From assembly GCF_000317065.1 (NCBI RefSeq), contig NC_019701.1, forward strand, positions 186,001 through 250,000: a stretch of 64,000 bases of DNA, in the 5' to 3' direction. Position numbers and translations under genes: made by a program. Within the stretch, counting starts at the first letter, position 1. Each line of letters starts with the position of its first letter. A model generated the notes under the pieces. The model was given only the letters and a program-made list of their open reading frames with translations. It had not been told where the DNA came from and made no database searches. This document shows positions 1 to 64,000 of the stretch, piece after piece. This stretch comes from Pseudanabaena sp. PCC 7367 (GTDB lineage Bacteria; Cyanobacteriota; Cyanobacteriia; Pseudanabaenales; Pseudanabaenaceae).

Positions 1-522
1 GGGTGATTGAGTAAATTTGCTTGTGCTTTCTAATCTAAATTCACTTAATCTGCGGTCTTTTGTCTGTTATTGCTGTAGCACTACTGATATAGCAACTGAT
101 ATAGCAATAGTAACCTGCGACGAAAATTTAGATCCAAAGTTCCGATCGCTTAGGTGCTTTAGGTGCTTTGGCTGAATATTAGTTTGAGAAAACAAATCAC
201 CAAGGTCGCAATCGGGGTTTTGGATGATTCTTGATGATAATAAGCAGGAGATTATGATAACAAGCAGGAGATTACAAATATCGGCCGAACTCAAGTTAAG
301 GATTCTGGTAGTTCCGCACCTGATCGTTATTGTAATTAATATTTAGCCACAGGATCGAGGCTGGTTCAAGATTACTTTGATCAAATCCTTGCTTTTGGCC
401 TACCAAGCAATCAATACCTGTCGCATAGGGTTCAAAAACGCCAAGAACCAAAAACTCCAAAATCAAAAAAAATCTCAACGGCTGATCAAAGACTGTCAAA
501 GACCTACCACCTACCTAGTAAC
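1..522. other. Left-edge region without a convincing gene
   Basis: No protein I can recognise is encoded here; the two short minus-strand open frames have no family resemblance and no clear ribosome-binding site. The sequence carries several short direct duplications: a 12-nt pair (ACTGATATAGCA) near 83-106, a 9-nt pair (TAGGTGCTT) at 151-168 and a 20-nt imperfect pair at 235-254 and 255-274. Confidence 0.6.
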
Positions 523-969
523 TTAAGACTGTCGGGCGGCTTGTAGCTCATTCAATTGCAAGTTCTGGCTGCGAATCCGGCGTGACAACAGGCGAATAAT
601 ATTGATCGCAATGCCAGGGGTTTCATCGATCGCCTCATAGAGCTGTTGCTGGGTTAGCACCAAGCATTCACAATTAATTACTGCTGTGATCGAGGCCGAT
701 CTTGGCTCCGCATCAAATAAAGACATTTCCCCAAAGCAACTGCCTTTGTCCAAAAGGGCTAAATCTTTTTCGCCAATGTGTACCCGCACCTTGCCAGCCA
801 CAATAATATAGAGCGATCGCCCCTCCTGCCCCTCCGCAAAGATGGTTCTGTTGGCAGGATAATAGACTTCGGTCATGATCGAAGCCAGACGCACCAGAAA
901 GTCGTCGCGCAATTCTTTAAAAATAGGCACGCCTCGCACTAACAGGAGGCGATCGAGGCTAGTTAACAT
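523..969 (-). CDS. Cyclic nucleotide-binding domain protein (CAP_ED only)
   Basis: The 148-residue protein is essentially one Crp/PKA-type cyclic-nucleotide-binding domain. The phosphate-binding cassette FGEMSLFDAEPRSASI keeps the Glu and Arg that bind the ribose and phosphate of cAMP or cGMP in this family, so ligand binding is likely. No helix-turn-helix follows, so it is not a transcription factor of the usual Crp length (about 220 residues). It is probably a cytosolic sensor module. The ATG at 969 is preferred over the GTG one codon upstream because a GAGG-rich Shine-Dalgarno lies just ahead of it. It lies downstream of, and on the same strand as, the nucleotide-transporter/HEAT gene, about 520 bases away. 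Proteins joining that transporter, HEAT repeats and this domain are known, so the two may act together (inference). Confidence 0.85.
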   Translation of the reverse strand: MLTSLDRLLLVRGVPIFKELRDDFLVRLASIMTEVYYPANRTIFAEGQEGRSLYIIVAGKVRVHIGEKDLALLDKGSCFGEMSLFDAEPRSASITAVINCECLVLTQQQLYEAIDETPGIAINIIRLLSRRIRSQNLQLNELQAARQS

Positions 970-1492
970 CACTCCCCCTCAGCGGAACAGCTTTAACGCT
1001 GTTTTCCTTCTGATATCTTACCTTGTCACTAGCTCTGCCATCGGCGATCGTCAAGCCGTCCCCATTGGGGCAGTTGGATCGCAAGCAGGCGGTAGGGGAG
1101 GGGTTGGACATTGATTGTCTAAGCTGGGTTAAATTTTATCTAGACATTGCTTTATCTGGGTTGTGTGTCTGGGGGTTTGTCTGGGTTGTGTGTCTGGGGT
1201 TGCAAATAAATTACTGGAGATTACCAAAAATCTGGTTTATGGTTGAAGTAATAGAACTTGAACAATCCATGCTAGCTATTGGTGTTTGAGGTGGGCTGTG
1301 TCATGACGCTCACAGATATACCTCACAGATATACACAACTAATTTTGCTATTTCGATCACCGATCGGCAACTTGAAAGAGAAAATTTTTAGCTACTGATT
1401 CGCTAGAGACATTAGCACATTGTTTTGGCGATCGCCTGCTAAAAAAAATATTTTTGGCTGTCTTTACTGTTATTAAAGCTTAGAACTGACTT
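970..1492. other. Intergenic region with a 25-nt-period tandem repeat
   Basis: No supported gene. A 20-nt unit rich in G and T occurs twice with a 25-nt period (1155-1174 and 1180-1199). The plus-strand open frames here have biased composition caused by the repeat and match nothing I recognise. An AT-rich weak inverted repeat near 1438-1457 lies just past the stop of the transporter gene and could help end its transcript, but the stem is poor. Confidence 0.5.
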
Positions 1493-4447
1493 TTAGACAT
1501 CATAGAAACCACCATTTTCACGGAAATAAGTAGCGATCGCCCTGGCCTGAGCGCCAACCAGCTTGTCTCGATCGTTTTCCAGCCTGGGTAGCAACTTGTG
1601 CAAAGCCCTCGGTGAAGCCACCTGCAAATATGCCATCACTGCTTCGCGCACAAATCCGGCGGAATGCTCCAAACAGGCCAATACATCGGCGCTATGCAAA
1701 CTCCACCATTGGGTACGAGCCACATGGAAACAACAGGCCAAAGTCCAATCCGAGAGGCAATAACGCAGCCCCACCAGATAGCGCAGACGTTTGATCCCCG
1801 ACATTGGTTGATAGGTATAAATTTCTGCCAGGGCACGCAATCGTTCCGCCAGCGGGCGATTATCTACGATCGATAAAATGCACTGCTTGCAACTGAGATC
1901 GAAGGTATTATCTAAAATCTCAATTCCCCTGGCCACATTGACCTTAGCCTTGGAACTAAGATTAAACTCTGCGGCCTGGATCGCGGAGGGGGCATAGAGC
2001 AATCGCATCAACATAAACATCCGCTTAATACAATCTTGCGCCTCGTCTGCTAGGGCATTACGGAGTAGTTCAGCTTCAGTGGTAGCAATTTGATCCTTAG
2101 GCAGGTCTTGAATTCCGGCCAGCATCTCGCCCATGATATAGAGTTCTTGATGCACCATTTTTTCTACGCCACTACGGCCAATTTTATCGATCGTCGCTTC
2201 GATCCCAGCTTCAGCAGGAATTTTGATCAGTGCCTTTAAAATCGTGCGGCGGCGAGCACCCCAGCTTTCCACCAGCCGATCGCCAAGCAAAGAGATCGCT
2301 GCGGTTGTGCCAATTTTGCCCATAATCTCCCAGGCTCTAAGTCGAATATGGGTCGGGTAATGGGAATCTATACCCAGTTGATCGAGGTAATCCAGGGCAT
2401 CATCACCCAATTCAATCAGTGCCTCATAGGCTGCCTGTCGGGTTGCCTTGTAATGAAGGCCACGAATCAGCGAGGGATAAAACTCCTCCGCTTTGGTAGC
2501 CGCGATCGCCCCCAGCAGAGTGCAACGCACTTCGATCGAGCGATCCTGGAGCAATTGGGGCACATAGAACCGTAGCGATTGTAAATAGGCCGCATCCGCC
2601 AACGCCCGACAACCCAAGACACGATCGGATTGATAGGGGCTGGTCAACATCTGCCGTAGGGTATTGGTGGCCTCGGCTACCTGCTCCGGTGTGCCAAACC
2701 GCATCATCATCGCTACTGCGGCACTGCGCACCAAGGGGTTCTGGGCTGGTTGTAAATAATTCCGTAACCCCGACACATCCGGCACCGGATCGGCCAACAT
2801 GCTATATCTCAGGCTCAAGGCTTTCACGTCTGGCGTGGTAGTAGGGGCATAGAGCAACTCCCGCACCGTGGGTAAATATTTCTCCTCCGCTGGTTGCAGC
2901 AACATCGCTTCCAGGCTGCGTTTTTGCATCTCTGGGGTCATTTGGGGGAGCAATGGCGAGAGGATTTCCCCCACCATCTCTGGGGCTACCTGGGTGAGCA
3001 ATTCCACATATTGATCGCTGGCGGATTCCGCCCTGGTCAATGATTCGGAAACAGCGCGGCGGACTTCCTTGGCATCGACATTCACCAGGCTGAGCTGGCC
3101 CCGCTCCACATTTTGAATCAATAATTCCGTATAACCCTGTCGCAGCAACAAAATTACCACCAACCAGGCCAGTGCCAGGGTAATAATCACGATCGCAAAG
3201 GATCTGGCAATCGTGCTTTCGCCATACCCCATAAATCGATCGAACAATTGGGTCATACCCCAGATAAACAATCCCGCCCCACCCGTAGACAGAGGGTCAG
3301 CGATCCCCCGCACCTGGGATTGCACCCGCGATCGAAACTGTTCTGGCACTGGCTGGAACAATACTGGCGCAGTGGTAGCCACGATCGTGAATCGGAATAG
3401 CTCATCAAAGAACTTAACCGCCACAAACCCCCACAGCAACATTGAAGTAAATCCGGTAAAAGCGCCAGTGGCAGCGATCGCAATCGGCGGCATCATTACC
3501 GCGATGAATAATCCAATTCGCTCAATGATTCGGCTGGAGCCAAATAACTGCAAACAAAGCTTAAAAATGCCCAGAATACCGCCAAAGATCCCCACAAACT
3601 GGGCGATCGCAATTTCTGTGCTGTAGGTGGCATTGAGCTGGGAATAGAACTGATAATCGATCAGGAAAAATAAGATCTGGGCGGCAATGAAGAAAATAAA
3701 TAGCAGTGCTTTGTAATTGCGGATATTGCCCTTCAGCCGCATGGCCGACAGTTCGCTTTCCGCGTCCGGCGTATAGACTGAATTGGGAAAAGCCTGCCGA
3801 TAGCGTTGCGAGACATAAAACAAAATCACCGCACCCAGCATCAACATTACAAACGAGGCCAGCGCCACATTACTAATGCCGATCGCCCTGATGATGAATG
3901 GCAACGAAAAGCCACTAATGATCTCAGCCACAATAATGCCCGTACTCACCAGCGGAAATGCCCGCTTGACTTCACGGATATTAAATAGCTGGTTGGCGGC
4001 AATGTCATTGTTAACATTACTGAGGGTATAGATCGCTTCCACCCACAGGCGCATCGCAAACACAGTGGTGGCATAGACGGCAGTACCCTTTAGCCCCAAT
4101 CCATACCAAAATCCGAGCAAAGGCAGCGCCAGCAATACCGACACGGTCAACATCACAATCCGCAATGGCAAATGTCGTTGCAACCAGGAATAGAACACGC
4201 CCAGGGTAGTAACGATCCCAGCCGTGGCCATATATACCAGGGTGAGCGCCTGCACCGAATATTCACCCAAGAACAAAGCGGCACTGGTGGCCTCCAGCCA
4301 GATCGCGCCGATCGAAATGGAGGCATAGAACAGAAACATCAACAGGGTGCGTTCTGCCTCTTCTGGGCGTAAATTCACCCACCTGAGGATACGGCGGGCA
4401 AGTGGATTGAGTTGTTTACGAGGCTGGGTGGGGGATACCGCAATCAT
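1493..4447 (-). CDS. Npt1/Npt2-type nucleotide transporter-like membrane protein with HEAT repeats
   Basis: A protein of 984 residues. Roughly the first 430 hold about a dozen hydrophobic helices resembling the ATP/ADP translocase (Npt1/Npt2) branch of major-facilitator proteins, beginning with the typical NLRPEEAERTLLMF segment. The remainder, about 440-980, is soluble and made of HEAT-like helical repeats (for example the LVRSAAVAMMMRFG and IRLRAWEIMGKIG units). It is probably a plasma-membrane protein with a large cytoplasmic scaffold; the substrate cannot be read from sequence, and true nucleotide exchange is unproven in free-living cyanobacteria. The open frame extends 37 codons upstream, but the ATG at 4447 matches where similarity to the family begins. 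In related bacteria the same architecture continues into a cyclic-nucleotide-binding domain, which here is a separate gene downstream. Confidence 0.75.
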   Translation of the reverse strand: MIAVSPTQPRKQLNPLARRILRWVNLRPEEAERTLLMFLFYASISIGAIWLEATSAALFLGEYSVQALTLVYMATAGIVTTLGVFYSWLQRHLPLRIVMLTVSVLLALPLLGFWYGLGLKGTAVYATTVFAMRLWVEAIYTLSNVNNDIAANQLFNIREVKRAFPLVSTGIIVAEIISGFSLPFIIRAIGISNVALASFVMLMLGAVILFYVSQRYRQAFPNSVYTPDAESELSAMRLKGNIRNYKALLFIFFIAAQILFFLIDYQFYSQLNATYSTEIAIAQFVGIFGGILGIFKLCLQLFGSSRIIERIGLFIAVMMPPIAIAATGAFTGFTSMLLWGFVAVKFFDELFRFTIVATTAPVLFQPVPEQFRSRVQSQVRGIADPLSTGGAGLFIWGMTQLFDRFMGYGESTIARSFAIVIITLALAWLVVILLLRQGYTELLIQNVERGQLSLVNVDAKEVRRAVSESLTRAESASDQYVELLTQVAPEMVGEILSPLLPQMTPEMQKRSLEAMLLQPAEEKYLPTVRELLYAPTTTPDVKALSLRYSMLADPVPDVSGLRNYLQPAQNPLVRSAAVAMMMRFGTPEQVAEATNTLRQMLTSPYQSDRVLGCRALADAAYLQSLRFYVPQLLQDRSIEVRCTLLGAIAATKAEEFYPSLIRGLHYKATRQAAYEALIELGDDALDYLDQLGIDSHYPTHIRLRAWEIMGKIGTTAAISLLGDRLVESWGARRRTILKALIKIPAEAGIEATIDKIGRSGVEKMVHQELYIMGEMLAGIQDLPKDQIATTEAELLRNALADEAQDCIKRMFMLMRLLYAPSAIQAAEFNLSSKAKVNVARGIEILDNTFDLSCKQCILSIVDNRPLAERLRALAEIYTYQPMSGIKRLRYLVGLRYCLSDWTLACCFHVARTQWWSLHSADVLACLEHSAGFVREAVMAYLQVASPRALHKLLPRLENDRDKLVGAQARAIATYFRENGGFYDV

Positions 4448-4861
4448 ATTTTGGCGCTGGGGATAGGCGATCTGCCGTATGTTACTACACAAGTCAAATC
4501 GACGGGAGTGCTGCAGGAGTGTTAAGCAAAACTCGATCGCTGCTGCTGTCCTCAGCAAGTCCGTAACGAGGTGGCAATATTATTTTTCAGATTGATATAT
4601 AACCGCGATCGTCTTTCTACCAGGCGATCGACTTGGGAAAAGCATGATCATCTCCACCACAATCCAGTGATTTGAGTTGGTTATTGATAGTTATTGCGAT
4701 CGCAACCGATGATTTCGTGCGCCAGCCTTAAGTATAAAAAAAATCTATTTGAAAATCTATTCAAGCTTTATTTATTGATATGCTTGATGCCCTATTGCCT
4801 ATTATCCACCCTAATCAAGCGCAATGATATTTGAGTGATGCGACTAAATAGCTTAAATAGT
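4448..4861. other. Intergenic region upstream of the transporter-HEAT gene
   Basis: About 410 bases between the transporter start and the end of ubiD. It contains several HIP1-core CGATCG sites and an A/T-rich stretch near 4735-4790. No gene, structured RNA or clear promoter was identified. Confidence 0.5.
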
Positions 4862-6373
4862 CTAAATATCGTAGCCAAATAAATTCGGATCAACCTCACC
4901 CAATTTAATATCACCGAGGCCATATTCCGCCCAGCGTGAATCGCACAGCTTAGAGGTTTTTGGATCACTCTCCAACACATCGCCCCACTCATGCTCGGTT
5001 TCCGGCGGGATCTTGGTGGTGGCATCGATCCCCATTCGACCGCCGAGGCCAATCTTTTCACTGGCAAAATCTAGGGAGTCAAACGGCGTGCTGGGCAGAA
5101 TAAACACATCCCGCACCGGATCAACTTTTGAAGACAGCGCCCACACTACTTGTCTTGGATCTCTAATGTTTATACCTTCATCCACCACGATCACAAATTT
5201 GGTGTAGGTGAACTGGGGCAGAGCCGACCAGAACGCCAACGCCGCCCGTCGCGCCTGACCGGGATAGGCTTTTTTAATCGAAATAATCGCCGCCTTGTAA
5301 CTGAGCGCCTCCATCGGCAAAAAGAAATCGGTAATTTCCGAAACTTGCTGACGCAGGATCGGCGTATAGATCCGATTCAGGGCGATCGCAATCATCGCTT
5401 CTTCCTTGGGTGGCCGACCGCTGAAGGTGGTTAAATAGACCGGATCTTGACGGTGCGTAATGCACTGGAACCTGACTAACGGAGAGTCTTCGATTCCGCC
5501 GTAATAGCCCATGTGATCGCCAAAGGGCCCATCGGGTAGGTATTCACTGGGATCGATCGTCCCCTCCAGGATCATTTCCGCCTGGGCTGGCACATCAATG
5601 TCGATCGTTTTGCATTTGGTGAGCTGAACGCCCTCGCCACCATAGAGTCCGGCAAAAATCCATTCTGATAAATCTACGGGAATCGGCGTGGCTGCCGCCA
5701 TGATCAACAGCGGATCGATCCCCAGGGCGATCGCAATTTCCAGCTTTTTGTCCATCTCCTTCGCCTTACGCAAATGCCGCGCCCCACCCCGCACCGAGAG
5801 CCAATGGACGGTCATGGTGTTTTTCGATTGCTGTTGAAGCCGATAGACGCTGACATTGGGGATGCCATTTTCGGGGTCTTTGGTGATCACCAGGCCAAGC
5901 GTAATCACCCGACCGGCATCCTTTGGCCAGGGGCGGATCAGCGGCAGCAGGTTTAAATCCACCGCATCGCCTTCAAGCACCACTTCCTGACAGGGCGCAG
6001 TACCAAATAATTGTTTCTGGGGGCGACCCTTAACCACGTCGAACAGGATCTTGCCAAAATCGATCGCCTGAGAGATTTTCTTGGGCGGCTTGGGGCTTTG
6101 CAGCTTGCCCAGTTTTTCGCCCAGCGCTTCCAGCTCCATCTGGTCTTCCATGTCCATTGCCCAGCAAACCCGCTCCACTGTGCCCATCAGGTTCACCGCC
6201 ACGGGGATGCTCGCTCCTTTCACGTTCTCGAATAGCAGCGCCGGCCCTCCTGCCCGTAACATTCTGTCGCTAATTTCGGCGATCTCCAGGTCGGGATCAA
6301 CCTCGGCGGTGATTTTGCGGAGTTGACCGCGTTGTTCAAGCAGGTTCAAAAAGGAGCGCAGATCGCGGGGCAT
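4862..6373 (-). CDS. ubiD: UbiD family decarboxylase (plastoquinone-type)
   Basis: A full-length UbiD protein (503 residues). In this family a prenylated FMN cofactor drives non-oxidative decarboxylation of 4-hydroxy-3-polyprenylbenzoate; in cyanobacteria the expected role is an early step of plastoquinone-9 synthesis. Visible signatures are the N-terminal MPRDLRSFLNLLEQRGQL, the prFMN-binding NVSVYRLQ segment, and the active-site region around PDGPFGDHMGYYGG, with acidic residues where the catalytic acids sit in the family. The protein should be cytosolic or loosely membrane-associated. The UbiX flavin prenyltransferase it needs is not in this window. It is transcribed away from the PadR cassette that begins about 110 bases upstream of its start. 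Confidence 0.93.
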   Translation of the reverse strand: MPRDLRSFLNLLEQRGQLRKITAEVDPDLEIAEISDRMLRAGGPALLFENVKGASIPVAVNLMGTVERVCWAMDMEDQMELEALGEKLGKLQSPKPPKKISQAIDFGKILFDVVKGRPQKQLFGTAPCQEVVLEGDAVDLNLLPLIRPWPKDAGRVITLGLVITKDPENGIPNVSVYRLQQQSKNTMTVHWLSVRGGARHLRKAKEMDKKLEIAIALGIDPLLIMAAATPIPVDLSEWIFAGLYGGEGVQLTKCKTIDIDVPAQAEMILEGTIDPSEYLPDGPFGDHMGYYGGIEDSPLVRFQCITHRQDPVYLTTFSGRPPKEEAMIAIALNRIYTPILRQQVSEITDFFLPMEALSYKAAIISIKKAYPGQARRAALAFWSALPQFTYTKFVIVVDEGINIRDPRQVVWALSSKVDPVRDVFILPSTPFDSLDFASEKIGLGGRMGIDATTKIPPETEHEWGDVLESDPKTSKLCDSRWAEYGLGDIKLGEVDPNLFGYDI

Positions 6374-6472
6374 GGATTTTAATTGTTAAGTTATGTTGCT
6401 TTTCTATTTTAGTGGGTGGTGGCGGCTTGTGGGCGATCAAAATGAATTTTGGTCAGTATCAGCAAGATGCTC

Positions 6473-6500
6473 TTGTAAGGTGATAAATGTGTGGTATAGT
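6473..6500 (+). promoter_or_regulatory. Candidate sigma-70-type promoter of the PadR cassette
   Basis: A TTGTAA hexamer (6473-6478) and a TATAGT hexamer (6495-6500) are separated by 16 bases, close to the bacterial consensus, and the start codon of the PadR-like gene lies 32 bases beyond the -10. The -10 overlaps an inverted repeat, which suggests autorepression (inference). Confidence 0.5.
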
Positions 6501-6517
6501 CAATTTATACCTATACC
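6493..6517. promoter_or_regulatory. Inverted repeat, candidate PadR operator
   Basis: The arms GGTATAG (6493-6499) and CTATACC (6511-6517) are a perfect 7-bp inverted repeat with an 11-base spacer. A second overlapping pairing, GGTATA with TATACC at 6506-6511, has a 7-base spacer. It covers the candidate -10 and ends 14 bases before the PadR-like start codon, where a self-regulating repressor would bind. PadR proteins commonly bind dyad-symmetric sites in their own promoters; that this one does so is inference. Confidence 0.55.
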
Positions 6518-6531
6518 AATCATATTTCACA

Positions 6532-6897
6532 ATGGCTAAACAAAAGAAGAAGCCAGACAATCCTGATCCTATGGCAATAACGCAAGCAGAAGAACTTGTG
6601 CTGTCTACATTACGCTATGGTAGAGAATTCTATGGGTTAGCAATCTGTGAAGCTGTAAAGCAAGCTAGTGGTGGTTCACGGACAATTGGCCTAAGTAGAG
6701 TTTACTCTGTGCTTAAAAGGCTTGAGGAGAAGGGCTATGTAACATCAAGGTGGGGAGACGAGGCACCCTCCGAGCTAACTGGTGCGCGTCGGCGCTATTA
6801 CAAGATAACTGGTGCTGGTTCAAATGCCTTAGATATTAAGGAAGCTTATTTGAAAGGATTGGGAACATTTGAGCCCGTGCTTAGGGGGGCGACATGA
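6532..6897 (+). CDS. PadR-family transcriptional regulator
   Basis: A 121-residue protein with a PadR-type winged helix: an N-terminal helix (ITQAEELVLSTLRYGREFYGLAI), a recognition region (LSRVYSVLKRLEEKGYVTSRW) and the wing with RRRYYKITGAGSNAL. The short C-terminal part is consistent with a small PadR that dimerises through one helix. It probably represses its own cassette through the inverted repeat just upstream. The ATG at 6532 is chosen because the region ahead of it is promoter-like and the lysine-rich MAKQKKK start is typical. The next gene starts inside its stop codon (ATGA), so the two are translationally coupled. The cassette has no CGATCG site and is visibly AT-rich compared with its flanks, which points to horizontal acquisition. 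Confidence 0.85.
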   Translation: MAKQKKKPDNPDPMAITQAEELVLSTLRYGREFYGLAICEAVKQASGGSRTIGLSRVYSVLKRLEEKGYVTSRWGDEAPSELTGARRRYYKITGAGSNALDIKEAYLKGLGTFEPVLRGAT

Positions 6898-7622
6898 TTG
6901 AGATGACCAACACAGAATGCGAATTGCTTCTATCAGAGGCTTTCAGTAAATTTATGGGTAGAGGCAAAGAAATTTCTAAAGATAATAATGGTTTAATCCC
7001 CATCGAAGAAGTTTTTAAGGATTTACACGAGTTTGTGAAGTCAATTCTGAGGATTTTCTTATTGAAAGAATTTCTTTCAGAAAAGCAAGTATTTGTCTTG
7101 TATATTTTTAGACTTGCACTATACAGAAATGAATTTGTTGGTTTATCAGCGCTTCCTCTATTTCTTTACGGAATTGAGGCTAGGCTAAATGAATTAAAGA
7201 TTCAAGCCCAATTGCTTCCCTTCGTAATTGATTGCTTTTTTAAACTTATTTACTTGGATAGTTTTTTCGCTTCAAAGCAAAGGAGACTGCTTGCATCCTG
7301 CAAAGAACTTATCGGTAAATTTGCTGGACACAAGTCTTTTGGAAAATCATTGCCTGTGAATGAGAGTAAATTGTCCGAGAACATGTTAAGAAAGCAGGCA
7401 ATGGTAATTGTTTGGTTCTCTAATCATCTTCGGGTAATGGCTCCAGAAGAATGGAGCAGCACTCAAACTCAAAGTGAGATGTTTGACATTGAAGAAAAGA
7501 TGTATAAAAACGCAGAGCGGCACCCCAGTTATATTGTCTCTTCAACTCTCATTCTTGATTTATTGTCAATAGCATTCAAGGTATTAGCAAAACGAGTAGT
7601 TACAGCCAAAAGAATTTTGTAA
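6894..7622 (+). CDS. Unknown protein of the PadR cassette
   Basis: I do not recognise this 242-residue protein. It is rich in Leu, Phe, Lys and Glu and appears largely alpha-helical, with moderately hydrophobic segments (LRIFLLKEFL, VFVLYIFRLALY, VIDCFFKLIYLDSFF) too broken by charge to be confident membrane spans. No enzyme motif is visible. The start ATG overlaps the PadR stop by four bases and has a strong G-rich Shine-Dalgarno (AGGGGGG) within the PadR gene, so it is expressed as part of that operon. Codon use is A/T-biased and no HIP1 site occurs in it, unlike neighbouring genes. It is a likely effector or target of the PadR switch, but any function would be a guess. Confidence 0.7.
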   Translation: MIEMTNTECELLLSEAFSKFMGRGKEISKDNNGLIPIEEVFKDLHEFVKSILRIFLLKEFLSEKQVFVLYIFRLALYRNEFVGLSALPLFLYGIEARLNELKIQAQLLPFVIDCFFKLIYLDSFFASKQRRLLASCKELIGKFAGHKSFGKSLPVNESKLSENMLRKQAMVIVWFSNHLRVMAPEEWSSTQTQSEMFDIEEKMYKNAERHPSYIVSSTLILDLLSIAFKVLAKRVVTAKRIL

Positions 7623-7656
7623 TTTTTGAGAATTTTCTGCTGAGACCCCAATAAAT

Positions 7657-7917
7657 ATGTTTGTATTTAAAAAGAAAAAGCCTGATAAGCCATTAACAAA
7701 AGCAAAATACTTATCCAAACATGGATTGTCACTAATAGTTGAGGACGGAGAAATATTTTTCGGATTACGGTGTGATCAAAAAGCTGCTACTAACTTTCTA
7801 AAGTGGTTTATCCCAATAATTCTATCTCTAGCTGGTCTGGCTCATGTGTTAAATGCTCAACCTTCTACACAGAAAACCTTACCCCCGCAAGAGACCAGAC
7901 TAGAGCAGAGACAATGA
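7657..7917 (+). CDS. Small unknown protein with one membrane segment
   Basis: An 86-residue protein with a lysine-rich N-terminus (MFVFKKKKPDKPLTKAKYL), a short segment in the middle with beta-like character (LSLIVEDGEIFFGLRC) and one probable transmembrane helix (FLKWFIPIILSLAGLAHVL), followed by a polar tail. It follows the unknown helical gene by 34 bases on the same strand and shares its AT-rich composition, so it is taken as the third member of the PadR cassette. The family is not recognised. The cassette ends just before a convergent minus-strand gene. Confidence 0.55.
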   Translation: MFVFKKKKPDKPLTKAKYLSKHGLSLIVEDGEIFFGLRCDQKAATNFLKWFIPIILSLAGLAHVLNAQPSTQKTLPPQETRLEQRQ

Positions 7918-7927
7918 GAGATGGTAA

Positions 7928-8224
7928 CTACTCAGCCGATGGGGTAACCTCAACAGCAACGATCTCACAAGTCGTATTCCTGAAAACCAAACTAGACCCC
8001 AGATCCCGCGCTTGCCCCACGCCAGTGCAACCCTCCTTCACCACATACACCAACCCGATCTCATCCGCCACATACCGATCCGCCCCGACCCGTTCCAGCT
8101 CATACCGCGCCCCCTCGACGATCGGCGGTTGCGCCCGAATATACAGCCGCCACATCTGCGAAAACAGATAGATAAACAGGAAAAAAGCGACCAGATTAAA
8201 CAGCGTATCAAAAATAGTCTTCAC
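7928..8224 (-). CDS. Small membrane-anchored hypothetical protein
   Basis: A 98-residue protein starting at a GTG. It has one N-terminal transmembrane helix (LFNLVAFFLFIYLFSQMWRLYI) followed by a roughly 65-residue domain of beta-strand character with two cysteines (EGCTG and NTTCEI) that could form a disulfide if that domain is outside the cytoplasm. Function unknown. It lies 43 bases downstream of the AbrB-family membrane protein on the same strand and may be co-transcribed with it. Its end converges with the PadR cassette, and CGATCG sites reappear here, marking the native side of that boundary. Confidence 0.55.
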   Translation of the reverse strand: MKTIFDTLFNLVAFFLFIYLFSQMWRLYIRAQPPIVEGARYELERVGADRYVADEIGLVYVVKEGCTGVGQARDLGSSLVFRNTTCEIVAVEVTPSAE

Positions 8225-8267
8225 CGCAGCAGGTAGCCCGACCCTACCAATCTAGCACCTGCGCCAA

Positions 8268-9455
8268 CTACACTGCATCCCGTGCCTGCTCGTTCTTGGA
8301 AAGCAGCGAAGTCGTAATCCAGGGACTCAGCAAAATAACCATCAACATCCGCGTCATCTGCATCGCCATCACCAGGCCGCTATCTCCTCCAAGCTCCACC
8401 ACCGTCGCCAGCATCGCCGTCGTCCCACCAGGACTCGAACCCAGCAACGCCGTCATCGTATCCACATGGGTCACCTGATGGAAGCCATAGCCGATCGCCA
8501 CGCAGATTAAAATCAACGCCACTACTAAAAATGTCTCCAGCACGATCGCCTTAAAAATCTTACGGAGCGTCTGCAAATGAAACTTCAGGCCGATCGACAA
8601 GCCCACCAACAGCAGGCCGATCGTAAACGCTAGCGGCGGCATCTCCAGGTCATAGGGCAACAGCCACAGCCCCGCCAAACCAGCCAGAAATGAGCCAGTA
8701 AACAACGAAGACGGCAGTTTTAACTTTTTACCCGCCCATACGCCCAATAACCCCAGGATCGCCAGGGTCAACACATTGATCGCCGCCGTGAGGATCGAAG
8801 CATCATGGATCGGCACGATCGCTGACTTCGCAATTTCTGCCGCGATCGCCGCATCATGGGCAAAAAACGTACCCACGATCATCGGCAGGATCGCCGACAC
8901 CAGCAGCACCCGCAGATATTGCAGCATCGTTACCGCCACCGCATCCGCGCCCATCTCCTCGCTCATCGCCGCAAAGCTGAAACTTGCACCAGGAAACGAG
9001 CCTAATAAGCTAGTAACGCGATCGATGCCAGTCCACTTCCACAGCAAATAACCATTCCCCAGGCTCAGTGCACCCGTAACCACGATACACAGCAACAATG
9101 GGATCGCATATTGACTGGCCGAAGCCACCGTCTCCCAGGTAAAGCGCATTGCCGTCGCCAACCCTACGATCGCCTGTCCTGTAATTCCCAACAGTGCTGG
9201 TAGCTTGGGCGTATCAGTCGAAAGCAGCGCTAAACCAATCCCCGCCACCATTGGCCCCAACAGCCAACCAACCGGAACACCAATGCTGGAAAAAATAAAA
9301 CCAATCAGCGAGGCGATCGCTAATATCCCAGCGATCCGCAGCCCCTCAGCCATTAGCTGCGGTGAATTTTGCCAAAGAGTCAGACTAAGCTGCCCAATCC
9401 GTTGTGTTGGTGTGGTTGGCTCAGCAATAGTAATTGCGATCGCTTCTTCGCTCAC
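8268..9455 (-). CDS. AbrB-family (duplicated) integral membrane protein
   Basis: A 395-residue, very hydrophobic protein with two homologous halves, each ending in a conserved glycine-rich stretch (LLGSFPGASFSFAAMSEEMGADA and LLGSSPGGTTAMLATVVELGGDS). This is the pattern of the membrane AbrB duplication family, often labelled ammonia monooxygenase or AbrB family regulator; it is unrelated to the DNA-binding AbrB. About ten membrane helices are likely, and transport of a small molecule is the usual guess. The GTG start at 9455 is preceded by a GGAG Shine-Dalgarno. The 98-residue membrane protein follows it closely. The function is uncertain even for characterised relatives. Confidence 0.8.
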   Translation of the reverse strand: MSEEAIAITIAEPTTPTQRIGQLSLTLWQNSPQLMAEGLRIAGILAIASLIGFIFSSIGVPVGWLLGPMVAGIGLALLSTDTPKLPALLGITGQAIVGLATAMRFTWETVASASQYAIPLLLCIVVTGALSLGNGYLLWKWTGIDRVTSLLGSFPGASFSFAAMSEEMGADAVAVTMLQYLRVLLVSAILPMIVGTFFAHDAAIAAEIAKSAIVPIHDASILTAAINVLTLAILGLLGVWAGKKLKLPSSLFTGSFLAGLAGLWLLPYDLEMPPLAFTIGLLLVGLSIGLKFHLQTLRKIFKAIVLETFLVVALILICVAIGYGFHQVTHVDTMTALLGSSPGGTTAMLATVVELGGDSGLVMAMQMTRMLMVILLSPWITTSLLSKNEQARDAV

Positions 9456-9599
9456 AGGTCTCCAGCGCGATTAACTCAAATATCATGAATACTTGAATTA
9501 TTGTAGCTAAGCGATCGACCCGCCTGAATCAACCCTCAGCCAGAGGAATCCTTTCATAATTGGCTAATAATGCTGATAATTTAGCTTAGAGTACCCTTA

Positions 9600-10058
9600 T
9601 TAACCAACACCCTTCAGCTTACGCAGCTCCACCAACAGCTCACTATCCTCGCGCTTGAAAACTGGCAAAAATTCAATGTACTTGAAACGCACAATGCCTT
9701 CAATATCAATAATAAAATAAGCGCGTTTGCTGCCAAATAAACCAGCCACACCATATTGACGGCTCACTTCCCGGTTACGATCGCTCAGCAATGGAAACTG
9801 CAAGCCCAGCTTTTTGGAAAATTCAATGTGCTTTTCGATCGGGTCGGTGCTGATCCCCAGAATTTCTGCGCCCAACTCCCGGAATTTAGTCCAATCATCG
9901 GCAAAACACTGCATCTCACTGGTACAAACAGGCGAAAAGTCACCGGGATAAAAGGCAAGCAACACATTGGTTTTGCCCCTATAGCTACTCAGGGTGATTT
10001 CACCGCGATCGCTAGGCAGGGTAAAGTCTGGGGCTGGGGTTCCGATTTCAGCGGGCAT
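9600..10058 (-). CDS. Peroxiredoxin (AhpC/TSA, BCP/AhpE-like)
   Basis: A 152-residue thioredoxin-fold peroxidase that should reduce hydrogen peroxide and alkyl hydroperoxides in the cytosol. The peroxidatic cysteine is Cys45 in FYPGDFSPVCTSEM, with the family Pro and Thr around it. A second cysteine, Cys51, sits six residues later, close to the position of the resolving cysteine in some BCP proteins, but an intramolecular disulfide is only an inference. The start MPAEIGTPAPDFTL is standard for the family. It stands alone between an AbrB-family gene and a 590-base gap; no reductase partner is adjacent. Confidence 0.9.
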   Translation of the reverse strand: MPAEIGTPAPDFTLPSDRGEITLSSYRGKTNVLLAFYPGDFSPVCTSEMQCFADDWTKFRELGAEILGISTDPIEKHIEFSKKLGLQFPLLSDRNREVSRQYGVAGLFGSKRAYFIIDIEGIVRFKYIEFLPVFKREDSELLVELRKLKGVG

Positions 10059-10649
10059 GGGTTAAGACTTGAAGGTTTAATAGTTGAATGTTTAGATTAG
10101 ATTGCTCAGACACTATCATAGCAACGCTTTAGCAAAGTGGATTGATATTTTGCTCCCCTAACCATAAGCGATAACTATTGGCGGCAATGCCAGCGATCGT
10201 CTATATGTGAATTATAAGCAGATTGTCTAGCAGGGCAAAACTAACTAGTTAGCGATCGCCTCTTTGCAAACTTATAAGCCCAAATGTATAGGCTGATTTT
10301 AAAACTGGCACAAGTACATAGCTCTAATTGAAAAACTACAGCCATACTTACATTATGGTCATTCTGGTAGGACAGCCTATGGTCAAACATCTGCCGCGAT
10401 CGTTGTGATACTTGGCTACACCAATCGCTCAAAGTCTTGAAAAAGTTTTGAAATGAAGTAATTAAAGCTGATTAAGAAGATTGCCCCGACCACACAAATA
10501 TATTGGGAATAGCAGATTTAGGCTACCCCTATTAATTCCTACCAGTATTTCAAGTATTTATTGATTTACAAAAGTCGAGAGCTAAGCAAACTATCTTGCA
10601 ACTCCAGCCCAAGCCGTAAATTCTGGTTGAATACCCCAAGCAAAGAAAA
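10059..10649. other. Intergenic region between peroxiredoxin and acyl-ACP synthetase genes
   Basis: About 590 bases upstream of two divergent genes, so both promoters should lie here. HIP1 sites occur near 10193-10200 and 10252-10259. The one open frame of about 63 codons on the minus strand has no recognisable features. No structured RNA was found. Confidence 0.5.
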
Positions 10650-12530
10650 ATGACAATTACCCAAAACCCAAAACCACTCGATCATAGTGAAGCCAATAAC
10701 CTGTGGCAGGTGTGGCAAAAGACCGTTGCCGTCTATCCTGACATCATTGCCTTACATGATCCCCACGCCAAGCCAGAAGTTAAGTTGACCTATCAAGAAA
10801 CCTTTAGCCTAATCAATCAATTTGGAGCGGGGTTGCGATCGCTTGGGGTCAAAGCAGGCGATAAGGTGGCCTTGATCGCGGACAATTCTTCGCGGTGGTT
10901 GATTGCCGATCAGGGCATTTTGGCGATCGGGGCGGCCAATGCTACTCGCAGCTCTCAGGCAGAACGGACTGAATTGCTTTACATTGTCGAACATAGTGAT
11001 AGCACTGCGCTGGTGGTGGAAAATTTAGCCACGCTGCAAAAACTACAGCCAGATCTGCAAGATTTACCAATTAAGCTAATTGTTTTGCTCAGTGATGAGG
11101 AACCACCGGAGGGCGCATACAACTATCAGCAGGTATGCGATCGCGGTGTTGATAAAGATCTCGGCGATCCCCAAATCACCCGTGATACCCTGGCCACCCT
11201 GATTTATACCTCTGGTACTTCTGGCAAACCCAAAGGGGTGATGCTCACCCACGGCAATATTTTGACCCAGGTTAGGGGTGGTACGGCGATGGTAAAACCT
11301 TTTCCTGGCGATCGGATTCTGTCAATTTTACCCACCTGGCATAGCTATGAACGTTCCTGTGAATATTTCCTTTTCTCCCAGGGTGTAACTCAGATCTATA
11401 CTAATTTGCGCAAGATCAAAAATGACCTGGCTACTTTCAAGCCTCAATATATGTTGGCAGTGCCTAGATTGTGGGAGAGCATTTATGAGGGGATTCAGCG
11501 TAAATTTGATGCCGAATCAGCCACCAAACGCAAGTTGATTAATTTCCTGCTCAATGCCAGTAATACCTACATCAAGGCACGACGGGTGGTAAATGGGTTG
11601 AGTTTAACTGGGGGCAATCAACTTAAGGCCAGGCTAACCATGTTTGCCTATGCACCGCTCTATTGGCTGGCGAAAAAGCTGGTATTTGATAAAATCCGCG
11701 CCGGAATTGGTGGTGAGTTTAAATATATTTGCAGTGGCGGTGGTGCGTTGCAGCCCCATTTGGAGTTGTTCTACGAGGCAGCCCAGATTGAGATTCTGGT
11801 GGGCTATGGCCTGACCGAAACTTCACCAATGGTGACGGCAAGGCGACCAGAGCGGAATTTGCGTACTACTTCTGGGATTCCGTTGCCCGATGCGGAAATC
11901 AAGATTGTCGATCCCGAAACCAAGGAAGCCTTTCCACCGGGCAAGCGTGGTTTGGTGATGGCCAGAGGCCCAATGATCATGCAGGGTTATTACAAAAACC
12001 CGGAAGCGACTAATAAGGCGATCGATGCGGATGGTTGGTTTAATACGGGTGATCTTGGCTTTTTGACTCACAAAAACGACCTGACGATCACTGGTCGCGC
12101 CAAAGACACAATTGTGCTTTCCAATGGCGAGAACATCGAACCACTCTCGATCGAGGATGCCTGTTCCAGCAGTACATATATTGACCAGATTATGCTAGTT
12201 GGCCAGGATCAACGGCAACTGGGCGCATTGATTGTACCCAACCTCAAGGCTTTGGAAGTTGATGGGCTGCTACCGGCTGACTCAGAATTGGCTGAGTCGA
12301 TCGATTTACTCAATCAAGACAAAATTCGCAATGTGTTTCGCAGTGAGCTAACCCGTAAAGTCCAGGATCGCCCTGGCCAAAGCATCAACGATCGAATTGG
12401 CCCATTTGAATTTCTGCCCGAACCATTTGACATCAGCAATGGTATGATGACCCAGACTTTTAAAGTGAAGCGCAATGTGGTGACGGAGCGCTACCGCGAT
12501 CTTATTGACCAAATGTTTACCAAAGCCTAG
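10650..12530 (+). CDS. aas: Long-chain acyl-ACP/acyl-CoA synthetase
   Basis: A 626-residue adenylate-forming enzyme. It activates free fatty acids with ATP and, in cyanobacteria, transfers them mainly to acyl carrier protein to recycle fatty acids released from membrane lipids. The AMP-binding signature LIYTSGTSGKPKGVMLTHGN lies near residues 185-205; later motifs are VGYGLTETSPMV, the ATP-pocket NTGDLGFL and the hinge region GRAKDTIVLSNGENIEP. The length fits cyanobacterial Aas of the Slr1609 type. The symbol rests on that resemblance; a CoA-specific enzyme is the alternative. The YlqD-like gene follows after 30 bases and the phosphoesterase after that, suggesting an operon. Confidence 0.9.
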   Translation: MTITQNPKPLDHSEANNLWQVWQKTVAVYPDIIALHDPHAKPEVKLTYQETFSLINQFGAGLRSLGVKAGDKVALIADNSSRWLIADQGILAIGAANATRSSQAERTELLYIVEHSDSTALVVENLATLQKLQPDLQDLPIKLIVLLSDEEPPEGAYNYQQVCDRGVDKDLGDPQITRDTLATLIYTSGTSGKPKGVMLTHGNILTQVRGGTAMVKPFPGDRILSILPTWHSYERSCEYFLFSQGVTQIYTNLRKIKNDLATFKPQYMLAVPRLWESIYEGIQRKFDAESATKRKLINFLLNASNTYIKARRVVNGLSLTGGNQLKARLTMFAYAPLYWLAKKLVFDKIRAGIGGEFKYICSGGGALQPHLELFYEAAQIEILVGYGLTETSPMVTARRPERNLRTTSGIPLPDAEIKIVDPETKEAFPPGKRGLVMARGPMIMQGYYKNPEATNKAIDADGWFNTGDLGFLTHKNDLTITGRAKDTIVLSNGENIEPLSIEDACSSSTYIDQIMLVGQDQRQLGALIVPNLKALEVDGLLPADSELAESIDLLNQDKIRNVFRSELTRKVQDRPGQSINDRIGPFEFLPEPFDISNGMMTQTFKVKRNVVTERYRDLIDQMFTKA

Positions 12531-12560
12531 ACACAGTTAGAGGAAGAAGATAATCGACTT

Positions 12561-13067
12561 ATGGGTTCTATAGACTTTGAAAATCAACTTTTGCTGAAGC
12601 GCACCGCGAATATTAAGGTAATTGTAACGGCACGCTGGAAGGACGAAATGCAACAACAACTACAGTTGCAAATTGGTCAGTCCGATACTCAATTGCAACA
12701 GCTTGATGCTCAGGCGCAGCGTGTGATCGCCGAAATTGAGCGCCAAAGTGTGCAACCCCCTGGACCAGAAGTGACCAGAGAAATTGAGTCGATTCGCACC
12801 CAGGCGAATAATCAAAAGGCACAGTTGCTAGAGCGCAAGAATCAATTTTTACAACAGCTCAACCAGGTGCAAGTATTAGAGCTAGAACAGGAAGTTAGTC
12901 AGGGGCAGATCGACAGCTTTTTCCCGATCGCCCAGGGTGATAATTTAATCGCCGAAATGTATGTGGAAATGGTTTTGCGCGATGGTGTGGTCGAAGAAAT
13001 TCGCAAGGGATTTCCCAAGGTAGTGCAACCTGCACCCCAACAACAGGATATGTCAATGGGCGGCTAG
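12561..13067 (+). CDS. YlqD-like coiled-coil protein
   Basis: A 168-residue protein. The N-terminal LLKRTANIKVIVTARWKDEM segment and the long Gln/Glu-rich coiled coil (about residues 30-115) are the pattern of the YlqD family, widespread in cyanobacteria and Firmicutes but of unknown function. The C-terminal part (about 115-155, DSFFPIAQGDNLIAEMYVEM) looks like a small beta-rich domain, ending in a Gln/Pro tail. It is soluble, with no signal peptide. It sits 30 bases after the acyl-ACP synthetase and 30 bases before the metallophosphoesterase, so co-transcription is likely. Confidence 0.75.
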   Translation: MGSIDFENQLLLKRTANIKVIVTARWKDEMQQQLQLQIGQSDTQLQQLDAQAQRVIAEIERQSVQPPGPEVTREIESIRTQANNQKAQLLERKNQFLQQLNQVQVLELEQEVSQGQIDSFFPIAQGDNLIAEMYVEMVLRDGVVEEIRKGFPKVVQPAPQQQDMSMGG

Positions 13068-13097
13068 CGGTTAAGAGGATAGAGGATAAAAGTTGCT

Positions 13098-14231
13098 ATG
13101 CTACCGCGATCGGCAGATCTGATCTATAACCTGATGATGCTGGTAGCCAATTGGGTGTTGCTGTATTTGGGATCGCGGCTGGCACGGTGGCGCACCTCGC
13201 GGCTGTGGCTCCTGGGCTTTGCCATTTTTGGATCAACCTTGCTGGCAGGTTTGGGGGCGATCGCTGCTAAGTTAATTGCCCTCCGCCTTGATCAGCACTT
13301 GTTTGGTATGGCACGGTTGTTTTCCTACGCGCTATTTATACATGGCGTGATTTTTTTTGCGGCGATCGCGGTAATTGCCATGTGGGGAGGCCGTCGTAGC
13401 CGTACCCGCCGTCATCGCTTTGATGGTAGCCGCAAATTGGCGATCGCTTCTTTTTTAATCGCCCTTACGCTGGCCTTGGTGGGTGCTTATGCGTTTTTGA
13501 TTGAGCCCTACTGGTTGGCTGTTTCGCGGCATCAAATTGTTTCATCTAAAATCACTGCCCCGATCAGGGTTTTGGTGATTGCGGATTTACAAACCGATGT
13601 GTGGAGTAATTATGAGCGCAAGGCGCTATTAACGGCTCAGGCTCAAAATGCCGATTTGATCCTGTGGGCGGGGGATTATATCCAGGCCGATTCAACTGAG
13701 TTTTTAGCACTTAGTACCAAAATTAATAATTTTTTGCAGGCGATCGAGCTAAATGCACCCCTGGGCAACTATGCGGTACAGGGCAACATTGATTATGACA
13801 ATTGGCCCCAAATTTTCTTCGATCTGCCGATCCAAACCATCACCACTACGCAAACCATTGAATTACCAGGGCTATGTTTAACGGGATTAGCCTGGCGTGA
13901 TTCCTTTAGCACCAAACAGCAAGTGGCTGGCTGTGGCGATCGCTTTCATATTGTGCTGGGTCATGCGCCGGATTATGCCCTGGGCGAAATCGATGCAGAT
14001 CTTATGCTGGCTGGACATACCCACGGCGGTCAGGTGAGATTGCCCTTTTTTGGGGCGCTGATGACAGCCTCAAAGATACCGAGAGCATGGGTAGCGGGAT
14101 TAACTAATCTACCGGACGATCGCGCCCTCTTGGTTTCGCGTGGCGTAGGAATGGAGCGGGGCTATGCACCCAGGGTTAGATTTCTCTGCCGCCCTGAGCT
14201 GGTGGTAATCGATTTACTGCCTGCGGCTTAA
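13098..14231 (+). CDS. Membrane-anchored metallophosphoesterase with altered metal ligands
   Basis: A 377-residue protein with about four N-terminal membrane helices (residues 10-145) followed by a calcineurin-like phosphoesterase domain. Motifs in order are VIADLQTD (about 157), WAGDYIQ (about 190), GNIDYDN (about 230), GHAPDY (about 287) and GHTHGGQ (about 307). The YkuE/YaeI type is expected to cleave phosphate esters such as lipid A or UDP-sugar lipids at the membrane. Two usual metal or catalytic residues differ: the His of the DxH motif is Gln and the His of GNHD is Ile, so activity may be weak, changed or lost. The other motifs are intact and the gene shows no decay. The catalytic domain follows the last helix directly. 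Confidence 0.82.
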   Translation: MLPRSADLIYNLMMLVANWVLLYLGSRLARWRTSRLWLLGFAIFGSTLLAGLGAIAAKLIALRLDQHLFGMARLFSYALFIHGVIFFAAIAVIAMWGGRRSRTRRHRFDGSRKLAIASFLIALTLALVGAYAFLIEPYWLAVSRHQIVSSKITAPIRVLVIADLQTDVWSNYERKALLTAQAQNADLILWAGDYIQADSTEFLALSTKINNFLQAIELNAPLGNYAVQGNIDYDNWPQIFFDLPIQTITTTQTIELPGLCLTGLAWRDSFSTKQQVAGCGDRFHIVLGHAPDYALGEIDADLMLAGHTHGGQVRLPFFGALMTASKIPRAWVAGLTNLPDDRALLVSRGVGMERGYAPRVRFLCRPELVVIDLLPAA

Positions 14232-14331
14232 CTGAAGTCTAATTGATGGCAATGGGCGATCGTCTTATGATCGTTACTCGGTTGCGATCTTAGATTGGCT
14301 AAGATTGAATTTAAGATTGAATTATTGACTT

Positions 14332-14345
14332 ACTTGAATTCAAGT
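14332..14345. repeat. 14-bp perfect palindrome
   Basis: ACTTGAATTCAAGT is a perfect palindrome about 100 bases upstream of the GTPase gene. It could be an operator for a dimeric regulator or simply an AT-rich chance palindrome. Confidence 0.3.
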
Positions 14346-14447
14346 TTTCTAAAACTTGCTAAAACTTTCTACAACCACGATCGCTCAATTCTAATTTGAT
14401 TTTTAATTTAATGAACCAATAGCAACCAATAGCAACAAACAGGTCTA

Positions 14448-15623
14448 ATGAGTGATGATGATTTTTCCCTGGCAGACATTATCAAGCTAATCGAAACCGC
14501 ATCCACACAGGCAGAGGCAGATATGGGGCAGTGCAACATCCTGGTAATTGGTAAAACCGGCGTGGGCAAAAGTACACTGGTGAATGCCATTTTCAGAGAA
14601 GAGCTAACCGAGACAGGAACCGGCAGGCCAATCACCCAGCATATTCGCCAATATTACAAAGATGGTTATCCAGTCACGATTTATGATACGCCTGGCCTGG
14701 AGCTATCACCACAGCAAATGGAGCAAACCCAATTAGATGTTTCCCATCTGATCGATGAATTGCGCCTGGAAAGTGCCGATCGCCACATTCATGTGATCTG
14801 GTATTGCCTCAATCATGAATCAGGACGAATCGAGGACGTGGAAGCAGACTGGTTACAATTGCTATCCGAGATCAAGGATGTGCCGACGGTTTTGGTGCTG
14901 ACTCAAACCCTGACCCGCAAACAAAGTGAGTTTCAAACCTATTTAAAAAGCCGCAACCTACCTGTAAACCAGATTGTGCCATTGTTGGCCAAATCCAAGC
15001 TTATTAATGATGAGTATGAGGTCAAAGCCCACGGCCTCGATCGATTGGTGGAAGTAACCCTGGCGCGATTGCCAGAAGAGGCTAAAAAAGCATTTGTGCG
15101 GGAGCAGATCACCAATATTAAGCTCAAGGCCAATACGGCGCTTAAGTATGTGGGCGGCTATGTGACAGGTGCAGCAGGAGTGGGTGCCTCGCCGATCCCT
15201 TTCTCCGATGCGATCGCCCTGGTTCCTTTGCAAGCGGCAATGTTAGCTAATATCAATGTGATTTTTGGGCTCCAGTTCGATCGCGCTGTGATGGCGACAA
15301 TTCTATCGGGGATTGGTGGTACGGCAGGGGTTACGTTTGCTGGCCGGGCGATCGTCGCTAATTTGCTCAAACTAATTCCGGCTGCGGGTACAGTGGCAGG
15401 GGCGGCAATTTCCTCCACTACGGCGGCGGCGCTGACCTTTGCGATGGGGTTGGCTTACATTGAATTACTAAAAAAAGTAGCCAGAGCCAAACTAGCCGGT
15501 CGGCAAATATCCAATGAACAATTGCGCGATACGTTTGCGGACTTGTATGGCAAGTATGCCCGTTCTGGCAGGCGCAATCTCGACCAAGAAGAGGATGACT
15601 GGGGTGATGATTGGGAGTTTTAG
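14448..15623 (+). CDS. GTPase with C-terminal DUF697 membrane domain
   Basis: A 391-residue protein: an Era/dynamin-like G domain (about residues 30-205) and a DUF697-type domain (about 220-375) rich in Gly and Ala with short hydrophobic helices that probably insert in a membrane. The P-loop GKTGVGKS is residues 35-42; the switch II region shows YDTPGLEL. The base-specificity motif appears as VLVLTQTL rather than NKxD or TKxD, so guanine recognition is atypical. The acidic C-terminus (EEDDWGDDWEF) is unusual and could be a protein-binding tail. The role in cyanobacteria is unknown; related proteins are linked to membrane or ion homeostasis. A small gene follows after about 25 bases. Confidence 0.85.
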   Translation: MSDDDFSLADIIKLIETASTQAEADMGQCNILVIGKTGVGKSTLVNAIFREELTETGTGRPITQHIRQYYKDGYPVTIYDTPGLELSPQQMEQTQLDVSHLIDELRLESADRHIHVIWYCLNHESGRIEDVEADWLQLLSEIKDVPTVLVLTQTLTRKQSEFQTYLKSRNLPVNQIVPLLAKSKLINDEYEVKAHGLDRLVEVTLARLPEEAKKAFVREQITNIKLKANTALKYVGGYVTGAAGVGASPIPFSDAIALVPLQAAMLANINVIFGLQFDRAVMATILSGIGGTAGVTFAGRAIVANLLKLIPAAGTVAGAAISSTTAAALTFAMGLAYIELLKKVARAKLAGRQISNEQLRDTFADLYGKYARSGRRNLDQEEDDWGDDWEF

Positions 15624-15648
15624 AGTTTCAGCGTTTTAGACCTTGGTC

Positions 15649-15855
15649 ATGGTGCTTTTCGGCGATCGCTATTTTACCAAGAGGTCCTTTGAGCCTGACT
15701 ATGGTAGAGCGCTTGCTCGGAAACCATTACAACCCTGGTTAGAGCAAATCCTTTCGAGCGCCTGGAGGCATAATGTAATTGGGGTAACGATCGCAATTAT
15801 TTTAATCAAAAGTATTCAACAATACTTGAATATTAGCAGGCAGCAAGAATATTAA
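15649..15855 (+). CDS. Small hypothetical membrane protein
   Basis: A 68-residue frame (ATG at 15649) just after the DUF697 GTPase on the same strand. It has a basic N-terminal half (GDRYFTKRSFEPDYGRALARK) and one probable transmembrane helix (NVIGVTIAIILIKSIQQYL). The family is not recognised. The short gap and a frame free of stops support a gene, but a chance frame cannot be excluded. Confidence 0.4.
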   Translation: MVLFGDRYFTKRSFEPDYGRALARKPLQPWLEQILSSAWRHNVIGVTIAIILIKSIQQYLNISRQQEY

Positions 15856-15966
15856 TCTTTGCACAAATCAAATTTATTAGATATTGATTTTAGATATTGA
15901 TTAAAGTTAATTAAACTAAGTTGGTATTGGTAGTATTAGTCTTTATCGATCGGTTGAATTGATAGA

Positions 15967-15993
15967 GAACCATCAGAACCATCAGAACCATCA
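15967..15993. repeat. Three tandem 9-nt repeats
   Basis: The unit GAACCATCA occurs three times without a mismatch (15967, 15976 and 15985) in the gap before the large signalling gene. Confidence 0.85.
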
Positions 15994-16036
15994 GAATAGC
16001 CAGATTTAGTTGTTCCTGAATACCCTTATAATGTAG

Positions 16037-16104
16037 GGCTTTAATCTGGGGTTTTAAGACGGGGTTTTAATCTGAGGCTTTAATGCATAGGCTTTAATGC
16101 ATAG
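16037..16104. repeat. Degenerate tandem array upstream of the signalling gene
   Basis: About five imperfect units of 13-16 bases, variants of GGCTTTAATCT, GGTTTTAAGAC and GGCTTTAATGCATA, stand head to tail. The last two copies are identical. The array is 210-280 bases upstream of the start codon, a place where it could affect transcription (inference) or be neutral slippage product. Confidence 0.6.
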
Positions 16105-16316
16105 TATGATCACGGCTAAGTCTGCGATCGCTAAACCATCCCATATTCTCTACCTATCCATAAAGATAACTCAATAGGAGCAATGGTTACAGGCATTTTC
16201 ATCGAGGCAATTTAGAGGGTGGCTATCAGGTAATAGGTCTCTAACCGAATGTGATAGCAAGCCATATTCGGCAATAACTAAAACTACAGCAAGATTATAT
16301 TAGCTGCTTAACTTCA

Positions 16317-19300
16317 ATGCTCAATCTTCCGGGCTTTCGCATCTCCCACCAGGTTAGTCATAACTCTAAACGGGTTATTTTTCGTGGTGTGCGTACGATC
16401 GATAATCTGCCAGTTTTGCTGAAGTCCATCCCCGATGAATACCCCAGCCCCACCAAGATTTTAAGGCTCAAACATGAGAGTACGATCGCCCGCAACTTAA
16501 ATATTCCCGGCATTGTTAAAGCTCTGACTCTGATTAATAGCGCCCCAGCTCCCGTAATCGTGCTGGAAGATTTTGATGGCATCTTGCTCAAGGATTTACT
16601 CAGCGATCGGCGATTCACACTGCGTGAATTTCTCGAAATCATGATTCAGCTCACCGAAACCCTATCCGCCCTCCACCAGCAAAACATCATCCACCGCGAT
16701 CTCAATCCCTACAGCATTTTAATTAATCCAACCACTTTGCAGGTAAAGATTGTTAATTTCATGTGTGCGGCTTCCCAATTAGCAACACTCAATCAGGTGA
16801 TGCGCACCACCTCCTATGCGGATCTGCCGGATGGCAATCTGGCCTATGTCTCGCCGGAGCAAACTGGGCGCATGAATCGCAGTGTGGACTATCGCACTGA
16901 TTTTTATTCCCTGGGGATTACCTGTTATGAGTTGCTCACTGGACATCTTCCCTTTGATCAACTCGATGCCCTGGAACTGGTGCATTGCCACATTGCCAGA
17001 CAACCAGCCGATGTCCAAGAGGTCAATCCAGATATTCCTGTTGTGCTTTCAGACCTGGTAATGAAGCTGATGGCCAAAAATGCCGAAGAAAGGTATCAGA
17101 CCGCCTGGGGGCTCAAATCCGATCTGCAAGAATGCCTGCGTTTGTTGGTGGAAGACGGCGATCGCCCCTTCATTCCCACGTTCCCCTTGGCCGAGCATGA
17201 TCTAGCCAGCCATTTTCAGATCCCAGCCAAAGTCTATGGCCGCGATCGGCAACTGCAACAAATTGAAGCGGCGTTTGAGCGCACTAGCACAGGGGCAGCA
17301 GAGATGTTGTGGATATCTGGCCAGGCAGGTTTAGGCAAAACTACTTTGATCAAGGAGGCCTGTCAGTTTATTGCCCAACAGCGGGGCTATTTTATGCTGT
17401 GTAAGTTTGATCAATATCAACGTAATATCCCCTACGGCCGCTTGATCGCTGCTTTTAGTGAGTTTATTCGCACTATTTTGACCGAAACCGAAGCCCAATT
17501 GCAACGCTGGCGCGAGATTTTGTTAGAAAACCTGGCGGGGAATGGGCAGGTGATTGTGGACATTATGCCAGAGTTGGAAATTATTATTGGCAAGCAACCA
17601 TCCCTACCAGCCCTGGGTGCGATCGAATCGCAGAATCGGTTTAATCTGGTCTTCCAGAACTTTGCGCGGGCGTTTTGTCGGATTCACTATCCGCTGGCAA
17701 TTTTCTTTGATGGCTTGCAATGGGCTGACCCCACTACTTTGAATCTGCTAGAGCTGATCATGATGGATAATCAAATCCATTCTTTGCTACTGGTCGGTGC
17801 CTATAGACCCTCAAAGGTAACCTTGCATGAAGAGCAGTCTCCTAGCGTAAAGCCAGAAACTCCAACTAACTCAGCTAATCATAGCGATCGCCTCCTCTTG
17901 GCAACAATCGCCCGGATCGAAGCCATGCAGAGCCATCCGGTCAGTGCGATCGACCTGCCGGCTTGGCAACGGCAGCAAGTAGTTCAGCTTCTGGCAGATA
18001 CGCTGCATACTCAGGCTGAGAACGTGGAACCACTGGCAGAGGTAGTTCTAGCCAAAACCCTCGGCAATCCTCTGTTTGTGATTGAGTTTATTCAGCAACT
18101 GGCCGAGCAAAAAGTAATTCAGTTCAATGCCAAAAGCATTAGTTGGCGCTGGGATCTAAGTCAAGCTGAACGGCTGAGTATTACTGATAATGCCGTAGAT
18201 TTGATGGTGGCAAAGTTACAAAAGTTGCCCACTGCTACCCACGATCTTTTACAGGTGGCGGCCTGCGTTGGTGATGCGTTTGGAGCCAAGTTTCTGGGGA
18301 TGATCGTGGATTGCGACCCCGCCGCGATCGAAAATCAATTAATCCCTGCCACCAAGGCTGGTCTCTTGGTGCAATATTATTTAATTGAAACCAGTGATCA
18401 AAAGTCGCTCTCGTTTTTATTTGGCGAAGAAGTTGAATATCGATTTGCCCACGATCGGGTACAAAAAGCGGCCTATGCCCTGCTGGAAGATCAACGTCAG
18501 CAACAATTGCATCTCCAGATTGGCCGAGTAGCGCTGGCTAAATATGAACAGCACCCCACCAGTGCAAGCGAACAAATTTTTGATATTGTGGAGCAACTCA
18601 ATTTGGGGCAAGAGTTAGTTCACAATCGCCAGGAAAAACATCAATTGGCGCGTTTGAATTTGTTGGCTGGGCAACGGGCAAAGCAAGCCACCGCCTATGC
18701 CCTGGCGATCAATTATTTTCAAGTTGGTACTGATATTTTGTTGCATGATTGCTGGCAGACTGAGTATCAGCTTGCCTTTGAGCTATTCCGCGATCGGGCA
18801 GAGTGCGAATATTTATGTGGCAACTTTGCCGCAGCAACGGAATTTTTCCAACTGTGCCTGGAACATGCCCAAAATGTTCAAGATCGGATCGATATTTATA
18901 TCATCCAACTGGTGCTATGGATCAATCAAAACCGCAACCTGGAAGCGATCGACCTTGGCCGTGATGGTCTTCAACAATTAGGGCTTGAGCCGCTGCCCAG
19001 ACATCCCGATCGTGATTTGATTTTGCAGCGCGTCAACCAGATCAAAGCTCAAATTAAGCTGACCCTGAGTAGCCATAACCTGGCGCAAATTGAAAACCTG
19101 GTGGACTTGCCCAATATGCAATCGCCAACCCTGCAACAGGCGATGAAGCTGATGCAATATATGGCAGCGGCAGCAATCCGGTGCGATCGCAGTTTTTATA
19201 TTCTAGTGATCCTGGCAATGGTGCAGCTTTCGTTGGAGCATGGCAACTGTGGCACTTCGGTCTATGCCTACTCCGCCTATGGTTCAATTTTAGGGGCTGG

Positions 19301-22154
19301 GTTTAATGAATATGAAAATGGCCATCAATTTGGCAAGGCTGCTCTGGCATTAAGTGATAAGTTTTCCACCCTGGCCGGGATCAGTCATTTCAGCTATGGT
19401 GGCTTCATTGGTCATTGGCGACGACCCTTCAGTGAATGCCTACAATATCTAATCCATGCCTTCCAACTTTGCGCCGCTAGTGGTGAGCTGCTATATGCCG
19501 TATATACGCTGGTTTTGATCGCCGAGACAGCGATCATCAGCGGTACGTCCCTGGGCAATGCCTTTAATGAGGTGATGCGCTGTAAACAATTGGCTCAGCA
19601 ACGGCAGTATGAAGCGATCGTCAATAATGCCCTGGTGATGCAACAATATGTGCTTTGCTTACAGGGGCAAACCGATAGTGTCACTGACTTTAGCGATCGC
19701 CATATGGATGAAGCTAGTCTGTTCGATCGCTTACATCACTCTGGCCAGGCCGATAGTGCCCTCAGCCGCTACTACATCTACAAAGCCCAGTTACATTATT
19801 TATTTGAACAATATGATCATGCCCTAGAGTGGATTATCAAATCTCGCCAAATTATTGATATTCACTTTGGCGTGGCGATCTTTGCCGAGCATTTTTTCTA
19901 TGAATCGTTGATTTTAGCGGCGATCTATGACTCAGCCGAGCTAGACGAGCGCCGTGATTATTCCCGCTTGCTCAAACACAATGAACGCCGGTTGGCACGC
20001 TGGTCTCAGAACTGTCCGGCTAATTTTCGAGCCAAGCATTTATTATTAAAGGCAGAAATTGCCCGCATTTGTAATCGACAACTGCTGGCGATCAACCTCT
20101 ATGACGAAGCGATCGCCGTCGCCAAGCAATATAAATTTATCCAGATCGAAGCCCTGGGACTAGAACTGGCGGCCAAGTTCTGGCTAGCTCAACAAAAATT
20201 TGACTTTGCCCAACTCCTGTTTAAAAAAGCCTATTACACCTATCAAATATGGGGTGCAGCCGCCAAAGTTAGCCACTTGGAAACTGCCTATGCCCAAATG
20301 CTGGCCACCACCTTTCGTCAGGCTAGTAAGGAGAGCACCGATTACGGTCATGGCTCGCTGGATATTGCCACCGTGGTTAAGGCGGCTCAGACGATCTCCA
20401 GTGAGATTGTGGTGGATAAGCTACTGGCAAAACTGATGGTAATTATGCTGGAAACAGCCGGGGCAAGTAGAGGTTGTCTAGTATTGTTGCGCCAGCAGAG
20501 TTTGTATATTGAAGCCGAGGCGATCGTCAATCAGCCTGAGGTGGCGCGACCATCAATCCCAGTGGCCGAGAGTGATTATTTACCGCTGAGCATCATTAAC
20601 TATGTAGCCAGGGTAAAAGAACCAGTTTTGTTGGATAATGCGCTCCAGCTAGGTCGATTCACCCAAGACCCGCAGGTGCAGGCTCAACAGATGCAATCGG
20701 TGTTGTGTTTGCCAATTATCAACCAAGGCAAGTTTTTGGGCTTGCTATATTTAGACAATAATCTGGTGGTGGCAGCCTTTACGCCAGAGCGACGCGAGGT
20801 ATTGCAAATTCTCTGTGCCCAGGTGGCGATCTCCCTGGAAAATGCCAAGCTGTACGAAGAACAGGGCAATTATTCGCGGTTGTTGGAACAAACCGTGGCT
20901 GAGCGCACCAAAGAACTAGAACAAGAAATCCATGAACGCAAGCGAGCCGAAACCGCACTGCAAGCCTCGGAGGCAGAACTAAGAGCCCTGTTTGCCGCGA
21001 TGACCGATGTCATTTTTGTCACCGATGCAAATGGCAATTTTATTCGGATCGCCCCTACCAATCCGAAGTACCCTTCGCGCCGTCTGGATGAGATTGTCGG
21101 CCAAAACATGAGCGAATTTTTCCCCGATCGCCAAGCCCTTAAATTTCGCACCAGGATTCAACAAACCCTGAATAGCCAAGCGACTCAGAACATAGAATAT
21201 GAGATGAACCTGGAGGGGCGAAAAGTCTGGTTTGCGGCCATTCTCTCACCCATTTCGCGCACTGAGGTAATTTGGGTGGCCCGTGATATCACCGATCGCA
21301 AACTTTCTGAGCAAGCCTTGCAAGAGAGTATGGCCAGGTTGGAGAGCGCTAACCAGGAAATTACCTTGCTGAGCGAACAGCTCAAGGCTGAGAATCTGCG
21401 TATGAATGCGGAGCTAAACATCACTCGTCAACTGCAACAAATGATGTTGCCCAAGGAAGCGGAACTCAGGCAAATTCCAGGGTTGGATATTGCTGGATTT
21501 ATGGAGCCGGCCCAGGAAGTAGGGGGCGATTACTATGATGTGCTCAGCCATAATGGACGGGTCAAAATTGGCATTGGTGATGTGACTGGCCACGGGTTGG
21601 AAAGTGGCATGTTGATGGTGATGGTGCAAACGGCAGTACGCACTTTGCTCTTGGATGAGCAAACTGATGGCAATCGCTTCCTTAATGCAATCAATAAGGC
21701 GATTTACCATAACGTACAACGGATGAATTCAGACAAGAATTTAACCCTGGCCTTACTAGACTATGAGGTGGTGCCGCAGGGAGGACGCTTGCAGATGTAT
21801 GGTCAGCATGAAGAGGCGATCGTGGTGCGAGAGGGTGGCCAAATTGAACGCATTGATACGATCGATTTGGGATTCCCGATCGGCCTGGAACCAGACATTG
21901 CTGAATTTGTTGGCCAAACTGGAATTGATTTAGCCCCAGGGGACTCGGTGGTGCTCTATACCGATGGCATTACGGAAGCCGAAAACCCCGCCCATCAGCA
22001 ATATGGGATTGAACGTTTGTGTGAAATGGTGCGGCAAAACTGGCATCAAAGTGCCGATCGGATGCGAGAGCTAGTGATCGAGGATGTGCGCCGCCACATT
22101 GGTACTCAGCGGGTTTTTGATGACTTCACCCTGCTGGTGCTCAAGCAAAAGTGA
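16317..22154 (+). CDS. Giant signalling protein: kinase-like, AAA ATPase, GAF, PAS, PP2C (SpoIIE)
   Basis: A 1945-residue protein. Domains in order: Ser/Thr kinase-like (about 8-270), AAA/PredATP ATPase (about 310-600; Walker A GQAGLGKTT near 335, Walker B LAIFFDGLQW near 460), a long helical TPR-like region (about 680-1330), GAF (about 1360-1510), a coiled coil (about 1515-1550), PAS (about 1550-1660) and a SpoIIE/RsbU-type PP2C phosphatase (about 1705-1945; GGDYYD, GDVTGHG and YTDGITEAEN). Related cyanobacterial proteins usually end in a histidine kinase; this one ends in a phosphatase, so its likely output is dephosphorylation of a STAS-type partner. The kinase head keeps Lys36 and HRD (126-128), but the metal-binding Asn is Ser133 and DFG reads NFM (147-149), predicting a pseudokinase. 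It stands alone in its transcription unit. Confidence 0.88.
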   Translation: MLNLPGFRISHQVSHNSKRVIFRGVRTIDNLPVLLKSIPDEYPSPTKILRLKHESTIARNLNIPGIVKALTLINSAPAPVIVLEDFDGILLKDLLSDRRFTLREFLEIMIQLTETLSALHQQNIIHRDLNPYSILINPTTLQVKIVNFMCAASQLATLNQVMRTTSYADLPDGNLAYVSPEQTGRMNRSVDYRTDFYSLGITCYELLTGHLPFDQLDALELVHCHIARQPADVQEVNPDIPVVLSDLVMKLMAKNAEERYQTAWGLKSDLQECLRLLVEDGDRPFIPTFPLAEHDLASHFQIPAKVYGRDRQLQQIEAAFERTSTGAAEMLWISGQAGLGKTTLIKEACQFIAQQRGYFMLCKFDQYQRNIPYGRLIAAFSEFIRTILTETEAQLQRWREILLENLAGNGQVIVDIMPELEIIIGKQPSLPALGAIESQNRFNLVFQNFARAFCRIHYPLAIFFDGLQWADPTTLNLLELIMMDNQIHSLLLVGAYRPSKVTLHEEQSPSVKPETPTNSANHSDRLLLATIARIEAMQSHPVSAIDLPAWQRQQVVQLLADTLHTQAENVEPLAEVVLAKTLGNPLFVIEFIQQLAEQKVIQFNAKSISWRWDLSQAERLSITDNAVDLMVAKLQKLPTATHDLLQVAACVGDAFGAKFLGMIVDCDPAAIENQLIPATKAGLLVQYYLIETSDQKSLSFLFGEEVEYRFAHDRVQKAAYALLEDQRQQQLHLQIGRVALAKYEQHPTSASEQIFDIVEQLNLGQELVHNRQEKHQLARLNLLAGQRAKQATAYALAINYFQVGTDILLHDCWQTEYQLAFELFRDRAECEYLCGNFAAATEFFQLCLEHAQNVQDRIDIYIIQLVLWINQNRNLEAIDLGRDGLQQLGLEPLPRHPDRDLILQRVNQIKAQIKLTLSSHNLAQIENLVDLPNMQSPTLQQAMKLMQYMAAAAIRCDRSFYILVILAMVQLSLEHGNCGTSVYAYSAYGSILGAGFNEYENGHQFGKAALALSDKFSTLAGISHFSYGGFIGHWRRPFSECLQYLIHAFQLCAASGELLYAVYTLVLIAETAIISGTSLGNAFNEVMRCKQLAQQRQYEAIVNNALVMQQYVLCLQGQTDSVTDFSDRHMDEASLFDRLHHSGQADSALSRYYIYKAQLHYLFEQYDHALEWIIKSRQIIDIHFGVAIFAEHFFYESLILAAIYDSAELDERRDYSRLLKHNERRLARWSQNCPANFRAKHLLLKAEIARICNRQLLAINLYDEAIAVAKQYKFIQIEALGLELAAKFWLAQQKFDFAQLLFKKAYYTYQIWGAAAKVSHLETAYAQMLATTFRQASKESTDYGHGSLDIATVVKAAQTISSEIVVDKLLAKLMVIMLETAGASRGCLVLLRQQSLYIEAEAIVNQPEVARPSIPVAESDYLPLSIINYVARVKEPVLLDNALQLGRFTQDPQVQAQQMQSVLCLPIINQGKFLGLLYLDNNLVVAAFTPERREVLQILCAQVAISLENAKLYEEQGNYSRLLEQTVAERTKELEQEIHERKRAETALQASEAELRALFAAMTDVIFVTDANGNFIRIAPTNPKYPSRRLDEIVGQNMSEFFPDRQALKFRTRIQQTLNSQATQNIEYEMNLEGRKVWFAAILSPISRTEVIWVARDITDRKLSEQALQESMARLESANQEITLLSEQLKAENLRMNAELNITRQLQQMMLPKEAELRQIPGLDIAGFMEPAQEVGGDYYDVLSHNGRVKIGIGDVTGHGLESGMLMVMVQTAVRTLLLDEQTDGNRFLNAINKAIYHNVQRMNSDKNLTLALLDYEVVPQGGRLQMYGQHEEAIVVREGGQIERIDTIDLGFPIGLEPDIAEFVGQTGIDLAPGDSVVLYTDGITEAENPAHQQYGIERLCEMVRQNWHQSADRMRELVIEDVRRHIGTQRVFDDFTLLVLKQK

Positions 22155-22691
22155 GCTTATGATTACTTGGCAAGCAAACATGAATGACTAGCTCACCAAT
22201 TCTCATATTTAATAATCTTGGTGCAAGATCTTCAGTTTATGACTTTAATTTAATCAAGAGTGATTAGGTTCTATTAAATCCATTCATATTCCTGATCGAG
22301 GAACGGCTCTAATTTAATCATCTCTCATGATTTGGCGATGGCTGTAGCCTCAGAAATGGGAACGAGAAAGAACACAGCAAAAGAAGATACTCACAATTTC
22401 GATCGCCTCATTATATTTAGCAGTTCACTATCAGAATTTTTAAATTGTTAAACATAGTTAAGTAACCTGATAACTCAAGCCTAAATTTATAATTTTATTG
22501 ATAGCTGAGCCATAACTAACGGCATTAATGGGTAGAATTGAATCAATATCACGATCGGCGAATAAATCTATGGTGAGAATAATCACATCCACAAAGATAT
22601 TCTCATCACAGGTAAATGCGATCGCAGGGTGGACACTAAAAAAGCATTACAAAAACCTTAGATGTACTTTACCTGGACAGAGTTTTAAACT
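22155..22691. other. Intergenic region upstream of the first beta-helix/RTX gene
   Basis: About 540 AT-rich bases. One plus-strand open frame overlaps the start of the downstream gene in another frame and is not convincing. No structured RNA or clear terminator was seen. Confidence 0.45.
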
Positions 22692-25031
22692 ATGGCAATT
22701 ATTAATGTTGACATCACTACCGATGAAAATGATGGCATTGGTGTTGGTGCAGGAACTAGCTTGCGCGAAGCAATTATTGAGGCGAATACCAATGTAGATG
22801 CGATCGATACGATCAATCTGGTTGGTGGTCTCACCTATAACCTGACGCTTTCAGGGGCGAATGAAGAAGCGGCAGCCTTCGGTGACCTGGATATCCTCAA
22901 CAACAACAATATTACAATTCAAGCATTGGGCGGTGGGAATGCCACGATCGATGCTAGCACTTTAGCAGCCGGCGATCGGATTTTTGATATCGTCAGCAGT
23001 GGTGTTACTTTAAACTTGCTTAACCTCGATCTCACTGGTGGTGATGTCAGTGGTGATGGTGGGGCAATTCGGATCAGTTTTAGCGCTGATGCCACGCTCA
23101 ATATCACCGACAGTAATATCACTGGTAATACGGCGAGTAGTGATGGTGGTGGTATTCAGACTTATAACAACGACTTTATTAATATTAGCGGCACCACAAT
23201 CAGTGGCAACAGTGCCGGCACCTCTGGCGGTGGACTTCAGGCTCAGGATAATAACAGTGTCACGATCGATGACAGTGTAATTTCTAACAATAATGTTGGT
23301 TTTTCCTCCGGTGGTGGCCTCTTTTTTGATGATAATAATACCGTCACGATCACAGACACCACGGTTTCTGGGAACAGCGCTGTTGAGGATGGGGGCGGTA
23401 TTTTATTCGACCAGAACAACATCGTAAGCATTACCAGCACCACTGTTTCCAATAACACTATTTCTGGTGGTAGCATTGGCTCTAATGGTGGTGGCATTTT
23501 TGTGGGTGGAGGGATCAATAGCGATATTGAGATTTCCAATTCCACGATCAGTAGTAATACTGCTGATGAGGATGGCGGTGGGATCTTTTTTGCCGCTAAT
23601 GCCAGTGAAGGTTCACCGCCGATCAATATCAGTAATTCCACGATCGCCCTTAACCTTGCTCTGGCTGGTGGTGGGGTTTTTATTGGTGCAGGCGATACCA
23701 ATGTGCAATTCGACAATACGATCGTTGCCACGAATAATGCTGCTGAAGGTTCCGATATTTTTGATAGTGGTGCCACTGTCACCAGTAATGGCTTCAACCT
23801 AATTGGTGACAACACCAGTGTCGGAGCTACTTTCCCGGCTGGCAATCCCAATGGCAATAACGACATTGTGGGTACTAATGCTGTACCGATCGATCCGTTG
23901 CTTGGCCCCTTGCAAAACAATGGCGGTCTAACTGAAACCCATGAGCTATTGGCTGGCAGTCCCGCGATCGATGCTGGTGATCCTGGCTTTACTGCTCCGC
24001 CTGACTTCGATCAACGTGGTGCCGGGTTCGATCGGATCGTCAATGGCATTGTGGATATTGGTGCCTTTGAATCTGGTAATAATGGTGGTGGTGAAATTGA
24101 CCTCAGTGTAATTAAAACCCCTGCCCCTGGCGCTGATCTGACTCCGTTACCCGGCGCGCAAATTACCTACAACATTGAGGTTGCCAATGTCGGTGATGCG
24201 AATGCTGAAAATGCATCAATTTCTGATATCTTCCCTGCTGAATTGTCCGGAGTGGAATGGTCATTCACTGACAGCGAAGGCACTCCGTTTGAGGGGAATG
24301 GCGATCTGAATGTTGATGGCGTAGTAATCAATGGTGGCGATACGGTTACGATTACTGCCACTGGCCATGTTGATTGCGATTTAACCGATGGCACAATCAC
24401 CAATACGGCTAACGTCTCGGTGGTGGGCGATGTAGAGGAAGCTAATCTGGCCAATAATACTGATACCGATAGCAGCTTTAGCCTTGCCGCGAACTCACCT
24501 GGAGTGGTTAACTTTGGCAATAGTTTCTTTGGTACTCCCAATAGTGACGTGATTATCGGCAATGCCAATAACAACAACATTAATGGTAATGCTGGGGACG
24601 ATCGCCTATTTGGTAGTGCTGGTATCGATCGCATCAATGGGCAAGCTGGCAATGACCTGGTTGTTGGTGGTTCTGGGAACGACTTCCTCAATGGTGGCAC
24701 AGGCGATGATACGCTTGATGGCGCTTGCACCACCTTGGGCGTTGGTCAGATCGATCGGCTCACTGGTGGCGGTGGCGATGGTATGGATACCTTTATTTTG
24801 GGGAATGAACTAGGTGCATTCTACGTGGGTAATGGTAATGCTGACTTTGCTTACCTGACTGACTTTGCCACTGGCATGGATACGATCCAGTTGGCTGGGG
24901 CACTAGAAGACTACACCTTTATGCAAACCACTGTGAATAATATTTCTGGGCAAGGCATCTTCCAGGGTGGCGATCTGGTGGCGATCCTGCAGCAATCTAG
25001 TGCAGCGCCTGGGGATTTTGTATTTGTTTAG
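22692..25031 (+). CDS. Beta-helix, DUF11-like and RTX secreted protein (paralogue 1)
   Basis: A 779-residue Gly/Asn/Asp-rich protein. Residues 1-400 form a right-handed beta-helix of about 25-residue repeats (GGGI-F/Y-x-D-N-T-V-x-I-T-x-S-x-SGN). Next come a segment resembling choice-of-anchor Q ([18 protein letters not shown], about 400-455), a DUF11-like adhesin domain (about 470-590; [11 protein letters not shown] to NTDTDS) and RTX nonapeptides GGxGxDxLx (about 610-690) that should bind calcium. The end, [14 protein letters not shown] to FVFV, resembles a type I secretion C-terminus. No Sec signal peptide is present, as expected for RTX export through a HlyB/HlyD/TolC-type channel, none of which is encoded here. 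A surface or extracellular matrix protein is likely. The neighbouring paralogue lacks the DUF11-like domain. Confidence 0.85.
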
Positions 25032-25053
25032 CTAAGTTAGCCAGCTAACGGTC

Positions 25054-25082
25054 AAAGTTAATAATCTAAAACATGGCGATCG
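25054..25082. repeat. Downstream direct repeat, copy 1
   Basis: These 29 bases, starting 23 bases past the stop codon, are identical to 27357-27385 past the stop of the paralogue. A further 17-nt identity follows (25107-25123 with 27399-27415). The tandem duplication therefore included the 3' flank. Confidence 0.85.
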
Positions 25083-25122
25083 TTTTTCTACTTAATTTCT
25101 ATGTAGGCAGAGGGGCGATCGC
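25076..25122 (+). terminator. HIP1-based hairpin after paralogue 1
   Basis: GCGATCG (25076-25082) and CGATCGC (25116-25122) can pair as the base of a hairpin, with CTAC and GTAG pairing inside. No T-tract follows, so termination would be weaker than at the matching site after paralogue 2. Confidence 0.4.
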
Positions 25123-25267
25123 TCAACTAATCTAGATTGCTGAATAGGTTTAGATCGGGGAGGTGGAAATTTAAGATTGTGATCAAAATGTTCTAATATG
25201 TGATTTTTAGTCTTAGTATTGTATTGCTTTTAAACATTTATCCTTGATAGTGAGGAGCTTTAACTGA

Positions 25268-27337
25268 ATGGCGGTAATTAACGTTACAACGACGCTGGAT
25301 GAAAATGATGGCGGCCTTGGTCTTGGCGCTGGTGATAGTTTGCGCGAAGCGATCATTGAAGCGAACACTAATGCCGACGCGGTCGATACGATCGTCCTGG
25401 TCAGTGGTCTTACCTATACTCTGACCATTGCTGGCGTTGGTGAAGACTTGGCCGCAACTGGCGATCTCGATATTAATTCAGTTGTGGCTAATGCCAACAT
25501 CACAATCGAGACCGATGGCGCTGCACAAGCCACGATCGATGCTGCTGGCTTAGATCGGGTGTTTGATGTGCGTAATGGCGATGCCACGGTTAACTTCATT
25601 GGCCTGACCATTACTGGTGGTGATGTAGCAGCCCGTGGTGGTGGGGTGCGACTGGTCAATAATGCCACCTTGAATGTGACCGACAGCACGGTTACTGGTA
25701 ACACCGCTGGTGATGGTGGTGGAATCGGTGGCCGCAACGGCAACATCATCACGATTACTAATTCAGAGATTTCTGGTAATACTGCCGATGATGGTGGTGG
25801 AATTTATGTCTACGATACCAGTGGCATGAATCCCGCGCCCAGCCTGACTATCACTGGCAGTGTGATCAGTGGTAACACTGCCACTAATGATGGTGGTGGA
25901 ATTTATGTTTATGAAGACCACACCGTAACAATCACTAATTCGCAGATTACTGGTAACAGTGCTGGCGATGAAGGTGGTGGGTTCTACACCGATGACTATA
26001 ACACTGTCACGATTACCAACAGTACATTCAGTGGTAACACTGCCAATGATGATGGTGGTGGTGCCCATTTTGAAGATGAAAATACTGTCTCGATTACTAC
26101 CAGTACATTCAGTGGTAATTATGCCAATGATAATGGTGGTGGGATTTATTTTGAAGACGATAACAATTTCACGATCGACAGCAGCACGATCGACACCAAC
26201 ACTGCCGATGATGGTGGTGGCATCTACTTTGATGATGGCAATACGGCCACAATTGTGCAGAGCACGATCAGTGGCAACAGCGCTCTCCAGATGGGTGGTG
26301 GTATTTACATCGAAGATGCAGATAACAACGATATTACAGTCAGCCACAGCACGATCGCCTTTAACACTGCAACCACTGGTGGCGGCGGTATCTTTATCGA
26401 TCCTGGTAATGCCACACTGACGATCGACAACACGATCGTGGCTGCAAACGTTGATCCGGCTACTCCAGATATCGACAACGGCGGTACGATCGTTACCAAT
26501 GGCTTTAACATCATTGGTGATAACACCGGTGCAGTGGCCGACTTCCCGGCTGGCATTCCCAACGCCAATGATGACTTTGTGGGCACGGCAATGGACCCGA
26601 TCGATCCGGGCTTGGCTCCCCTGGCCGACAATGGTGGCCCGACTCAAACCCATGCCCTTGGTGATGGCTGTAGCTTAGCGATCAACAATGGTGATCCTAA
26701 CTTTGTGGCTCCGCCTGACTTCGACCAGCGTGGTATGGGTTTCGATCGCGTCTTTGGTGGCCGGATTGATATTGGTGCATTTGAATTGCAAAACTCCGCT
26801 GGCGTTCTGGTCTTTGGTAATACTTCCTTTGGCACGCCCGGCTCTGACACGATCGTCGGTGATGCCAATAACAACACCCTCAATGGCAACGGTGGTGATG
26901 ACAGCCTGTTCGGCAGTGATGGCATCGATCGGGTCAATGGCGGTTTAGGTAATGACTTCCTTGGTGGTGGCCTGGGCAATGACTTCCTCAACGGTGGGGC
27001 AGGCAACGACACAATGGATGGCGCTTGCGGCGGCACTGGCACTGGAGAATTCGATCGCCTCACTGGTGGTGGCGGTGCTGGTGCAGATACGTTTATCCTC
27101 GGCGCTAGCTTTGGTTCGTACTATCTCGGTAACGGTGATGCTGACTTTGCCTACATCAGCGATTTCAACTCTGGTGTGGATACGATCGTGCTGAATGGTG
27201 TGTTGGCCGACTACACGTTTGTGCCGAATACCACGGTAAATAATCTCACTGGTCAGGGCATCTTCAACGGTGGCGATCTGGTGGCGATCGTGCAGCAGCA
27301 GATGATTAACACCGTCACTGATTTGGTGTTTGTCTAA
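25268..27337 (+). CDS. Beta-helix and RTX secreted protein (paralogue 2)
   Basis: A 689-residue paralogue of the preceding gene. The N-terminus ([24 protein letters not shown]), the beta-helix repeats (about residues 100-420, many GGGIYF/VxDDNT units), the choice-of-anchor Q-like segment (GGPTQTHALGDGCSLAINNGD), the RTX block (about 525-590) and the C-terminus (GQGIFNGGDLVAIVQQ to LVFV) all correspond. The DUF11-like domain of copy 1 is missing here, so it was gained or lost after duplication. The start ATG has a GAGGAG Shine-Dalgarno 10 bases upstream. No signal peptide; type I export is expected. A large extracellular calcium-binding protein is likely; its partner is unknown. Confidence 0.85.
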   Translation: MAVINVTTTLDENDGGLGLGAGDSLREAIIEANTNADAVDTIVLVSGLTYTLTIAGVGEDLAATGDLDINSVVANANITIETDGAAQATIDAAGLDRVFDVRNGDATVNFIGLTITGGDVAARGGGVRLVNNATLNVTDSTVTGNTAGDGGGIGGRNGNIITITNSEISGNTADDGGGIYVYDTSGMNPAPSLTITGSVISGNTATNDGGGIYVYEDHTVTITNSQITGNSAGDEGGGFYTDDYNTVTITNSTFSGNTANDDGGGAHFEDENTVSITTSTFSGNYANDNGGGIYFEDDNNFTIDSSTIDTNTADDGGGIYFDDGNTATIVQSTISGNSALQMGGGIYIEDADNNDITVSHSTIAFNTATTGGGGIFIDPGNATLTIDNTIVAANVDPATPDIDNGGTIVTNGFNIIGDNTGAVADFPAGIPNANDDFVGTAMDPIDPGLAPLADNGGPTQTHALGDGCSLAINNGDPNFVAPPDFDQRGMGFDRVFGGRIDIGAFELQNSAGVLVFGNTSFGTPGSDTIVGDANNNTLNGNGGDDSLFGSDGIDRVNGGLGNDFLGGGLGNDFLNGGAGNDTMDGACGGTGTGEFDRLTGGGGAGADTFILGASFGSYYLGNGDADFAYISDFNSGVDTIVLNGVLADYTFVPNTTVNNLTGQGIFNGGDLVAIVQQQMINTVTDLVFV

Positions 27338-27356
27338 GTCTAGTCAGCTTGCTGGA

Positions 27357-27385
27357 AAAGTTAATAATCTAAAACATGGCGATCG
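27357..27385. repeat. Downstream direct repeat, copy 2
   Basis: Identical over 29 bases to 25054-25082, in the same place relative to the paralogous stop codon. Confidence 0.85.
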
Positions 27386-27418
27386 CTTTTCTCTTTATGC
27401 AGAGGGGCGATCGCTTTT
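27379..27418 (+). terminator. Intrinsic terminator built from two HIP1 octamers
   Basis: GCGATCGC (27379-27386) pairs with GCGATCGC (27407-27414); inside, CTCT pairs with AGAG, and four T residues follow the stem. It lies 42 bases after the stop of paralogue 2 and before the convergent MscS gene. Confidence 0.65.
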
Positions 27419-27467
27419 AACTATTATTTATTCATGCCAATTCTTTAACGGCGACTGAGAAAGAACA

Positions 27468-29336
27468 TTAGTGGATCGCACTGGAACCATTACCAGAACT
27501 AATGCCGATCGGCTGGAGCACATCCCGATTCAGGATCGACATCAAATTCATACCAAACTTGATTCCAGCTTTCTCAAAGGCATTCTTAAGACGGCGACGA
27601 TATTCGCGTACTACTTTGCGATAGATCCCCGGCTTGGTTTCAAACCTTAAGCCCACGCTATAGCCAAGGGCATCGATATCTTCTACACCACGAATTTCTG
27701 ATTCAATGATTTTATCGCTCCAGAATGGATCGGCGCTCATTTCATCGGCCACCTGTTTAATCACCTGGTAGGCATAATCAACTTCGGTGGAGTGATCAAC
27801 ATAGATATAAAGTTTATAGCGTGCCCAATCCTTGGAGAGGTTATTCACCAGCCTAATATCGCTGTTGGGCAGGGTGATCAAGTTTCCCTGGCGATTGCGC
27901 AGCGAAGTAGTCCGCAAGTTCATTTTCTCAACCCGGCCAAAGGTTTCATTGAGAATTACAAAATCACCGATCGCATATTGGTCTTCTACCAGAATCAATG
28001 CACCGCTAATTAAATCCCGCACCAGGGTTTGCGCCCCCAAAGAAACCGCCAAACCTAGAATCCCTGCCCCAGCCAGAATTGGCGCAACTGGAATCCGCAG
28101 GCAATAGAGCACAAACAGGATGGTAAACAACCATAAAAGAGTATTAATGCCCGCCTTGACGATCGGCCCAAAGCTATTGATGCGCAGGTTCCAGCGTTGC
28201 ATCATATCTTCGTTAATCGATTCGCGTTTAGCCCATTTATCCAGGGAGCGATCGATCCAAATTGAACTATAGCTGGCGGCTGGACGCACCATTAAGATTA
28301 CGATCACCATCAATGGCTGCGAAAGAATAAAGAATTGCAGCCAGCGGCTATAGGGGAATAATCCCACAATCCAGGCAATCCCACCAAACCAGATCACAAC
28401 ATGGGCAATTTGCAGGATTATACGTCGGAAGTTATAGCGATTTACCTGGCGAGTGCATTGCACCTCATGGCCAATAATCTGCTCCATCACATACTGACGC
28501 TCGTCGGTGATATCTTCTTCCTCGGCCAAATTCTTCTGGTGGGTGTCCGCCAGTTCTTTCGCTTTTTGTTGGTTTACAGCTTTGGATTGCCCCCATTGAT
28601 GATTGAGTCGTTTTTGAATAAAAAACAAGATCGTACTAGCGCCAATCATCCCCATAATTGCCAGGACACTGTAAAGGGCATGACGCTGCAAATAAGCTGG
28701 CTGGCGCTCGAGCATGGCACGGATCAAAGCATCGTGGAGAATATGCACAATGTGATCGCCCGATTCCGCCAGGGTCAGGCCACAGACGGTGGCATCAATT
28801 TGGGTCAGGGTCAGTAATTTAAATGGTTCGGCTAGATCTAAACCGCTGACTAAAAAGATTTCGGCATTATCATTGGCAGTAAGCTCATAAATAATTTCCA
28901 GATTGTTAATATCTATGCCCCGATCGATCGCCAGTTTCAACCTTTCTTCGATCACCCCGATTTTGGTATCTACTGGCCTGGGAATCCCAGGAACATTTGT
29001 CCCAGCCGATTCTGCTCCCACCGAAAACAGGTTATGTCCATCCAACATAATTGGCGCGTAGACAATATTACCGATCTGGCCGGCGGTGTTGACCACTGGG
29101 CGATCATTGACAAAAAGTTGATTACCCGGAAATGGCAGTTGGGCAGATAGGGGCAAGGGATTAACGGCGGCGATCGCCATACAAACCAGGCAGCCGATCA
29201 AAGCCGAGCGCAAAAACCTCAGCAACCGATTGACTCGATTGAATTGTCTGGTTGGTGACCAGGTAAGTAGTCGTCGCTTTAGCGCCGGAGCCAGAAATTG
29301 AGTAAGATAATGCTGCAAGAGAGATAGAATCTGCAT
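27468..29336 (-). CDS. Mechanosensitive ion channel of the MscS family
   Basis: A 622-residue membrane protein. The basic N-terminus is followed by a hydrophobic helix (LIGCLVCMAIAAVNPLPLSA), consistent with a signal peptide or anchor, and a periplasmic domain (about residues 65-215). Four to five further helices lie between about 215 and 430, and the MscS core includes GLAVSLGAQTLVRDLISG and the beta domain with LRNRQGNLITLPNSDI. The C-terminal alpha-beta domain ends near 600. Such channels open on membrane tension and release solutes after osmotic downshock. It is convergent with the RTX paralogue 2 and divergent from ridA. The long extra N-terminal domain places it among the larger MscS homologues. 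Confidence 0.9.
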   Translation of the reverse strand: MQILSLLQHYLTQFLAPALKRRLLTWSPTRQFNRVNRLLRFLRSALIGCLVCMAIAAVNPLPLSAQLPFPGNQLFVNDRPVVNTAGQIGNIVYAPIMLDGHNLFSVGAESAGTNVPGIPRPVDTKIGVIEERLKLAIDRGIDINNLEIIYELTANDNAEIFLVSGLDLAEPFKLLTLTQIDATVCGLTLAESGDHIVHILHDALIRAMLERQPAYLQRHALYSVLAIMGMIGASTILFFIQKRLNHQWGQSKAVNQQKAKELADTHQKNLAEEEDITDERQYVMEQIIGHEVQCTRQVNRYNFRRIILQIAHVVIWFGGIAWIVGLFPYSRWLQFFILSQPLMVIVILMVRPAASYSSIWIDRSLDKWAKRESINEDMMQRWNLRINSFGPIVKAGINTLLWLFTILFVLYCLRIPVAPILAGAGILGLAVSLGAQTLVRDLISGALILVEDQYAIGDFVILNETFGRVEKMNLRTTSLRNRQGNLITLPNSDIRLVNNLSKDWARYKLYIYVDHSTEVDYAYQVIKQVADEMSADPFWSDKIIESEIRGVEDIDALGYSVGLRFETKPGIYRKVVREYRRRLKNAFEKAGIKFGMNLMSILNRDVLQPIGISSGNGSSAIH

Positions 29337-29438
29337 CGGACTAGCCTTAATTCAATGATGAAATGTTCAACATTTGTGCCCATAGTGCTGCCTTGATTTT
29401 GCCAGATCTGGATTAAATTAGATTAAAAAACAGTGAAG

Positions 29439-29834
29439 ATGAGTAAAGAAATCATTTATACCGTCAAAGCTCCTAAACCAGTTGGCCCCTATAGCCAGGC
29501 GATCGCCGCGCCCACCAATGGCAAGATGGTGTTTTTGTCGGGGCAAATTGCGATCGACCCTACCACTGGCCAGGTATTAAGCGATGCTGATGTGCAAACC
29601 CAGACCAAGCAGGTGTTTGAGAACCTGAAGGCGGTTCTGGCTGAGGCTAATGCGGGTTGGGCAGATGTGGTGAAAACTACGGTTTTTCTGGCTGATATGA
29701 ATGATTTTGCGGCCATGAATCAGGTTTATGCTGAATATTTTGATACCTATGCCCCGTCGCGGGCTTGCGTGGAGGTGGCCAGATTGCCAAAGGATGTGTT
29801 GGTGGAGATCGATTGTATTGCGATCGTGGCCTAG
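29439..29834 (+). CDS. ridA: RidA family reactive-intermediate deaminase
   Basis: A 131-residue YjgF/YER057c/UK114 protein. It hydrolyses reactive 2-aminoacrylate and related enamines or imines released by PLP enzymes, giving ammonia and a keto acid in the cytosol. The signatures are GPYSQAIAA near the start, [14 protein letters not shown], and the C-terminal [22 protein letters not shown] with the substrate-binding Arg. The ATG at 29439 is preferred to the GTG two codons upstream because the MSKEIIYT start is typical. It is monocistronic or leads a loose plus-strand group of small genes. Confidence 0.93.
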
Positions 29835-29964
29835 TCGCTTTGGGCATAGCGGGTGGAGATTATGCATAGCCAAAGCATAGTTAAGTTAGCTAACTTATTT
29901 ATTAGCAGACTCAAGCATCCTGGATTTGCTAGGTTAGACTAGAAATCGGAATTGGCATAGGTTG

Positions 29965-30156
29965 ATGAAGTCAAAAGCAACAGTTAAGTTCTTAGCCTGT
30001 CTGGCGATCGCCGCATTGACAATTGCTGGTACTTCTAGCTTGCAGCTCAATCCCTGGCTAGAAACCTATTTAAATATCTTGTTACTAGAAGGCACTGTGG
30101 CCGGGGTCTATTTCCTAATGCCCTGGCTGTCGAGCCGATTCCAAGATCTGGATTAA
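29965..30156 (+). CDS. Small hypothetical membrane protein
   Basis: A 63-residue frame from ATG 29965. Two hydrophobic segments (FLACLAIAALTIAGTSSL and YLNILLLEGTVAGVYFLMPWL) suggest two membrane helices, with a polar C-terminal tail. The family is not recognised. It lies on the plus strand between ridA and the TM2-SHOCT gene. Composition and frame look genuine, but with no known homologue the call is tentative. Confidence 0.45.
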   Translation: MKSKATVKFLACLAIAALTIAGTSSLQLNPWLETYLNILLLEGTVAGVYFLMPWLSSRFQDLD

Positions 30157-30344
30157 TAACTTAGTAGATTGGGTAGAGTGGATTAGTGGGTAGATTAGGT
30201 AAACTAAGCCGATCGATTAATTGGAGTCATTGGCATTAGTTTATTCATCTTATGTAGTTTTATCTGGTTTGATCGAGCTAGTAGATAGATTGATTAAGTA
30301 ATTAGAGTCTTGGCAGAAAGCAATTTAAGTAACTCCCATAAGCC

Positions 30345-30686
30345 ATGAAGAATAGAGGCATCACCGTTCTGCTTTGCTTTTTCCTGGGTGCGTTTGGCGT
30401 ACATAGGCTATATCTAGGCCAAGTTACAGCAGGGCTACTGTATTTTTTGTTTTTCTGGACTGGCATTCCTTTCTTGCTTGCCATCCTGGATTTCTTTATA
30501 TTTTTATTCATGAGTGATGCCGATTTCGATCGCCGCTTTAATGGCACTACTGGTCTGATCAATAAAATTCATTCCGCCGCCGATACTACCAGTGCCCTAG
30601 CTGAACTTAAAAATCTCTATGATATGGGTGCGCTCACTGCCGAAGAATATGAACAAAAGCGCCGCAAATTGCTCGATCGACTCTAG
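30345..30686 (+). CDS. TM2 domain and SHOCT protein
   Basis: A 113-residue protein. Residues 5-60 form a TM2 domain: two membrane helices around the motif GAFGVHRLYLGQVTAGLL, followed by the acidic SDADFDRRFNG element. Residues 82-113 form a SHOCT domain (ALAELKNLYDMGALTAEEYEQKRRKLLDRL). The same TM2-then-SHOCT order is fused to the C-terminus of a kinase 2 kb downstream (AALADLKDLYDRGIITAEEYEEKRQKFL). TM2 proteins are small membrane proteins of uncertain role; SHOCT is thought to mediate oligomerisation. A functional link with that kinase is inference from shared architecture. Confidence 0.8.
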   Translation: MKNRGITVLLCFFLGAFGVHRLYLGQVTAGLLYFLFFWTGIPFLLAILDFFIFLFMSDADFDRRFNGTTGLINKIHSAADTTSALAELKNLYDMGALTAEEYEQKRRKLLDRL

Positions 30687-31201
30687 GCCAAACTTTAGGG
30701 CAATGCCAGCTTGAATCTTAAGTTCTAAGTTCTAGGTTGCCTAAATAGCCTGAATCTTATGAGTATTGATTAACCCATGATCAACAATTCACCCGATCGA
30801 TTCTAAACAACGAGCAGGGCTTGACATAGGCTAATAATACGAATCGGTAGAAGGCTTAAGTCTCAATTGGCACAAGCTCAGCCCAATTCTTACCGTTCAA
30901 TTTTTACAGCGCTTGAATCGCTATCAGCCTTTTTAATTTGGCTGTAAATTGATTCTCAATGATCTCAATGACTTTAAATGATCGCAATTTTATAGTCATT
31001 TGTGGTTTAAGTCTGTGATTACCACGATCGACCTGGCTAGCTAATACTTTTTAAACTTGCTAAACAAATTGGGCATCCTAAAAAAAACATTCTAAGAAAC
31101 ATATTGACCTGGCTTTGCAGTCATAGAATTAATAGAGTCAAGCTTTATTTATTTAATTTATTGCTATTGATTTTTGCTTTTTGGCGAGTTGGTGAAAAAT
31201 A
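30687..31201. other. Intergenic region between the TM2-SHOCT and HhH genes
   Basis: About 515 AT-rich bases with no supported gene. It contains one short 8-nt duplication (AAGTTCTA near 30720) and A-rich runs near 31079-31087. No RNA gene was recognised. Confidence 0.45.
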
Positions 31202-31915
31202 TTGCCCGAACAAAACTCCCCCGATTGGTTTAAGCGCACCCCCAATTGGGTCTGGTATGCGATGATCCCGGTCTTTGGTGGCCTGGCACTCGTTTATGCT
31301 GGCCTCAAAGTTCGCACCAAAGAATGGATTGGCATGGGGCTGGCATTTGTGGCTGTGGCGATCGCCGCCAATAGTTTTGGCTGGGTTGCGATTGCTGGCC
31401 TGGGGTGGATTGGTCAATTTGTCGCCGCCTATTCACTCAAGCAAAATTTCTTGATCAAAACCTACCCCAAAGATTTGCCGATCCCCCAGGAAGTAAAACT
31501 AGCTCAAATGATTACCGCTGGCCGCGATTCGGTCGAAATTAATAATTGCACCAAACATGAGTTGGTATATAACCTGGGTTTACCGATCGTCTATGCCAAT
31601 GACATTATCACCATGCGTAACGAGGGTTATGTATTTACCCACGCGGAAGAGTTGACCGAGTTGATCGGCGTGCCCGAATTAACCGTGCAAAGGATCGCAC
31701 CAATGCTCACCTTTAGTTACTTTAGCCGTGATGCAACTACTTCTTGGAAACGCATGAATGCCTTTTCGGCTCAGGAGTTAGCCGCTCAGGGGTTGAATGA
31801 AAAGGTGGCACTGGCAATTGTGGCAGAACGACAGCGCAATGGCGAATTCAGGTCACTGGTGGATGTCAAACGTCGCACTGGCATCCCGATCCAGGAATAT
31901 AAATCTTTGATCTAG
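31202..31915 (+). CDS. Membrane protein with helix-hairpin-helix domains
   Basis: A 237-residue protein starting at TTG. Residues 1-85 contain two or three hydrophobic helices (WVWYAMIPVFGGLALVYAGL, IGMGLAFVAVAIAANSFGWV, AIAGLGWIGQFVAAYSL). The C-terminal 125 residues contain two helix-hairpin-helix modules (VEINNCTKHELVYNLGLP to LIGVPELTVQRIAP, and FSAQELAAQGLNEKVALAIV to GIPIQEYKSLI), the ComEA-type fold that often binds DNA. A membrane anchor plus HhH suggests DNA binding or uptake, or simply a structural domain; which is unknown. No in-frame ATG precedes the conserved region, so TTG is accepted. Confidence 0.7.
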   Translation: MPEQNSPDWFKRTPNWVWYAMIPVFGGLALVYAGLKVRTKEWIGMGLAFVAVAIAANSFGWVAIAGLGWIGQFVAAYSLKQNFLIKTYPKDLPIPQEVKLAQMITAGRDSVEINNCTKHELVYNLGLPIVYANDIITMRNEGYVFTHAEELTELIGVPELTVQRIAPMLTFSYFSRDATTSWKRMNAFSAQELAAQGLNEKVALAIVAERQRNGEFRSLVDVKRRTGIPIQEYKSLI

Positions 31916-32046
31916 TTTTGGTCTAGTTTTGATCTGAGCGATCGCTAATTACGGCAACCGCTACTACTAGTTGATTGGCTAATCGATCTAACTTAGCTAC
32001 TATAAAGATTAAACTGACCGTCGATCGAAATCTAGTCGTTAATTAG

Positions 32047-32349
32047 TTGGGTGATAAAGGAGTGCCAAGATCTACAAAACGCCGATCCGCCAGCAAAGTG
32101 AAGTCAAATAATAAAAATAATCAGGCTCAGCCAGATAGTTTTGATTTCAAATTTGATTTCAAGAAAACCTTTAAAAATATTCGCCCCTGGCTCTATATTG
32201 CGCTGGGGTCGATCGCCTTCACGCTCACTTCTACTGCTGATTTGCCACCTTTGATCAGGAATTATATGCTAATTGGCGAAGCACAGTTGGGTTTGATTTT
32301 TTTATACTTTTTTATTCGCAATGCGCGGCGGCGCGATCGGGATCAGTAA
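32047..32349 (+). CDS. Small basic membrane protein
   Basis: About 100 residues if TTG at 32047 is used; a GTG at 32062 is an alternative. The first 40 residues are strongly basic and polar (STKRRSASKVKSNNKNNQ), followed by two hydrophobic segments (WLYIALGSIAFTLTSTA and LIGEAQLGLIFLYFFI) and a basic end (RNARRRDRDQ). The function is unknown. It lies between the HhH membrane protein and the TM2-SHOCT kinase on the same strand. Confidence 0.5.
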   Translation: MGDKGVPRSTKRRSASKVKSNNKNNQAQPDSFDFKFDFKKTFKNIRPWLYIALGSIAFTLTSTADLPPLIRNYMLIGEAQLGLIFLYFFIRNARRRDRDQ

Positions 32350-32676
32350 TTTTTATGGTGCTGCCAAAGTGGCATAGTAAGCCTATGGTGCTGTTGGCGC
32401 GATCGTAGCCCTGTAAGTAGTCCTGTAAATCATCAATCCGGCGTTGGGAAAACTACCCAAACACTTGCCAATTAAACGTTTTGGGTAACGATTCTAGCTG
32501 ATTTGAACAGCAAAATCGATCATACTCATACTTGATAGATCTAACAAGGCAATGAATCTGATTACCAATTTCGATCGTCTATAGCCTCAGCTATTGCGAC
32601 ATACCTGACTTGCAAATTATTACTACCAGCAGGCTAGAGCTTAACTAACCCTCACAGCCCTGGTTGATCCACTCCT
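32350..32676. other. Intergenic region upstream of the TM2-SHOCT kinase
   Basis: About 330 bases; no gene or clear regulatory element found apart from HIP1-core sites near 32400 and 32572. Confidence 0.45.
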
Positions 32677-34200
32677 ATGCGATATTGTTTAAATCCTCGC
32701 TGCGTCGATCCGCGCAACCCTGATGATGCCATTTTTTGTCAAAATTGTGGCACCAAAATCCCCTTAGCCGATTGTTATTATGCGTTTCAACCACTGGGGC
32801 AAGGCCAGGCCACCCGCACTTTCTTGGCGATCGATGAATGCAAACCGTCTAAGCCCAAATGCATCATTAAACAATTTTCGTCGCAGCCCCAAGCTGGGAT
32901 CAACTTCCAAGAAGCCACTGAACTATTTCGGCGCGAAGCCACCCGCTTAGATGAACTGGGCGATCATGAGCAAATCCCCCGCTTGCTAGCTCACTTCGAG
33001 GAAAAAGAGCGGCTCTGTCTGGTGCAGGAATATATTGAAGGACAAAATTTAGCCCAGGTAGCAGCAGCGTACGGCGCTTTTGGGGAAACCGAAATCAAGG
33101 ACTTACTCACACAAATCCTGCCAGTATTGCGCTATATTCACAATCGCCGCATCATTCATCGTGATATCAAGCCCGCAAACATTATTCGCCGTGCCCAAGG
33201 CACTCAACTGGTGCTGGTTGATTTTGGTGCAGCCAAGCTCACCGTTAGTCCGATCAGTGGCGTGGCCAAAAAATCCGGCACCGTGATCGGCAGTGCCCGG
33301 TACGCTGCGCCAGAGCAAACAATGGGCAAGGCCACCTACGCCAGTGATATTTATAGTTTGGGTTTGACCTGCTTGAATTTATTGACGCTGGTTGATCCGT
33401 TTGATTTATATTCTGATCTTGAATATAAGTGGGTATGGCGCGATTATTTACCCAATAACAATCTAATTAGCGATAATTTGGGCAAAATCCTCGATCGGAT
33501 GGTGGCCACGGAGCTAAATCAGCGTTATCAATCGGTGGCAGAGATACTGAAAGATATCGATCGCCCCGATGAAACTAACAACCAGGAAACAGATTATTTA
33601 TTTTTATTCAATGAAGTAATCAGCCGCAACCTGCATCCCAAATCTAGCTCTGCTGCGAGTGCCAGTGAGCATAAGCAAAGTCAATCAGGTGGCTCAAATA
33701 ATCAGTCGACCGTTCAGATTCCCCATATTCCTGATGTTTCCTCGGCTTCCACCTGGAGCGGGCAAAAGAAAAGCCGCGCGATCGCAATCATGCTTTGTTT
33801 CATTGGTGGCTGGGCGGGCTTGCAGAAGTTTTATTTGGGGCAAACTGGCTGGGGTGCTGGTTACTGTATCCTTACGGTGCTTTCTGGCGGGTTTATTCCC
33901 AGCATTCTGTCGATCGCGGAGGGGATTTATTTAATCAATATCTCCGATGCGGATTTTGCCCGGATCTATGGCGTTGAACTGATTGAACCCAGCAACCGTC
34001 GTCCTCGCTATCCAATCTCTGGTAGCAATGGCAGGTCAGGAACCAAAACAGCTAGACATAATCTGGGCTCGGAGCCGCAAAATCTATCAAAGCGGGACAT
34101 TCTAGCGGCCTTGGCTGATTTAAAAGACCTCTACGATCGCGGCATCATCACCGCAGAAGAATACGAAGAAAAGCGACAGAAGTTTTTGCGATCGTTATAA
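32677..34200 (+). CDS. Ser/Thr protein kinase with zinc ribbon, TM2 and SHOCT domains
   Basis: A 507-residue protein. An N-terminal four-cysteine ribbon (Cys4, Cys9, Cys21, Cys24) precedes a Hanks-type kinase domain (about 35-300) with the ATP lysine Lys65, the catalytic loop HRDIKPAN (161-168) and DFG (182-184), all intact, so it should be active. A Ser/Gln-rich linker leads to a TM2 domain (about 365-435) that anchors it in the membrane and then a SHOCT segment (about 475-507). This ribbon-kinase layout is common in cyanobacteria; the TM2-SHOCT tail is the distinctive part and recurs as a separate gene 2 kb upstream. The stop codon lies within a 15-nt tandem duplication. Confidence 0.9.
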   Translation: MRYCLNPRCVDPRNPDDAIFCQNCGTKIPLADCYYAFQPLGQGQATRTFLAIDECKPSKPKCIIKQFSSQPQAGINFQEATELFRREATRLDELGDHEQIPRLLAHFEEKERLCLVQEYIEGQNLAQVAAAYGAFGETEIKDLLTQILPVLRYIHNRRIIHRDIKPANIIRRAQGTQLVLVDFGAAKLTVSPISGVAKKSGTVIGSARYAAPEQTMGKATYASDIYSLGLTCLNLLTLVDPFDLYSDLEYKWVWRDYLPNNNLISDNLGKILDRMVATELNQRYQSVAEILKDIDRPDETNNQETDYLFLFNEVISRNLHPKSSSAASASEHKQSQSGGSNNQSTVQIPHIPDVSSASTWSGQKKSRAIAIMLCFIGGWAGLQKFYLGQTGWGAGYCILTVLSGGFIPSILSIAEGIYLINISDADFARIYGVELIEPSNRRPRYPISGSNGRSGTKTARHNLGSEPQNLSKRDILAALADLKDLYDRGIITAEEYEEKRQKFLRSL

Positions 34201-34220
34201 TTCAAATCGTTATAATTTAA
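34191..34220. repeat. 15-nt tandem duplication across a stop codon
   Basis: ATCGTTATAATTCAA (34191-34205) is followed directly by ATCGTTATAATTTAA (34206-34220), one mismatch apart. The first copy contains the kinase stop codon. Confidence 0.8.
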
Positions 34221-34906
34221 ATTAAGCAAGCTTGGTTCACAAACTCGAAACGACCTTCTTGCTCATTTGCTCTAAAAATACTGTGCAATCAAGTTAATCA
34301 GGCTTGCACATTGGTAAGCACATTGGCGGAATAGCTTGAATATTTAGCCTAGCGATCGGTCAAGCGCATACATATTTTGATATTTTCAATATCCATAATC
34401 AATATCCATAATGCTGATATTTCCATTTCTGGATTACTTAAACCGGATTACTTAAGAATGAATATTTCACCCATTGATGCAAAAATTCGATCAATTGCCG
34501 GAGTATCTAACTAGCAGGTTAAGCGATCGCTCAATTGTAAGACAATGTAAAGATTGTAAAGACATCTAAACAACTAGAAGAAAACATTAAAGCAGGCTCA
34601 ATATCCCTAAACTAATCTTAATATATAGGCTGAGTAATTACTCTCCTTTAGGAAATTTGGGCAGCTCAGTCGGATTTAGATTTCTACTCTAGACTTAACA
34701 ACTGACTAGATTTAATTAATTGCAGAAATTAATTGCAAATAAATTGATTGTTTTGGCTAGTCTGCTCAGTATTTGCGATCGTGATGATTCAATGATTAAA
34801 ACAAGATGATTGAAATTGGCTCCGTTGGTCTTTTGTCTGGACTAGTAGCCAACCTGGACTAATAGCCAACCAATTGTTGATCGGTAATTCGGTAATAGGG
34901 TATTAA
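34201..34906. other. Long intergenic region upstream of ctaA
   Basis: About 700 AT-rich bases without a gene. It carries a CAATATCCATAAT pair near 34388-34414 and an imperfect 17-nt pair (CTGGACTARTAGCCAAC) near 34837-34871, just upstream of ctaA. No structured RNA was recognised. Confidence 0.5.
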
Positions 34907-35899
34907 ATGGCAGAATCTTCGTTCCCTTCTTATGGCTCGGTTAGTTCGGCTAACTCGACTAACTCTTCATCAGAAAATAATTCCCAAGCTCGCACCCTAG
35001 AGCCAGTTGTGGTGGTGCGGCGATTTGTATTTTCTTTGGCGATCGCCACTTTGTTCTTGATGGCGCTGGGTAGTGCCACCAGGGTAATGAACGCTGGTTT
35101 ATCCTGCCCCGATTGGCCGCTTTGCTATGGCGAAGTGATTCCGGCGGCGCAGATGGATTTGCAAGTTTTCCTGGAATGGTTCCATCGTCTGGTGGCCTCT
35201 ACAATCGGCTTCCTTACAATTACACTGGTGGGTTTGACGCTGTGGTGGCGGCGATCGCTCCCTAAATGGTTACCCTGGGCGGCTGGCTGGGCATTTTTGC
35301 TGGTTGTCTTTCAAGGCATTTTGGGTGGCCTCACCGTAACGCAGCTATTGCGCTTTGATATTGTGACTGCCCACCTGGGCACTGGCCTGCTGTTCTTTTG
35401 TACCCTGTTGTCGATCGGCATGTCGCTATTGCCATATCAACCCTGCCAAACCTCTGGCAAGTTGACCTGGATTGGTGGAACGGCGGCTGGTTTGGTCTAT
35501 GGTCAGAGTATTCTGGGGGGTCTGGTGGCTTCGCGTTGGGCGGCTCATCAATGTCTGGCTGGAGCTGATTTATGCGCCGTCTTAAATAGTCACTTTGTGG
35601 GTGTTGTACCGGCGAGCCTGGCTACCCTGACTGTGGTGGTTTTGGCCTGGCGGACTCCAGCTTTGAATTCAATCTTACGCCGTTTGGCCTTTGGGGCAGG
35701 TGCCTTGCTTTGGATCCAGGTTTTGCTCGGTGTAGCCACCTATGCGTTGCGGCTTCAGGTTGAACCATTGACCGTGATGCACCAGGCGATCGGCGCAGCC
35801 TTGTTGGGCACATTGGTCAGTTTTACGGTATTGGCAATCCGCGATCGGAATTTTATGTCTAGCCCAGTAGCACCAATCGCATCAGTAGCAGCCGATTAA
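34907..35899 (+). CDS. ctaA: Haem A synthase (CtaA/Cox15)
   Basis: A 330-residue integral membrane protein with about eight helices. It oxidises the C8 methyl of haem O to the formyl group of haem A, the cofactor of aa3 oxidases. Family motifs are RVMNAGLSCPDWPLCYG, the haem-ligand EWFHRLVAS, VTAHLGTG, and the later LNSHFVGV and VMHQAIGAALLG, which supply the histidines of the two haem sites. The cysteine pair of the extracellular loop (CLAGADLC) is present. ctaB follows after about 115 bases in the same direction, and the oxidase subunit genes lie about 20 kb away on the other strand, whereas many cyanobacteria keep them adjacent. The stop region contains 10-nt tandem duplications. Confidence 0.93.
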   Translation: MAESSFPSYGSVSSANSTNSSSENNSQARTLEPVVVVRRFVFSLAIATLFLMALGSATRVMNAGLSCPDWPLCYGEVIPAAQMDLQVFLEWFHRLVASTIGFLTITLVGLTLWWRRSLPKWLPWAAGWAFLLVVFQGILGGLTVTQLLRFDIVTAHLGTGLLFFCTLLSIGMSLLPYQPCQTSGKLTWIGGTAAGLVYGQSILGGLVASRWAAHQCLAGADLCAVLNSHFVGVVPASLATLTVVVLAWRTPALNSILRRLAFGAGALLWIQVLLGVATYALRLQVEPLTVMHQAIGAALLGTLVSFTVLAIRDRNFMSSPVAPIASVAAD

Positions 35900-35913
35900 T
35901 ACTGATTAATACT
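35894..35913. repeat. 10-nt tandem duplication at the end of ctaA
   Basis: GATTAATACT occurs twice in tandem, followed by two degenerate copies to about 35938; the first copy includes the ctaA stop codon. Confidence 0.75.
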
Positions 35914-36015
35914 GATTACGATTAATACCGATTAATTGTTAATTAATTAGTAATTAGACAATAATTATTCAGCAAACACCAGACTCCCTTCCAAGTATTT
36001 ATTAGGAGCTTTTTG

Positions 36016-37038
36016 ATGCAAGATTTTATCTTGACGAACGTCGCCAGTAATGGAGAAAAACGCAATCGTAATCTGGGTGAGGTGCTCTACAGCTATTATC
36101 AGCTAACTAAGCCTCGGATTATTGTGCTGTTGTTGATTACCACCGCTGGCGCAATGTGGATCGCTGCCGAGGGGCAAGTCGATCCAATTCTGTTATTAGT
36201 AACGGTTATGGGTGGTGCGTTTGCAGCCGCGTCGGCAAATACAATCAACTGCCTCTACGATCGTGATATTGACTACATCATGGAACGCACCCGCCTACGC
36301 CCGATCCCCTCTGGCAAGGTTAGCCCTCGTGATGCGATGCTGTTTGCCTGTGCCTTGGCTGGCCTGTCGTTTGGTTTGCTCTATACCTTTGCTAACCTTT
36401 TGGCGGCATTATTAGCCATGTCTGGAATCGTGACTTATGTGGGTGTATATACCCTCTGGTTGAAGCGATCGAGTACCCAAAATATTGTGATTGGTGGTGC
36501 GGCTGGAGCCATTCCGCCGTTGGTGGGTTGGGCGGCCGTAACTGGCGATCTAAGCTGGGCGGCCTGGGTCTTGTTTGCGATTATTTTTATCTGGACTCCG
36601 CCCCACTTTTGGGCTTTGGCGTTGATGATTCGAGATGAATATGCCCAGGTAAATGTGCCGATGTTACCAGTGGTGAAGGGGGAAGCCGCCACGACTAAGC
36701 AAATCCTGGCCTATACGTTTTTGATGCTGCCGGTTTCGTTGTTGCTGGTTTATCCACTGCATGTGATGGGGGTAATTTATGCGATCGCTGCGATCTATTT
36801 AGGTGGCCTGTTTATTCAAAAAGCCTGGATCTTAAATCAAACCCCTAGCGATCAGCAGATGGCTCGGTCTACCTTTAAATTCTCGATCTCCTACCTGATG
36901 TTGCTATGTGTGGCGATGGGGATCGATAGTCTGCCGATTACTCAGAATTTAATCAGTCAGCTCGGTGGATATTTGAGCCCATATGTTGCTGGTACCTGGC
37001 AGTTTATTGCTGCTCAGATGTGTACTGGCTCAGTCTAG
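36016..37038 (+). CDS. ctaB: Protohaem IX farnesyltransferase (haem O synthase)
   Basis: A 340-residue UbiA-superfamily membrane prenyltransferase with about nine helices. It adds a farnesyl group to protohaem to give haem O, which CtaA then converts to haem A. The allylic diphosphate-binding motif is in [19 protein letters not shown]; the second conserved region is [15 protein letters not shown] with [15 protein letters not shown] after it. ATG 36016 has an AGGAG Shine-Dalgarno seven bases away and is preferred to the TTG one codon upstream. It is presumably co-transcribed with ctaA. It ends eight bases before the convergent ureF stop. Confidence 0.94.
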
Positions 37039-37046
37039 ATTTTTTG

Positions 37047-37868
37047 CTAGCTGCGAAATAACCGCGAATATAAATCTGCATGTTGCATACTGGCCTGGGC
37101 TAGACCAAAATTGCAACTTTCTAGCTCTCCGTCATCCAGGCGGAGAATTTGCTCTGTGGCTTGAGCGATCGCCCCTTGCAGCGAGAGGATCAAGATTTGG
37201 CCATTGGTTTGCCCCAAGGGAATTAGTTTTACGCCCGCCGCGACCAGATTGTTACTCCAACTTGCCAAATAGGCCATCGTGGTAGCGGATCGATCGATCT
37301 GCCAGATTGCCGCTGCCATGCCAAAGGCGATCGCAAAATTAGCACCCCAGCTAGCTGAAAGAGCAGCAACGGCCTCACTTACAAACACCTGTCTATCTTT
37401 ACTACCAGGCTCGCTCTCAGTTGGATTAACGATCGCCTCAGCTTTGACCATTTCCTGGAGTAATAAAAGTAGCGATCGACCCATTTGCCAACTTTGCTGC
37501 CGCAGTTCAGCGGTTTCACGGCTGGCCGAAAACCAATCATTCCATTGCTGAAGCTGGTTTAGATCTTTTTTCAATGTTGCTGCGTAGGCACGAATCATCA
37601 CCGCTGTTTCCACCCGGATTGAACCATAGTCCAATTCGATCGCCAACCAATTTTTTAGATCATCAGCATTCTTGACTATTCCTTGCTCACAAAGAGCCTC
37701 CAATCCTTCAGAATAACTATAGGCTCCCACTGGCAGGGTGGCATTAGCCAGTTGGAGTAAATGCAGCAGAGCAGAGGCATTAATATTAATTGACTCTAGA
37801 TTAGCTGAGTCATTAGCACTGGGATAATCACCTTTTTCACCCATAGGCTTCGAAACACTAATGGGCAT
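37047..37868 (-). CDS. ureF: Urease accessory protein UreF
   Basis: A 273-residue all-helical cytosolic protein that, with UreD and UreG, delivers nickel to apo-urease. Recognisable are LLQLANATLPVGAYSYSEGLE near residues 35-55, DYGSIRVETAVMIRAY, and the C-terminal NLVAAGVKLIPLGQTNGQ and LYSRLFRS, characteristic of UreF. ATG 37868 is chosen; the frame is open further upstream, overlapping ureE. The start lies inside the end of ureE (11-base overlap), so the two are translationally coupled. The family is usually about 225-240 residues; the extra length is a variable N-terminus and an insertion near residues 145-155. No other urease gene lies in this window. Confidence 0.92.
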   Translation of the reverse strand: MPISVSKPMGEKGDYPSANDSANLESININASALLHLLQLANATLPVGAYSYSEGLEALCEQGIVKNADDLKNWLAIELDYGSIRVETAVMIRAYAATLKKDLNQLQQWNDWFSASRETAELRQQSWQMGRSLLLLLQEMVKAEAIVNPTESEPGSKDRQVFVSEAVAALSASWGANFAIAFGMAAAIWQIDRSATTMAYLASWSNNLVAAGVKLIPLGQTNGQILILSLQGAIAQATEQILRLDDGELESCNFGLAQASMQHADLYSRLFRS

Positions 37869-38364
37869 GGCTCTTACCTGCGCGACCACTATGATGATCG
37901 TGGCTACTGCCATAGGCTCCCGCTTCTGGCTGAAAGGTCACAGTCTCGGCGGTAATTTGTAATCCCATTTTGGTGAGCATGTCGGCTAAGACTGAATCCG
38001 GTGCTAGACGAAGGTAGTGGGGCGTAAGTTCGAGCGGTACATGGCGATTGCCCAGGTGATAGGCCGCTTTGAGTAGGCTTAATCGATCGGTTGCGGTAAT
38101 TGTCAACACTGCTTCTGGCTTGGCGATCACTTTTACCAATTGCTGCTCATCGGCAGACAGCAATAAATCTCCATCCCGTAATACAGTGCCCCTGGGAAGC
38201 TGGAGCTGGAGCATTTCCCCTTCGATCGACTTAAACTTTAACCGCGATCGGGTTCTTTCCTCTGAATCCAGGGCTAGATGGTAGTCAGGTTTAGATTGCT
38301 GCTGATTCTCGATCGGATCAAGCTGATCAACTGCAATCCGTCGCACTAGGGTGAGCAAGGGCAT
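37858..38364 (-). CDS. ureE: Urease accessory protein UreE (nickel metallochaperone)
   Basis: A 168-residue UreE. The N-terminal domain (about 1-80; LTLVRRI, RGTVLRDGDLLLSAD) is the substrate-binding-like part. The metal-binding domain (about 85-150) includes AYHLGNRHVPLEL with the conserved His and LRLAPDSVLADMLTKMGL. The C-terminus is histidine-rich (HDHHSGRAGKSHAH), as in nickel-storing UreE proteins. It supplies nickel to the UreFDG assembly. ATG 38364 matches the family start. ureF overlaps its last codons. The strong hairpin upstream separates it from the RTX gene on the same strand. Confidence 0.92.
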   Translation of the reverse strand: MPLLTLVRRIAVDQLDPIENQQQSKPDYHLALDSEERTRSRLKFKSIEGEMLQLQLPRGTVLRDGDLLLSADEQQLVKVIAKPEAVLTITATDRLSLLKAAYHLGNRHVPLELTPHYLRLAPDSVLADMLTKMGLQITAETVTFQPEAGAYGSSHDHHSGRAGKSHAH

Positions 38365-38430
38365 TTGTTTGTAAGTTTAATGTTTCAATTTCCTAATCTC
38401 AAATTCTATCTTTTAATTCTACTAGCCAAG

Positions 38431-38460
38431 CAAAAAAAGGCAGAGGAAACTCATCTGCCT
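38431..38460 (-). terminator. Intrinsic terminator after the Calx-beta/RTX gene
   Basis: AGGCAGA (38438-38444) and TCTGCCT (38454-38460) form a 7-bp stem with a 9-base loop. Read on the minus strand it is followed by a run of seven T residues (38438-38432). It lies about 160 bases after the stop of the minus-strand RTX gene and before ureE. Confidence 0.8.
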
Positions 38461-38622
38461 GAAATGACTGGAGGTTTTAGCTTAAATTGGCTAACCCAAG
38501 ATTAAATTGTCCTAGGTTTGGCGATGTGAAATAGGTTTCTAGATCTAGTTCTTGCCAAACCTGAATAACTATATCTAGGGCAAACTTGTTGATCTTGTTG
38601 ATCAGAGCTTGGATATTTTATT

Positions 38623-40713
38623 TTAGATATTAATAAAATTATCCGCGCCCAATGAACCGGCGGCGATCCCACCAACTACAACTAATGCATCAGTGCTGCC
38701 AGCTTGGGTAATTACGGCACCAGCGGGGCCATCGGTGATCACCAGGCTACCAAATTGAAGACCGCCTAACAGCGCCAGTTGGTCAATGCCCAGTTCAAAG
38801 TCAGCAATGTAGTCATAATTATCGCCAGGGCCAAGCACTTCAACGGCAAAGCGATCGGCACCTTGACCACCATTCAGAATATCAATGCCGCGATCGCCAG
38901 CCAACAGGAAGTCATCTCCCATTTGGCCAAACAGGGCATCATTGCCACGACCACCTCTGAGCACATCACCATCTTGGCCACCTAAGATGGCATCATCACC
39001 AGCATTACCATTGATGAAGTCAACACCACGATTACCAGAAAGGCTATCGTTATCTTCCTCACCAAAGATCTGATCAGAGCCATCCAAGCCCAGGATCGTA
39101 TCATTACCCAGGTTGCCGAACAGACTATCATCACCATCACTACCATTAATGAAGTCATCACCTTGGGTTGCAAATGTGACAACTGGGAATGGGGTGAATG
39201 GATTGAAACCAGGATTTGAACTAGGCGGAATGCTAGCACCAGGGCCACTGTCATTGTCAATAATATTAATCACAGCAGAAGAAGCACCTGGGAATACCCC
39301 TTCTGTATCACCTAAGGAGATACTAAAGCTTTCTGTGATTTCAGCAATACTATCGTCAATGATCGGTATTACGACTGGGAAAATGGTGCCATCAATCCCG
39401 GGCGCACTTTCTAGCGTTAGCTCATCAAAACTGAAATCAATTCCCTGTACAGCGGTGCCATCTGCAGATTCGACCGTAAAGTCAAAGCTTGTGGGAATAT
39501 TACCACCGGAGAAGACCAGGTTAACAGTAACTGCACCTGCACCTTCATCGACAGTGTAAACGACAGGATCAAAATCAAGAGAGCCAATTCCAGCACTACT
39601 GTCGTTATCTTCGATCGTGACAATTGCAGTCTCAATTACTTGCGTCTGACCAGGGCTGATTGTCTCAATTAGATCAACACTGAACTGCTCGGTAACTTCG
39701 AGCGGATCGGTGTCATCAATAATGGGAATCCGAATCGTTTTCGGACTTGTATCACCATCACCAAAGAAGACCGAAGTTTGGTTTGGGGTAGTGTAGTCAC
39801 CAGGAGCTACGGCTGTGCCGGCTCTGGTTAGCACTTCCGCATTAATTACACCATTTTGGCCGCCAACCCGAATTACACGCAGGTCAACAAAGCCTTGGCC
39901 TTCAACGGTGTTATAGCTATCAAATTCAAACTGAATCGTGCCCCTAGCATTGGGTGTAGGCGTGCCCTGGCCATCATTATCAGCAATGAAGGCAACCTGA
40001 GTGTCAGTGCCAATGAAAGCACCATCCACATCTTGCAGAACCAAGCTGAATGACTCGGTTTGCTCAATGATCGTGTCATCATTAATCGGTACGGTGATGA
40101 AAAAGTCCTGGGTAGTAGTTAAGCCAGGGTTATCATCCTGGGCAGTATCACCAAAGGTGAAGGTACGATTAACTTCAATATAGTCGATCGTATTTTGGTT
40201 AGTCGCAACATTCGCTTGAGTACCTTCTCGAGCAGTACCATCGATCGTTTCCACTGTAAATGACTGCAGACCGATCGGAGCAGTACCAGCAGTATAACGA
40301 ACTTGGAATGTAACGGAAGCATTCCCCTCTACTACAGGATTTGGGGTCACAGAGATGATGCTTAACGTACCAGATCCAGCATCAGCACCACCACCACCAA
40401 CACTATCGGAAATAGTAATTGCGCCGGAAGAACCCGATGCAGGGGCTTCAGCCTGCAAAATAAACGTTTCTTCGCCTTCAGCAATATTATCTGAAGCAAC
40501 GACCAGGTTAAAGGTTTGGGTGGTGCCAGCAGTAGTACCTGGCGGGAAACTAACCGAAAATGGAATATTTGGGGGCGGGTCAAAATCAGCAGCACTAGCT
40601 AGACCAACCACATCAATCGTAAAATCAAGTGGATCGCCGGTTTCGAACTCAACGGTAACAACTATAGTATTACCTTCAGTAAAGGTATCTGAATCAGTCG
40701 TAATGATTGCCAT
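38623..40713 (-). CDS. Calx-beta and RTX calcium-binding secreted protein
   Basis: A 696-residue acidic protein. Four Calx-beta-like domains of about 110-130 residues span 1-490 (each ends in a PI-I/N-DDTxxEx-TESFS-L pattern followed by IIDNDS-like text). An RTX block (about 515-610; GGRGNDALFGQMGDDFLLAGDRG) follows, then a C-terminal part (ILNGGQGADRFAVEVL to DNFINI) like that of type I-secreted proteins. Both domain types bind calcium. No signal peptide. The start has a GGAGGAG Shine-Dalgarno 10 bases upstream, so translation is likely strong. Its N-terminus (MAIITT) resembles the other three RTX proteins here. Likely roles are cell surface, sheath or motility; the exact function is unknown. 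Confidence 0.87.
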   Translation of the reverse strand: MAIITTDSDTFTEGNTIVVTVEFETGDPLDFTIDVVGLASAADFDPPPNIPFSVSFPPGTTAGTTQTFNLVVASDNIAEGEETFILQAEAPASGSSGAITISDSVGGGGADAGSGTLSIISVTPNPVVEGNASVTFQVRYTAGTAPIGLQSFTVETIDGTAREGTQANVATNQNTIDYIEVNRTFTFGDTAQDDNPGLTTTQDFFITVPINDDTIIEQTESFSLVLQDVDGAFIGTDTQVAFIADNDGQGTPTPNARGTIQFEFDSYNTVEGQGFVDLRVIRVGGQNGVINAEVLTRAGTAVAPGDYTTPNQTSVFFGDGDTSPKTIRIPIIDDTDPLEVTEQFSVDLIETISPGQTQVIETAIVTIEDNDSSAGIGSLDFDPVVYTVDEGAGAVTVNLVFSGGNIPTSFDFTVESADGTAVQGIDFSFDELTLESAPGIDGTIFPVVIPIIDDSIAEITESFSISLGDTEGVFPGASSAVINIIDNDSGPGASIPPSSNPGFNPFTPFPVVTFATQGDDFINGSDGDDSLFGNLGNDTILGLDGSDQIFGEEDNDSLSGNRGVDFINGNAGDDAILGGQDGDVLRGGRGNDALFGQMGDDFLLAGDRGIDILNGGQGADRFAVEVLGPGDNYDYIADFELGIDQLALLGGLQFGSLVITDGPAGAVITQAGSTDALVVVGGIAAGSLGADNFINI

Positions 40714-41875
40714 AGAATTAAACTCCTCCAGTCAGCAAACTCATATTTTCTGATACTGACAAAAACCACTTTCAAGGATATAGCATACTATTCAATAAAT
40801 GTCTCTTCTATCTACACTTATTGGTGCGCTTACAATGAAAATCTATTGCCATTTCCGCGGCTAATTTTACACAAAACCAGCATTAAATGATGGGTTGGAC
40901 TTGAATTTGAATATGCATTTTAATGCAGACTTAATTGCAAGACGTTGAATAGCAACTAGATTAGCGATCGGATTAAATCAATAGACTATATATTAGCTAA
41001 TATTTCCTATTTATCAACTAATTAAATACTTGTTAATCAATCACGAACTACTATCAGTTAGTTTTGTTGATTTTACAATCGACAGTATTACTATTTATTA
41101 AAGATAAATCTAAAGGGGATCGACTTTGGCAAGTCAACTCAGGCTATAGCAACCACTGGTTATACCAAGGCCTGTAAGCATTTCTTTAATGGACTTTAAG
41201 TGCTTAGGGGACAAGCCCGCACAGCATATATAAAGACTAGAGCGATTGTCAAGCTCTACAATAGAGCCAAAATAATCTACCTACATCCCAAGGTACTAAC
41301 GATAATGTTTCGGTTGGATTAATAACTGCTTGATCATTGCTATATATTAAAAATCAAAATGAATAAAAATGTCGAAATGCTATTCTTTTTGATATCTTTT
41401 ATTCAAACATAAATTCAATTTGCGGCTAAATTAAGCGCATAAAAATGAATCATTATTTTCAACATTTTGCTTAATAAAAGGATATAGTTATAGCTATTAG
41501 ATTGCCTTAGATAGCTATAAGCCTTGCTGATTATATATAGTTTCCTAAAGCAGCTACTTTTTATTTTTGAGTGGAATATAAATGTTGTCACAAAAAGCAA
41601 TTTATAGGCTAAAATCTATCACCATAGATTCAGTTGCTTTGTTTGGGCTTGGGTGCTAAATAAGATAGGTAATAGTTATTTTTAGCTATTTATTAAAAAG
41701 TATTTTTATGATCATATTTACTTGACAGTTTGAATTTCTCTTTTAATATTTGAGAGCTGTGATTCAGCATAGTAAATCTATGGATTGGTTTTAACTTTAG
41801 CGTTTGGCATATCTGTAATATTGGCTCGAGATTATTTGTGGAAATGAGCGCATTTGTTCGTGAGGAGGATTAGAA
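40714..41875. promoter_or_regulatory. Divergent 1.16-kb AT-rich control region between two RTX genes
   Basis: No protein-coding gene is convincing. The region separates two divergent RTX genes, so both promoters should lie here. It has several possible hairpins: an 8-bp stem AAGCATTT with TAAGTGCTT near 41176-41206, and a perfect 6-bp stem TAGAGC with GCTCTA (41238-41243 and 41253-41258). Long A/T runs fill 41330-41760. Long 5' leaders or a small RNA are possible but not shown. Confidence 0.4.
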
Positions 41876-43966
41876 ATGGCAATTATCTTTGGTACGCCAG
41901 CTGGTGATTTTTTAGATGGTACTAGTGAAGCGGATACGATTGTCGGTGGTTCCGGTGATGATGCTGGACGTGGTTTTGACAATAGCGATCGCCTAGAAGG
42001 GAATCAGGGCGCAGACACCCTCAATGGCAATCAAGGCAGTGATGTAGTTTTTGGAGGACAAGGCGTTGACTTGCTTTATGGGGGCAAGGGTGATGATTTT
42101 GTCTCCGGTGATAAAGACAGTGACTTTCTGCTGGGTAATTTTGGTGAAGACACCATCCTTGGTGGGCCAGGCAGCGATTCGCTCTTTGGCGGTCAACAGA
42201 GTGATGAACTGTTTGGTGATGAAGGAAATGATGCCCTATTTGGCGATCTCGGTACTGATACGCTTACCGGCGGTGGCGGTGGCGACACCTTTGTAATTGG
42301 CCGTGACACTGGTACTGATACAATCACTGACTTCAGCGACGGGACAGACTTGATTGGTTTGTTGGATGGGATTACACCCGCCGACTTAACCATTACTCAA
42401 GACGGTAGCGACACTGTAATTACCCTGACTGATTCAGGGGCAATCCTGGCCGTTCTATCAAATACTGCCGCTGATACGATCGGGGTGGAGGACTTCATTG
42501 CCACCAGCACCATCACTGGGCCGCCTGATAGCCCTGGATCACCCGATGGGCCGATCGCATCGGTGGTTTCGGTGGTAGCGGCAGATCAATTTGCCGAGGA
42601 ATTCCCAGCCGCTCAAAACATATCGCCAACCAGGGGCAGATTCGTAATTTCCCGCGATAATATTATTGGCGATTTGACCGTGTTCTTCTCGCTGTCGGGC
42701 ACCGCAACCAACATAGCTGACTATGAAGAGTTACCTACCAGTGTGGTCATTCCCGATGGTCAACGATCGGTAGAACTGATTGTTACTGCGATCGATGATG
42801 CCTTGGTGGAAGAAGATGAAACCGTTGTTCTGACGATCGATCCTGGTCCAAATTATACGATTGGCCGCCCCAATGACAATGCCAATGATACTGCGGCTAC
42901 GGTGATAATTCGTGATAATGAGCCGCCTATTCCCCCAGCCCCTGAGCCAATTCTACCCACTGTGGGCATTGAAGCAACTGATTCTGGCGCGTCTGAGCTG
43001 ACTGGTGACAAGGGCTTCTTTACAATCACCCTCTCTGAGGCAGTTGCTACCCCTGTGGTGGTGCCAATTACGATTCCTCAGGGTGAAGGTTTCTCTACCA
43101 ATGGGATCGACTATGTCAATATTCCTTCGTCGGTGACAATTCCCACGACTACTCAAACTGGCGTAGTGGTTCCCGCTGGTGCGACCTCGGTAATTATTGA
43201 AGTGGTGCCAGTAGATGATGTGGTCGGCGAAGCAGAAGAAAATGTGACTGTACAGATTGGTGCCCCTGCCGGGTTTGCCTTGGCTACAGGCTTGAGTGAA
43301 GCGACGGTTGTCCTGACCGATGAGCCAATTATCTTTAGCTTCTTCCCCGGTACGATCATTGACGATCGCATTACTGGTAGCGATCCTACTGATCCTGGTG
43401 AACTAGGTGACGATCGCTTATTGGGCGGCCCTGGTGACGATCGCATCTTTGGTCGGGGTGGTAGTGATCAATTATTTGGTGATGATCCGGATGATGCTGG
43501 CGTATCTGGTGATGACAGTATTAATGGTGGAGAGGGTAATGACCTGATCACTGGTGGCCCTGGTAGAGATACGCTCACTGGTGGTCTTGGTAACGATAGT
43601 TTTATTTATGTTTCTCCTGACGAGGGAATTGATGTCATTACTGACTTCGAACAAACAGCGATGATGCCCGGTCCCGGTGATGGATTTGTGCTAAGTAGCA
43701 GTGGCTTCGGCGGTACTCTTACTATCGGTAGTTTTATTGCAGCGGATGAATTCCAAGATGCACCAAGTCTTGCTGGCATAGCGATCGAAACCACAGCCAG
43801 AATCTTATATATTGAAGATACCGGAAGATTGTTCTTTACACCAACGGGTATTGGTGCTGCTGGAGCGCTTCCTGGCGATGCCATCCAAATTGCTAATGTC
43901 TTCACTGATTTTGGGGCATTAACTCCACCAGTACTTGATGAAAATGACTTCCAGATCATTTCATAA
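41876..43966 (+). CDS. RTX, Calx-beta, RTX secreted protein
   Basis: A 696-residue protein with RTX repeats at both ends. Residues 5-150 hold an N-terminal RTX block (GTPAGDFLDGTSEADTIVGG onward) with a following beta-domain (TFVIGRDTGTDTITDF). Two Calx-beta-like domains span about 230-355 and 365-485. A second RTX block (about 495-585; GPGDDRIFGRGGSDQLFGDD) leads to the C-terminal domain ending NDFQIIS. RTX at the N-terminus is unusual, since the type I signal normally lies at the C-terminus next to the RTX block; the C-terminal copy can still serve. The Shine-Dalgarno is AGGAGG seven bases from ATG. It has the same length, by coincidence, as the divergent neighbour. It probably acts as an extracellular calcium-binding protein. 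Confidence 0.87.
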   Translation: MAIIFGTPAGDFLDGTSEADTIVGGSGDDAGRGFDNSDRLEGNQGADTLNGNQGSDVVFGGQGVDLLYGGKGDDFVSGDKDSDFLLGNFGEDTILGGPGSDSLFGGQQSDELFGDEGNDALFGDLGTDTLTGGGGGDTFVIGRDTGTDTITDFSDGTDLIGLLDGITPADLTITQDGSDTVITLTDSGAILAVLSNTAADTIGVEDFIATSTITGPPDSPGSPDGPIASVVSVVAADQFAEEFPAAQNISPTRGRFVISRDNIIGDLTVFFSLSGTATNIADYEELPTSVVIPDGQRSVELIVTAIDDALVEEDETVVLTIDPGPNYTIGRPNDNANDTAATVIIRDNEPPIPPAPEPILPTVGIEATDSGASELTGDKGFFTITLSEAVATPVVVPITIPQGEGFSTNGIDYVNIPSSVTIPTTTQTGVVVPAGATSVIIEVVPVDDVVGEAEENVTVQIGAPAGFALATGLSEATVVLTDEPIIFSFFPGTIIDDRITGSDPTDPGELGDDRLLGGPGDDRIFGRGGSDQLFGDDPDDAGVSGDDSINGGEGNDLITGGPGRDTLTGGLGNDSFIYVSPDEGIDVITDFEQTAMMPGPGDGFVLSSSGFGGTLTIGSFIAADEFQDAPSLAGIAIETTARILYIEDTGRLFFTPTGIGAAGALPGDAIQIANVFTDFGALTPPVLDENDFQIIS

Positions 43967-44018
43967 GTAACTTAACTGAGCTGAACTAATCGACTCAGGA
44001 TGTATCTTTTATTTTTAC

Positions 44019-44053
44019 AAAATGTCCTTTCCGATCGCTGGAGGGGCATTTTT
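44019..44053 (+). terminator. Intrinsic terminator after the RTX gene
   Basis: AAAATGTCCTTTCC pairs with GGAGGGGCATTTT through 13 base pairs (including G-T pairs) around a short loop containing a CGATCG core, followed by TTT. It lies about 50 bases after the stop codon at 43966 and before the convergent STAND gene. Confidence 0.75.
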
Positions 44054-44120
44054 CATTAATAGCCAAAAATAAGAAAATTGCTAAAACTGACAGGCAGATT
44101 GATTGGCGATCGGGCAATTA

Positions 44121-45515
44121 TTAATGCTCATATACCTTTTCTACCAACACCTGAGTAACATACTCATTCAAAATCGGGTAAGGGCTAAACCCATCTGTAG
44201 TTTTTTCAATCAGCGATCGCCGCCGCAAAGATTCCAACACACTGAGCAACTCTTGCCGCGAACTAGCTGGCACCATTTCCTGCTCAATTTGCATCAGGTG
44301 GGGCATAGTTTGAGTGACTGTCAGCCAGTAAAGCACCTTTTTTTCTGACTCAGACAAGCGAGCAAAATGTTCATCCAAGAGTTGGCGTACCCCTTCAAAC
44401 ACCCAGCGATCGCTCTTGATCTGCTCCACCAGCAGCGCAATATTACTCCCAAAGAACTCTTGCACCGTGGCGGCGATCACCTTCAATAATTGCGGATTGC
44501 CTGCATAATGGTTAATTAAAAAATCCCACTCCGCCGCCGAGCCCGTAAATTCACCCTTTTCTTCAAATATGGCTTGACCAGCTTTAGGATCAAGCCCCTT
44601 TAGAAATAGCGATCGCACCTTGGCTCCTTCCAGCAGCGTAAACTCCTGGGGTTGCTCACGACTGGTCAAAATTAGGCAGCTCTGGTGTTGTGATTCAGCT
44701 ACCCGCCGGAACAGTTCACCATAACCGGCCAGATCTTCAGCATATACACCAGCGCGATCGCCACCGGCCAGGATTGCTTCTGCACCATCGAGAATAATTA
44801 AGCAGCGCCGATTGCGGAGGCACTCAATCAAAACGGAGATCCGATCGGTGAGGGCATCTGGTAAGGGAGTTGTTTGCGCTTGGTTATTCTGATTATTCTG
44901 ATTGCTTTGATTACCCTGATTACTTTGATTACCAGGATTACCGAGAAAGCCAATTAGGGCTGCGAGCAGATCGGCAACCGATTGATTGGGACGCAATAGC
45001 CGCCAGATTGTGCGATCGAAATTAGGATAAACCTCTTCAGCCAGGGCGATCGACAATGCGGTTTTGCCCATGCCGCCCATGCCCAGAATGGCAATCATGC
45101 GGCAAAAGTCTTCTCCCAGCCACTCTTTTAGAATTTTCAACTCATCAGTATGGCCATAGAAATTAGATACATCGATCGCTTCACCCCAATCCACCAGAGG
45201 CGATTGTGAATCACTTGACCTGCCAGTATTTTCACTTTCCAGTTGATTCGCCCTGGTCTCTTGCTCTTGTTTGTAGCGCCGCAAGACCGATTGAATATTT
45301 TTCTTAGTTACCTTCTCACCAATTTCTGCGGATAGCAAATTCCACAACGAAGAACCAACCTCGCGCACATAATCGAAATCATAGCCAGCATCATTAGCAA
45401 TTTCTTGATAGGTGCTGCCTTCCCAGGACTTACAGAAAACCAACTCCTGTAAATAGCTGAGTGATTTACTATGTAAAAACTTATCTAGTGTAGCCAGTGC
45501 TTCGTTGCTATCCAT
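44121..45515 (-). CDS. STAND NTPase (NB-ARC type) without a repeat domain
   Basis: A 464-residue protein. Residues 1-85 match the cyanobacterial N-terminal helix-turn-helix-like module (LVFCKSWEGSTYQEIANDAGYDFDYVREVGSSLW) that often precedes NB-ARC. The ATPase follows (about 115-330) with Walker A GMGGMGKTAL and Walker B-like CLIILDGAE, then a winged helix (about 385-464). Relatives usually carry WD40 or TPR repeats after this point; here the protein stops, so the sensor is missing or supplied by another protein. A five-unit Asn/Gln-rich insertion (encoded by 44886-44930) sits inside the ATPase. Such proteins are switch ATPases, possibly in signalling or defence; the partner is unknown. Confidence 0.8.
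   Translation of the reverse strand: MDSNEALATLDKFLHSKSLSYLQELVFCKSWEGSTYQEIANDAGYDFDYVREVGSSLWNLLSAEIGEKVTKKNIQSVLRRYKQEQETRANQLESENTGRSSDSQSPLVDWGEAIDVSNFYGHTDELKILKEWLGEDFCRMIAILGMGGMGKTALSIALAEEVYPNFDRTIWRLLRPNQSVADLLAALIGFLGNPGNQSNQGNQSNQNNQNNQAQTTPLPDALTDRISVLIECLRNRRCLIILDGAEAILAGGDRAGVYAEDLAGYGELFRRVAESQHQSCLILTSREQPQEFTLLEGAKVRSLFLKGLDPKAGQAIFEEKGEFTGSAAEWDFLINHYAGNPQLLKVIAATVQEFFGSNIALLVEQIKSDRWVFEGVRQLLDEHFARLSESEKKVLYWLTVTQTMPHLMQIEQEMVPASSRQELLSVLESLRRRSLIEKTTDGFSPYPILNEYVTQVLVEKVYEH
44886..44930. repeat. Five tandem 9-nt units inside the STAND gene
   Basis: Units related to ATTCTGATT (minus strand AATCAGAAT or AATCAAAGT) follow each other in frame and encode Asn-Gln-Ser/Asn/Gly triplets. 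The same AATCAAAGT 9-mer is tandemly repeated in folC. Confidence 0.85.
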
Positions 45516-46251
45516 TTAAATCAAAGCAAAATTACCAGTCTATCTAAAAAATTACTTCAAGCAACAATATATAGCAAATCAGAGGAAAGACAATAGAACC
45601 AACTCCTTGGTGGTCGCTTAGCAAACTAGGCATCATTACATAAACATAATTTCAGAGATGGTAAGGTCAGAACAACAAATACAAATAGATTGGCGCAATG
45701 TTGTAAGTAGTAAGTAGCTCTAATTTTTTATTTATGCCAATAATGCCAATAATGTTAATGTGCAATGCTAATTCTCTCTAGATCTCCCAAGACGATCCAA
45801 AAGTTTCTACCTTATCCTAGATCCTAGATAACTCTGCAAGCACGATCGCGCTCCGATCGATGATCGAACTAATAGCAGCTTCAATTAAAAGCAATTAAAG
45901 TAAACAATCTTTCAACTATAGTGCCAATAAGTAGTTAAGTGTGTGATCTAAAGCGCGATTTAAATATAGTTATCGTTATTTTAACTATTTCGCAGTCAAG
46001 CAATCTGCATAATCTAGCGATTGGATGCAAAAACCGCATCTGTGATATTGCCTAACCCAGAGATGACAACACCCCTAGCATCACAACTATAAACACACTA
46101 CTATCTGTGAGTATCACATTATGAGATCGCAAAACTTAGGAATATTGGTCATTAATAGCCGAGACTCAGAGCGATCGTGAGTTAAATAAGCAATATTGCC
46201 ACCAGTTTAAGTGGATCTGATAGGATTGCAACAGCTTAGCATCAACAATTT
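45516..46251. other. Long divergent intergenic region
   Basis: About 735 bases between the STAND gene and pxcA, which are transcribed away from each other, so both promoters should be here. A 9-nt repeat (ATGCCAATA and variants) lies near 45734-45758. No RNA gene or reliable promoter was recognised. Confidence 0.45.
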
Positions 46252-47697
46252 ATGAGTAAAGCGCAACAGGCGATCGCCGCCGCAAAGCAATGGCTAGCAG
46301 ATGCTCCAGCAAGGGCGATCCGCCAGGCCTATGAAGCTGCATTAGAAGTTAAACAACTTGAAGACGACTACTTCAATGGTAATCCTGTATCCGAACAGGC
46401 TGGTTATAGCGAAAATACCTATACCTATTTCCGCAATGAGTTAGATCGCTGCCTCAAGCTGATCGAGCGTAAACTGGCCAGCTATCGTTTCGCAGCTAAG
46501 TTACCCTGGACTAGCAATAAAACTGCGGTGAATGGCTCGGCGCAACTGGCAGGTCAGATTGATCCTGAACAACCCCATACCTCGGTGTTAGAGCAACTAA
46601 CTTTTATCGATTTTATTCTAGAGAAATATGATACGGCTACAGCTCAAATTAAATGCTCCAGCATCAAATCAAGCATAAGAGCAGAAATGGCACAAGGCGA
46701 TCGTAATGCCACTAATACCACTGCGCCCCGTCTCAAAGGGAAACCAGGTCAAACCCAATCCAGCAGCCCCACGCAAACAAGGCAAATTAGAGCTGCTAAT
46801 CCACCCGATTCAGTGCAAAATGGCTTGGAAGACGAAGACCGAGAGAAAGAAAGAAGCATTATCCCCGGCTCATTTCTGGATTCTTTCAATCGAGTCAGGG
46901 CTAATCTATTTGACTATCAAGGTTTTGAGAAAGAAGAAGTTACCGAAATGCGCCAGTATCGACGGCGTACGATCACCGCATTCTGGTTCATTTTAATCTT
47001 AATTATCACTACCGTTTCGACTCAACAACTTACTAAAAACTTAATCTTCAACCAATTGGTTCGCTACGATAATCCCACCTTTAGCTACCTGGAGCGGGTA
47101 ATCAAGCCCAAGGGTAAATTGAATACCCTAGAAAACCAGGGCTCCGTTTTTCGCAGTCAAGAGCTAGAAGACGAGGCGTTTGCTTTATTCAGGAAAGCCA
47201 AGGAAGAAATTGAGTTCAAGAAAATTATCGGTGCCTACCAAATCACCCCCCAAGAGGAGGAGGAACTGCTCAAGCAAGAAGCCGATCGCATTCTGGATTA
47301 CTATAACGATCTGAGCCTGGAGGGGATTAGAAACTTTTTTGCCGATACCTGCGCCTTTTTTGTGTTCTATGCCTTGATTTATATCCGGCGCGATCAACTA
47401 ATTGTAATCAAGAAATTCCTAGATGATACGCTCTATGGCTTGAGTGATAATGCTAAGGCGTTTTTGATTATTGTGGCCACTGACACATTTGTGGGATATC
47501 ACTCCAGCGATGGCTGGGAAGCGCTGTTGGGAGTATTGCTACAGCATTTTAGCATCCCAGAGAATAAAACCTTTTTGCTCACCTTCATTGCCACCGTGCC
47601 GGTGTTTTTGGATGGCCTGTTTAAATTCTGGATTTTCCAATACCTGCGGCAGGCTTCACCTTCAACTTCGGCGATCTACCGAGAGATGGATGGTTAG
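46252..47697 (+). CDS. pxcA: Proton extrusion protein PxcA (CemA/CotA family)
   Basis: A 481-residue inner-membrane protein related to chloroplast CemA. In cyanobacteria PxcA is needed for light-induced proton extrusion and affects inorganic carbon uptake. The N-terminal 160 residues are a soluble helical domain with a variable Thr/Gln-rich linker (about 150-190). Membrane helices include TITAFWFILILIITTVSTQQL, FFADTCAFFVFYALIYI, AKAFLIIVATDTFVGYHSS and FLLTFIATVPVFLDGLFKFW. The motif DTFVGYHSSDGWEALL is the CemA hallmark. It ends five bases before the convergent DUF2256 gene. Confidence 0.9.
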   Translation: MSKAQQAIAAAKQWLADAPARAIRQAYEAALEVKQLEDDYFNGNPVSEQAGYSENTYTYFRNELDRCLKLIERKLASYRFAAKLPWTSNKTAVNGSAQLAGQIDPEQPHTSVLEQLTFIDFILEKYDTATAQIKCSSIKSSIRAEMAQGDRNATNTTAPRLKGKPGQTQSSSPTQTRQIRAANPPDSVQNGLEDEDREKERSIIPGSFLDSFNRVRANLFDYQGFEKEEVTEMRQYRRRTITAFWFILILIITTVSTQQLTKNLIFNQLVRYDNPTFSYLERVIKPKGKLNTLENQGSVFRSQELEDEAFALFRKAKEEIEFKKIIGAYQITPQEEEELLKQEADRILDYYNDLSLEGIRNFFADTCAFFVFYALIYIRRDQLIVIKKFLDDTLYGLSDNAKAFLIIVATDTFVGYHSSDGWEALLGVLLQHFSIPENKTFLLTFIATVPVFLDGLFKFWIFQYLRQASPSTSAIYREMDG

Positions 47698-47701
47698 GCG
47701 G

Positions 47702-47875
47702 TTAGCGCTTTGAGTTAGCACGACGACAGCGATCGCTACAATATTTGACCTCATCCCAGCATCTTGCCCACTTTTTGCGCCAGGTAAATGATTGGCCACA
47801 GCTAACGCAAGTTTTGGCAGGTAAATGGGATTTATTCCCCCTAAAGCCTTGATTGGGTTTACCAGGTCGTGCCAC
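47702..47875 (-). CDS. DUF2256 zinc-ribbon mini-protein
   Basis: A 57-residue protein read directly from the minus strand, starting at GTG 47875 and ending with TAA at 47702-47704. It contains LPAKTCVSCGQSFTWRKKWA, then RCWDEVKYCSDRCRR, which match the DUF2256 family: two Cys pairs (CVSC and CSDRC) that probably bind zinc, and the invariant FTWRKKW and W-DEVKYCS segments. Function unknown; the family is small and common in cyanobacteria and proteobacteria. The start lies five bases after the ABC-2 permease stop, so it is probably in that operon. It is short enough to be missed by gene callers with a 60-residue cut-off. Confidence 0.85.
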   Translation of the reverse strand: MARPGKPNQGFRGNKSHLPAKTCVSCGQSFTWRKKWARCWDEVKYCSDRCRRANSKR

Positions 47876-47880
47876 GATCG

Positions 47881-48723
47881 CTAATCTCTCTGCTTGGCAA
47901 ACATTCGCGCGCCCAGGGCTCCCAATCCCGCCGAAACCGCCAGCAAAACCAGCCAGCCATACCAGGGCGAATGACCTCCACCAACCACGGCTCTTAGGCC
48001 AACACTGGTGTGGGTGAGGGGTAAAACATAGACGATCGACTTGAGCGGTTGGGGCAACAGCACCGGATCAAAGAACGTGCCACCCAGAAACGACATCGGC
48101 ACAATTAAGAAGTTATTAGTTAAACCAACTGCTTCAAGCGACTTGACCGTAAGCCCAACAATCACTCCCAGGCCAGCAAACACGGTGCAATTGAGGATCA
48201 GCAGTAGCAAAAACTCGGGGTGTAAAAAGCGCCAGTTGCCAGAATAAATCGTAGCGATCGCAATTACTGAACTCGCCGTCAGCAAGCCACGACTCACTCC
48301 AGCCAGCATATTTCCCAAATAGAGCGCCAGGGGATGAATCGGCGCAATTAATAATTCCTCAAAGGTTTTTTTATAGAGCCGATCGCCACAAATCGAAAAG
48401 GTAGTACCGCCAAAGCTGATTGTCATCGAAGAGAGCGCCACCATACCGGGCAAAATAAACTCTAAATAATTGCCCTCAAATGCGCCACTGCTGCCGATCG
48501 TGCTCCCCAGGCCAAAGCCAAATGCCAGAATATAGATCAACGGTGATATCAGACCAGAAGCGATCACCTGATAAATCCGCACCCGCAGGTTCAACCAATC
48601 CCCCCACAAAACCGTGAGGCTGCCCGACCAGATCGATCGCCAGAGCGACTTTTGAGCTTGGCTCTTGAACTGCTTATATATTTCCGAGTTGTGATCTAAC
48701 CCGATCGATTGAACCGATGACAA
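47881..48723 (-). CDS. ABC-2 type transporter permease
   Basis: A 280-residue permease with six hydrophobic helices and the ABC-2 signature around SFLGGTFFDPVLLPQPLKSIVYVLPLTH near residues 205-235. It resembles DrrB/NodJ-type exporters of drugs, polysaccharides or lipids. The start is TTG 48723, supported by GAGG eight bases upstream. No ATP-binding subunit lies upstream or elsewhere in the window, so the partner ATPase is encoded elsewhere. The DUF2256 gene follows immediately and is the only visible operon partner. The substrate is unknown. Confidence 0.85.
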   Translation of the reverse strand: MSSVQSIGLDHNSEIYKQFKSQAQKSLWRSIWSGSLTVLWGDWLNLRVRIYQVIASGLISPLIYILAFGFGLGSTIGSSGAFEGNYLEFILPGMVALSSMTISFGGTTFSICGDRLYKKTFEELLIAPIHPLALYLGNMLAGVSRGLLTASSVIAIATIYSGNWRFLHPEFLLLLILNCTVFAGLGVIVGLTVKSLEAVGLTNNFLIVPMSFLGGTFFDPVLLPQPLKSIVYVLPLTHTSVGLRAVVGGGHSPWYGWLVLLAVSAGLGALGARMFAKQRD

Positions 48724-49176
48724 CTTTTCTACCTCGTTACTATTTGCTTACTTGCTCACTATAATCAGTACCTGATTTTGGCTAAACCAAGCTACTACCA
48801 TTGGTCAGAGAAGTAATTAAAACCATAAAAATAACCTCAACTGGGATACATTTCCCTGGTCAAGGTCAATTAGTTGAATATATTTTAAATTTTATATGCT
48901 CAATATGCTCAATATGCTCAAGTAATTATTGGATTTACTAAGCCAAGGCGATCGCCCATCAAGCTTGTCTCGGTTTGAGGCTAATTCATTAGTTCAATCT
49001 ATCTTGATAACCAACTTGATCCGAACTAACTGGGCTGAAGAACGTTTATCGATCGGCCAATCAACCACAAACCGCAAAATACACTCAGTTTTTAATAAAA
49101 TATACTCAGTATTTAAGTATTTAATACCTGGATTGGTCTGAGTCTCATCAACTACTAGTCTGATTACTGTAGCTAT
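48724..49176. other. Intergenic region with a 9-nt triplet repeat
   Basis: No convincing gene. Three exact tandem copies of TATGCTCAA occur at 48895-48921. A 70-codon plus-strand frame at 48929-49141 has no family resemblance and unusual composition, so it is not called. Confidence 0.5.
48895..48921. repeat. Three tandem 9-nt repeats
   Basis: TATGCTCAA is present three times without mismatch at 48895, 48904 and 48913. Confidence 0.9.
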
Positions 49177-49416
49177 CTATTGACGGGAAATGAGTTTTTC
49201 AAACTGAGCCTGGGTATCATGTAAAAGCTGGTTACGATCGCGTTCCAGGCCACCATTGACCGATCTAGGGCTATTGGGGCTACTGAGGTGGGGAACAAGA
49301 TTACGAGCCTGTAAAGCCATATGTAGTTGAAGGTGAGCTACATATTCACTCAAAGCTTCATCGCAGCTATGTCCATGAGATCCAGAATTTAGCATATTAA
49401 AATTATTTGTCTTCAT
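49177..49416 (-). CDS. Small hypothetical protein
   Basis: A 79-residue soluble frame from ATG 49416, with a His/Ser-rich beginning (MLNSGSHGHSCDEAL) and a helical Gln/Arg/Leu-rich remainder (ALSEYVAHLQLHMALQARNLV, LLHDTQAQFEKLISRQ). I do not recognise the family. It is isolated in a long intergenic stretch, and there is no strong Shine-Dalgarno. The amphipathic helix pattern makes it more plausible than the other short frames nearby. Confidence 0.35.
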   Translation of the reverse strand: MKTNNFNMLNSGSHGHSCDEALSEYVAHLQLHMALQARNLVPHLSSPNSPRSVNGGLERDRNQLLHDTQAQFEKLISRQ

Positions 49417-49999
49417 AATTAGCCACTAGCTTAAGAAACAATTAGGTAATGGTTCGATCGTGCTAGAAAAATTAAGGAGATAGATGCGTTTGCGGCTAAT
49501 GCCTATCTATAACTTACTGCCATTTTATTGCTCTGAATAATTGAGCATTAGCATCTACCTTAAGAATTATAGTTCAATAGTCTGAGGTAATAACTAATTA
49601 TTGAATCAGATCTTGAACTAGAATCCTAAATCAAGCTGTCTAGATGTTGTGTTTAAGCCTTAAAGGTCTCTAAACGCAAGATTTTGAAACAATAGCTGAG
49701 CAACAACCAAATGCTTCAAGATTTAGAGCAACCAAACTGCCACAGCTCAAACAGCTTGCATACCAACGCTTACAAGTATTGACCGTATCACATTAGAGCG
49801 TGCCTACCATCAAAACCGAAAAGAAGCGTAACTTTTAGCCGCAATACTTAACATATCTAATAAGTTTATAAATCACTTGATTTAGCTGCGATCGCTACCC
49901 GCGATTGCGATATGCTATAGACGTTCCCACATCAGCTCTATTTCTTAATTTATTTAATTTATAATAATTCGTATATAAGACCTCATAAACCTGATAATT
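49417..49999. other. Intergenic region upstream of the PsbP-like gene
   Basis: About 580 AT-rich bases without a recognisable gene. TATA-rich stretches near 49955-49980 precede the CyanoP start. No structured RNA was identified. Confidence 0.45.
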
Positions 50000-50542
50000 A
50001 TGTTAAAGCGTGCTGTCTGTCTCCTCCTCATTGTTCTAACAATTGGCCTCAGTGGTTGTGTTAGTAAAGCGGGTGGACTGGTTCCCTATAATGACAGCAA
50101 GGATGGTTACAGCTTCTTGTATCCAAATGGCTGGCTCGAAACCAGAGTCCCAGGGGGGCCAGATATTCTTTTTCATGATCTAATTGAGCAATCGGAAAGT
50201 GTATCGGTAATTATTTCTGGTTTGAAAAGCGTCAATCATTTAACCGAGATTGGCAGTGCGAAAGATGTGGGTGAGAAGATCAAAACTAATATGATCGCCT
50301 TGCCGGGTACTGATCGTGAGGCGAAACTGGTTAGGGCGCAGCAGCGCGAGGCAAATGATAAGACCTATTATCTGCTTGAGTATGTTGTAAATGAGGCGAA
50401 TACTTCCCTGCGCCATGATTTGCTCAGTATTACCGACAGCAACGATCGCCTGTATGCTCTGAGTATATCTACGCTGGATCAGCGCTGGGACAAGGTCAAA
50501 GATATGTTCTACAACATGGCTAGTTCTTTTGCGGTGAAGTAA
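50000..50542 (+). CDS. PsbP-like thylakoid lipoprotein (CyanoP)
   Basis: A 180-residue protein with a lipoprotein signal peptide (MLKRAVCLLLIVLTIGLSGC; lipobox Cys20), after which the mature protein is lipid-anchored on the lumenal side of the thylakoid. The PsbP fold follows: YNDSKDGYSFLYPNGWLETRV near residues 30-50, then VSVIISGLKSVNHLTEIGS and the C-terminal YALSISTLDQRWDKVKDMFYNMASSFAV. CyanoP associates with photosystem II and helps its assembly, without being essential for oxygen evolution. It is a single-gene unit with long flanking gaps. Confidence 0.93.
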   Translation: MLKRAVCLLLIVLTIGLSGCVSKAGGLVPYNDSKDGYSFLYPNGWLETRVPGGPDILFHDLIEQSESVSVIISGLKSVNHLTEIGSAKDVGEKIKTNMIALPGTDREAKLVRAQQREANDKTYYLLEYVVNEANTSLRHDLLSITDSNDRLYALSISTLDQRWDKVKDMFYNMASSFAVK

Positions 50543-51075
50543 TGCGTGAAGTATGCGGTGAGTAATTCAAGGCGTTCACCCAGCCGGAAAAGCCATCACT
50601 GTAGTTATTGGGCTGCTAAAACTAGTAGGTTTGTTAATCGATTAAATCCATTAAATGGTTTCAAGCTGGTATCTCTTTGACCTGGATAACTTTTTTATCA
50701 ACCCTGGTCTAGCTGAGCCAACACCTGATAATTTGCCTGACTTCAAGCTGGGCAATTGAGTTGATTTCGGTTTGGTAGGGATTAGCCTGGCCTAGATTAA
50801 TGTCAGTTTGATCTTGATCATAAACTTGATCTTGCTCATAAACGATCGATAACGAAGCAGTAATAAAGAGCTAGGGATTGCCAAGAGCAGTTGAACTCAC
50901 CTAGCCCTAGCCCAGCAATAACCCAGTAATAGCAATGAAGGCGGCATGAGCAGTAAAAAGTTGCAGAATATTTTATTTTGTAGAAAAGTGTAAATCTGGG
51001 TGCAATTAGTTAATCTAGTAGTTACCGATCGCCGATCGTTTGTTTGCACATTCATTCCCTATTTCCGGGCAACCA
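50543..51075. other. Intergenic region between CyanoP and the response regulator
   Basis: About 530 bases. An imperfect 18-nt tandem pair (TTGATCTTGATCATAAAC and TTGATCTTGCTCATAAAC) lies near 50808-50852. No gene or terminator was found. Confidence 0.5.
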
Positions 51076-52230
51076 ATGTCCTTAATCTTAATTATTGACG
51101 ACGACCCTACCATGCGTCTGACCCTGTCTCGACTTTTGAAAAAGCAGGGGCACAGTGTTGCTACGGCCACTGACGGTGAGGCGGGATTGATCCAAGTTAA
51201 AGAAATCCAACCATCGCTGATCGTCTGTGACTGGATGATGCCGGGGATGGATGGCTTAGAGGTATGCCGTCGCCTCAAGTCTGATCCAGAGCTAGCCAAT
51301 ACCTACTTCATTTTGTTGACTGCCAAGGATCAAATTGGTGATATTGTTCAGGGCTTAGAAAGCGGGGCTGATGATTTCTTATCCAAACCGCCAAATATGA
51401 ACGAGCTGCGTGCCAGGGTTAGTGCCGGATTGAGGGTATATGATGCTACCCATGCGCTCCAGGTTCAAAAACAGCTCCTAGAAGCAGAGTTAGCGGAGGC
51501 GGCCGAATATGTGCGATCGCTGCTGCCTGCTAATCTGGCCGGTGAAATCAAGGCAGAATCGTGCTTTCTGCCCTCGACCCAATTGGGCGGTGATTGTTTT
51601 GATATTTACTGGCTAGACGATGAACACTTAGTTTTTTATCTGCTGGATGTGGCTGGGCATGGGGTTGGTGCGGCGCTGCTCTCTGTATCGGTGCTAAATT
51701 TACTCCGCACCAGGAATTTGCGCAAGAATGCCCAACTAGGATCAACGGATTTTCGTCAACCAAATGAAGTATTAGCGGCGCTGAATAATATTTTTCAGAT
51801 GTCCAACCACAAGGATATGTATTTCACGATCTGGTATGGCGTATATAACCGTTCTACCCGACTATTGAATTTTGCCAGTGGTGGTCATCCTCCGGCCGTT
51901 TTAGTCGATCCTAATAGTAGTAGTAAGGCAACTCGATTGCGAACTTCGGGGCTGCCGATCGGCATGATCAACGACATTGACTTTGAAAGTGCCACCTACA
52001 AAGTAGCTCCCAATAGTAGGCTATTTCTGTTTAGTGATGGCGCTTACGAAATTACGATGAAAGAAGATATTATCTGGGGGATCGATTCGTTTATTCGTAC
52101 GCTGGTTAATTCCTGTCCAGAAACCGATGGCTCTAGCCTAGATGGTGTCTTAGCAAAGATCAAACAGACCAATGGCCATGGCTCTCATTTTGATGATGAC
52201 CTATCCTTATTGGAAGTCAGATTTGATTAA
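51076..52230 (+). CDS. Response regulator with PP2C (RsbU/SpoIIE) phosphatase output
   Basis: A 384-residue two-domain protein. The receiver domain (1-120) has the acidic cluster DDD (8-10), phospho-acceptor Asp52 in VCDWMMPGMDG, the Thr of LLTAKD and the Lys of DDFLSKPPN. A short coiled-coil link leads to a PP2C phosphatase (about 150-384) with GGDCFDIYWLDD, LDVAGHGVGAALLS, FASGGHPPAVL and LFSDGAYEI. Phosphorylation of Asp52 should control dephosphorylation of a STAS antagonist. ATG 51076 is preferred to a TTG 12 codons upstream because the receiver begins there. The convergent STAS gene 330 bases away is the obvious substrate (inference). Confidence 0.92.
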   Translation: MSLILIIDDDPTMRLTLSRLLKKQGHSVATATDGEAGLIQVKEIQPSLIVCDWMMPGMDGLEVCRRLKSDPELANTYFILLTAKDQIGDIVQGLESGADDFLSKPPNMNELRARVSAGLRVYDATHALQVQKQLLEAELAEAAEYVRSLLPANLAGEIKAESCFLPSTQLGGDCFDIYWLDDEHLVFYLLDVAGHGVGAALLSVSVLNLLRTRNLRKNAQLGSTDFRQPNEVLAALNNIFQMSNHKDMYFTIWYGVYNRSTRLLNFASGGHPPAVLVDPNSSSKATRLRTSGLPIGMINDIDFESATYKVAPNSRLFLFSDGAYEITMKEDIIWGIDSFIRTLVNSCPETDGSSLDGVLAKIKQTNGHGSHFDDDLSLLEVRFD

Positions 52231-52559
52231 TCCAAATATGGCTCTAAATATTGATCCAAATATAGATCAGATCGCTAATCGCTTAGCCAAACTAGAGCGA
52301 TCGCCAGCTAAATATGTTTTAAAGGCTTAAGTTATAAAGCATAGATCGCTATCGCTGATGGTAATAGGCTAATTGAGGTTAGAAGAGCTTGTCTGGTAAG
52401 GATCGCGTTGACCGTTGACTATAGTGCTATTGATCGATGTGCCAGCATTGGCTGCATTAATCTAATCTACACATACAGGTAATCAGAACTAATCTTGCAG
52501 AGGAAAACCCCTTGAAGATGTACCAGATAGCACAACCCAACCTTGGGCAATAGTTCAAA
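52231..52559. other. Short gap between convergent signalling genes
   Basis: About 330 bases between convergent ends. It should contain terminators for both genes, but no strong stem with a T-tract was seen. Confidence 0.4.
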
Positions 52560-52883
52560 CTAGCCTTCAGAGATCTTTTGTTCAAACTCTTGGCGATCGC
52601 TATAGATACTAAAAATCTTACTCATGCTGGTGAGATCAAATAACATTTTTACCTGCTCATTCAGGGAGCAAATCGCCATCTCACCATCTACAGTTCTAAC
52701 GGTCTTTAAGGCTGAGACTAATGCCCCCAGGCCAGAGCTATCCATAAAGTTAACTTTTGACAAGTCAATCAAAAGATATTTAGGCCTTTTGGCAGCAATT
52801 AAATTTACTTCTTTCCTGAAGCTTGCTGCGCTGGTCACATCCAAGCGACCATCCGGCACAATTACCTCAAGTTCTTCACTCAT
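52560..52883 (-). CDS. STAS-domain anti-anti-sigma factor
   Basis: A 107-residue SpoIIAA/RsbV-type STAS protein. The phospho-acceptor serine lies in VNFMDSSGLGALVSALK (Ser49 or Ser50); PDGRLDVTSAASFRKEV and YLLIDLSKV form the first strands. Such proteins bind an anti-sigma kinase when unphosphorylated and are reset by PP2C phosphatases such as the response regulator beside it. ATG 52883 is chosen over an upstream in-frame ATG because GAGGAG lies eight bases before it. No anti-sigma kinase or alternative sigma factor is adjacent. Confidence 0.9.
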   Translation of the reverse strand: MSEELEVIVPDGRLDVTSAASFRKEVNLIAAKRPKYLLIDLSKVNFMDSSGLGALVSALKTVRTVDGEMAICSLNEQVKMLFDLTSMSKIFSIYSDRQEFEQKISEG

Positions 52884-53657
52884 GCAGTAACTCCTCAAAT
52901 ATCCAAAAGCTGATTTAGTTTTAGCAATGCGATTCACAATATTTCTGGTAATTAGTCGGCTTCAGGGAAATACCAAAGTCCCCCAGCTATAACCATAGCT
53001 AATCTGTAGGTGCTGGATTTATGATCCATACAGAATTCCTACCCTAGCATTTTACACATCTGGTTTTGGCTAGCCATCAACATCTAAGATTTACATGGTG
53101 AGCAACTAAAAAAGAAAGCTTCCATATGGTTAGACTAATCAATCTCGTCCAGTTTTAAGGTTGTGATTAGGTCAAACAACAATGAACCAAATTGCTAAGA
53201 GTATTTCTATATCAATCAAACTTGATTCTTACTAATTAGATTTTTTGGTGACTGTAATGTACTTTAGCAAGTCTTACCCCTAATTTATTAGACCAAAGTG
53301 CAGAAATTTGGACTAGATTCGATCGCTTAGTGGGCAAGATTGCCGATATCATAGAGAGAGTGGATTAGCCAAGCTATTTTGAATAGACTTAAGTTTATGG
53401 AATTATTGCTTAGCTGATACTTAATTAGAATAATCAGGGTTACTAACTCACCCGATCGTAACTGGGCTTTAGTTGAAAGTACCGCTTAAAATTATGGCAA
53501 CCGTGTTAGATTCCGTGTGATTCAGGCACTTAACTGATGTATCGTTATGATCGATCGCTGGAGATCGAGGTACTACCCAAAAATCTAATCCGGCCACGAT
53601 CGCCAAACCAAATAGACCGCTTTCCTCTCTCGCTTGATTGCTAACCTTCCTCAAATT
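52884..53657. other. Long divergent intergenic region
   Basis: About 770 AT-rich bases between the STAS gene and mrp, which point away from each other. No gene, RNA or clear promoter was identified. Confidence 0.45.
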
Positions 53658-54797
53658 ATGACCGACTTACCCAGCCAAGACCAGATTCTTACTGCCCTGA
53701 GGCCGATCGCCGATCCTGTCTCTCGCAAAGGCTTGATCGCCGCCGGAGCAGTAAAGGAAGTCAATATTAAACCCTCTGGCGTAGTGGGGCTGACTCTTGC
53801 CCTGGCCATAAATGATGCCACTGCCAGGCAGGCTACGATCGACAGGTGCAAAGAAGCAGTCAAGGCGATCCCCGGTGTTAGCGATGTCTGGATTAAGCTA
53901 GCCAATCCCCCGGAGCAGGCTGCGCCATCATCTCAACCTCAATCTGCTCAAGCTAACCAATCTAGCCAACCTGGCCAACCTGGCCAACCAAGAATAGACG
54001 GCCTGGTGCCCGTATCCGGCGTAAAGCATATTATTGCCGTATCCAGTGGCAAAGGCGGCGTGGGCAAGACCTCGGTGGCGGTTAATCTTTCTGTTTCTTT
54101 GGCTGAAACTGGCGCTAAGGTTGGCCTTCTCGATGCCGATATCTATGGCCCCAATGTGCCAACCATGCTGGGGATGGCTGATGCTCAAATCATGGTGATC
54201 AAGGGCGAAGACGGCAGCGACATTGTTGAACCCGCCTTTAATCATGGCGTGAAAATGATTTCAATGGCATTTTTAATCGATCGAGATCAGCCAGTGGTTT
54301 GGCGCGGCCCGATGCTGAATGGGGTAATCCGTCAGTTTTTATATCAGGCCAACTGGGGCGATCTTGACTATTTGATTGTGGATATGCCACCAGGCACAGG
54401 TGATGCCCAGCTAACTCTGACCCAGTCGGTGCCCCTCGAAGGAGCGATCGTAGTGACCACGCCCCAGACCGTCTCTTTACTCGATTCACGCAAAAGCTTG
54501 AAAATGTTCCAGAATATGGGCATCCCAGTATTGGGGATTGTCGAGAATATGAGCTATTTTGTGCCGCCCGATCTGCCCGATCGGCAATATGATATTTTTG
54601 GCTCCGGCGGCGGTGAGAAAACAGCAACAGAATTGCAAGTACCCCTGTTGGGCCGAGTACCGCTGGAAATTGATTTACGGGTTGGTGGCGATCGCGGTGT
54701 GCCGATTGTCCTAGCCGCGCCCGAATCTGCTTCGGCTCAAGCATTGAAGGGGATTGCAGAAACGATCGCTACTAAGATTGCTGTACCTGCATCTTAA
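53658..54797 (+). CDS. Mrp/ApbC-type iron-sulfur cluster carrier ATPase
   Basis: A 379-residue cytosolic P-loop ATPase that carries or inserts Fe-S clusters into target proteins. An N-terminal MIP18/DUF59 domain (about 1-85; ILTALRPIADPVSRKGLI) is followed by a Gln/Ser/Pro linker (about 88-112) and the MinD-like ATPase with the deviant Walker A SSGKGGVGKTS, the DADIYGPNVPTMLG segment and DYLIVDMPPGTGDAQL. The region ENMSYFVPPDLPDRQYDIFGSGGG lacks the CxxC found there in many bacterial Mrp proteins, so cluster binding, if any, uses other residues. ATG 53658 is preferred to a TTG eight codons upstream. The linker contains 9-nt repeats. Confidence 0.92.
   Translation: MTDLPSQDQILTALRPIADPVSRKGLIAAGAVKEVNIKPSGVVGLTLALAINDATARQATIDRCKEAVKAIPGVSDVWIKLANPPEQAAPSSQPQSAQANQSSQPGQPGQPRIDGLVPVSGVKHIIAVSSGKGGVGKTSVAVNLSVSLAETGAKVGLLDADIYGPNVPTMLGMADAQIMVIKGEDGSDIVEPAFNHGVKMISMAFLIDRDQPVVWRGPMLNGVIRQFLYQANWGDLDYLIVDMPPGTGDAQLTLTQSVPLEGAIVVTTPQTVSLLDSRKSLKMFQNMGIPVLGIVENMSYFVPPDLPDRQYDIFGSGGGEKTATELQVPLLGRVPLEIDLRVGGDRGVPIVLAAPESASAQALKGIAETIATKIAVPAS
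53962..53988. repeat. Three tandem 9-nt units inside the Mrp linker
   Basis: CTAGCCAAC followed by CTGGCCAAC twice, in frame, encoding Gln/Pro-rich triplets. Confidence 0.85.
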
Positions 54798-55021
54798 ATG
54801 GTTTAAATGGTTGGATTAAGACAATTAAGCATCTAAGAATCATAGAGTCGAGCCTATTTATCGTTTTTATCGCTTGGTATTTATTTTGAGATGCCTCGCC
54901 CACTTGCAGGAATTAGATTAAAGCTGGTTAATACATCATTATCCTGGCAAAATAAATGCGATCGAAAGGATCTCATATAGTCTCTATAAATAGAAATCGA
55001 GCTAGATTAACATAGCCAAGC

Positions 55022-56470
55022 ATGGGCGCAAAAAACACTGCTAATTCTGCCAATGACTTCCTGGCCAGATTTCAGCGATTTGGTATTCATTTAGGGTTAA
55101 CCCGGATCAAACAACTCCTGGATGATCTGGGCAACCCGCAGACGCAGGTGCCGATCGTGCATGTGGCAGGTACCAATGGCAAAGGTTCGGTATGTGCCTA
55201 TGTGGCCAGTGTGTTGCAGGCAGCAGGCTATAAAACTGGGCGCTACACATCCCCCCATCTAATCGATTGGCATGAGCGCATTTGCATTAACGATCGCTGG
55301 ATTAGTAACCACGATCTGATCGCGGCTCTGGAAGTGGTGCAAAGCAAAATCAAGCCCACCACACCGGAGCAAACGCCAACCCAATTTGAGGTGTTTACGG
55401 CGGCAGCATGGTGGTATTTTGCCCAGCAGCAAGTCGATATTGCGGTGATCGAAACCGGGCTGGGTGGCCGACTAGATGCTACGAATGTGTGCGATCGCCC
55501 TTTGGTTTCGGTGATCACTTCGATTAGCATGGATCACTGGCAACGTTTGGGCAATACATTAGGGCAGATCGCTGGTGAAAAAGCTGGCATTATCAAACCC
55601 AATCGTCCGGTGGTGGTGGGTGAATTACCTGCTGAAGCCGCTGCCGTAATTGCCAAGCAGGCCAATGATTGCCAGAGCCCAATTACCTGGGTTGAACCAG
55701 CCAGATTTATTAATTCTGCTGTTTATATTTCTGAGCCTAGTTCATCAAGCTCATTAGGCGATCGCACCATCGAGCCAAATAATCAAACTAAGCAAACCAA
55801 TCGAGCTGATCTAAATCAAGCTAATACCATTAGCAATAGCTCCAGCCAGAATCAAAGTAATCAAAGTAGTTTTGCCAAGCTACCAATGGCGACCTGGCAA
55901 GACATTACCTATCCTTTGTCGCTGTTGGGCGATTATCAATTAATCAATTCAGCGATCGCTCTGGCCACAATTCAGGCCTTGCAACAACAGCAATGGCAAA
56001 TTGACGAGCAAGCAATTCAAACCGGCATGGCGCAAACCTCCTGGGCGGGTCGATTGCAATGGGTGGATTATCAAAATCGGCGATTGCTGATCGATGGAGC
56101 CCATAACCTGGCCGCCGCTAAGCAACTCAGACAATTCTGCGATCGCACCTTTGCCAACCAAGATCGTTGCTGGATTATGGGCATTTTGGCCACTAAGGAC
56201 TATGCCGGTATTTTGAAAGCTTTAGTGAATAAGGGCGATCGCCTGATTACCTTACCAATTCCTGGCCATCAATGCGTTGATCCCCAAGAACTAGTAGCGA
56301 TCGGGCAACCTTTGCTCAATACCAAACCAACTTTGGCAAATAATCTAGAGCAAGCCCTGAGTATTGCTGTTAACCAATCAGCATTAGCAATGCGATCGTC
56401 CGAGCCAATAATTATCTGTGGCTCTTTATATCTGGTGGGTGAATTTTTGAGTAACCAACGCCAGCAGTAA
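55022..56470 (+). CDS. folC: Folylpolyglutamate / dihydrofolate synthase
   Basis: A 482-residue Mur-ligase-superfamily enzyme. It adds glutamate to dihydropteroate and folates using ATP in the cytosol. The P-loop is HVAGTNGKGSVCAYVASVL near residues 42-60; ETGLGGRLDATN and SISMDHWQRLGNTLGQIAGEKAGI complete the central domain, and the C-terminal domain begins around WAGRLQWVDYQNRRLLIDGAHN. An insertion of about 50 residues rich in Ser, Asn and Gln (about 240-290) is absent from most FolC proteins and contains 9-nt repeats; it should form a disordered loop. The stop codon abuts the stop of the convergent gene downstream. Confidence 0.93.
   Translation: MGAKNTANSANDFLARFQRFGIHLGLTRIKQLLDDLGNPQTQVPIVHVAGTNGKGSVCAYVASVLQAAGYKTGRYTSPHLIDWHERICINDRWISNHDLIAALEVVQSKIKPTTPEQTPTQFEVFTAAAWWYFAQQQVDIAVIETGLGGRLDATNVCDRPLVSVITSISMDHWQRLGNTLGQIAGEKAGIIKPNRPVVVGELPAEAAAVIAKQANDCQSPITWVEPARFINSAVYISEPSSSSSLGDRTIEPNNQTKQTNRADLNQANTISNSSSQNQSNQSSFAKLPMATWQDITYPLSLLGDYQLINSAIALATIQALQQQQWQIDEQAIQTGMAQTSWAGRLQWVDYQNRRLLIDGAHNLAAAKQLRQFCDRTFANQDRCWIMGILATKDYAGILKALVNKGDRLITLPIPGHQCVDPQELVAIGQPLLNTKPTLANNLEQALSIAVNQSALAMRSSEPIIICGSLYLVGEFLSNQRQQ
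55850..55867. repeat. Two tandem 9-nt units inside folC
   Basis: AATCAAAGT occurs twice in tandem, in frame, in the Ser/Asn/Gln-rich insertion. The same 9-mer occurs on the coding strand of the STAND gene. Confidence 0.85.
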
Positions 56471-56938
56471 TCAGGAATTAACCCTCAAATTGGGTGGGTT
56501 TTGCGAAAAATACATCATCAGGTTTAACCAGGAACGATTACTACCAAACTTGACCGCTTCGCCGCCAATGGAATTGCTCGATTCTGGTTCGGAGCTAATC
56601 AAACCAGGTAGTTGGTTGGCTAGATGATCAGGGCGATCGCCCAGGTCAAAATGGGGCTGAGTCGGGATAAAGTTCTTAAGCATCTTATCCTGCACGCTCT
56701 GGGGTAGGCAGCACCAAACACTAGCCTCTTCTGGCTGATCGAGAATCAGAGTATTAAACCCCGCATCTGCATCTCGCTGGCATTCGGCGATCGCTAGCTC
56801 TAGATTTTTATAAACATCGGTACATAAATACACTTGTCCTTCATAGAAAAGCACCTTTTCATAGCCCCAGGGGGTAGGTACTTCCCAAAAGTGCTCAACT
56901 TCTCGTGAAGATAGAATCATCATGGCTGTCTTAATCAT
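56471..56938 (-). CDS. Hypothetical cyanobacterial protein
   Basis: A 155-residue soluble protein that I do not recognise by name. The N-terminal 90 residues look globular (EVPTPWGYEKVLFYEGQVYLCTDVYKNLELAI to LILDQPEEASVWCCLP); the rest is Pro/Ser/Asn-rich and probably flexible. The start could be Met1 or the double Met at residues 6-7; no Shine-Dalgarno decides. It is convergent with folC, with the two stop codons adjacent. Confidence 0.6.
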   Translation of the reverse strand: MIKTAMMILSSREVEHFWEVPTPWGYEKVLFYEGQVYLCTDVYKNLELAIAECQRDADAGFNTLILDQPEEASVWCCLPQSVQDKMLKNFIPTQPHFDLGDRPDHLANQLPGLISSEPESSNSIGGEAVKFGSNRSWLNLMMYFSQNPPNLRVNS

Positions 56939-57694
56939 CGTTAATAACTAAGTAAAACTCTGCAAAAGTAATAGCTTGAATGGTTTGAATAGTCTGATTG
57001 AACTTAACTTTGGTGCTCTGGAATCAAAAACCAAATAATTAAATTAAATTAATTAGTTAATAAATTCTGGCTAGCCTTAATTGTTCAACCCTGCTGAAAG
57101 GGATATTTTGAATATCCTTGAGCAGTGTTTCAATTGTCTCCCTCATACTATTGCCTTTTTTTAGGGTTCTCTAAGTGATTGGGAGTTGAACGGGTATGTG
57201 ATTTTTATTAGTAAGTTGATTGATCAAAATCGCTATGGGGTAGCGATCGCTATCACTGACCAATATTTGACCAGTAGCAAGATCAGGAATTCTGGCTGAG
57301 CCAAATGATCAACTCGATCGGCTCACCACCATAGTAAATAGCGATCGATCGCATTTAAGTTAACATCAAACCTGGTTAGCCCTATGAATAGAAATCGCTA
57401 TGGAATTGCTATTTAATTTATTACGATCGTGTTCGCCCCAAAGGATTTAATCAGGCCAAAAATAAATACCAAAAAATTTGCCTGGACGTAGATCCTTAAA
57501 TCATCATCCAGACAAACCATTAGTTCAAATTAGTTAAATTAAATCGATCGAACTAGAACCTGCTGTTCCTACACTATCAGTCTCCAATCGATGATCAACT
57601 CGATGCTGCAAGCTAAATAGAACTCTTGCAAAGATTGATTGTAGCAACGAGAGAATCATGATCTCAGCTACTATTTGATTATTTAGGCAAGAAA
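56939..57694. other. Intergenic region after the cox operon
   Basis: About 755 bases with no gene. It contains the stem-loop described separately and HIP1 sites near 57243-57250. Part of it is the 3' end of the coxBAC transcript. Confidence 0.5.
57091..57162 (+). ncRNA. Possible structured RNA or terminator element
   Basis: CTGCT (57091-57095) pairs with AGCAG (57121-57125), and inside it GGGATATT pairs with AATATCCT around a three-base loop, giving a two-tier stem. About 30 bases later there is a run of seven T residues (57156-57162). This could be the end of a small plus-strand RNA. There is no expression evidence, and the distance from stem to T-run is too large for a simple terminator. 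Confidence 0.25.
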
Positions 57695-58315
57695 TCAAAT
57701 GATATAGAGCATCAAGAACAGAATAATCCAGACAATATCGACAAAGTGCCAATAGATTGAAGCCGCTTCGATCCCATAGTGTTTTTCGCTGGTATAGCTG
57801 CTCTTTTTGAGCGAAGTTAATAACACACCCAGAATCAAGCATAGACCTACCATCACGTGCATCCCGTGGAAGCCCGTTAGCACATAGAAAGTGCTGGCAA
57901 ACAGATTGCTAGTTAGGCCAAACTCCAGATTGCTATATTCATAGAGCTGTCCGCCAATGAACACTGCGCCCATAATGAATGTGGCCAGAAACCACCAGCG
58001 CACTGTTTTTAGATCATTCTTTTTGATCGCATGATCGGCCTGATGGATCACAAAACTACTAGACACCAGAATGATTGTATTGATGCCAGGAATTAATATT
58101 TCCAGCTCAGGAGTGCCTTCAGGTGGCCATGATTCTGCCACAACGCGATAGGCAAGATAGGCTGCAAATAAGCCTAGAAATAACATCCCTTCTGAGATTA
58201 GGAAGGTAATTAAACCAAACACCCGTAGATCGGGATGCTCTTCATGGTGGGCTTCACCTGCGGCAATCGCTTGCGCTTGATCTAAGTTAGTAGATTCGAT
58301 CGCTGAACCTTGCAT
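57695..58315 (-). CDS. coxC: Cytochrome c oxidase subunit III
   Basis: A 206-residue subunit III with five hydrophobic helices, shorter than the mitochondrial type as is usual in bacteria with the first helices missing. Signatures are FLISEGMLFLGLFAAYLAYR, TIILVSSSFVIHQADHAI, FVLTGFHGMHVMVGL (the conserved GxHGxHV) and YWHFVDIVWIILFLMLYII at the end. It stabilises the CoxA core during turnover. ATG 58315 is preferred to the upstream TTG. It is the last gene of coxBAC, 73 bases after coxA. Confidence 0.93.
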   Translation of the reverse strand: MQGSAIESTNLDQAQAIAAGEAHHEEHPDLRVFGLITFLISEGMLFLGLFAAYLAYRVVAESWPPEGTPELEILIPGINTIILVSSSFVIHQADHAIKKNDLKTVRWWFLATFIMGAVFIGGQLYEYSNLEFGLTSNLFASTFYVLTGFHGMHVMVGLCLILGVLLTSLKKSSYTSEKHYGIEAASIYWHFVDIVWIILFLMLYII

Positions 58316-58388
58316 ATGTTTTAATCCAATTTTGTCCAATCAAATGTTCAATCGCTGTGGTTGTAATGGTTAATGGTTTAGCTAGGAG

Positions 58389-60092
58389 CTAGGCAGTGGG
58401 TTCTGGCATTAAGCCGCCCCCATCGCCACCACCGGCATTAGGGTCGCTATCCATCTCATCCATTTCACCAGGTTCAACCCCATAGTCATAGGGGCCAGTT
58501 AGCATTACTGGTTCACCTACCCAGTTATGGGGAATCGGTGGTGAGGCGGTTGTCCATTCCATCGTCAGGGCATCCCAGGGGTTACCTGAGGCGATCGGGC
58601 CTTTGAACCAACTAATCACCGAATTGAACAGGAATGGGAAGGTGGAGATCGCCAGGATAAACGCGCCGATCGAGCAGATCATATTAATGTCAGCAAACTT
58701 AGGATCATACATTGCTACCCGACGTGGCATCCCTTGCAAACCAAGAATATGCATGGGAAAGAAACAAAGGTTAAAGCCCACAAAAGTAAGCACAAAATGC
58801 ACCTTGCCCCAAAATTCATTCATCATCCGCCCGGTCATTTTCGGGAACCAATGATAGAGGCCAGCATAAATGCCAAACACGCTACCACCAAACAATACAT
58901 AGTGGAAGTGAGCGACCACAAAGTAAGTGTCATGGACATGAATATCGATCGGTGCCGAGCCCAGCATTACGCCGCTGAGGCCACCAACCACAAACATTGA
59001 AATAAAACCGATCGCAAACAATAGGGCACTATTCAGGCGTAGCTTGCCGCCCCAGAGCGTAGCAATCCAGCTAAATACTTTAATTCCAGTTGGTACGGCA
59101 ATCAGCAGCGTAGCGATCATAAAGAAGACTCGCAACCAATCCGGTGTACCGCTGGTAAACATATGGTGTGCCCAAACCAGTAAGCCCAAAAAGCAGATGA
59201 ACATACTGGAAAAGGCGATCGTTTTGTAGCCAAAAATCGGCTTACGCGAATGCACTGGTAAAATTTCGGAGATGATCCCAAACACGGGCAAAATCATTAC
59301 ATATACGGCCGGGTGGGAATAGAACCAGAACAAATGCTGATACACGACCGGATTACCGCCACCAGTGGGGTTAAAGAAATTTGTACCCCCCAGCAAGTCA
59401 AAGGCCAGCAGAATCAAGGCACCAGCCAAAACAGGCGTAGCGATCGCCACCAAAAAAGAAGTGGCTAGCATCGCCCAGCAAAAGAGGGGCATACTAAAAA
59501 TGTCCATCCCTGGCATCCGCATCGAAATAATCGTGACGATGAAATTAATTGCCGCCAGGATCGAAGAAGTACCAAACAGAAGCACACTAAAGATCCAGAT
59601 TGCCTGCCCCACGTGCTGCTCAGTTAAAATACTCAGCGGTGGATAGGCGGTCCAGCCCGTTGATGGCAACCCAAAGAAGAAGCTGCTCATAAACAAAATC
59701 GAGGCCGGCGGAATCATCCAGAAGGCGATCGCATTGAGCTTGGGAAAAGCCATATCCCGTGCGCCGATCATCAGTGGCACCAAATAATTACCAAATCCAC
59801 CGGTAACCGCTGGCACAATCCACAGGAAGATCATAATCGTGCCATGCATGGTAAACACGCCATTGTAAACGGCAGGATCAAGCACATCGGGATCGGGGGT
59901 GGCCAATTCAAGACGCACCACCGAAGCTAACGCACCACCAATTAAATAGAATACAAAGGTGGTTACCAGATATTGAATGCCAATTACTTTGTGATCGGTG
60001 CTGAAGCTGAAATATTCCCACAGTGGGGTTTTCTCGTGTTCATGAGCCGTCGAGGCTTCTATATTCTCAGTTGGGTCTGCTACTTGAGCCAT
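58389..60092 (-). CDS. coxA: Cytochrome c oxidase subunit I (aa3, type A2)
   Basis: A 567-residue catalytic subunit with twelve helices. It reduces oxygen to water at the haem a3-CuB centre. The ligands are in TMHGTIMIF (haem a), SHPAVYVMILP with the cross-linked His-Tyr pair, WAHHMFTSG (CuB) and HDTYFVVAHFHYVLFGG (haems a3 and a). The D-channel entrance GARDMAFPKLN is present. The usual GHPEVY glutamate is replaced: the sequence reads FYSHPAVY, the Tyr-Ser pattern of type A2 haem-copper oxidases. The C-terminus is Gly/Asp-rich. In cyanobacteria this enzyme can act in both thylakoid and plasma membranes. Confidence 0.96.
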   Translation of the reverse strand: MAQVADPTENIEASTAHEHEKTPLWEYFSFSTDHKVIGIQYLVTTFVFYLIGGALASVVRLELATPDPDVLDPAVYNGVFTMHGTIMIFLWIVPAVTGGFGNYLVPLMIGARDMAFPKLNAIAFWMIPPASILFMSSFFFGLPSTGWTAYPPLSILTEQHVGQAIWIFSVLLFGTSSILAAINFIVTIISMRMPGMDIFSMPLFCWAMLATSFLVAIATPVLAGALILLAFDLLGGTNFFNPTGGGNPVVYQHLFWFYSHPAVYVMILPVFGIISEILPVHSRKPIFGYKTIAFSSMFICFLGLLVWAHHMFTSGTPDWLRVFFMIATLLIAVPTGIKVFSWIATLWGGKLRLNSALLFAIGFISMFVVGGLSGVMLGSAPIDIHVHDTYFVVAHFHYVLFGGSVFGIYAGLYHWFPKMTGRMMNEFWGKVHFVLTFVGFNLCFFPMHILGLQGMPRRVAMYDPKFADINMICSIGAFILAISTFPFLFNSVISWFKGPIASGNPWDALTMEWTTASPPIPHNWVGEPVMLTGPYDYGVEPGEMDEMDSDPNAGGGDGGGLMPEPTA

Positions 60093-60192
60093 AGTTAATT
60101 GACAAATTTAGAACAGATTTAGATTTGAATTGTTTTTATGTACTTAAGCAAATAATTAATTGCATTGCCGTAACTGCAACAATTGCCACATC

Positions 60193-61221
60193 CTAATCAT
60201 GGTGATGATGTGCAGTCATTTGCATTTGATCGAGCATGGGGCGATCGAACCCAATTCGCTGGGCAATATCAGTGGCATGGGCTTGTAAATAGCTAGAATC
60301 ACTTTCCCTGTTTGGGCGATTAGCAATTACCGGATTACTATTGGCGGCCATTTCCTGTTGCTCAATCAGCCAAGCATTGTAATCTTCTTCTGTTTGCACA
60401 ATCATCTGCGCCTTCATCCCACCATGATAGGCGCCGCATAGCTCAGCGCATACGATCGTATATTCGCCTACCTTATTGGGCCTAAATAGCAAATTAGTAG
60501 TAGAACCAGGGATCACATCCTGTTTGAGGCGGATTTCTGGCACCCAGAAGGCATGGATGACATCACTAGCGGTCATATTTAAATGCACTTCGCGGCCTGT
60601 CGGTACATGTAGCTCAGCGGTAATCACATCGCCAGGATAGGTGAAAATCCAAGCAAATTGCATCGCTGTCACATCGATCGCCACTTCATCTGGTCTGGGC
60701 GGATCACCAACTTGGGCTACTAATTGATTTTGTTGATTTTGATTAGAGGCAATTGATGGCGCAGTTACTGGCTCACCCTGACCAGGAATCTCATCGGCTC
60801 TAGCTTCTGCCATTGCCAGGTTGACGATCGGCGCACCATTGTTGTCTGCTAGAATTTCCAGGGTGGGATTACCACGCATGGCACTATAGACATCAAAGCT
60901 GTAAATGCCAATCCACATCACCGTAACCGCTGGAATCGCTGTCCAGATTGTTTCTAGTAAAAAGTTATCGTGGATTGCTGGCCCGTCGGTTTCATCCCCT
61001 TCGCGCTTGCGGAAAACAATCATTGAGTAAATCAAGATGCTTTCGACTAATAAAAATAGGCCAAAGGCGATCGTGAGCAGGGCATTAAAGAGAGCATCGT
61101 AAAGAACTGCTTCCTCTGAACTGGCTTCTGGCAATAGACCATGATTCTGGCCATACCAGAGACTGGCCACAATGATTGCGGATATATAAGCAACTATGGT
61201 GATAGTTTTTCTAGTCTTCAT
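60193..61221 (-). CDS. coxB: Cytochrome c oxidase subunit II
   Basis: A 342-residue subunit with two N-terminal helices and a periplasmic or lumenal cupredoxin domain. The CuA motif is CAELCGAYHGGMKAQM, preceded by HAFWVPEIRLKQD; it accepts electrons from cytochrome c6 or plastocyanin. An insertion of about 45 residues rich in Asn, Gln, Ala and Pro (about 130-180; ASNQNQQNQLVAQVG) lies before the cupredoxin core, and the C-terminus ends in a His cluster (AHHHHD). It is the first gene of coxBAC. The long upstream gap should contain the promoter. Confidence 0.95.
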   Translation of the reverse strand: MKTRKTITIVAYISAIIVASLWYGQNHGLLPEASSEEAVLYDALFNALLTIAFGLFLLVESILIYSMIVFRKREGDETDGPAIHDNFLLETIWTAIPAVTVMWIGIYSFDVYSAMRGNPTLEILADNNGAPIVNLAMAEARADEIPGQGEPVTAPSIASNQNQQNQLVAQVGDPPRPDEVAIDVTAMQFAWIFTYPGDVITAELHVPTGREVHLNMTASDVIHAFWVPEIRLKQDVIPGSTTNLLFRPNKVGEYTIVCAELCGAYHGGMKAQMIVQTEEDYNAWLIEQQEMAANSNPVIANRPNRESDSSYLQAHATDIAQRIGFDRPMLDQMQMTAHHHHD

Positions 61222-62117
61222 TCATTCCTCTACTTGAAAATCTGCCGATCGCTAATTGTTTGGTTGAGCCGTTGACACTGTTAACTATTTTGCAATTGTT
61301 TTTCTGATGGTGGTACAGGAAGTAAGAATTTTTATCCTTAAGATACTGGGACTAAAGTCAATCTTAAACTGCGGATTATCTAATCTATCCTTTCTATCCT
61401 TAAACTGAATACCTTTAAAAACTGTGCAGAGCTATCGTTCTTACGGTCAAACTTACTGTCAAACTTCCATCGATTGGCTAGTTAATGCTTAACCTAAATA
61501 GCCAGACTTTGAACATGGAGTTACAAAGTTTTGAGTTTTGCTCGAAATATAATTTTTTGCCTCAAACAATAACTTAACCTGCCTACATGTTAGTTAACAA
61601 AAAGGTTAGTTGGGGGCGTTTTTGGCATTTCTTCAGGATCGGCTCCCTCAATCAGATCTCAATCCTATGGGCAATGTTGGCAGCAAATCAAACTGGGCAA
61701 CTTTAACCATGATCAAACTCAACCCACTTCAACACATATGTATATGATTATGTTTTCTCTATGATAAGTGAGCAATTTTTTTGGATTGAGGGCTAGACAT
61801 TGCCGCGATCGACTGCGATGAGCTGGTTCTAGGGCGATCGCAGCATTTCTTTGCATTTATAAACATTTAGGCTAAACATTTAAGCTAAACATTTAAGCTC
61901 AATTCCTAATAAAGCGATCGATCTGCGTAAATTGAAGTTTTCAGTGCCGTCACTTAATCCACATGCAGCAAGACCTGACAGTAGAGACTCTTCAAAAGCA
62001 CAAATCGCCACCGACTCTAATAAAATAAGAGCAGTAGCGATCGGGGGGTGGCAGCCATATTCAAGCCAAAAGATATTAGTGAAATAGGCCAAGTAATCAA
62101 GAGGAAAGATCGATTAC
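61222..62117. other. Long intergenic region upstream of coxB
   Basis: About 900 bases. The cox promoter should be near 61230-61450, but no confident -10/-35 pair was seen. A 13-nt direct repeat (GCTAAACATTTAA) occurs at 61871-61883 and 61884-61896 with a partial copy before it. A 70-codon minus-strand frame at 61880-62092 overlaps the repeat and is not convincing. Confidence 0.5.
61871..61896. repeat. 13-nt tandem duplication
   Basis: GCTAAACATTTAA occurs twice directly adjacent, preceded by a partial copy (AAACATTTA). Confidence 0.8.
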
Positions 62118-62804
62118 CTAGAGAGCAGGACAGGTCTCATTCTCGGAAGTTTTAAGACCACCCAGGATTGTATCAATATAAATGCAGCCCTTATTGAGAT
62201 CGGAACTAGTGCCATCGGGATTACGCATCGCCAATACGATATAGCCCAATTGGCCAAGGGTGCCAGGCTCACCACCATTAGCTAAATTGCCCCTGGGATT
62301 AAATTGCACGGCGTAGTAATCGCTATTACCTACATTTTGGAATAATGCACTATCAGGCGGAGTCCCAGCTGAAGTTATATTTACAGTATTAAAATTCAGG
62401 GCATTCCAGGTGCCGCCAGATATATTTTCTAGGTTATCCCAGTCTGTGGCAACGGGATTGGGTGGGAAAGTATGCACAAAATAGCCGGTGATTCGATCGG
62501 TACCTAGGGTGGCATCGGGGATGGTGCGAAAAGTGACCTGGACATTTACCTTATCCTTCTTGGCTCGGCTTTGAGCTTCGCGGATCGCCCGGTAAATTTC
62601 GCCCTGATCCGATCGTAACCGTTGGCGATTGGTGAACCCCAGTAGGCCTGGCGCAGAGATCGCTGTCAAAACACCAATAATCAGCATTACTGCCAAGACT
62701 TCCAACAGTGTAAAACCCTGACTATCATGAGCTTGCTCATTCTGGCGATCGAGACACTGAGGTTTAAATAATATCTTTGCTATTAATGACTTCCACAACT
62801 GCAT
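62118..62804 (-). CDS. Type IV pilin-like / GspH-like pseudopilin
   Basis: A 228-residue protein with a prepilin peptidase site, G-FTLLEV after Gly30, and the hydrophobic helix FTLLEVLAVMLIIGVLTAISAPGLLGF. The 30-residue leader is long and basic. The mature part is beta-rich (RDQ-type GspH/FimT region) and ends near a Cys pair (KGCIYID and ENETCPAL) that could form a disulfide. Such proteins are minor pilins or secretion pseudopilins. It lies about 200 bases downstream of the HpsC-like gene on the same strand, which suggests one pilus-linked polysaccharide secretion cluster. Confidence 0.85.
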   Translation of the reverse strand: MQLWKSLIAKILFKPQCLDRQNEQAHDSQGFTLLEVLAVMLIIGVLTAISAPGLLGFTNRQRLRSDQGEIYRAIREAQSRAKKDKVNVQVTFRTIPDATLGTDRITGYFVHTFPPNPVATDWDNLENISGGTWNALNFNTVNITSAGTPPDSALFQNVGNSDYYAVQFNPRGNLANGGEPGTLGQLGYIVLAMRNPDGTSSDLNKGCIYIDTILGGLKTSENETCPAL

Positions 62805-63005
62805 GTTTCTATTCTCCTGTTACTGCCGCTATTCCCTACTAAATACCTACTCAATTTTTGGTTTAACCTAGTAATTCATTTAAATGATCAGCCTACTGTC
62901 TTATTGTGATTTCACGATCGCTCAAAACACTTGGATATTAACTTAGGTTCTGGCGTTTGCTATGTGCCACCTGCATATAACTTAAACAAGCTTTTTAAAT
63001 ATTGA

Positions 63006-64000
63006 CTATATATCGCCAAGCTCACCGCGACCACGAACCTGTACATCTGCGGTGGGAATAAACGCAGTAGCCGTTGACGAAGCGATCGGACTGGTGGCTG
63101 TGGCGGGATTGCCGATTCTGGCAGTACCATCAGCAAATAGGGTGCGTTGGGTAATATCCCGGCGGAGCCTAGCCAGGGCATTGCTGCGCAGAAAGACTCT
63201 GGTGTTATATTCCAATGAATTAACACAGGCATAGAAGCCCGTTACTTGATCCTCAACTGGGATCGTACTGCCATCAGGCAGGGTATCAAATGCTCTTGGT
63301 ACCCGCTGGGCATTAGCTCCGGTTTGACCAAGGTTGGGATTAGCGCAATCATTCCCATTAGCATTCCCATCCAACCCAACCAGAATATCTACATTCGATG
63401 CAGTACCAGGGTCTTCTTGGGCAGCAGCATAGGTTGTGTCATCCACATAATCAATCAGCACCTGCGGTTCTTGGGTAGGGGGGGCGCCAGCTAGATTATA
63501 AGGAGCACTCTGCCAATTGGCCATGCGATCTTTGAGGCTGCCAGCACCAGTGAGGTCAAAGCGACGGAACCCGGAATCAGGCAATACATAATAGAAACCA
63601 AGATCGGTTGGATCTTGAGAACCCCGTTGCGCAGTCAGGCCACAATTTGGTGTAGCCAGAGTGTTCCCTGCAGCAACAGTACAATCGGACTGAATCCCAC
63701 CTCTTAGTTCCCAACGCAACAGTCGAGCAGCACCAGACCAGCCCGTACCCGGATCGTTTTTAGCAACAAAATAGACAACCAGTGAATAGGTGTATTCATC
63801 AGTGCCAATCATATTAGTGTCATTACAGCTAGGGTTGGGATCGCGGAGGCAACCGACCAAAACATCAGCACCGCTGGCCGTTGTTTGGGTCTCGAACCGA
63901 TCGTAAAAAGAGCGCTTCCAGAACGCCAGAATGGGGATTGGATTGTCAACTTCTGTGAAAAATCCTGGCGCAGGTAATTGATTCACGCCAGGTGTGGGCG
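63006..64000 (-). CDS. HpsC-like pseudopilin of hormogonium polysaccharide secretion, 5' part outside the window
   Basis: The frame is open to the window edge on the minus strand, so the N-terminus, with the expected prepilin signal and helix, lies beyond 64000. The 330 visible residues include LPAPGFFTEVDNPIPILAFWKRSF, several paired cysteines (GCLRDPNPSC, DCTVAAGNTLATPNC, NDCANPN, YACVNS), and a C-terminal LRSNALARLRRDI segment. The pattern resembles HpsC, a pseudopilin needed for secretion of motility polysaccharide in filamentous cyanobacteria. A GTG near 63986 is an internal Val, not a start. The assignment is by family resemblance and is moderately certain. Confidence 0.7.
   Translation of the reverse strand, partial: PTPGVNQLPAPGFFTEVDNPIPILAFWKRSFYDRFETQTTASGADVLVGCLRDPNPSCNDTNMIGTDEYTYSLVVYFVAKNDPGTGWSGAARLLRWELRGGIQSDCTVAAGNTLATPNCGLTAQRGSQDPTDLGFYYVLPDSGFRRFDLTGAGSLKDRMANWQSAPYNLAGAPPTQEPQVLIDYVDDTTYAAAQEDPGTASNVDILVGLDGNANGNDCANPNLGQTGANAQRVPRAFDTLPDGSTIPVEDQVTGFYACVNSLEYNTRVFLRSNALARLRRDITQRTLFADGTARIGNPATATSPIASSTATAFIPTADVQVRGRGELGDI

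Follow-up and report, generated by a model that had tools for sequence, protein, structure and literature searches.

A putative membrane-anchored phosphoesterase of a DxQ clade of metallophosphoesterases in Pseudanabaena sp. PCC 7367

The metallophosphoesterase gene at 13098–14231 of the window (the whole stretch of 64,000 nucleotides of Pseudanabaena sp. PCC 7367 that was analyzed) encodes Gln in place of the DxH His and Ile in place of the GNH His, and its product belongs to a clade of DxQ proteins in which it lies among sequences of the planctomycete phylum. We consider it likely that the protein is a membrane-anchored, metal-dependent phosphoesterase of this distinct clade, which is frequent in planctomycetes and was horizontally acquired by at least two cyanobacteria. 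Judging from the sequences, the DxQ subfamily probably has a remodelled site-1 metal and is active. Because annotation of metallophosphoesterases relies on motifs, proteins without the motif residues are easily dismissed as inactive; the exchange of one ligand for the same residue throughout a clade, together with other Asp and His ligands that are invariant and a new Glu, provides a natural test of how far a dinuclear site can be rebuilt. The literature searched for a DxQ metallophosphoesterase yielded no description, and the "DxQ" of PMC3482391 refers to papain-like peptidases.

Gene, motifs and fold

The open reading frame was intact, with zero internal stops in its translation, and carried the motif strings ADLQTD (I), AGDYIQ (II), QGNIDY (III), GHAPD (IV), and GHTHGGQ (V). 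A first-pass annotation of this DNA had read DLQ for DxH and GNID for GNHD; both readings are exact and agree with the codons of the intact frame. It had also described GDxxx, HAPD, and GHTHGGQ as retained, which holds for GD at 192–193, GHAPD at 288–292, and GHTHGGQ at 306–312. The gene has the following features.

13098..14231, + strand: DxQ-type metallophosphoesterase gene (377-aa open reading frame)
13107..13499, + strand: N-terminal membrane region with four predicted helices (residues 4–30, 36–63, 67–100, and 105–134; predicted model)
13554..14228, + strand: metallophosphoesterase domain, residues 153–377, from fold comparison of the predicted model (PF00149 at 156–310)
13584..13592, + strand: motif I, D163-L164-Q165, Gln for His (codons GAT TTA CAA)
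13671..13676, + strand: motif II, G192-D193 (D193 in 60/60 DxQ rows)
13683..13685, + strand: Q196 of GDxxQ, spaced like the ligand Tyr of GDxxY in purple acid phosphatases
13782..13793, + strand: motif III, G229-N230-I231-D232, Ile for His (codons GGC AAC ATT GAT)
13962..13973, + strand: motif IV, H289-A-P-D (H289 in 60/60 DxQ rows)
14013..14024, + strand: motif V, G306-H307-T-H309 (H307 and H309 in 60/60 DxQ rows)
14154..14156, + strand: E353 in GxGxE, the second signature of the DxQ clade (E in 59/60 DxQ rows)

Residues 156–310 matched PF00149 (Metallophos) at 39.6 bits, above the curated threshold of 21.5, which places the protein in the superfamily. Canonical metallophosphoesterases contain the five blocks D-Xn-GD-Xn-GNH(E/D)-Xn-H-Xn-GHXH (PMC3087551). 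The window protein possesses the D, GD, H, and GHXH blocks (D163, GD192–193, H289, and GHTH306–309) and has GNID at the GNH(E/D) block. Neither the Arg of LpxH at the GNH position (here Ile231) nor the DxG and GDxxY of purple acid phosphatases (here DLQ and GDYIQ) was present. The scores against the YaeI model (NCBIfam NF008460; 104.6 bits) and the LpxG model (NF033458; 71.9 bits) were below the equivalog cut-offs of 188 and 350, respectively. Masking of the diagnostic columns left the protein grouped with DxQ proteins, and it has the C-terminal GxGxE (E353).

The predicted model was built from six sequences and had a mean pLDDT of 68.9, with values below 50 at residues 310–325, 328–331, and 350–363, and it is too weak to judge side chains such as the geometry of Gln165, Gln196, and Glu353. 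This low-confidence model has the metallophosphoesterase fold. Its range 155–376 aligned with Mre11 (5dny_A) at a VIA-align Z of 14.3 and an rmsd of 2.9 (181 aligned); the closest solved folds were Mre11 proteins, and purple acid phosphatase 1ute_A gave a Z of 12.7. A plain Foldseek search was weaker, with two matches at E ≤0.001, both to Mre11, and a sequence search of solved structures returned no chain at E ≤0.1.

Relatives and phylogeny of the DxQ protein

The window genome (two contigs, 4.89 Mb) has photosystem II genes, with two matches to PF00421, which among 14 control genomes matched Synechococcus elongatus only; the genome is therefore that of a cyanobacterium. Searches with the window protein gave matches in 19 of 39 relatives and in 177 of 291 genomes of the class, the own genome being counted in both. 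These cyanobacterial homologues are distant, with 26–42% identity over part of the protein among the matches listed outside the own genome, and all 50 rows from loci L012–L061 were DxH (L012 comes from a Clostridia MAG). Matches better than 1e-100 were found in two of 386 genomes of the cyanobacterial phylum, namely the window's own and G795, which belongs to a different family and likewise has photosystem II genes. The G795 protein (L145) reads DLQS and GNLE and is identical to the window protein at 128 of 247 residues. The next 18 loci of this search, for which motifs were read out of 189 other matching genomes, were all DxH. None of the 13 other genomes of the G795 family had a match better than about 1e-24, and the five loci returned were DxH. 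Three of the 50 rows (L016, L024, and L026), from genomes of the window's own family, are another metallophosphoesterase with DLH but GNWE for GNH[DE], and one cyanobacterial genome, G166, carries three tandem DxH metallophosphoesterase copies (L037).

According to the first-pass annotation, normal motifs in close cyanobacterial homologues would point to a sequencing error or a strain-specific defect. The rows read from the cyanobacterial phylum do keep DxH, with one exception; however, these DxH proteins are distant paralogues, and the nearest relatives carry the DxQ/non-His change. Moreover, the change occurs in independent genomes, the reading frame is intact, and the other ligands are invariant. 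The replacement of His by Ile at 231 cannot come from one read error, since a minimum of two bases must change (CAT to ATT). Error or decay is refuted by the conserved DxQ clade, and we assign it next to no probability.

By sequence comparison, the nearest relatives of the window protein are proteins of the planctomycete phylum and that of one other cyanobacterium, and they share the change. A locus from a Planctomycetota MAG (L011), obtained in a genome contig search, shared 49% identity with the window protein across the domain and has DIQTD and GNVE at the two motifs. The search of 343 genomes of this phylum gave matches in 186; 18 of the 19 rows from the top loci (L072–L090) were DxQ, and the 41 rows from further loci (L091–L130) comprised 17 DxQ, 23 DxH, and one without the motif. 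Rows scoring above 235 bits in a scan with a DxQ profile were DxQ; below 235 bits, the rows bearing motif I were DxH save one, and in those of the planctomycete phylum the GNH position was mostly occupied by W, F, or V. Independent genomes (L011, L145, and L072–L078) have lost both His residues and in every case carry Gln in motif I, and this recurrence indicates that the double substitution is more than chance. Within the class of L011, 45 of 154 genomes had a match at 1e-50 or better. The best row was DxQ in each of the 30 loci read from this sample, of which eight repeated earlier genomes and 22 were new, the latter being left out of the tree; one locus had an extra weak row, a DxH/GNHD paralogue.

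The phylum reached via the Clostridia locus had matches at 1e-30 in 10 of 299 genomes, all DxH, including three with GNND and one with GNNE (L215, L217, L219, and L222). Thus sampled in three phyla, the sequences place the loss of the GNH His repeatedly among the relatives and DxQ in one clade only. Two scans of viral contigs returned the same seven distant loci, of which L069 was a piece without motif I and the other six were DxH. Plasmid matches came from 22 records, all below 60% identity; the top-ranked row had 31.8%, and the highest identity among the matches listed was 40.0% over 24% of the query.

Phylogenetic trees were built with columns 165, 196, 230, 231, 353, and 354 masked. The 117-row tree, from which five short or off-family rows were dropped, placed 37 DxQ rows in one group of 38 (SH-aLRT 95) that also contains the long-branched viral DxH row L065. 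The 51-row tree omitted all DxH/GNH rows and all viral rows, including L065, and used as an outgroup 12 hand-picked DxH/non-His rows plus L146, the remaining DxH/non-His rows being dropped; in this set, a branch with 100/98 support separated the 38 DxQ rows from the 13 DxH/non-His rows. On these alignments, the DxQ proteins are one clade distinct from their sister group. The suggestion of a distinct subfamily in the first-pass annotation is thereby supported, since Gln marks one clade under masked columns. Sister-group proteins of the planctomycete phylum with DxH and GN[WF] were observed at L083, L095, L098, L102, L105, L113, and L128.

In the 51-row tree, the window protein and the G795 protein were sisters (98/91), and the pair was nested in successive groups of planctomycete-phylum rows (96/95, 98/89, 99/92, 97/87, and 99/94). 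Because of this nesting, the gene was probably acquired horizontally, and transfer from a planctomycete-like donor to the cyanobacteria is the simplest reading. The DxQ protein would then be a conserved membrane protein of planctomycetes and two cyanobacteria, with its gene probably transferred to the latter. Foreign composition was rejected as a signal of transfer: the GC content of the gene was 0.513 versus 0.473–0.498 in four neighbors, its GC3 was 0.534 versus 0.497–0.530, and it contains four GCGATCGC sites. The near-host GC and the GCGATCGC sites therefore indicate that the transfer was not recent or that the gene has already ameliorated.

Active-site residues and comparison with characterized enzymes

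Residue counts were taken over 60 distinct DxQ rows, which were chosen for Gln at 165, and therefore the Gln count at that position proves nothing. D163, D193, H289, H307, and H309 were invariant in all 60. Position 230 was D in 33, N in 24, and H in 3 rows, which argues that the coordination of metal 2 is altered too. Position 231 was T in 18, V in 18, C in 8, I in 6, A in 3, and S in 3, with N, F, H, and L once each; Ile231, whose conservation had been proposed as a check, is thus not fixed in the clade. Position 196 (GDxxQ) was Q in 44, A in 6, H in 4, S in 4, E in 1, and T in 1, and position 353 was E in 59 and S in 1. We compared the classes at positions 196 and 353 over 122 rows. At position 196, T was found in 46 of 56 DxH/GNH rows, N in 23 of 27 DxH/non-His rows, and Q in 23 of 36 DxQ/non-His rows; E occupied position 353 in 1, 12, and 35 rows of these three classes, respectively. 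These counts indicate that the changes tend to arrive as a linked set. The sister group keeps DxH and mostly lacks the GNH His, which suggests that the GNH His was lost before the DxH His; L097 of the sister group (DxH with GNHE) and L099 of the DxQ clade (DxQ with GDHD) break this simple sequence.

The first-pass annotation had called both substituted residues metal-site histidines. The seven ligands of LpxH are Asp8, His10, Asp41, Asn79, His114, His195, and His197, and His10 of its DxH binds Mn1 (PMC5016852), which agrees with that description for motif I. The GNH position is not a ligand in LpxH, in which the Asn before it is; Arg80, after Asn79, stands where other members have their catalytic His (PMC5016852). 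By this comparison, the substituted residues are one ligand and one catalytic His. The LpxH H10N variant captured no lipid X and had lost Mn1, with no large change in its catalytic domain (PMC5016852), and WipA H32A, altered in the motif that corresponds to DxH, was inactive (PMC5454105); in other backgrounds, an enzyme can thus be disabled by losing this His. Purple acid phosphatases have DxG as motif I and GDxxY among their five ligand-bearing motifs (PMC5591292), and the Tyr of GDxxY binds iron (PMC8366450). Replacement of the His by Asn has thus been destructive once, when engineered, and site 1 has been naturally rebuilt at least once.

If the protein is active, as we favor, metal 1 would be held by D163, D193, H309, and the side-chain oxygen of Gln165. 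The side chain of Gln puts its oxygen roughly at the position of the outer nitrogen of a His, which fits a retained ligand. Metal 2 would be held by D193, N230 (Asp in 33 of the 60 clade members), H289, and H307, and a metal-bound hydroxide would attack phosphorus, as in other metallophosphoesterases. The GNH His would be dispensed with, as in LpxH, where Arg is found, and E353 or another conserved group may assist. The four N-terminal helices would anchor the enzyme, with the catalytic domain perhaps outside the cytoplasm. Because the protein appears to be membrane-anchored, we guess at a lipid-linked or extracytoplasmic phosphodiester or pyrophosphate as the probable substrate. The altered metal use proposed in the first-pass annotation is plausible from the residues present. 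A more specific and rather doubtful version has amides (Gln165 and Gln196, the latter at the place of the purple acid phosphatase Tyr) holding metal 1, an added carboxylate on metal 2 in about half of the members, and E353 replacing the GNH His as proton donor. If true, the superfamily would have a third design for site 1, beside DxH and DxG/GDxxY, and the preferred metals would differ or form a pair adapted to the exterior of the cell.

A binding-only or regulatory protein, which would hold a single metal at site 2 and bind a phosphorylated lipid or sugar without cleavage, is unlikely but deserves some weight. In its favor, neither the motif I ligand nor the catalytic His is present, x is free in the motif III pattern G[NDH]x[DE], and LpxH H10N lost Mn1 (PMC5016852). 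However, the remaining site-1 ligands D163 and H309 are invariant in 60/60 rows, and the same residue occurs at 165 throughout the clade, a constancy that simple loss of a ligand would not require. The binding-only role raised in the first-pass annotation is accordingly disfavored by the five Asp/His ligand positions that are invariant in all 60 rows.

A role as UDP-2,3-diacylglucosamine hydrolase in lipid A synthesis (the LpxG/LpxH/LpxI role) is very improbable. The protein is a membrane-linked metallophosphoesterase with weak similarity to the LpxG and YaeI models, and LpxH likewise lacks the GNH His and is yet experimentally active (PMC5016852). However, LpxH has DxH and Arg at the GNH position, whereas the window protein has Gln and Ile. 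LpxG of Chlamydia is also membrane-associated and is Mn-dependent (PMC4807358), but it has one N-terminal helix, DxH, and GNHD, in contrast to about four helices and DxQ/GNID here, and the 71.9 bits on its model stand against a cut-off of 350. Furthermore, just 2 of the 386 cyanobacterial-phylum genomes had a match better than 1e-100, and the loop charges suggest a catalytic domain outside the cytoplasm.

The active DxQ phosphoesterase that we favor also resembles other branches of the superfamily in part. Purple acid phosphatases likewise lack the motif I His (DxG, as against DxQ with GDxxQ), but the window protein has none of DxG, GDxxY, and GNH and possesses a membrane region. The identical motif order is found in YaeI-type phosphodiesterases (NF008460) and in DxH paralogues from cyanobacteria, including L009 of the same genome, and the C-terminal R361, C364, P366, and E367 are common in both groups; the paralogues differ in having DxH and mostly GNHD, with E353 in 1 of 56 DxH/GNH rows, and L009 scored 160.8 bits on the YaeI model versus 104.6 bits for the window protein. 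The planctomycete-phylum DxH/GN[WFV] proteins (L083, L095, L098, and others) are the sister group and mostly lack the GNH His as well, but they retain DxH and have Asn at GDxxN in 23 of 27 DxH/non-His rows.

Membrane region and gene neighborhood

Hydropathy analysis gave four N-terminal segments in the window protein. Over 38 DxQ rows, four segments were found in 21, three in 12, and two in 3, and the two rows with no segment were both truncated. Among the 21 four-segment rows, Lys+Arg in the 15 residues before the last segment exceeded that in the 15 residues after it in 14, equaled it in 5, and was lower in 2; the window protein has 6 before and 1 after. This enrichment before the last segment weakly favors a catalytic domain outside the cytoplasm, unlike the cytosolic domain of UpsH, a metallophosphoesterase of Bacillus subtilis (PMC11898649). 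Two genes on the same strand precede the phosphoesterase gene.

10650..12530, + strand: AMP-binding acyl-CoA synthetase-like gene, separated by 30 bp from the YlqD-family gene that follows
12561..13067, + strand: YlqD-family gene, ending 30 bp upstream of the phosphoesterase gene

Co-transcription of the YlqD-family gene with the phosphoesterase gene is possible, given the same strand and the 30-bp gap; counts of promoter-like and terminator-like signals were not above those in shuffles. YlqD was present in 23 of 23 genomes searched, the own genome included. Among the 13 YlqD loci read in relatives, with flanks of ≤1.5 kb, 7 had the synthetase next to YlqD and none gave a match to the DxQ gene. 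The two cyanobacterial DxQ genes lie in different surroundings, that of the window after the synthetase-like and YlqD genes and that of G795 before an M28 peptidase gene. The latter, of the M28 family (L183, 8944–10002), lies 31 bp downstream of the G795 DxQ gene. Comparison of 13 regions with crude gene calling found no conserved neighborhood and no hint of a substrate. The widest neighbor cluster beside the phosphoesterase occurred in 4 of the 13 regions, at varying distances (L132, L138, L142, and the window's open reading frame at 16317–22154). This 1945-aa open reading frame has, by eye, parts resembling a Ser/Thr kinase with NTPase, GAF, PAS, and PP2C-like phosphatase.

Follow-up and report, generated by a model that had tools for sequence, protein, structure and literature searches.

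The open reading frame at 16317-22154 (+ strand) of the window, the whole 64,000-nucleotide stretch of DNA analysed here, encodes a 1945-residue protein in which a degenerate kinase-like head and an apparently intact SpoIIE/RsbU-type PP2C phosphatase occupy the two ends. We consider it probable that the head is a non-catalytic regulatory module on a cytosolic, GAF/PAS-controlled multi-sensor protein phosphatase. The domain order, the lost kinase and Walker-B residues, the intact PP2C residues and the clade are read from the sequences and the fold is predicted, whereas the inactivity of the kinase, the influence of the head on the phosphatase and the identity of the substrates are what we infer. 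To our knowledge, bacterial pseudokinases have hardly been tested by experiment. Here a pseudokinase and an easily read enzyme lie on one chain, and thus the role of a dead bacterial kinase becomes testable by removal of the head.

Domain organization of the protein

The source genome is a complete cyanobacterial genome of 4.89 Mb in two contigs. The reading frame is open throughout and specifies, all on the + strand, a kinase-like head (residues 1-278, 16317-17150; Pfam Pkinase at 21-262), an AAA_16 ATPase domain (305-492, 17229-17792) with the Walker A motif GQAGLGKTT kept, a TPR-like middle region (approximately 761-1340, 18597-20336; Pfam TPR_CHK1 at 1087-1291) that serves as the marker of the clade described below, a GAF domain (1367-1507, 20415-20837), a PAS_4 domain (1560-1662, 20994-21302) and the SpoIIE-type PP2C domain (1746-1943, 21552-22145), the last three also assigned by Pfam. 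The original prediction had named the AAA, GAF, PAS and PP2C domains in the right order and overlooked the TPR-like middle (~760-1340) between AAA and GAF. It was right that a phosphatase takes the place of the usual histidine-kinase ending, since the Pfam scan of the 1945 residues detected no HisKA or HATPase_c domain and placed SpoIIE at the C-terminus instead. The hydropathy maximum (1.78 as a 19-residue Kyte-Doolittle mean) pointed to no transmembrane region and, because this top stretch falls within the TPR-like middle, the protein is likely soluble. Directly downstream, two neighbouring genes at 22692-25031 and 25268-27337 (both +) encode proteins that are related to each other and carry beta-helix-like as well as glycine-aspartate (RTX-like) repeats.

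The kinase-like head has lost near-invariant residues

The head was compared with 141 distinct related heads, from loci gathered from 58 and 388 genomes. The beta3 lysine K36 (16422-16424, in the motif VLLK at 33-36) is retained, as it is in 138 of the 141 relatives, two of the three others being truncated heads. The HRD motif (126-128, 16692-16700) is likewise retained, where relatives mostly carry HKD, and its aspartate D128 is kept in 137/141. However, the head alignment showed Ser133 (16713-16715, in NPYS at 130-133) in place of the metal-binding asparagine, which is present in 139/141 relatives, and NFM (147-149, 16755-16763) in place of DFG/DFS, although D147 is present in 138/141. All of these residues lie exactly where they had been predicted, and the absence of both metal chelators is borne out as N133S and D147N at near-invariant sites, which speaks against chance. 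Moreover, the P+1 threonine is replaced by Asn174 (16836-16838): the window protein reads DGN, whereas 132/141 relatives read EGT and 138/141 have T or S at this site. Four separate near-invariant head sites are therefore lost, namely N133, D147, the Gly/Ser that ends the DFG/DFS motif, and the P+1 Thr. The P+1 threonine is also lost in the related proteins L064, L091 and L126, all with degenerate catalytic motifs, and is retained in L021, which has only D128N. This agreement between P+1 loss and motif degeneration supports a true loss of kinase function over an alignment error.

A second set of 38 heads, selected by the middle region and not by the head and sharing four members with the first, contained 36 intact heads. 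Its exceptions, L286 (G220:C188; D147N) and L278 (G070:C87; D128N and T174N), are further degenerate heads scattered in the family. Overall, degenerate heads made up ~4-6% of our cyanobacterial samples. With N133S and D147N, the set of residues of active Hanks-type kinases (K, the Asp of HRD, the catalytic-loop Asn and the Asp of DFG) is incomplete, and the substitutions at N133, D147 and the P+1 site support the pseudokinase prediction. Nucleotide binding or activity is not reliably predictable from sequence (PMC4718504), and we infer from the residues that the head would have no kinase activity by the normal Mg-dependent route. Elsewhere in the window, 32677-34200 (+) encodes a second Ser/Thr kinase with intact HRDIKPAN..DFG motifs and a zinc-ribbon-like start.

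Head degeneration is a trait of a four-protein clade

The best head matches (52% identity) carry intact heads, and head similarity alone is therefore misleading. Across the TPR-like middle, three proteins share 40-43% identity with the window protein and the rest ~27-37%. The three are L064 (G200:C2), L091 (G177:C125) and L174 (G252:C336, from Alkalinema sp. RU_4_3), the last being frame-broken in a draft assembly so that its pieces were used separately. In a tree built from the AAA-TPR-GAF columns, with the head columns left out, these proteins and the window protein formed one clade with a support of 100/99, and the same four-protein clade was recovered at 99 in a 40-row quick tree. All four heads are degenerate, each at different residues: L064 has HHSLDPNN..NLG, L091 has HQQIQPQR..PTP together with VLLQ (K36Q), and L174 has YQSLHPRS..DPY, so that the HRD aspartate itself is lost in the clade mates. 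Conservation of Ser133 and NFM, proposed as a check of the original prediction, was not found, as the clade mates have N with NLG, R with PTP and S with DPY; the shared trait is the loss and not these particular residues. On the other hand, orthologues with canonical residues, which were to count against a pseudokinase, did not appear: the search of 388 class genomes brought up no full-length orthologue, and in the other three clade members with a readable head this head is degenerate as well.

When 334 class genomes were searched with a profile, no additional close clade member emerged. Scanning GTDB contigs with one protein brought up no relative; an alignment-based rescan returned 11 loci, and among these L253 (on the contig of G252) and L254 (a sister whose head lies past the contig end) alone fell near the clade. 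G240 is sister to the clade, its head lying past the contig end, and the more distant G190:C29 has an intact head. L064, L091 and L174 all end in histidine kinases, with HATPase_c in each. As the four heads are all degenerate while three of the proteins are histidine-kinase-ended, the predicted loss of kinase function characterizes the clade as a whole and stands apart from the exchange of the tail. The simplest reading is that the head was lost as a kinase in the clade ancestor and the PP2C was gained in the lineage of the window protein, a tentative order drawn from four sequences.

The retained K36 and D128 would be compatible with a different outcome, namely weak, metal-free phosphate transfer by the head, as in CASK, which would put a kinase and a phosphatase on one chain. 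In CASK the DFG aspartate is missing and the beta3 lysine is present, and phosphate is transferred without the need for cations (PMC4718504). However, CASK has an intact Gly-rich loop (PMC4718504), and according to our alignment the loop is absent throughout the family of the window protein, even in intact heads, which weakens the direct analogy. Moreover, the P+1 threonine is lost as well, and the clade mates have dispensed with the HRD aspartate. We therefore regard an atypical kinase as unlikely and favour a non-catalytic head.

The ATPase site

The AAA alignment revealed a second defect, Gly466 (17712-17714, +) at the second Walker-B acid, within FFDGLQWAD. Among 130 relatives with a matching motif this residue is D in 129 and E in one, and it is retained in the other degenerate-headed proteins. 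The substitution suggests an ATPase that may bind ATP and hydrolyse it poorly. Such a protein could be a doubly ATP-defective switch, in which bound nucleotide fixes the phosphatase in one state and only GAF/PAS ligands set it, and the intact Walker A motif would be in accordance with this. However, only one residue is altered, the function ascribed to this acid in ATPases of the COG3899 type is carried over by analogy, and D465, the first of the Walker-B acids, is still present. We thus find this explanation quite improbable in comparison with a regulatory head that acts on the phosphatase.

The phosphatase tail

In an alignment of 41 PP2C tails, the metal aspartates of the window protein, namely D1738 (shortly before the Pfam SpoIIE boundary at 1746), D1755, D1883 and D1935/D1936, all fall on columns with an invariance of 97% or more, and no near-invariant PP2C residue has been lost. 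The phosphatase, as had been claimed, is thus predicted to be intact. It is 59-70% identical to other PP2C tails, with a best match of 70%. PP2C tails occurred on 15/110 rows of the core tree with ten changes, in a sample enriched by the choice of loci, and 13 of these 15 proteins carry intact heads. The architecture alone is therefore not unusual, and the idea that the PP2C tail is a unique feature was rejected, as the tail recurs among relatives. A tendency for dead heads and PP2C tails to occur together was also rejected, there being only 1-2 independent pairs. Similarly, the suggestion that a dead kinase goes along with dephosphorylation as the output does not hold as a rule, considering the 13/15 intact heads and the three histidine-kinase-ended clade mates. 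As tail swapping is common, the dead head and the phosphatase are separate events and, given that three of the four clade members are histidine-kinase-ended, not an old partnership.

Head loss amounts to two changes on the 110-row tree, one in the window clade and one in L126 (G231:C562). L126 is the one protein besides that of the window in which a PP2C tail goes with a degenerate head (WVHKNLNPQT..TGFG, EGE), and it has a long branch. It may join the window clade, but a firm placement there was rejected (81/61 support, long branch), and it is possibly an independent case of a degenerate head with a PP2C tail. L125 was rejected as a relative, since only its PAS-PP2C part matches and it has no head, AAA or GAF.

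The frequent exchange of tails and the common occurrence of headless GAF-PP2C proteins in the family could also mean that the protein is a chance chimera, with a head of no role and only the GAF-PAS-PP2C part functional. However, the head, the PEQTGR..DYRTDFYSLG region and the overall C-lobe are conserved at the family level, and we consider such lineage noise improbable. The retention of the kinase loss while the output enzyme was exchanged argues for a role of the head that is independent of catalysis and of a single output.

Genome-wide, we detected 8 SpoIIE-type PP2C, 18 STAS and 12 RsbW-like matches (8 of the last over the cut-off). These matches make STAS substrates plausible, but no gene neighbour links the protein to a STAS substrate. 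Within the window, a response-regulator-PP2C gene (51040-52230, +) adjoins a STAS protein gene (52587-52865, -), and the two likely form an RsbU/RsbV-type partner-switching pair.

The head is predicted to keep a kinase fold

An AlphaFold2 model of the head from 46 sequences showed a kinase fold with a mean pLDDT of 87 and a pTM of 0.87, poor prediction being confined to a portion of the activation segment (157-170) and to the very end of the C-terminus. The best Foldseek matches were PknB structures (5u94, E 1.4e-20, TM 0.85 by target), and a PknB-like fold is thus predicted for the head. Because a kinase alignment as input would favour a kinase fold, the model indicates compatibility and is not proof. 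The distance of the window protein to intact relatives, divided by their own spread, was 1.17 for the head, 1.34 for the AAA core and 1.08 for the middle, and therefore the head is not the fastest-changing part. Decay of the gene under relaxed constraint, which the damage at both the kinase and ATPase sites and the frame-broken clade mate in G252 might suggest, is very improbable, as 1945 codons (a 5.8-kb frame) are open although 606 of them are one substitution from a stop, the PP2C with its 59-70% identity has lost no invariant site, and the head changes no faster than other parts.

Proposed mode of action

In the reading that we prefer, the head would keep the protein-kinase fold and, coupled to the neighbouring ATPase-TPR unit, serve for binding or allostery, engaging partners or changing shape instead of phosphorylating. 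Signals from the GAF and PAS domains would be passed, with the help of a helical linker, to the PP2C domain, which would dephosphorylate phosphoserine/phosphothreonine proteins, plausibly STAS-domain proteins. The alpha-helical switch of SpoIIE is a structural precedent (PMC5468089). A bolder version is conceivable, although we would not expect it: two converted ATP-binding modules, the pseudokinase and an AAA/TPR ATPase deficient in hydrolysis, could control the phosphatase by sensing the nucleotide state allosterically, without turnover. The protein would then have arisen in a small pseudokinase clade, and a phosphatase would have replaced the histidine kinase as its output at a later stage.

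Comparison with known systems

A catalogue of the STK-GAF-histidine kinases of cyanobacteria appeared in 2007 and noted domain shuffling (PMC2176072). These cbSTKIII/HstK proteins share with the window protein the N-terminal STK-type domain and the GAF in the middle, but have an intact STK head and a histidine-kinase end where the window protein has a degenerate head and a PP2C end. Two intact relatives, L141 and L142, are encoded in its own genome. Closer in layout from head to tail are PP2C-tailed STK-AAA-GAF proteins such as L083, L127, L128 and L134 (PP2C 59-68% identical), which differ in having canonical heads (HKDINPSN..DFG) and cores outside the window clade. With RsbU/SpoIIE phosphatases that have GAF/PAS input the protein shares the PP2C fold, the metal residues, the upstream PAS/GAF and the helical linker, whereas the kinase-like, ATPase and TPR modules are additional. 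CASK resembles the head in the kept beta3 lysine and the absent DFG aspartate, but is eukaryotic and stands in an unrelated context.

A pseudokinase and a PP2C on one protein were not found in the literature searched, which covers few subscription journals; the phosphatase output and the four-protein clade are absent from the searchable papers and, like the ATPase defect, new here. The nearest described group is that of the CP1 kinases of cyanobacteria and proteobacteria, described in 2025, ~40% of which are pseudokinases and all of which are joined to COG3899 ATPases, often with FhlA/GAF or PAS and without transmembrane parts (PMC12599244). The window protein is likewise cyanobacterial, joins its head to an ATPase unit, and belongs to a clade with varied motif loss. 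Of the beta3 Lys, HRD Asp and DFG Asp, at least one of which is lost in CP1 pseudokinases, it has lost the last (D147N) and kept K36 and D128; both GAF (1367-1507) and PAS_4 (1560-1662) are present, and the hydropathy maximum of 1.78 indicates no transmembrane segment. Its ATPase unit, assigned by Pfam as AAA_16 (305-492) and TPR_CHK1, may correspond to COG3899. It differs in the PP2C output, as the CP1 section of PMC12599244 mentions no phosphatase output, and degenerate heads were rarer in our cyanobacterial samples (~4-6%) than the ~40% of pseudokinases reported. Thus, judged by motif loss, GAF/PAS domains and the lack of a transmembrane region, the protein fits the CP1 description and may be regarded as a variant of the CP1-type pseudokinases.
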